A DNA stretch of 12,675 bases from Candidatus Zhuqueibacterota bacterium (GTDB taxonomy: Bacteria; SM23-31), in the NCBI GenBank assembly GCA_022562855.1, contig JADFON010000023.1, positions 1 through 12,675 of the forward strand. Reading direction: 5' to 3'. The notes beneath the pieces are model-generated. The model made no database searches and was not told the origin of the DNA. It was given only the letters and a program-made list of their open reading frames with translations. The translations under genes were made by a program, and so were the position numbers. Below, piece after piece: positions 1 to 12,675 of the stretch. The stretch's first letter is position 1; each line of letters starts with the position of its first letter.

Positions 1-37
1 CCCTTTTTATGACAACAATAACTTTTCTTGAAAACAT
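1..37 (-). CDS. Start of a probable ABC-2 type permease gene (partial, runs off left edge)
   Basis: On the minus strand an ATG at 37-35 overlaps the TGA stop (39-37) of the ATPase gene by one base (TGATG), and the frame stays open to the window edge. The 12 visible codons read MFSRKVIVVIKR. Membrane permeases that partner NatA-like ATPases often begin with a short basic stretch of this kind before the first membrane helix, and a stop-start overlap directly after an ABC ATPase is the usual arrangement for its permease. Only the start is visible, so the product is inferred from position and these few residues; any other co-translated gene remains possible. Confidence 0.55.
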   Translation of the reverse strand, partial: MFSRKVIVVIKR

Positions 38-945
38 CAGTTCGCCGGGTTCGATTTTTGGACTGTTTCGACAAATATCTCATGGAGCGAGGGCTGCACA
101 AGCTCGAATTTGCGTATTTCGGCTGACTTCATCGCATCGCGGAGCAGTTCCTGGGAATCGGCGTTCTCGACCAATTTGATTTCTACGTAATTTCCAAAAT
201 TATCATACGATTTGATCTGTTTGGATTCCTTGAGAAAAGAATCCTCCCCTTCGAACTCGATGATAACGTTCATTTTACCGAAATCCTTTTTCAGGTCTTT
301 CAGTTTGCCGCTGAGTATGATTTCTCCATGATCTATTAATAGTATTTGCTCGCATAATTTTTCGGCATTTTCCATCAGGTGGGTGGAAAATATAATAGTC
401 GTTCCATTGTTTTTGAATTCGAGCATTATATTTCTGACTATGTCGGTATTGATAGGATCAAGACCCATAAAAGGCTCATCTAAAATCAGGAGTTTTGGTT
501 TATGAAGAATGGTGCCGATGAATTGCAGTTTTTGCTGCATTCCTTTTGAAAGTTCTTCTACCTTTTTATTTTTCCATTCCATCAAATCGAGCCTCTCCAG
601 CCAGTCATTTATTTCTTTTTTCGCTTCCTTGCGCTTCATAGTTTTTAGTTCTGCCATAAAGAGGAGTAATTCTCCTACCTTCATCTTTCTGTAAAGACCC
701 CGTTCTTCCGGTAAATAACCGATAAAGTCGTTGACCTCTCTTGGTTTGTTGTTACCCAATACTGAGATCGTGCCCGAATCGGGAATGATAATATCCATTA
801 TCATCCTGATTGTAGTTGTCTTACCTGCCCCGTTCGGACCCAGCAAACCGAACATCGTCCCCTCTTCTATTGAGAACGACAGATCTTTCACGGCTTGAAA
901 GTTTCCGAAACTTTTATTGATATTTTCTACAAGGAGTGTACTCAT
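37..945 (-). CDS. ABC transporter ATP-binding protein, NatA-like (ABC-2 exporter family)
   Basis: This 302-aa cytoplasmic ATPase would power an ABC-2 type exporter. The nucleotide-binding domain covers residues about 1-215. It shows Walker A GPNGAGKTT (36-44), the signature LSKGMQQ (132-138), Walker B LLILDEP (152-158) and the switch histidine in STHL (H189). The Q-loop region reads YLPEERGLY, with Glu where many ABC ATPases have Gln; this is normal for the NatA/YhaQ subgroup, which also carries a C-terminal domain of about 85 residues (DUF4162 type) like the one seen here. The ATG at 945 lacks a clear Shine-Dalgarno site, but it gives the standard N-terminus of the family. It overlaps the next gene, probably the permease. 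The substrate (sodium, drug, lipid or peptide) cannot be read from the sequence. Confidence 0.93.
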   Translation of the reverse strand: MSTLLVENINKSFGNFQAVKDLSFSIEEGTMFGLLGPNGAGKTTTIRMIMDIIIPDSGTISVLGNNKPREVNDFIGYLPEERGLYRKMKVGELLLFMAELKTMKRKEAKKEINDWLERLDLMEWKNKKVEELSKGMQQKLQFIGTILHKPKLLILDEPFMGLDPINTDIVRNIMLEFKNNGTTIIFSTHLMENAEKLCEQILLIDHGEIILSGKLKDLKKDFGKMNVIIEFEGEDSFLKESKQIKSYDNFGNYVEIKLVENADSQELLRDAMKSAEIRKFELVQPSLHEIFVETVQKSNPAN

Positions 946-1050
946 AAGAAGCGGACATTGATAAGATGCCGTATTTACTAATCAAAGATATAAGTTATTT
1001 GCCGAAAGACAGTACTGTCCGGTTAAACAATACTTTCGTGATCTTAGCCT

Positions 1051-1098
1051 GCCTGCCACTATTTGGCCTGCCCCGTAATTGGGCCTGCCACTACGTGG
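1051..1098. repeat. Three degenerate tandem units beginning GCCTGCC
   Basis: Three consecutive units of 15-17 bases start at 1051, 1066 and 1083. Each begins GCCTGCC and ends in a G- or T-rich tail (ATTTG, AATTGG, CGTGG). Units 1 and 3 share GCCTGCCACTA. Reverse-complement copies of the core (GGGGCAGGC) occur at 1237-1245 and 1260-1268, so the unit belongs to a larger palindromic arrangement. The function is unknown; it resembles dispersed intergenic repeat families. Confidence 0.65.
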
Positions 1099-1142
1099 TC
1101 CCTTTTTTTGGGGAATTGGGCAAAGTAATTACTCTTGCGTAC

Positions 1143-1180
1143 AAAATCCCCCTTGTTCCCCCTTTAAAAAGGGGGATTTT
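1143..1180. repeat. Perfect inverted repeat with C-run/G-run arms
   Basis: AAAATCCCCC at 1143-1152 is the exact reverse complement of GGGGGATTTT at 1171-1180, with an 18-base loop. An alternative, tighter hairpin pairs CCCCCTTT (1158-1165) with AAAGGGGG (1168-1175), so the two structures are mutually exclusive. It lies between divergent genes, so it is not needed as a terminator for either. I read it as one end of a dispersed intergenic repeat or of a small non-coding element. Confidence 0.75.
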
Positions 1181-1202
1181 ATAACTGTCTCAGCCGAATG
1201 GG

Positions 1203-1293
1203 GAATCCCCCTTTTGGCGTAAGCCCCGAAATGATGGGGGCAGGCCCCAGAAAAAAGAAGGGGCAGGCAATCACTATGTGAGAGGGGGGATTC
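1203..1293. repeat. Second inverted-repeat element with nested GCCCC/GGGGC stem
   Basis: GAATCCCCC (1203-1211) and GGGGGATTC (1285-1293) form a 9-bp terminal inverted repeat. Its AATCCCCC core is the same as in the hairpin at 1143-1180. Inside, GCCCC (1223-1227) can pair with GGGGC (1237-1241), and GGGGCAGGC appears twice (1237-1245 and 1260-1268), inverted relative to the GCCTGCC units at 1051-1098. There is no open frame for a transposase. It may be a relic or a non-autonomous miniature repeat; target-site duplications are not evident. Confidence 0.6.
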
Positions 1294-1454
1294 AGGGGGT
1301 GTCGAAACGGTATTATAAACAAGAATAACATGTACTAAACCTTTATGCAACAAAGAATTATAGCAATGATCGCGAATTTATACCGGACACTAATGACTTA
1401 TTGTAATCAAATAAAATGACAAAAAATGTAATCATGAAGATTGGACTGTAAGCT

Positions 1455-2528
1455 GTGAACTGGGACGAATTTGTACAAAAACGATGGTCGCTCGTGAAAT
1501 GGTCTCTCATTTTTGGATCATACACACTATTGGCTTTTTTTTCAGCGAACAAATCAATATTCATAAGTCCTGACGTAGACCACGGGTTGGCTTATGGAAT
1601 GAGTTTTACCGATTGGTACGCCTGGGCATTGCTGACTCCCTTTATCATATGGTTCATCCATAAGTATACACATGAATACACATCCCTTACAAAAAAATTC
1701 TTACTAAATTTGCCCGCAAGTATTGGCTTTACCATTCTGCATTTATTAATTGTATACATCCTTTTCCAACTCAATCCCCTCATTCGTGACAAACCTCTAT
1801 TGGGGGCAATAATTGAGAACAACTATTCATACGTTACCTGCCTCGCCATTTTCGGGGTCGACTACGCATTCGATTATTACGCAAAATTCAGGGAACGGGG
1901 ATTAAAAACCTCGCAACTCGAAGCAAAACTCGCGCAGACACAATTGCAAGTTCTTAAAATGCAAATACACCCTCACTTTTTGTTCAACACCCTCAATGCT
2001 ATCTCGACCCTTATCCGAAAAGACCCGGATGCAAGCGACAGAATGTTAACCCATTTGAGTGACCTGCTACGGATTACCTTAGATAATGCCGGTGAACAGG
2101 AAGTCCTGTTAGAAAAGGAATTGGAGCTTTTGGAACCTTATTTAGAAATTGAAAAAACCAGGTTTTCCGACAGACTGGTTATCGCCATAGATATTGAACC
2201 GGAGGTGAAATCGGCAAAAGTACCCAATCTCTTACTCCAGCCATTAGTAGAAAACGCCATCAAACATGGTATCGGTCCCCGTTCATCCGGAGGACGTATA
2301 GAAATATCGGCAAAAAAAGAGAATGGGAGACTGCTTATAGAAATCAGAGATGATGGTCTGGGCATCCCTGGGGACAGCCAAAAAAAGTTAAAAGAAGGAA
2401 TCGGAATATCCAATACCCGTGCGAGGTTAAAGCAACTCTACGGTGATAATTTTAAATTCTCAATACACAACAGACGGGATTCCGGCGTCCTGGTAGAAAT
2501 ATCCATACCCTTTGCTGAAAACGACTGA
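1455..2528 (+). CDS. LytS/YehU-type membrane sensor histidine kinase
   Basis: This is a 357-aa inner-membrane kinase that should phosphorylate the response regulator encoded next to it. The N-terminal part (about 13-140) has four hydrophobic segments with little else, so the stimulus is sensed in or at the membrane. Residues about 150-165 form a linker helix. The His_kinase (PF06580-type) motif IHPHFLFNTLN starts at 171; the usual phospho-acceptor is the His before FLFN (H174). The ATPase domain has the N-box LVENAIKHG (264-272) and the G-box DDGLGI (299-304). The start is GTG: an in-frame TAA sits two codons upstream (1449-1451) and the next in-frame ATG would remove the first membrane helix. 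No strong ribosome binding site is visible. The regulator start lies 50 bases after its stop, so the two are probably co-transcribed. The ligand is unknown. Confidence 0.92.
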   Translation: MNWDEFVQKRWSLVKWSLIFGSYTLLAFFSANKSIFISPDVDHGLAYGMSFTDWYAWALLTPFIIWFIHKYTHEYTSLTKKFLLNLPASIGFTILHLLIVYILFQLNPLIRDKPLLGAIIENNYSYVTCLAIFGVDYAFDYYAKFRERGLKTSQLEAKLAQTQLQVLKMQIHPHFLFNTLNAISTLIRKDPDASDRMLTHLSDLLRITLDNAGEQEVLLEKELELLEPYLEIEKTRFSDRLVIAIDIEPEVKSAKVPNLLLQPLVENAIKHGIGPRSSGGRIEISAKKENGRLLIEIRDDGLGIPGDSQKKLKEGIGISNTRARLKQLYGDNFKFSIHNRRDSGVLVEISIPFAEND

Positions 2529-2578
2529 AAAACAGGTCGAAGAGTTGTATTATTTTAACCGTATTGGCGATCGTTTAT

Positions 2579-3352
2579 ATGAATACAGAAAAAATCAAAA
2601 CAATAATTATTGACGATGAGCCTCTTGCAAGGGAAAAAATAAGACATTCCCTGCAAGAAGAACCCGACATAGAAATAATAAGCGAATGTAATAATGGGAA
2701 ATCCGCCATTTCTGAAATCAAAAACAAGAATCCCGATTTAGTTTTTCTTGATATACAAATGCCGGAATGCGACGGTTTCGAAGTAATCAGGAGAGTCGGT
2801 CCCGGCAATATGCCGACAGTAATTTTTGTAACAGCGTACGACCAATACGCGTTGAAAGCCTTTGAAACGCATGCACTGGATTACTTATTAAAGCCGTTTG
2901 ACATAAAACGCTTTAAAAGTTCTTTAAAAAGAGCTAAAACTCAAATTCTCAATAACCGAACCCATGAATTCGGCAAAAAACTGCTATCCCTGGTTAGAGA
3001 AGGGAGCACGGTAGAAAAAAAATACATGGAAAGAGTGGTCATTAAATCTGTTGGAAATTTTGTCTTTCTGAATGTCGATGAAATCGACTGGATCGAAGCA
3101 TCCGGAAATTATATTTATCTTCACACCAAAGCCAACCGGCATCTTTTGAGAGAAACAATGAACGGAATTGAAGTTAAATTGGATCCGGAAATATTCATCC
3201 GTGTGCACCGGTCGTATATCATCAAAATTGACAGGATCAAGGAATTTCAGTCAATGTTTAACGGAACATTTTCAATTAAGCTAAAAGATGGTACAACGGT
3301 TATCTCAAGCAAAGGTTATCTTGCAAAATTGAATGCACTTTTGAACTCTTGA
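2579..3352 (+). CDS. LytTR-family response regulator
   Basis: This 257-aa cytoplasmic DNA-binding regulator is the partner of the upstream kinase. The receiver domain (about 1-120) contains the acidic pair in IIIDDEP, the phospho-acceptor Asp58 in LVFLDIQMP, a Thr at 85 (FVTAYD) and Lys105 in LLKPFD. The LytTR DNA-binding domain occupies about 150-257, with typical patterns such as IDWIEASGNYIYLH and FIRVHRSYIIKID. I chose the ATG at 2579, which gives the usual N-terminus just before the first receiver strand. A TTG at 2564 would add five residues but has no better ribosome binding site. Its target genes are not known. The dehydratase-type genes begin about 190 bases downstream, which makes them candidates by position only. 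LytTR proteins often also control a transporter or their own operon. Confidence 0.92.
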   Translation: MNTEKIKTIIIDDEPLAREKIRHSLQEEPDIEIISECNNGKSAISEIKNKNPDLVFLDIQMPECDGFEVIRRVGPGNMPTVIFVTAYDQYALKAFETHALDYLLKPFDIKRFKSSLKRAKTQILNNRTHEFGKKLLSLVREGSTVEKKYMERVVIKSVGNFVFLNVDEIDWIEASGNYIYLHTKANRHLLRETMNGIEVKLDPEIFIRVHRSYIIKIDRIKEFQSMFNGTFSIKLKDGTTVISSKGYLAKLNALLNS

Positions 3353-3530
3353 TTCAATCCGTCCCTCCATATTTACTTCTTACATCATCAAACATTCTCT
3401 TTATCACAAATTATTAGATAAATCCAAATTGTCTTTTTATTTTCGCGCATGTAGCGTCAGTCACGTTTTTTCATCGTTTGATCACATCGCCGTATCCAAA
3501 TTTTATTTCAGCACAAATTTTTTATTCATA

Positions 3531-3538
3531 GAAAGGGG
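3531..3538 (+). promoter_or_regulatory. Ribosome binding site fixing the start at 3546
   Basis: The purine run GAAAGGGG ends seven bases before the ATG at 3546. The frame is open further upstream to a TTG at 3429, but that extension of 39 residues has no ribosome binding site and is rich in Phe and Ser with no domain match, so 3546 is the likely start. Confidence 0.7.
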
Positions 3539-3545
3539 TTGTCCC

Positions 3546-5345
3546 ATGTCGCCACAAGGAAATGGGTTTAAGGAAATAGAAACAAGTTTGTACGGCACGG
3601 AACCAACAATAACAGAAACAGATATTGCGGAAAAATCTGTTGATGAGATCATCAAGGAAAAACTCGAAGAAAGGTCCCGAGAACTCACCGAGGAACACCT
3701 CGGAGGTTCCCCCGGACAATTCTTTAAACCTGAAGAACGACCGTTTCTAAAATCCGAACGTGCGCATACCACACTACTTTTTGGCGGGCTTACATGGAAA
3801 CACGAAAAACTTATACAGGCTTCGCTGCAAAACCTGGGATATCTCTGCCAACCGATAACAAATCCCGATGTCCGCGCCTTCCAGATTGGCAAAGAATATG
3901 GAAATAACGGACAGTGTAACCCGACCTATTTTACCGTTGGTAATCTTGTTCAATATTTGCAGGAACTGGAAAAAACAGGTCTTACAAAAAAAGAGATCAC
4001 TGAAAATTATATATTTTTAACTGCCGGTGCATGTGGTCCCTGCCGTTTTGGGATGTATGAAGCTGAATACAGGCTTGCTTTGACAAATTCCGGTTTTGGC
4101 GATTTTCGAGTCATCCTTTTTCAACAGTCCGGCGGTCTTGAGCAATCCGACGTTGAGGTCGGACTGGAATTGAACCTGGATTTTTTCCTCGGTCTTATCA
4201 ATGCACTGAATATGGGCGACATTATCAATGAGGTTGGTTTTCAAATTCGTCCTTTTGAAGTAAATCCCGGTGAAACGGACAGGGTTCTTGCGGAATCGAT
4301 GGAATTCCTTTACGAGACGTTGAAAAGTCAGCCTGCTTTCAAATTGAAGGAAAGCAAGTGGAAGTTCCTCGATTATATACCCGGTATCAAATCAAAATCC
4401 GATTATATCGGCAAATTTTTGAACCAGTTATACGGCGAATCACTCGTTGACGCATTTAAGGAGGTGCGGGACCGGTTCGACAAAATTCCTGTTGACAAAA
4501 CTAAGGTCAAACCGGTCGTTAAGATCACCGGTGAATTCTGGGCGCAGACGACCGAGGGAGACGGAAATTTCAATATGTTCAAATTTCTTGAAAAAGAAGG
4601 CGCGCAGGTGCTGGTCGAGCCTATCGGGACCTGGATAATGTATATGATCCATCAGCACAAACAATCGGTAAAAGACCATAAAGGAATCAAGGATATCGAC
4701 GTGGTTCCTGCATGGTGGGACCTGAAAGCAAGGTGGAAGATCAAGAAATCATATTTCATGAGTATTATGAATATGAACATTGCCGAGAAAATATTTGGCA
4801 GAGAATATGACAAATTACGGAATGCGCTTGGTGGAACGGCGCACGCGCTTATCGATCAATACGAACTCCAGCGAATCGCCCATCCGTATTATAACTCCCG
4901 GGCGGGTGGAGGCGAAGGTCACCTCGAAGTAGCGAAGAATATTTATTACATGAATAAAAATATTGCTCATATGGTCTTGTCGTTAAAACCATTTGGATGT
5001 ATGCCAAGCACCCAAAGCGATGGTGTGCAGTCTGCCGTAAATTCTAAATTTAAAGATATGTTATATCTTCCTGTCGAAACCTCCGGTGAAGGTGAGATCA
5101 ATGCGCACAGCCGTGTACAAATGACACTCGGAGAGGCACGCATGAAGGCTAGAAAAGAATTCAAGGACGCCCTTGACAAAACAGGATATACTGTTGAGCA
5201 AATCCAGGAATTTGCAGCAGGACATAAAGACCTTTCACGTCCGATGTACCATGTTCCCGAGACTAAAGGCATTGTCGGTACAGCCGCAAATTTTGTACTT
5301 CACGCCGCTGATTTGATGAAAGGACAGAACGGGAGGATGAATTAA
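3546..5345 (+). CDS. HgdB/COG3581-like 2-hydroxyacyl-CoA dehydratase-type reductase subunit
   Basis: This 599-aa protein resembles the part that is usually the C-terminal section (COG3581) of very large BadF/HgdB fusion proteins. The first 75 residues or so are charged and helical, like a linker. The conserved core starts near LLFGGLTWKHEK (77-88). Likely iron-sulfur ligands are C124 (NGQCNPTYF), C163 and C166 (ACGPCRFGMYE) and C485 (PFGCMPSTQSDG). In the HgdB/BcrB/double-cubane superfamily such cysteines hold a [4Fe-4S] or [8Fe-9S] cluster that is reduced by an ATP-dependent activase. The gene overlaps the activase gene by one base (TAATG at 5343-5347), so the two products are probably made in step and work as a complex. 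The substrate is not evident: there is no neighbouring CoA-transferase or fermentation gene, so an acyl-CoA role should not be assumed. Confidence 0.85.
   Translation: MSPQGNGFKEIETSLYGTEPTITETDIAEKSVDEIIKEKLEERSRELTEEHLGGSPGQFFKPEERPFLKSERAHTTLLFGGLTWKHEKLIQASLQNLGYLCQPITNPDVRAFQIGKEYGNNGQCNPTYFTVGNLVQYLQELEKTGLTKKEITENYIFLTAGACGPCRFGMYEAEYRLALTNSGFGDFRVILFQQSGGLEQSDVEVGLELNLDFFLGLINALNMGDIINEVGFQIRPFEVNPGETDRVLAESMEFLYETLKSQPAFKLKESKWKFLDYIPGIKSKSDYIGKFLNQLYGESLVDAFKEVRDRFDKIPVDKTKVKPVVKITGEFWAQTTEGDGNFNMFKFLEKEGAQVLVEPIGTWIMYMIHQHKQSVKDHKGIKDIDVVPAWWDLKARWKIKKSYFMSIMNMNIAEKIFGREYDKLRNALGGTAHALIDQYELQRIAHPYYNSRAGGGEGHLEVAKNIYYMNKNIAHMVLSLKPFGCMPSTQSDGVQSAVNSKFKDMLYLPVETSGEGEINAHSRVQMTLGEARMKARKEFKDALDKTGYTVEQIQEFAAGHKDLSRPMYHVPETKGIVGTAANFVLHAADLMKGQNGRMN
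5331..5336 (+). promoter_or_regulatory. Ribosome binding site inside the upstream gene (translational coupling)
   Basis: GGGAGG lies within the last codons of the reductase-type gene, eight bases before the ATG at 5345. With the TAATG stop-start overlap it supports translational coupling of the two genes. Confidence 0.75.
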
Positions 5346-8300
5346 TGCACGACGACCGTTCACTGTTTATCGGTATGGATGTCGGCTCGACCACCGTAAA
5401 AGCGGTTGTGGTCGACCCCAAAACCGACGAAATCCTATGGCGGGATTACCAGCGGCACGAGACAAAACAGCCTGAAGTAACGATAGAATACCTGAAGCGT
5501 ATCCAAAAAGACCTTGATTGCGGATCCGAAAAATTCCGTTTGTTTATAACAGGAAGCGGCGGGTCGAACATGGTTGACCATCTGGGCGCTAAATTCGTGC
5601 AGGAAGTGACTGCGGTATCTCTTGCCGTTGAGAAAATGCACCCTGAGGTCGGGTCGGTCATCGAGCTTGGCGGTCAGGATGCGAAAATCATTATTTTTAA
5701 AGAAGACCCGGAAACAGGAAAGAAGAAAAAAATCCCGAGCATGAACGATAAATGCGCCGGCGGTACTGGCGCCGTTATCGATAAGATCAATGCAAAGTTG
5801 AAAATTCCACCGGATAAATTGTGTAACCAGGGATATAACGGAATCAGGCTTCACCCGGTGGCAGGTAAATGCGGCGTTTTTGCAGAAACCGACATAAACG
5901 GTCTGCAAAAAGAGGGGATACCCAACGACGAGTTGATGGCATCGTTGTTCGAATCCATTATTCAGCAGAACCTTGCGGTCTTGACACGTGGACACACGTT
6001 GCGCCCGCTTGTAATTCTTCTCGGCGGTCCTAATACATTTATTAAAGGGATGCTTGAATGCTGGCAAGAAAACATCCCGATCATCTGGAAAGAACGCCAT
6101 ACGGAATTACCTGAAGGCGTCGATCCGAAAGACCTGATAATTGTCCCGAAAAATGCCGAGTATTTTGCAGCGATCGGCGCGGTGGAATTTGGCAAAGAAG
6201 AAGATCCGGATACCGGATTCTACAAGGGAGTCGAAGATCTTGTTTATTATATTGAAGTAGGACGAATCGAAGAAAAAGCAAAAGCCGGCGCTGTAGGTTT
6301 GACCAAAGATGAAGCTGAATTGATTGCCTTCAAAGAAAAATATAAGACAAAGAAATTTGTTCCGAAGACTTTTAAGCCGGGAGAAATTGTTGAAGCATTT
6401 GTCGGTGTTGACGGTGGTTCCACTTCGACAAAAGCGGTGCTTATCGACAAAGAAAAAAACCTTATTATGAAGGCGTATCAGCTTTCCAAGGGTAACCCGA
6501 TTGAAGATACAATAGATATGTTCCAGCAGCTTCGCGACGGGATCGAATCCCAGGGAGCAAAACTTGAAATTCTCGGAGTAGGCACAACCGGATACGCCAA
6601 AGACATCCTCAAAGACACCATCTCCGCGGATGTAGGTTTAGTTGAAACCGTCGCGCATATGCAGGCATCCAAACATTATTATAAGGATGTTGATGTAATC
6701 TGTGACGTAGGCGGTCAGGATATAAAGATAATTATCCTGAAGAACGGTCAGGTAAAGGACTTTAAACTCAATACCCAGTGTTCTGCCGGGAACGGTTACT
6801 TTTTGCAAAACACAGCCGAGTCGTTTGGATTTAAAGTGGAAGATTTCGCCGATCTTGCCTTCAAGGCGACCAGCATGCCGGAATTTGGCTATGGATGCGC
6901 TGTTTTTATGCAATCGGACATTGTTAATTTTCAGCGTCAGGGTTGGAAACCGGAAGAGATCATGGCTGGTCTTGCCAACGTGCTCCCCAAAAATATATGG
7001 CTCTACGTATCACAAATTCCCAATCTTGCAAAACTCGGAAAAAATTTCGTATTGCAGGGCGGCACACAGTATAACTTAGCGGCAGTCAAAGCCCAGGTTG
7101 ATTTTATCGAATCAAGATTTGTGGGTAAAGGTGAGAAACCGAACATCATTGTTCATGAACATACCGGTGAAAGCGGCGCCATCGGGGCGGGACTTGAAGC
7201 GATTCGAATGTATGAAAACGGACACCGGACGAGTTTTATCGGTCTCGATGCGGTTGCAAATATTCAATTCAAAACCACACGAAATGAAGATACCCGCTGC
7301 TATTTCTGCAAAAACAAATGCCTCCGCACCTTTATCGATGTAAAAACCACGAATGCCGAACACAGCGATCCACTGACTTTTGACTTTAAACTGGGCCCCG
7401 AAGCCGTTAAAGCAGGCAGAATAAGAGACAACATCGGGGATAACGGTAAAAACGGCAAGAAAGAAGAAAACAAAAGCGCCTTTAAGTCCAAAGTTCCTCT
7501 TGAAGCAAATACTAAACGGCTGATCATCGCTACCTGCGAGAAGGGAACGGTCGAGAATGTCCAGGACATGCGGGGAATAAAAGGTGAATTAGAAGAAATA
7601 ATGAAGGCAAATCCCGATCTTCTTCAACAGAGCGCCTCGTATGTATTCAAGTCTTTTAAACCGGAAATTATTGTCGAAGAACAGCGCAGGACATTTACTC
7701 CCAAGCAGAAAAGAAGAAAAAAACTGGTTGAAAACCGCAAGAATATCCGGATCGGAATTCCTCGTCTTTTGAATATGTATTCAATGAATCCTTTATTCAG
7801 CGCATACTTTGAAAGCCTCGGCATAAAACCGGTTAATATACTATACTCTGAATTTACATCCGAAGAAATGTTTAAAGAAGGCGCAAAACGCGGTTCGATC
7901 GATCCCTGTTTCCCAAGTAAAGTGGGTATTCCGCATGTTCATAACCTGCTTTACAAAGTTCATCCAAAGAAGAAGCTCGATATAATCTTTTTCCCGATGA
8001 TCGACGATCTGCCTTCGCCGCTTGTCGGTACCACGGGGCAACGGTCTTGCCCAACGATAAGCGCAACTCCCGAAGCTGTTAAGGCTGCCTTTACCAAAGA
8101 GGGTAATCTTTTTGATGAATTGGGAGTAAAATATATAAACACCTTTGTTAATCCTCTCCAGCCGCTTTTATTTGCGCGTCAGATGTTTAACGACTTTGCC
8201 GACATATTCGGGCTAACGGAAAGTGAAAATAAAAAAGCGGTCGACGCCGGCTACAAAGCGCTCGACGAGTACAAGGAGACACTGCAAAACGTTTCACGCG

Positions 8301-8938
8301 ACCTGTTGAAGCAACTTGTGGATGAAGACAAAATTGGAATTGTAGTTCTCGGCAGACCATATCACAACGATCCGGGTATTAACCATGAAATAATGGTTGA
8401 GTTTCAAAAGCTTGGGTTTCCGATTTTTACCCAGGAAGCCTTGCCTATTGACAAGGAAACACTTTACCCGTTATTTAAAGAAGACCTCGAGAAAGGTATC
8501 ATCGACGACCCGCTTGAAATTAAGGACGTCTGGAAAAATGCCTACAGTGAGAATACGAATTACAAAATATGGGCGGCAAAGTTCACCGCCCGCCATCCGA
8601 ATCTTGTGGCAATGGAAATGTCAAATTTCAAGTGCGGTCACGACGCCCCTATATATTCGGTAATAGAAGACATCATCGAAAATAGCGGAACTCCTTATTT
8701 TTCGTTTAAGGATATTGACGAAAACAAACCCACCGGAGCAATAAAAATCAGGGTGGAAACAATTTCGTATTTCCTGAAGAGATACCGCGAAAAATTGGTC
8801 CAGAAACGGAAAAAGAGAGATTTGGTTGCCAAGGAATTAAGAGAGTATGAAGCTCAACTGAGAAGGGAACTTCAATCTTCGGGACCGGCATCCGGACAAA
8901 GTGTGTCTGTGGAAGATAAAGAAATTATTGCATATTGA
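5345..8938 (+). CDS. Tandem BadF/BcrA-type activase ATPase fused to DUF2229/COG3580 domain
   Basis: This 1197-aa cytoplasmic protein is predicted to hydrolyse ATP to push low-potential electrons onto a partner cluster. ASKHA ATPase 1 (about 6-285) has the phosphate loop MDVGSTTVKA, IELGGQDAKI and cluster cysteines C137 (NDKCAGGTG) and C176 (GKCGVFAETD). ASKHA 2 (about 350-625) repeats these: VDGGSTSTKA, CDVGGQDIKI, C479 (NTQCSAGNG) and C518 (GYGCAVFMQSD). A CX2CX3C motif follows (C652, C655, C659), then a charged linker (about 695-800) and a DUF2229/COG3580 domain (about 801-1130) with C855 (IDPCFPSK), C902 (QRSCPTI) and C1097 (NFKCGHDAP). The tail (about 1140-1197) is a basic, charged helix. 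Family members of 1400 aa or more usually add a COG3581 section at this end; here it is the preceding gene. A terminator follows. The overall family is clear; the reaction is unknown. Confidence 0.88.
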   Translation: MHDDRSLFIGMDVGSTTVKAVVVDPKTDEILWRDYQRHETKQPEVTIEYLKRIQKDLDCGSEKFRLFITGSGGSNMVDHLGAKFVQEVTAVSLAVEKMHPEVGSVIELGGQDAKIIIFKEDPETGKKKKIPSMNDKCAGGTGAVIDKINAKLKIPPDKLCNQGYNGIRLHPVAGKCGVFAETDINGLQKEGIPNDELMASLFESIIQQNLAVLTRGHTLRPLVILLGGPNTFIKGMLECWQENIPIIWKERHTELPEGVDPKDLIIVPKNAEYFAAIGAVEFGKEEDPDTGFYKGVEDLVYYIEVGRIEEKAKAGAVGLTKDEAELIAFKEKYKTKKFVPKTFKPGEIVEAFVGVDGGSTSTKAVLIDKEKNLIMKAYQLSKGNPIEDTIDMFQQLRDGIESQGAKLEILGVGTTGYAKDILKDTISADVGLVETVAHMQASKHYYKDVDVICDVGGQDIKIIILKNGQVKDFKLNTQCSAGNGYFLQNTAESFGFKVEDFADLAFKATSMPEFGYGCAVFMQSDIVNFQRQGWKPEEIMAGLANVLPKNIWLYVSQIPNLAKLGKNFVLQGGTQYNLAAVKAQVDFIESRFVGKGEKPNIIVHEHTGESGAIGAGLEAIRMYENGHRTSFIGLDAVANIQFKTTRNEDTRCYFCKNKCLRTFIDVKTTNAEHSDPLTFDFKLGPEAVKAGRIRDNIGDNGKNGKKEENKSAFKSKVPLEANTKRLIIATCEKGTVENVQDMRGIKGELEEIMKANPDLLQQSASYVFKSFKPEIIVEEQRRTFTPKQKRRKKLVENRKNIRIGIPRLLNMYSMNPLFSAYFESLGIKPVNILYSEFTSEEMFKEGAKRGSIDPCFPSKVGIPHVHNLLYKVHPKKKLDIIFFPMIDDLPSPLVGTTGQRSCPTISATPEAVKAAFTKEGNLFDELGVKYINTFVNPLQPLLFARQMFNDFADIFGLTESENKKAVDAGYKALDEYKETLQNVSRDLLKQLVDEDKIGIVVLGRPYHNDPGINHEIMVEFQKLGFPIFTQEALPIDKETLYPLFKEDLEKGIIDDPLEIKDVWKNAYSENTNYKIWAAKFTARHPNLVAMEMSNFKCGHDAPIYSVIEDIIENSGTPYFSFKDIDENKPTGAIKIRVETISYFLKRYREKLVQKRKKRDLVAKELREYEAQLRRELQSSGPASGQSVSVEDKEIIAY

Positions 8939-8985
8939 ACCGTACTTCGGTATATTCCGAATATGGCTAATAAAAATATACAATT

Positions 8986-9023
8986 GCCACGTTTCGCGAA
9001 AATCGGATCGTGGCTTTCTTTTT
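8986..9023 (+). terminator. Hairpin terminator after the activase gene
   Basis: GCCACG (8986-8991) pairs with CGTGGC (9009-9014), followed at once by a T-rich tract (TTTCTTTTTGTT). The loop contains a small palindrome, TTTCGCGAAA (8992-9001). The position, 48 bases after the stop codon at 8938, fits an intrinsic terminator separating the two-gene unit from the small gene that follows. Confidence 0.7.
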
Positions 9024-9055
9024 GTTAGAAGAAATTCAACAAGAAAGATTAGGGC

Positions 9056-9337
9056 ATGGCGCAAGTATCAGATAGAGTAATGTTTGAGATTTACCGGGAG
9101 GCGGGATTAAACGAAAAATTCCGTGTTGTCTATTACACTGAACTGCATGACCACAACAAGGAATTTGAAATAAACCGTGCTTTGAGCGGTACCCATGTTT
9201 ATGAAGGATTTTATAGAACTGCTAAAATTGCAGACGCAAAAAAAGAAATAGACAATATTCTCGAAAGAATGAACGATGGCGAAAAAATCGACAACGAAAA
9301 AATCGATGAGATTCTCATGCCGTTCAAACCCGTATGA
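9056..9337 (+). CDS. Small hypothetical protein (93 aa)
   Basis: I do not recognise this gene. The product is soluble-looking, with no signal peptide, membrane segment or cysteine. The first half has aromatic and beta-like stretches (FRVVYYTELHDHNKEFEIN) and GTHVYEGFYR; the second half is charged and helical (about 58-88, rich in Lys, Glu, Asp and Ile). The ATG at 9056 has only a weak purine run upstream. The composition and codon use match the neighbours, and no other frame on either strand offers a better candidate, so I consider it real. A terminator-like hairpin precedes it, so it is probably a separate transcript. It converges on the dipeptidase gene, with 37 bases between the stops. Confidence 0.65.
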   Translation: MAQVSDRVMFEIYREAGLNEKFRVVYYTELHDHNKEFEINRALSGTHVYEGFYRTAKIADAKKEIDNILERMNDGEKIDNEKIDEILMPFKPV

Positions 9338-9374
9338 GCTTAACCGCAAAACTGCTGTATTCAACAATTCTCAC

Positions 9375-10520
9375 TTACCTGCTTATCTCCTGCCATATTC
9401 TAAAAAAATTACCACCCATAATTTTGCCGACTTCGTCATCAGTGTAGCCTTGTGCAATAAGCCCTCCGGTTAACGCCCGGAAGTTCGCCTCGTCACCGAA
9501 TTCCGGGATATACGACATTCCCCGTAAATCGCTTGCAATACCAACGTGGTCTACTCCTACAAGATTTTTAACATAATCAATATGCTTTACAAATCCTTCC
9601 AGCGATTCGAGACTTGCGGTGGGCCATATTCCAACCATCCCACCCTTACCTGCAATAGCAATTATCTCCTCGTCGGTCAGATACCGGTCACCTTCATAAA
9701 GGGCTTTTACCCCGGTGTGGCTGAATATTACCGGGTCATCCGAAATTTCCAGTGCATCCATTATCGTTTGCGTATTAGAATGTGCAAGATCAACGATAAT
9801 CCCAAGCCTGTTACATTCCCTCACTACCTCTTTCCCAAATTCGGTTAACCCTCCCTCCTCATACGGTGGAGTCTGATTAAATCCCAACAGGTTGTCCCTG
9901 AAATGAAGTAATTGAAGCAGGCGAAGACCTTTCTGATGCAGTTCACGCAGGTTGTCGATACTGCCTTCAAGTCCGTCGGCTCCTTCCAGCGCAGCTAATA
10001 ACGAGAGCTTTCCCTGTTTTTTTGCTTCGAGCACAGATTCAGGAGTCAATGCAAGGACAGCATCGCCCGATTCAACGGTTTTTAGAATTCTCGCAAAACG
10101 GTCAAGTGTAAAGGCATACCCCTCCCCCGGTTCGAGCTCGTATGCATCATTACCCCTCAACCGGCGAACCTGGGTTCCATCCCGGTCTGTGTAACCTCCC
10201 TGGTAAGCCGCATCGGAACTGACATTGGCAACGGCGAGATCGATTTGTCCCCGTAAATAGGTATCAATTTCTTCTTTTGAAATCTGCTCCACCGAGCTGC
10301 GGTGAAACCTGCTTGGATGGGCATGAATGTCCGCAAACACATACTTTTCATGTATTATTTCCATATCTCCGGTTGAAACCGGTTCCTGGGCGCTGCACAT
10401 GATAAAATGGCTAAAGCCGAGACAAAGCAGTATTACCATTACCGGAATTTTACCGCCATCAAAACATGACGATCTTTTACCGGTTGTTATACAGGAAATC
10501 TTATTTTTATTACTAAGCAT
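9375..10520 (-). CDS. Exported M19-family (membrane/renal-type) dipeptidase
   Basis: This 381-aa zinc peptidase should cleave dipeptides outside the cytoplasm; M19 enzymes often accept a D-residue at the C-terminal side. The N-terminus has a basic stretch and a hydrophobic segment (about 26-42) ending in MCSAQE, consistent with export by a signal peptide. The Cys before SAQ is not in a good lipobox. M19 landmarks are H66 and H68 (DIHAHPS), the bridging E179 (LAALEGADG), H247 (VDLAHSNT), H268 (IFSHTG) and D331 (VGIASDLRG). The first metal motif is usually HxD, so His68 is a departure. The length is usual for the family. GGGAGG lies seven bases before the ATG, fixing the start. It is divergent from the alanine racemase-like gene, which suggests a shared role in D-amino acid or dipeptide turnover. 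Confidence 0.9.
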   Translation of the reverse strand: MLSNKNKISCITTGKRSSCFDGGKIPVMVILLCLGFSHFIMCSAQEPVSTGDMEIIHEKYVFADIHAHPSRFHRSSVEQISKEEIDTYLRGQIDLAVANVSSDAAYQGGYTDRDGTQVRRLRGNDAYELEPGEGYAFTLDRFARILKTVESGDAVLALTPESVLEAKKQGKLSLLAALEGADGLEGSIDNLRELHQKGLRLLQLLHFRDNLLGFNQTPPYEEGGLTEFGKEVVRECNRLGIIVDLAHSNTQTIMDALEISDDPVIFSHTGVKALYEGDRYLTDEEIIAIAGKGGMVGIWPTASLESLEGFVKHIDYVKNLVGVDHVGIASDLRGMSYIPEFGDEANFRALTGGLIAQGYTDDEVGKIMGGNFFRIWQEISR

Positions 10521-10527
10521 TGACTAT

Positions 10528-10533
10528 CCTCCC
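10528..10533 (-). promoter_or_regulatory. Ribosome binding site of the dipeptidase gene
   Basis: On the minus strand GGGAGG is followed after seven bases by the ATG at 10520, which fixes the start in front of the signal peptide. Confidence 0.75.
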
Positions 10534-10552
10534 GTTACAATACAGAATCCTA

Positions 10553-10606
10553 TTGAGTATAGACTCAAATTATTGTCCGTAGAATTGTATTGATTTCTCA
10601 AATGAG
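10553..10606. promoter_or_regulatory. Palindromes in the divergent promoter region (possible operator)
   Basis: TTGAGT (10553-10558) and ACTCAA (10563-10568) form a perfect 6-bp inverted repeat with a 4-base centre. A second, shorter palindrome, CTCA-AA-TGAG, lies at 10597-10606 and shares the CTCAAA core. Both sit in the 146-bp AT-rich gap between the dipeptidase and racemase starts, where promoters for both must lie. They could bind a shared regulator, but short palindromes in AT-rich DNA are common, so this is tentative. Confidence 0.3.
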
Positions 10607-10653
10607 TTTATATAAATTATAAATATAAATAATTAAATAAAAGAAAAAAATGT

Positions 10654-10657
10654 GGAG
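10654..10657 (+). promoter_or_regulatory. Ribosome binding site fixing the racemase start at 10667
   Basis: GGAG is followed after nine bases by the ATG at 10667. A GTG at 10652 is in frame but would overlap this site and place five extra residues before the twin-arginine leader, so the ATG is preferred. Confidence 0.65.
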
Positions 10658-10666
10658 AAATTACCG

Positions 10667-11899
10667 ATGAAGAACCTTGACCGGAGAAATTTTTTTAAAT
10701 TAGGCGGCGCGGCGGCTATCGGAGTGTCATCTTTGAACCCGTCTAAAGGATTAAAAGCGAGCCTTCTTCCCTTTTCTTCCAACCCGGTGCAATCCGGAAA
10801 TTCAGCCGAACCATGGCTTGACATTAGCTTAGAAAATATCGGCTGGAATCTTGACCGGATTCGAAACTTGGTGAAAAACCTTCCCGTTATGGCTGTAATC
10901 AAGGCAAACGGCTACGGTCACGGAGTCGTGGAAATGGGGAAATATCTCGAAAAACGAAACACTCGCTTTCTTGCTGTCGGCAAATTTCAGGAAGCGTTCG
11001 ACCTTCGTGAAAGCGGAGTAAAAACTCCTGTCCTGAATTTCGGTTCGTTTTCAGGTGAAGAAGCGGAAGAACTTGTAAAAAATAACATATCCCAGTCCGT
11101 ATATACGGACGATTATATCGTGCTTGCAGAATCAGCCCGCAGATTAGACACTACCGCCAAAGTGCATATTAAAGTGGACACAGGGCTTGGAAGGATTGGC
11201 GTCCACTACCGCGATGCACTTCAATTTATCGAAAAAGTTGCAGAAACACGGGGCATAACTATCGAGGGGATTTTCACCCCTTTTACTGAAGACGACGAAT
11301 ATGACCGGGAGCAGTTGAAACGGTTTCTTGAAGTTTGTGAATCAGCTGCAGGCAAGGGAATTCCGGTCGGTATTCGTCATGCCGCCAGCAGTGCGGGAAT
11401 CCTCTCCTTCCCGGATGGATATCTCGATATGGTCCGTCCCGGCATAATGATTTACGGGGAATACCCTTCACTCAAAGAATATGAGGCGCGAAAAGTAGAC
11501 CTGCGCCCGGCAATGTCGCTGAAAACCAGGGTGATGTATGTAAAAACGCTTCGCCCGGGCGAATCTATTTCGTATCACAGGAATTATGTTGCGGAAAAAG
11601 AAACCAAAGTCGCCACACTTTCCATTGGATATTCCGATGGTTATCCGTACCATGTCGCGGGTAAAGCTGATGCGCTCATTCATGGAAGAAGATGGAAATC
11701 GATTGCGCTGATTACGTCCAATCATATGACTGTCGATATCACCGGAGCAGAGAATATAAAGGTCGGTGATGAAGCGGTGCTTTTTGGAAAACAGGGCAAT
11801 GGCGAGATTTCAGCTGAGGAGGTCGCGGCATGGGCAGACACATCGGTCTACAAGATCCTTATCTGGATGAATCCCCTCTTAAAAAGAAATTTTGTATAA
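10667..11899 (+). CDS. Alanine racemase-like PLP enzyme with twin-arginine (Tat) leader
   Basis: This 410-aa fold-type III PLP enzyme should interconvert L- and D-alanine or other amino acids. The N-terminus has a Tat motif, DRRNFFK (5-11), followed by a weakly hydrophobic stretch (12-22), so the folded, PLP-loaded enzyme is probably exported. The barrel starts near residue 50 (WLDISLENIGWNLDRI). Lys79 in AVIKANGYGHG binds PLP; K169 and R176 lie in KVDTGLGRIG; Tyr303 in GESISYHRNY is in the place of the second catalytic base. Two usual motifs are altered: HxANS reads HAASS (238-242) and the CMDQ region reads TSNHM (about 350-354). Cytoplasmic Alr makes D-Ala for the wall; an exported form may be a broad-range racemase or a D-Ala source for extracellular use. 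It is divergent from an M19 dipeptidase. Confidence 0.88.
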   Translation: MKNLDRRNFFKLGGAAAIGVSSLNPSKGLKASLLPFSSNPVQSGNSAEPWLDISLENIGWNLDRIRNLVKNLPVMAVIKANGYGHGVVEMGKYLEKRNTRFLAVGKFQEAFDLRESGVKTPVLNFGSFSGEEAEELVKNNISQSVYTDDYIVLAESARRLDTTAKVHIKVDTGLGRIGVHYRDALQFIEKVAETRGITIEGIFTPFTEDDEYDREQLKRFLEVCESAAGKGIPVGIRHAASSAGILSFPDGYLDMVRPGIMIYGEYPSLKEYEARKVDLRPAMSLKTRVMYVKTLRPGESISYHRNYVAEKETKVATLSIGYSDGYPYHVAGKADALIHGRRWKSIALITSNHMTVDITGAENIKVGDEAVLFGKQGNGEISAEEVAAWADTSVYKILIWMNPLLKRNFV

Positions 11900-11930
11900 A
11901 AATATTGCAAGTTATATCGAATATTTTTAT
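11896..11930 (+). terminator. AT-only inverted repeat after the racemase gene (weak terminator candidate)
   Basis: ATAAAAATATT (11896-11906), which includes the stop codon, is a perfect 11-bp inverted match of AATATTTTTAT (11920-11930) with a 13-base loop. A competing pairing joins ATATTGCA (11902-11909) with TGCAATAT (11940-11947). An all-AT stem is weak for intrinsic termination, so the role is uncertain. Confidence 0.3.
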
Positions 11931-12041
11931 CACAAGCAATGCAATATTCATAATTATTTCTTGACTTTATATCATTAATTTACTATGTATCATTAAACCT
12001 ACTTTATTTAACATGATTTATACTTAACTTATAGGTATATT

Positions 12042-12675
12042 TTATGAAACCATCTTATAAAGTAATTTCATTATTTGTTCAGTTAGAAATTTTCTTTCAT
12101 CTGTTTTTTTTGAATCATCACTTTCCTTTTTTCTAACCTCTTTTTCCTTATTGCTTCCTAATTCCTCTACTTTTTTAGATAAAGAATCTAATTTATCTAA
12201 AACCTCTCTTTGTTGATTTCTGAGACTCTTAGCTTCTTTGCTATAAAGGAGATTTTTATCCTCATAGATAGAAAGATAGGAATTTCCTAGAATTCTTCCA
12301 TTTTCAAAATCAGCTTGAGATTCTTTTTGATAAATTGTTCTGATTTTTTCAGAAGTCTTATTACTTTTGTAGAGTGCAAAAACCGATAAAAACAAAACTA
12401 TAATTGGGATTTTATTCCTATGCTTTTTTGGTAAGGATACTAAGTCCCGACACAATCTAGTTGCTTGTATTTTTTTAAAAAATTCAATGATATTGGTCAG
12501 ATTCAAGGCTATAGGACAGTGCGGAGTGGTTTTCGAATCAAAAGGGCAATGAGGGCACTTATGAAAATCAAGATTGGTCCATTCTGGATAAGGCTTTTTT
12601 ATATCTTCTTCTAGTTGCAGTGTTTCATTATTGAGCCGTATATTAAATGTCTGCTCGCGGCCATCTTTGAATGTG
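12042..12675 (-). CDS. Cys-rich N-terminal domain fused to membrane segment and coiled coil (partial, 5' end beyond window)
   Basis: The minus-strand frame is open from the right edge (first full codon at 12674) to TAA at 12044-12042, giving 210 visible residues. The first in-window start codon, a TTG at 12506, lies inside the conserved part and should not be used as the start. Visible residues 1-65 read like an uncharacterised bacterial domain (from memory, the DUF6901 group): PEWTNLDFHKCPHCP with C40 and C43, then PHCPIALNLTNIIEFF with C52. One hydrophobic segment follows (about 89-102, IPIIVLFLSVFALY), then a charged region with a heptad-like coiled coil (about 145-180) rich in Lys and Glu. 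By hand count the first part is about 40% G+C and the rest about 30%, suggesting the two parts have different histories. The function is unknown; the Cys motif could bind a metal. Confidence 0.7.
   Translation of the reverse strand, partial: TFKDGREQTFNIRLNNETLQLEEDIKKPYPEWTNLDFHKCPHCPFDSKTTPHCPIALNLTNIIEFFKKIQATRLCRDLVSLPKKHRNKIPIIVLFLSVFALYKSNKTSEKIRTIYQKESQADFENGRILGNSYLSIYEDKNLLYSKEAKSLRNQQREVLDKLDSLSKKVEELGSNKEKEVRKKESDDSKKTDERKFLTEQIMKLLYKMVS

Follow-up and report, generated by a model that had tools for sequence, protein, structure and literature searches.

What kind of enzyme is made by two overlapping genes that together carry the parts of one large activase/dehydratase-like protein, split apart and placed in reversed order? 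The window analysed here is a stretch of 12,675 nucleotides from a Candidatus Zhuqueibacterota bacterium (contig JADFON010000023.1), in which the pair and its domains lie as follows.

3546 to 5345, plus strand: gene A, a PlsR-like (COG3581) subunit with HAD fold; 599 aa, from the open reading frame and alignments
5345 to 8938, plus strand: gene B, PlsA-like, ASKHA-ASKHA-CX2CX3C-DUF2229; 1197 aa
5366 to 6199, plus strand: first activase (BcrAD_BadFG/ASKHA) domain of B, by HMM match; Cys137 and Cys176
6398 to 7207, plus strand: second activase (ASKHA) domain of B, by HMM match; Cys479 and Cys518
7298 to 7321, plus strand: CX2CX3C linker, the motif CYFCKNKC at residues 652-659 of B
7745 to 8779, plus strand: DUF2229 (COG3580) HAD-like domain of B, by HMM match; Cys855, Cys902 and Cys1097

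Gene A runs from an ATG at 3546 to a TAA at 5343-5345 and gene B from an ATG at 5345 to a stop at 8938, so that a single base is shared in a TAATG overlap. A Shine-Dalgarno-like GGGAGG lies immediately 5′ of the ATG of B. Pfam recognises two BcrAD_BadFG domains (PF01869, E 7e-71) and DUF2229 (E 2.5e-45) in B. No match to Pfam or NCBIfam was found for A; it aligns to the C-terminal ~400 aa of ~1400-aa fused proteins with 12 invariant columns, and iterated HMMs agree. A first-pass annotation had named these same parts, the COG3581 gene placed first with its TAATG overlap, and fused relatives with the COG3581 section last. The Pfam and HMM matches, alignments and cysteines bear this out, and fused relatives of ~1340-1530 aa with a C-terminal COG3581 part occur even in the phylum of the window. 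It had also remarked on the absence of 2-hydroxyacyl-CoA fermentation genes around the pair, and we likewise found none in the window, nor among the conserved neighbour clusters of relatives.

A search for the closest relatives, weighted to near kin by design, yielded 80 loci, mostly from Acidobacteria and also from Zixibacteria, Latescibacterota, Marinimicrobia, Dadabacteria, Poribacteria, Ignavibacteria and others. A is followed by B on one strand in 75/80, whilst the other 5 lack B in the locus DNA examined. The reversed split order is therefore the rule amongst close relatives, an outcome that the first-pass annotation had itself named as counting against its reading. With both frames found in this arrangement in 75/80, A/B is a genuine two-gene form, and we rejected a frameshifted, broken or mis-assembled fused gene. 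The window also encodes a LytTR two-component pair, an ABC ATPase, an M19 dipeptidase and an alanine racemase, and holds no lipid gene adjoining the pair. Neither the LytTR pair upstream nor the dipeptidase and racemase genes on the flank are conserved neighbours in relatives, and a shared operon with them was rejected. The alanine racemase (10652-11899, plus strand) may be exported, to judge by a twin-arginine-like stretch at its N-terminus, DRRNFFKLGGAAAIG, and the M19 membrane dipeptidase gene (9375-10520, minus strand) lies beside it. One common neighbour cluster (c2) was set aside, as it looks like antisense frames in GC-rich DNA, a gene-calling artefact.

The conserved cysteines and the fold of A narrow the question of chemistry. 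The three cysteines in DUF2229 and three in the PlsR part (Cys124, Cys166 and Cys485 of A, common to the fused proteins) are present in 69/69 aligned rows, whether fused, usual-order (PlsA part first) or reversed. The cysteine pair of the second activase domain is likewise kept in 69/69 and that of the first in 64/69. An extra Cys163 (ACGPC) in A is specific to the clade, occurring in 26/27 reversed rows. The CX2CX3C motif was rejected as a special feature of the pair because 115/116 relatives, fused and split alike, carry it. Dehydratases have two cysteines per activase and three per HAD-half, and the catalytic subunit of DCCP holds a six-cysteine [8Fe-9S] site. The cysteines of A and B match the dehydratase layout and the BzdO-type [4Fe-4S] site, which uses three cysteines (PMC11971306). 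The DCCP set (cf. PMC11971306) is absent: DUF2229 has three invariant cysteines and A three, plus the clade-specific one. These are fewer than the cysteines that a double-cubane site requires.

An AlphaFold2 model of A (pLDDT 80) gave 3o3n_B (Z 8.2), 3o3m_B (8.1), 7yzm_A (7.2), 6eno (7.0) and 9gai_B (6.9) as best structural matches; these values are modest and inform on fold, not function. The top seven chains are all HAD/DCCP/BCR proteins, namely subunits of 2-hydroxyisocaproyl-CoA dehydratase, DCCP and methylbenzoyl-CoA reductase, with Z 6.9-8.2 over 273-285 residues (within residues 68-541 of A). The next unrelated match reaches Z 5.8 over 120 residues, and unrelated matches mostly cover 106-170. 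Foldseek with the same model returned DCCP at E 1.3e-3, which is weak taken alone. Sequence-profile searches of A, DUF2229 and the small downstream protein c5 against PDB sequences found nothing significant, so that A is placed by fold search only. Taken together, the predicted fold of A and the 3+3 conserved cysteines match the benzoyl-CoA reductase/2-hydroxyacyl-CoA dehydratase family. The earlier proposal of a two-component ATP-driven reductase, homologous to the fused megaproteins and reversed in order relative to them, is in this respect supported.

That proposal had regarded the substrate as unknown, which does not hold for the family. In the literature it appears as PlsA/PlsR and Ger, enzymes reported to act on the glycerol esters of membrane lipids and to yield vinyl or alkyl ethers by reduction (PMC12838417, PMC13274423, PMC11150832). 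Plasmalogen synthase is described as a BCR/HAD family member, encoded by two genes, plsA-plsR, in C. perfringens and by one fused gene in E. faecalis, L. cremoris and B. longum (PMC12838417; the family is also described in PMC9702350). PlsA homologues with two PF01869 domains from Thermotogota and D. alkenivorans are reported as validated Ger (PMC13274423), converting the ester to an alkyl ether at sn-1, with lesser amounts at both positions (PMC13274423, PMC11150832). The window pair has the PF01869 domains, DUF2229 with a separate COG3581/PlsR chain, and the Fe-S cysteines of this family. On architecture and literature, PlsR is the counterpart of A and PlsA that of B; the A/B split is a variant of a known enzyme kind whose two-gene form has already been described.

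We consider it probable, on this architecture and literature, that A and B are a split and swapped ester-to-ether reductase of PlsA/PlsR-Ger type, to which c5 is likely accessory. Under this model A and B would be the two chains of one enzyme, and the TAATG overlap may ensure that they are made in step. The two activase domains of B would hold one cluster between them, presumably [4Fe-4S]. Hydrolysis of ATP would then drive a low-potential electron from the activases to a putative heterodimer of the DUF2229 domain of B and chain A, each of which would bind an iron-sulfur cluster through its three cysteines. The substrate of this heterodimer would be a membrane phospholipid, whose acyl-glycerol ester carbonyl it would reduce to give an ether, either saturated alkyl or vinyl. 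The genes have been split and swapped (plsR-like first) in this clade, probably by one old rearrangement, and the c5 product may act as an accessory or third subunit.

The c5 gene, absent from the first-pass annotation, starts 118 bases downstream of B:

8986 to 9024, plus strand: terminator-like hairpin and T-run between B and c5, from the sequence
9056 to 9337, plus strand: c5, a 93-aa conserved protein of no Pfam family that co-occurs with close reversed pairs

Given the hairpin, c5 may be attenuated or separately transcribed. In some twelve reversed-pair loci, spread over several phyla, the gene immediately downstream of B is a relative of c5. Amongst 386 diverse genomes c5 was found in 4, and these are the same 4 whose reversed pairs are closest. 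It is present in 44/50 genomes with close reversed pairs, often unlinked, and in 5/199 Acidobacteriota, all five with a reversed pair. Across 585 sampled genomes it never occurred without one; among the more distant reversed pairs most lack it, as does genome G144. Fisher values for this co-occurrence are tiny, but the test assumes independent genomes, which these are not. Where c5 is unlinked, the genes around it (20 genomes inspected) did not point to lipids. The c5 model (pLDDT 88) is predicted as mixed alpha/beta; a fold search returned no convincing match (best Z 3.2), and searches against Pfam and PHROGs returned nothing. We suggest that c5 is likely an accessory or third subunit.

A second companion of the pair is Tes. 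A homologue encoded near the pair in relatives matches PDB 7tol (E 1e-63) and scores 324 bits against NCBIfam Tes, under the cut-off of 450. Four loci have Tes adjoining the pair, and two of these read A-B-c5-Tes. Strong Tes matches were found in 6/386 genomes, 5 of which carry the long split clade. In a chosen set of 80 genomes, long-type Tes occurs in 41/46 with reversed pairs compared with 8/34 others, and a shorter Tes in 11/14 with other PlsA/PlsR types only. These counts, like those for c5, are not phylogenetically independent, and co-occurrence is not function. Outside Acidobacteriota, reversed-pair genomes often lack Tes, and the genome of the window (80% complete) has no clear Tes (best 72.7 bits against the cut-off of 450). 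Solibacter usitatus, a producer of brGDGTs, is reported to make them even at 21% oxygen, and its PlsAR homologues have been proposed to carry out the ether step together with Tes (Halamka et al., PMC10087280). Solibacteraceae relatives carry the reversed pair, and the co-occurrence of Tes with this pair fits that proposal.

Two alternatives concern the substrate and the product. A/B could be a divergent HAD/BCR-type ATP-driven reductase of a non-lipid substrate, such as a CoA ester or, as in DCCP, a small molecule. A change of substrate is conceivable because the reversed/long-split clade is far from the fused forms, both in branch length (1.97 in the tree described below) and in identity (A ~20-24%, B 24-31%). 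The extra Cys163 and N-terminal extension of A, the genome of the window being without Tes and the lack of an adjoining lipid gene in the window also point this way. However, all the cysteines and the CX2CX3C linker are retained, and Tes both co-occurs with and adjoins the pair in relatives, whilst the three invariant cysteines of A, rather than the larger double-cubane set, argue against DCCP-like chemistry. We regard a non-lipid substrate as unlikely.

Less plausible still is a strict PlsA/PlsR plasmalogen (vinyl-ether) synthase as opposed to an alkyl-ether-forming Ger. The two-protein split recalls plsA-plsR of C. perfringens, and Ger and PlsA are stated to be inseparable by sequence alone (PMC13274423). 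Against this, B has two activation domains, which the same source ties to alkyl-ether producers (PMC13274423), and the co-occurrence of Tes points to saturated membrane-spanning lipids.

How the reversed order arose was addressed through the tabulation of fused and split forms and trees of the COG3581 and DUF2229 parts that the first-pass annotation had suggested; this gave a single origin for the reversed order and several switches between split and fused. A PlsR-type domain was found in 130/386 genomes of the wider draw. By frame length, counted by eye, roughly 80 of the 386 carry fused forms and about 35 split forms. The fused form is found in 4/5 other genomes of the small phylum to which the window belongs; the genome of the window has the split pair only. 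Split loci are of three kinds: short in usual order, long in usual order, and long reversed. In a tree of 69 loci and 979 columns (second activase, DUF2229 and PlsR), built entirely from experimentally uncharacterised genome sequences, the 27 reversed pairs lie on one side of one branch with support 100. Beside them are eight long splits in usual order, the joint clade of 35 rows being joined to the fused forms by the long branch. The PlsR-only tree also recovers the reversed pairs as one clade (support 100). The DUF2229-only tree needs two order changes, of which well-supported branches force one only. The reversed gene order is a clade marker. Because the reversed pairs form a single clade and their nearest split relatives have the usual order, the simplest reading would be one old swap followed by wide inheritance or transfer. 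Of the two origins offered by the first-pass annotation, rearrangement is favoured over an ancestral order. That the reversed order is ancestral, with the fused protein derived from the reversed pair, is very improbable: split forms are indeed spread across many lineages, but all reversed pairs sit in one clade, and in every other split form, the two nearest groups included, the PlsA part leads, as in the fused proteins.

Several variant loci were observed in the course of this survey. Nine acidobacterial loci (L014, L034, L042, L043, L046, L051, L053, L059 and L076) have a glyoxalase/VOC-family gene (median 163 aa) between A and B, and in L147 (genome G228) a radical SAM/SPASM-type gene (3745-5169, minus strand) separates the PlsR-like and PlsA-like genes. 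A gene for an LMF1 (lipase-maturation-factor-like) membrane protein (cluster c3) is near the pair in nine acidobacterial loci, including L020 and L080. The Acidobacteriota G399, G440, G508 and G556 have two split systems, a long reversed and a short usual-order pair (loci L190 and L191; reversed loci L187-L189), and several Acidobacteriota with doubled systems have both a long and a short Tes type as well. In L119, L120, L157 and L163, compact clusters combine a single-domain activase with several DUF2229/COG3581-like genes, each separate; this may be a multi-gene form without fusion, which could help to root the family. Lastly, in G015, G163 and G302 (L113, L134 and L137) a long-type PlsR-like gene was seen for which several kb of surrounding DNA hold no PlsA-like gene; the partner may be encoded elsewhere.

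These data matter beyond this locus. The brGDGTs are worldwide proxies for past temperature, and the issue is how their ether bonds form in Acidobacteriota, a pathway called unclear in the accounts of it given in recent papers. The swapped PlsR-PlsA pair, c5 and long-type Tes form a candidate gene set for acidobacterial ether lipids. This set, and a protein of no known family that tracks the pair, are the most valuable outcomes of this work. S. usitatus makes these lipids at 21% oxygen although the PlsA/PlsR enzyme family is described as oxygen-sensitive (PMC12838417), and a clade-specific extra protein is therefore worth testing. We speculate, with considerable doubt, that the swapped pair and c5 could be a distinct three-part glycerol ester reductase. 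Together with long-type Tes it would serve Acidobacteriota and other lineages, even in air, in the synthesis of ether-linked lipids that span the membrane, brGDGTs among them; c5 might then be a subunit proper to this enzyme, with a role in, for instance, assembly, electron entry or protection from oxygen.

Amongst known systems, the 2-hydroxyacyl-CoA dehydratases, class I benzoyl-CoA reductases and DCCP share with the window pair the ASKHA-fold activase with two cysteines per domain and the HAD-like fold (A matching 3o3n, 9gai and 6eno). The pair differs from them in having no CoA-ester pathway genes and three invariant cysteines in each HAD-like part. The PlsAR homologues of S. usitatus (PMC10087280) are similar in being proposed to form the ether bonds of brGDGTs with Tes in an acidobacterium; the likeness is one of description, the published account as available to us giving no gene order, clade or small partner. 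PlsA-PlsR of C. perfringens is likewise two genes, the second being the C-terminal HAD-like part of the fused proteins, and shares the BCR/HAD-family Fe-S chemistry and ATP-activase domains. In the window, by contrast, the order is PlsR-like before PlsA-like, with overlapping genes, the chains are longer (A 599 aa and B 1197 aa compared with short-type split frames of roughly 400-520 and 965-1145 aa), A has the extra Cys163, and the 93-aa c5 co-occurs. Ger of Thermotoga maritima and Desulfatibacillum alkenivorans is described with the same two PF01869, DUF2229 and COG3581 parts (PMC13274423, PMC11150832), and the fused relatives examined here have all invariant cysteines in common with the window pair. 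However, whereas Ger of D. alkenivorans is reported as a single fused chain of ~150-160 kDa, the window pair belongs to a separate, long-branched clade in which the genes are split and swapped.
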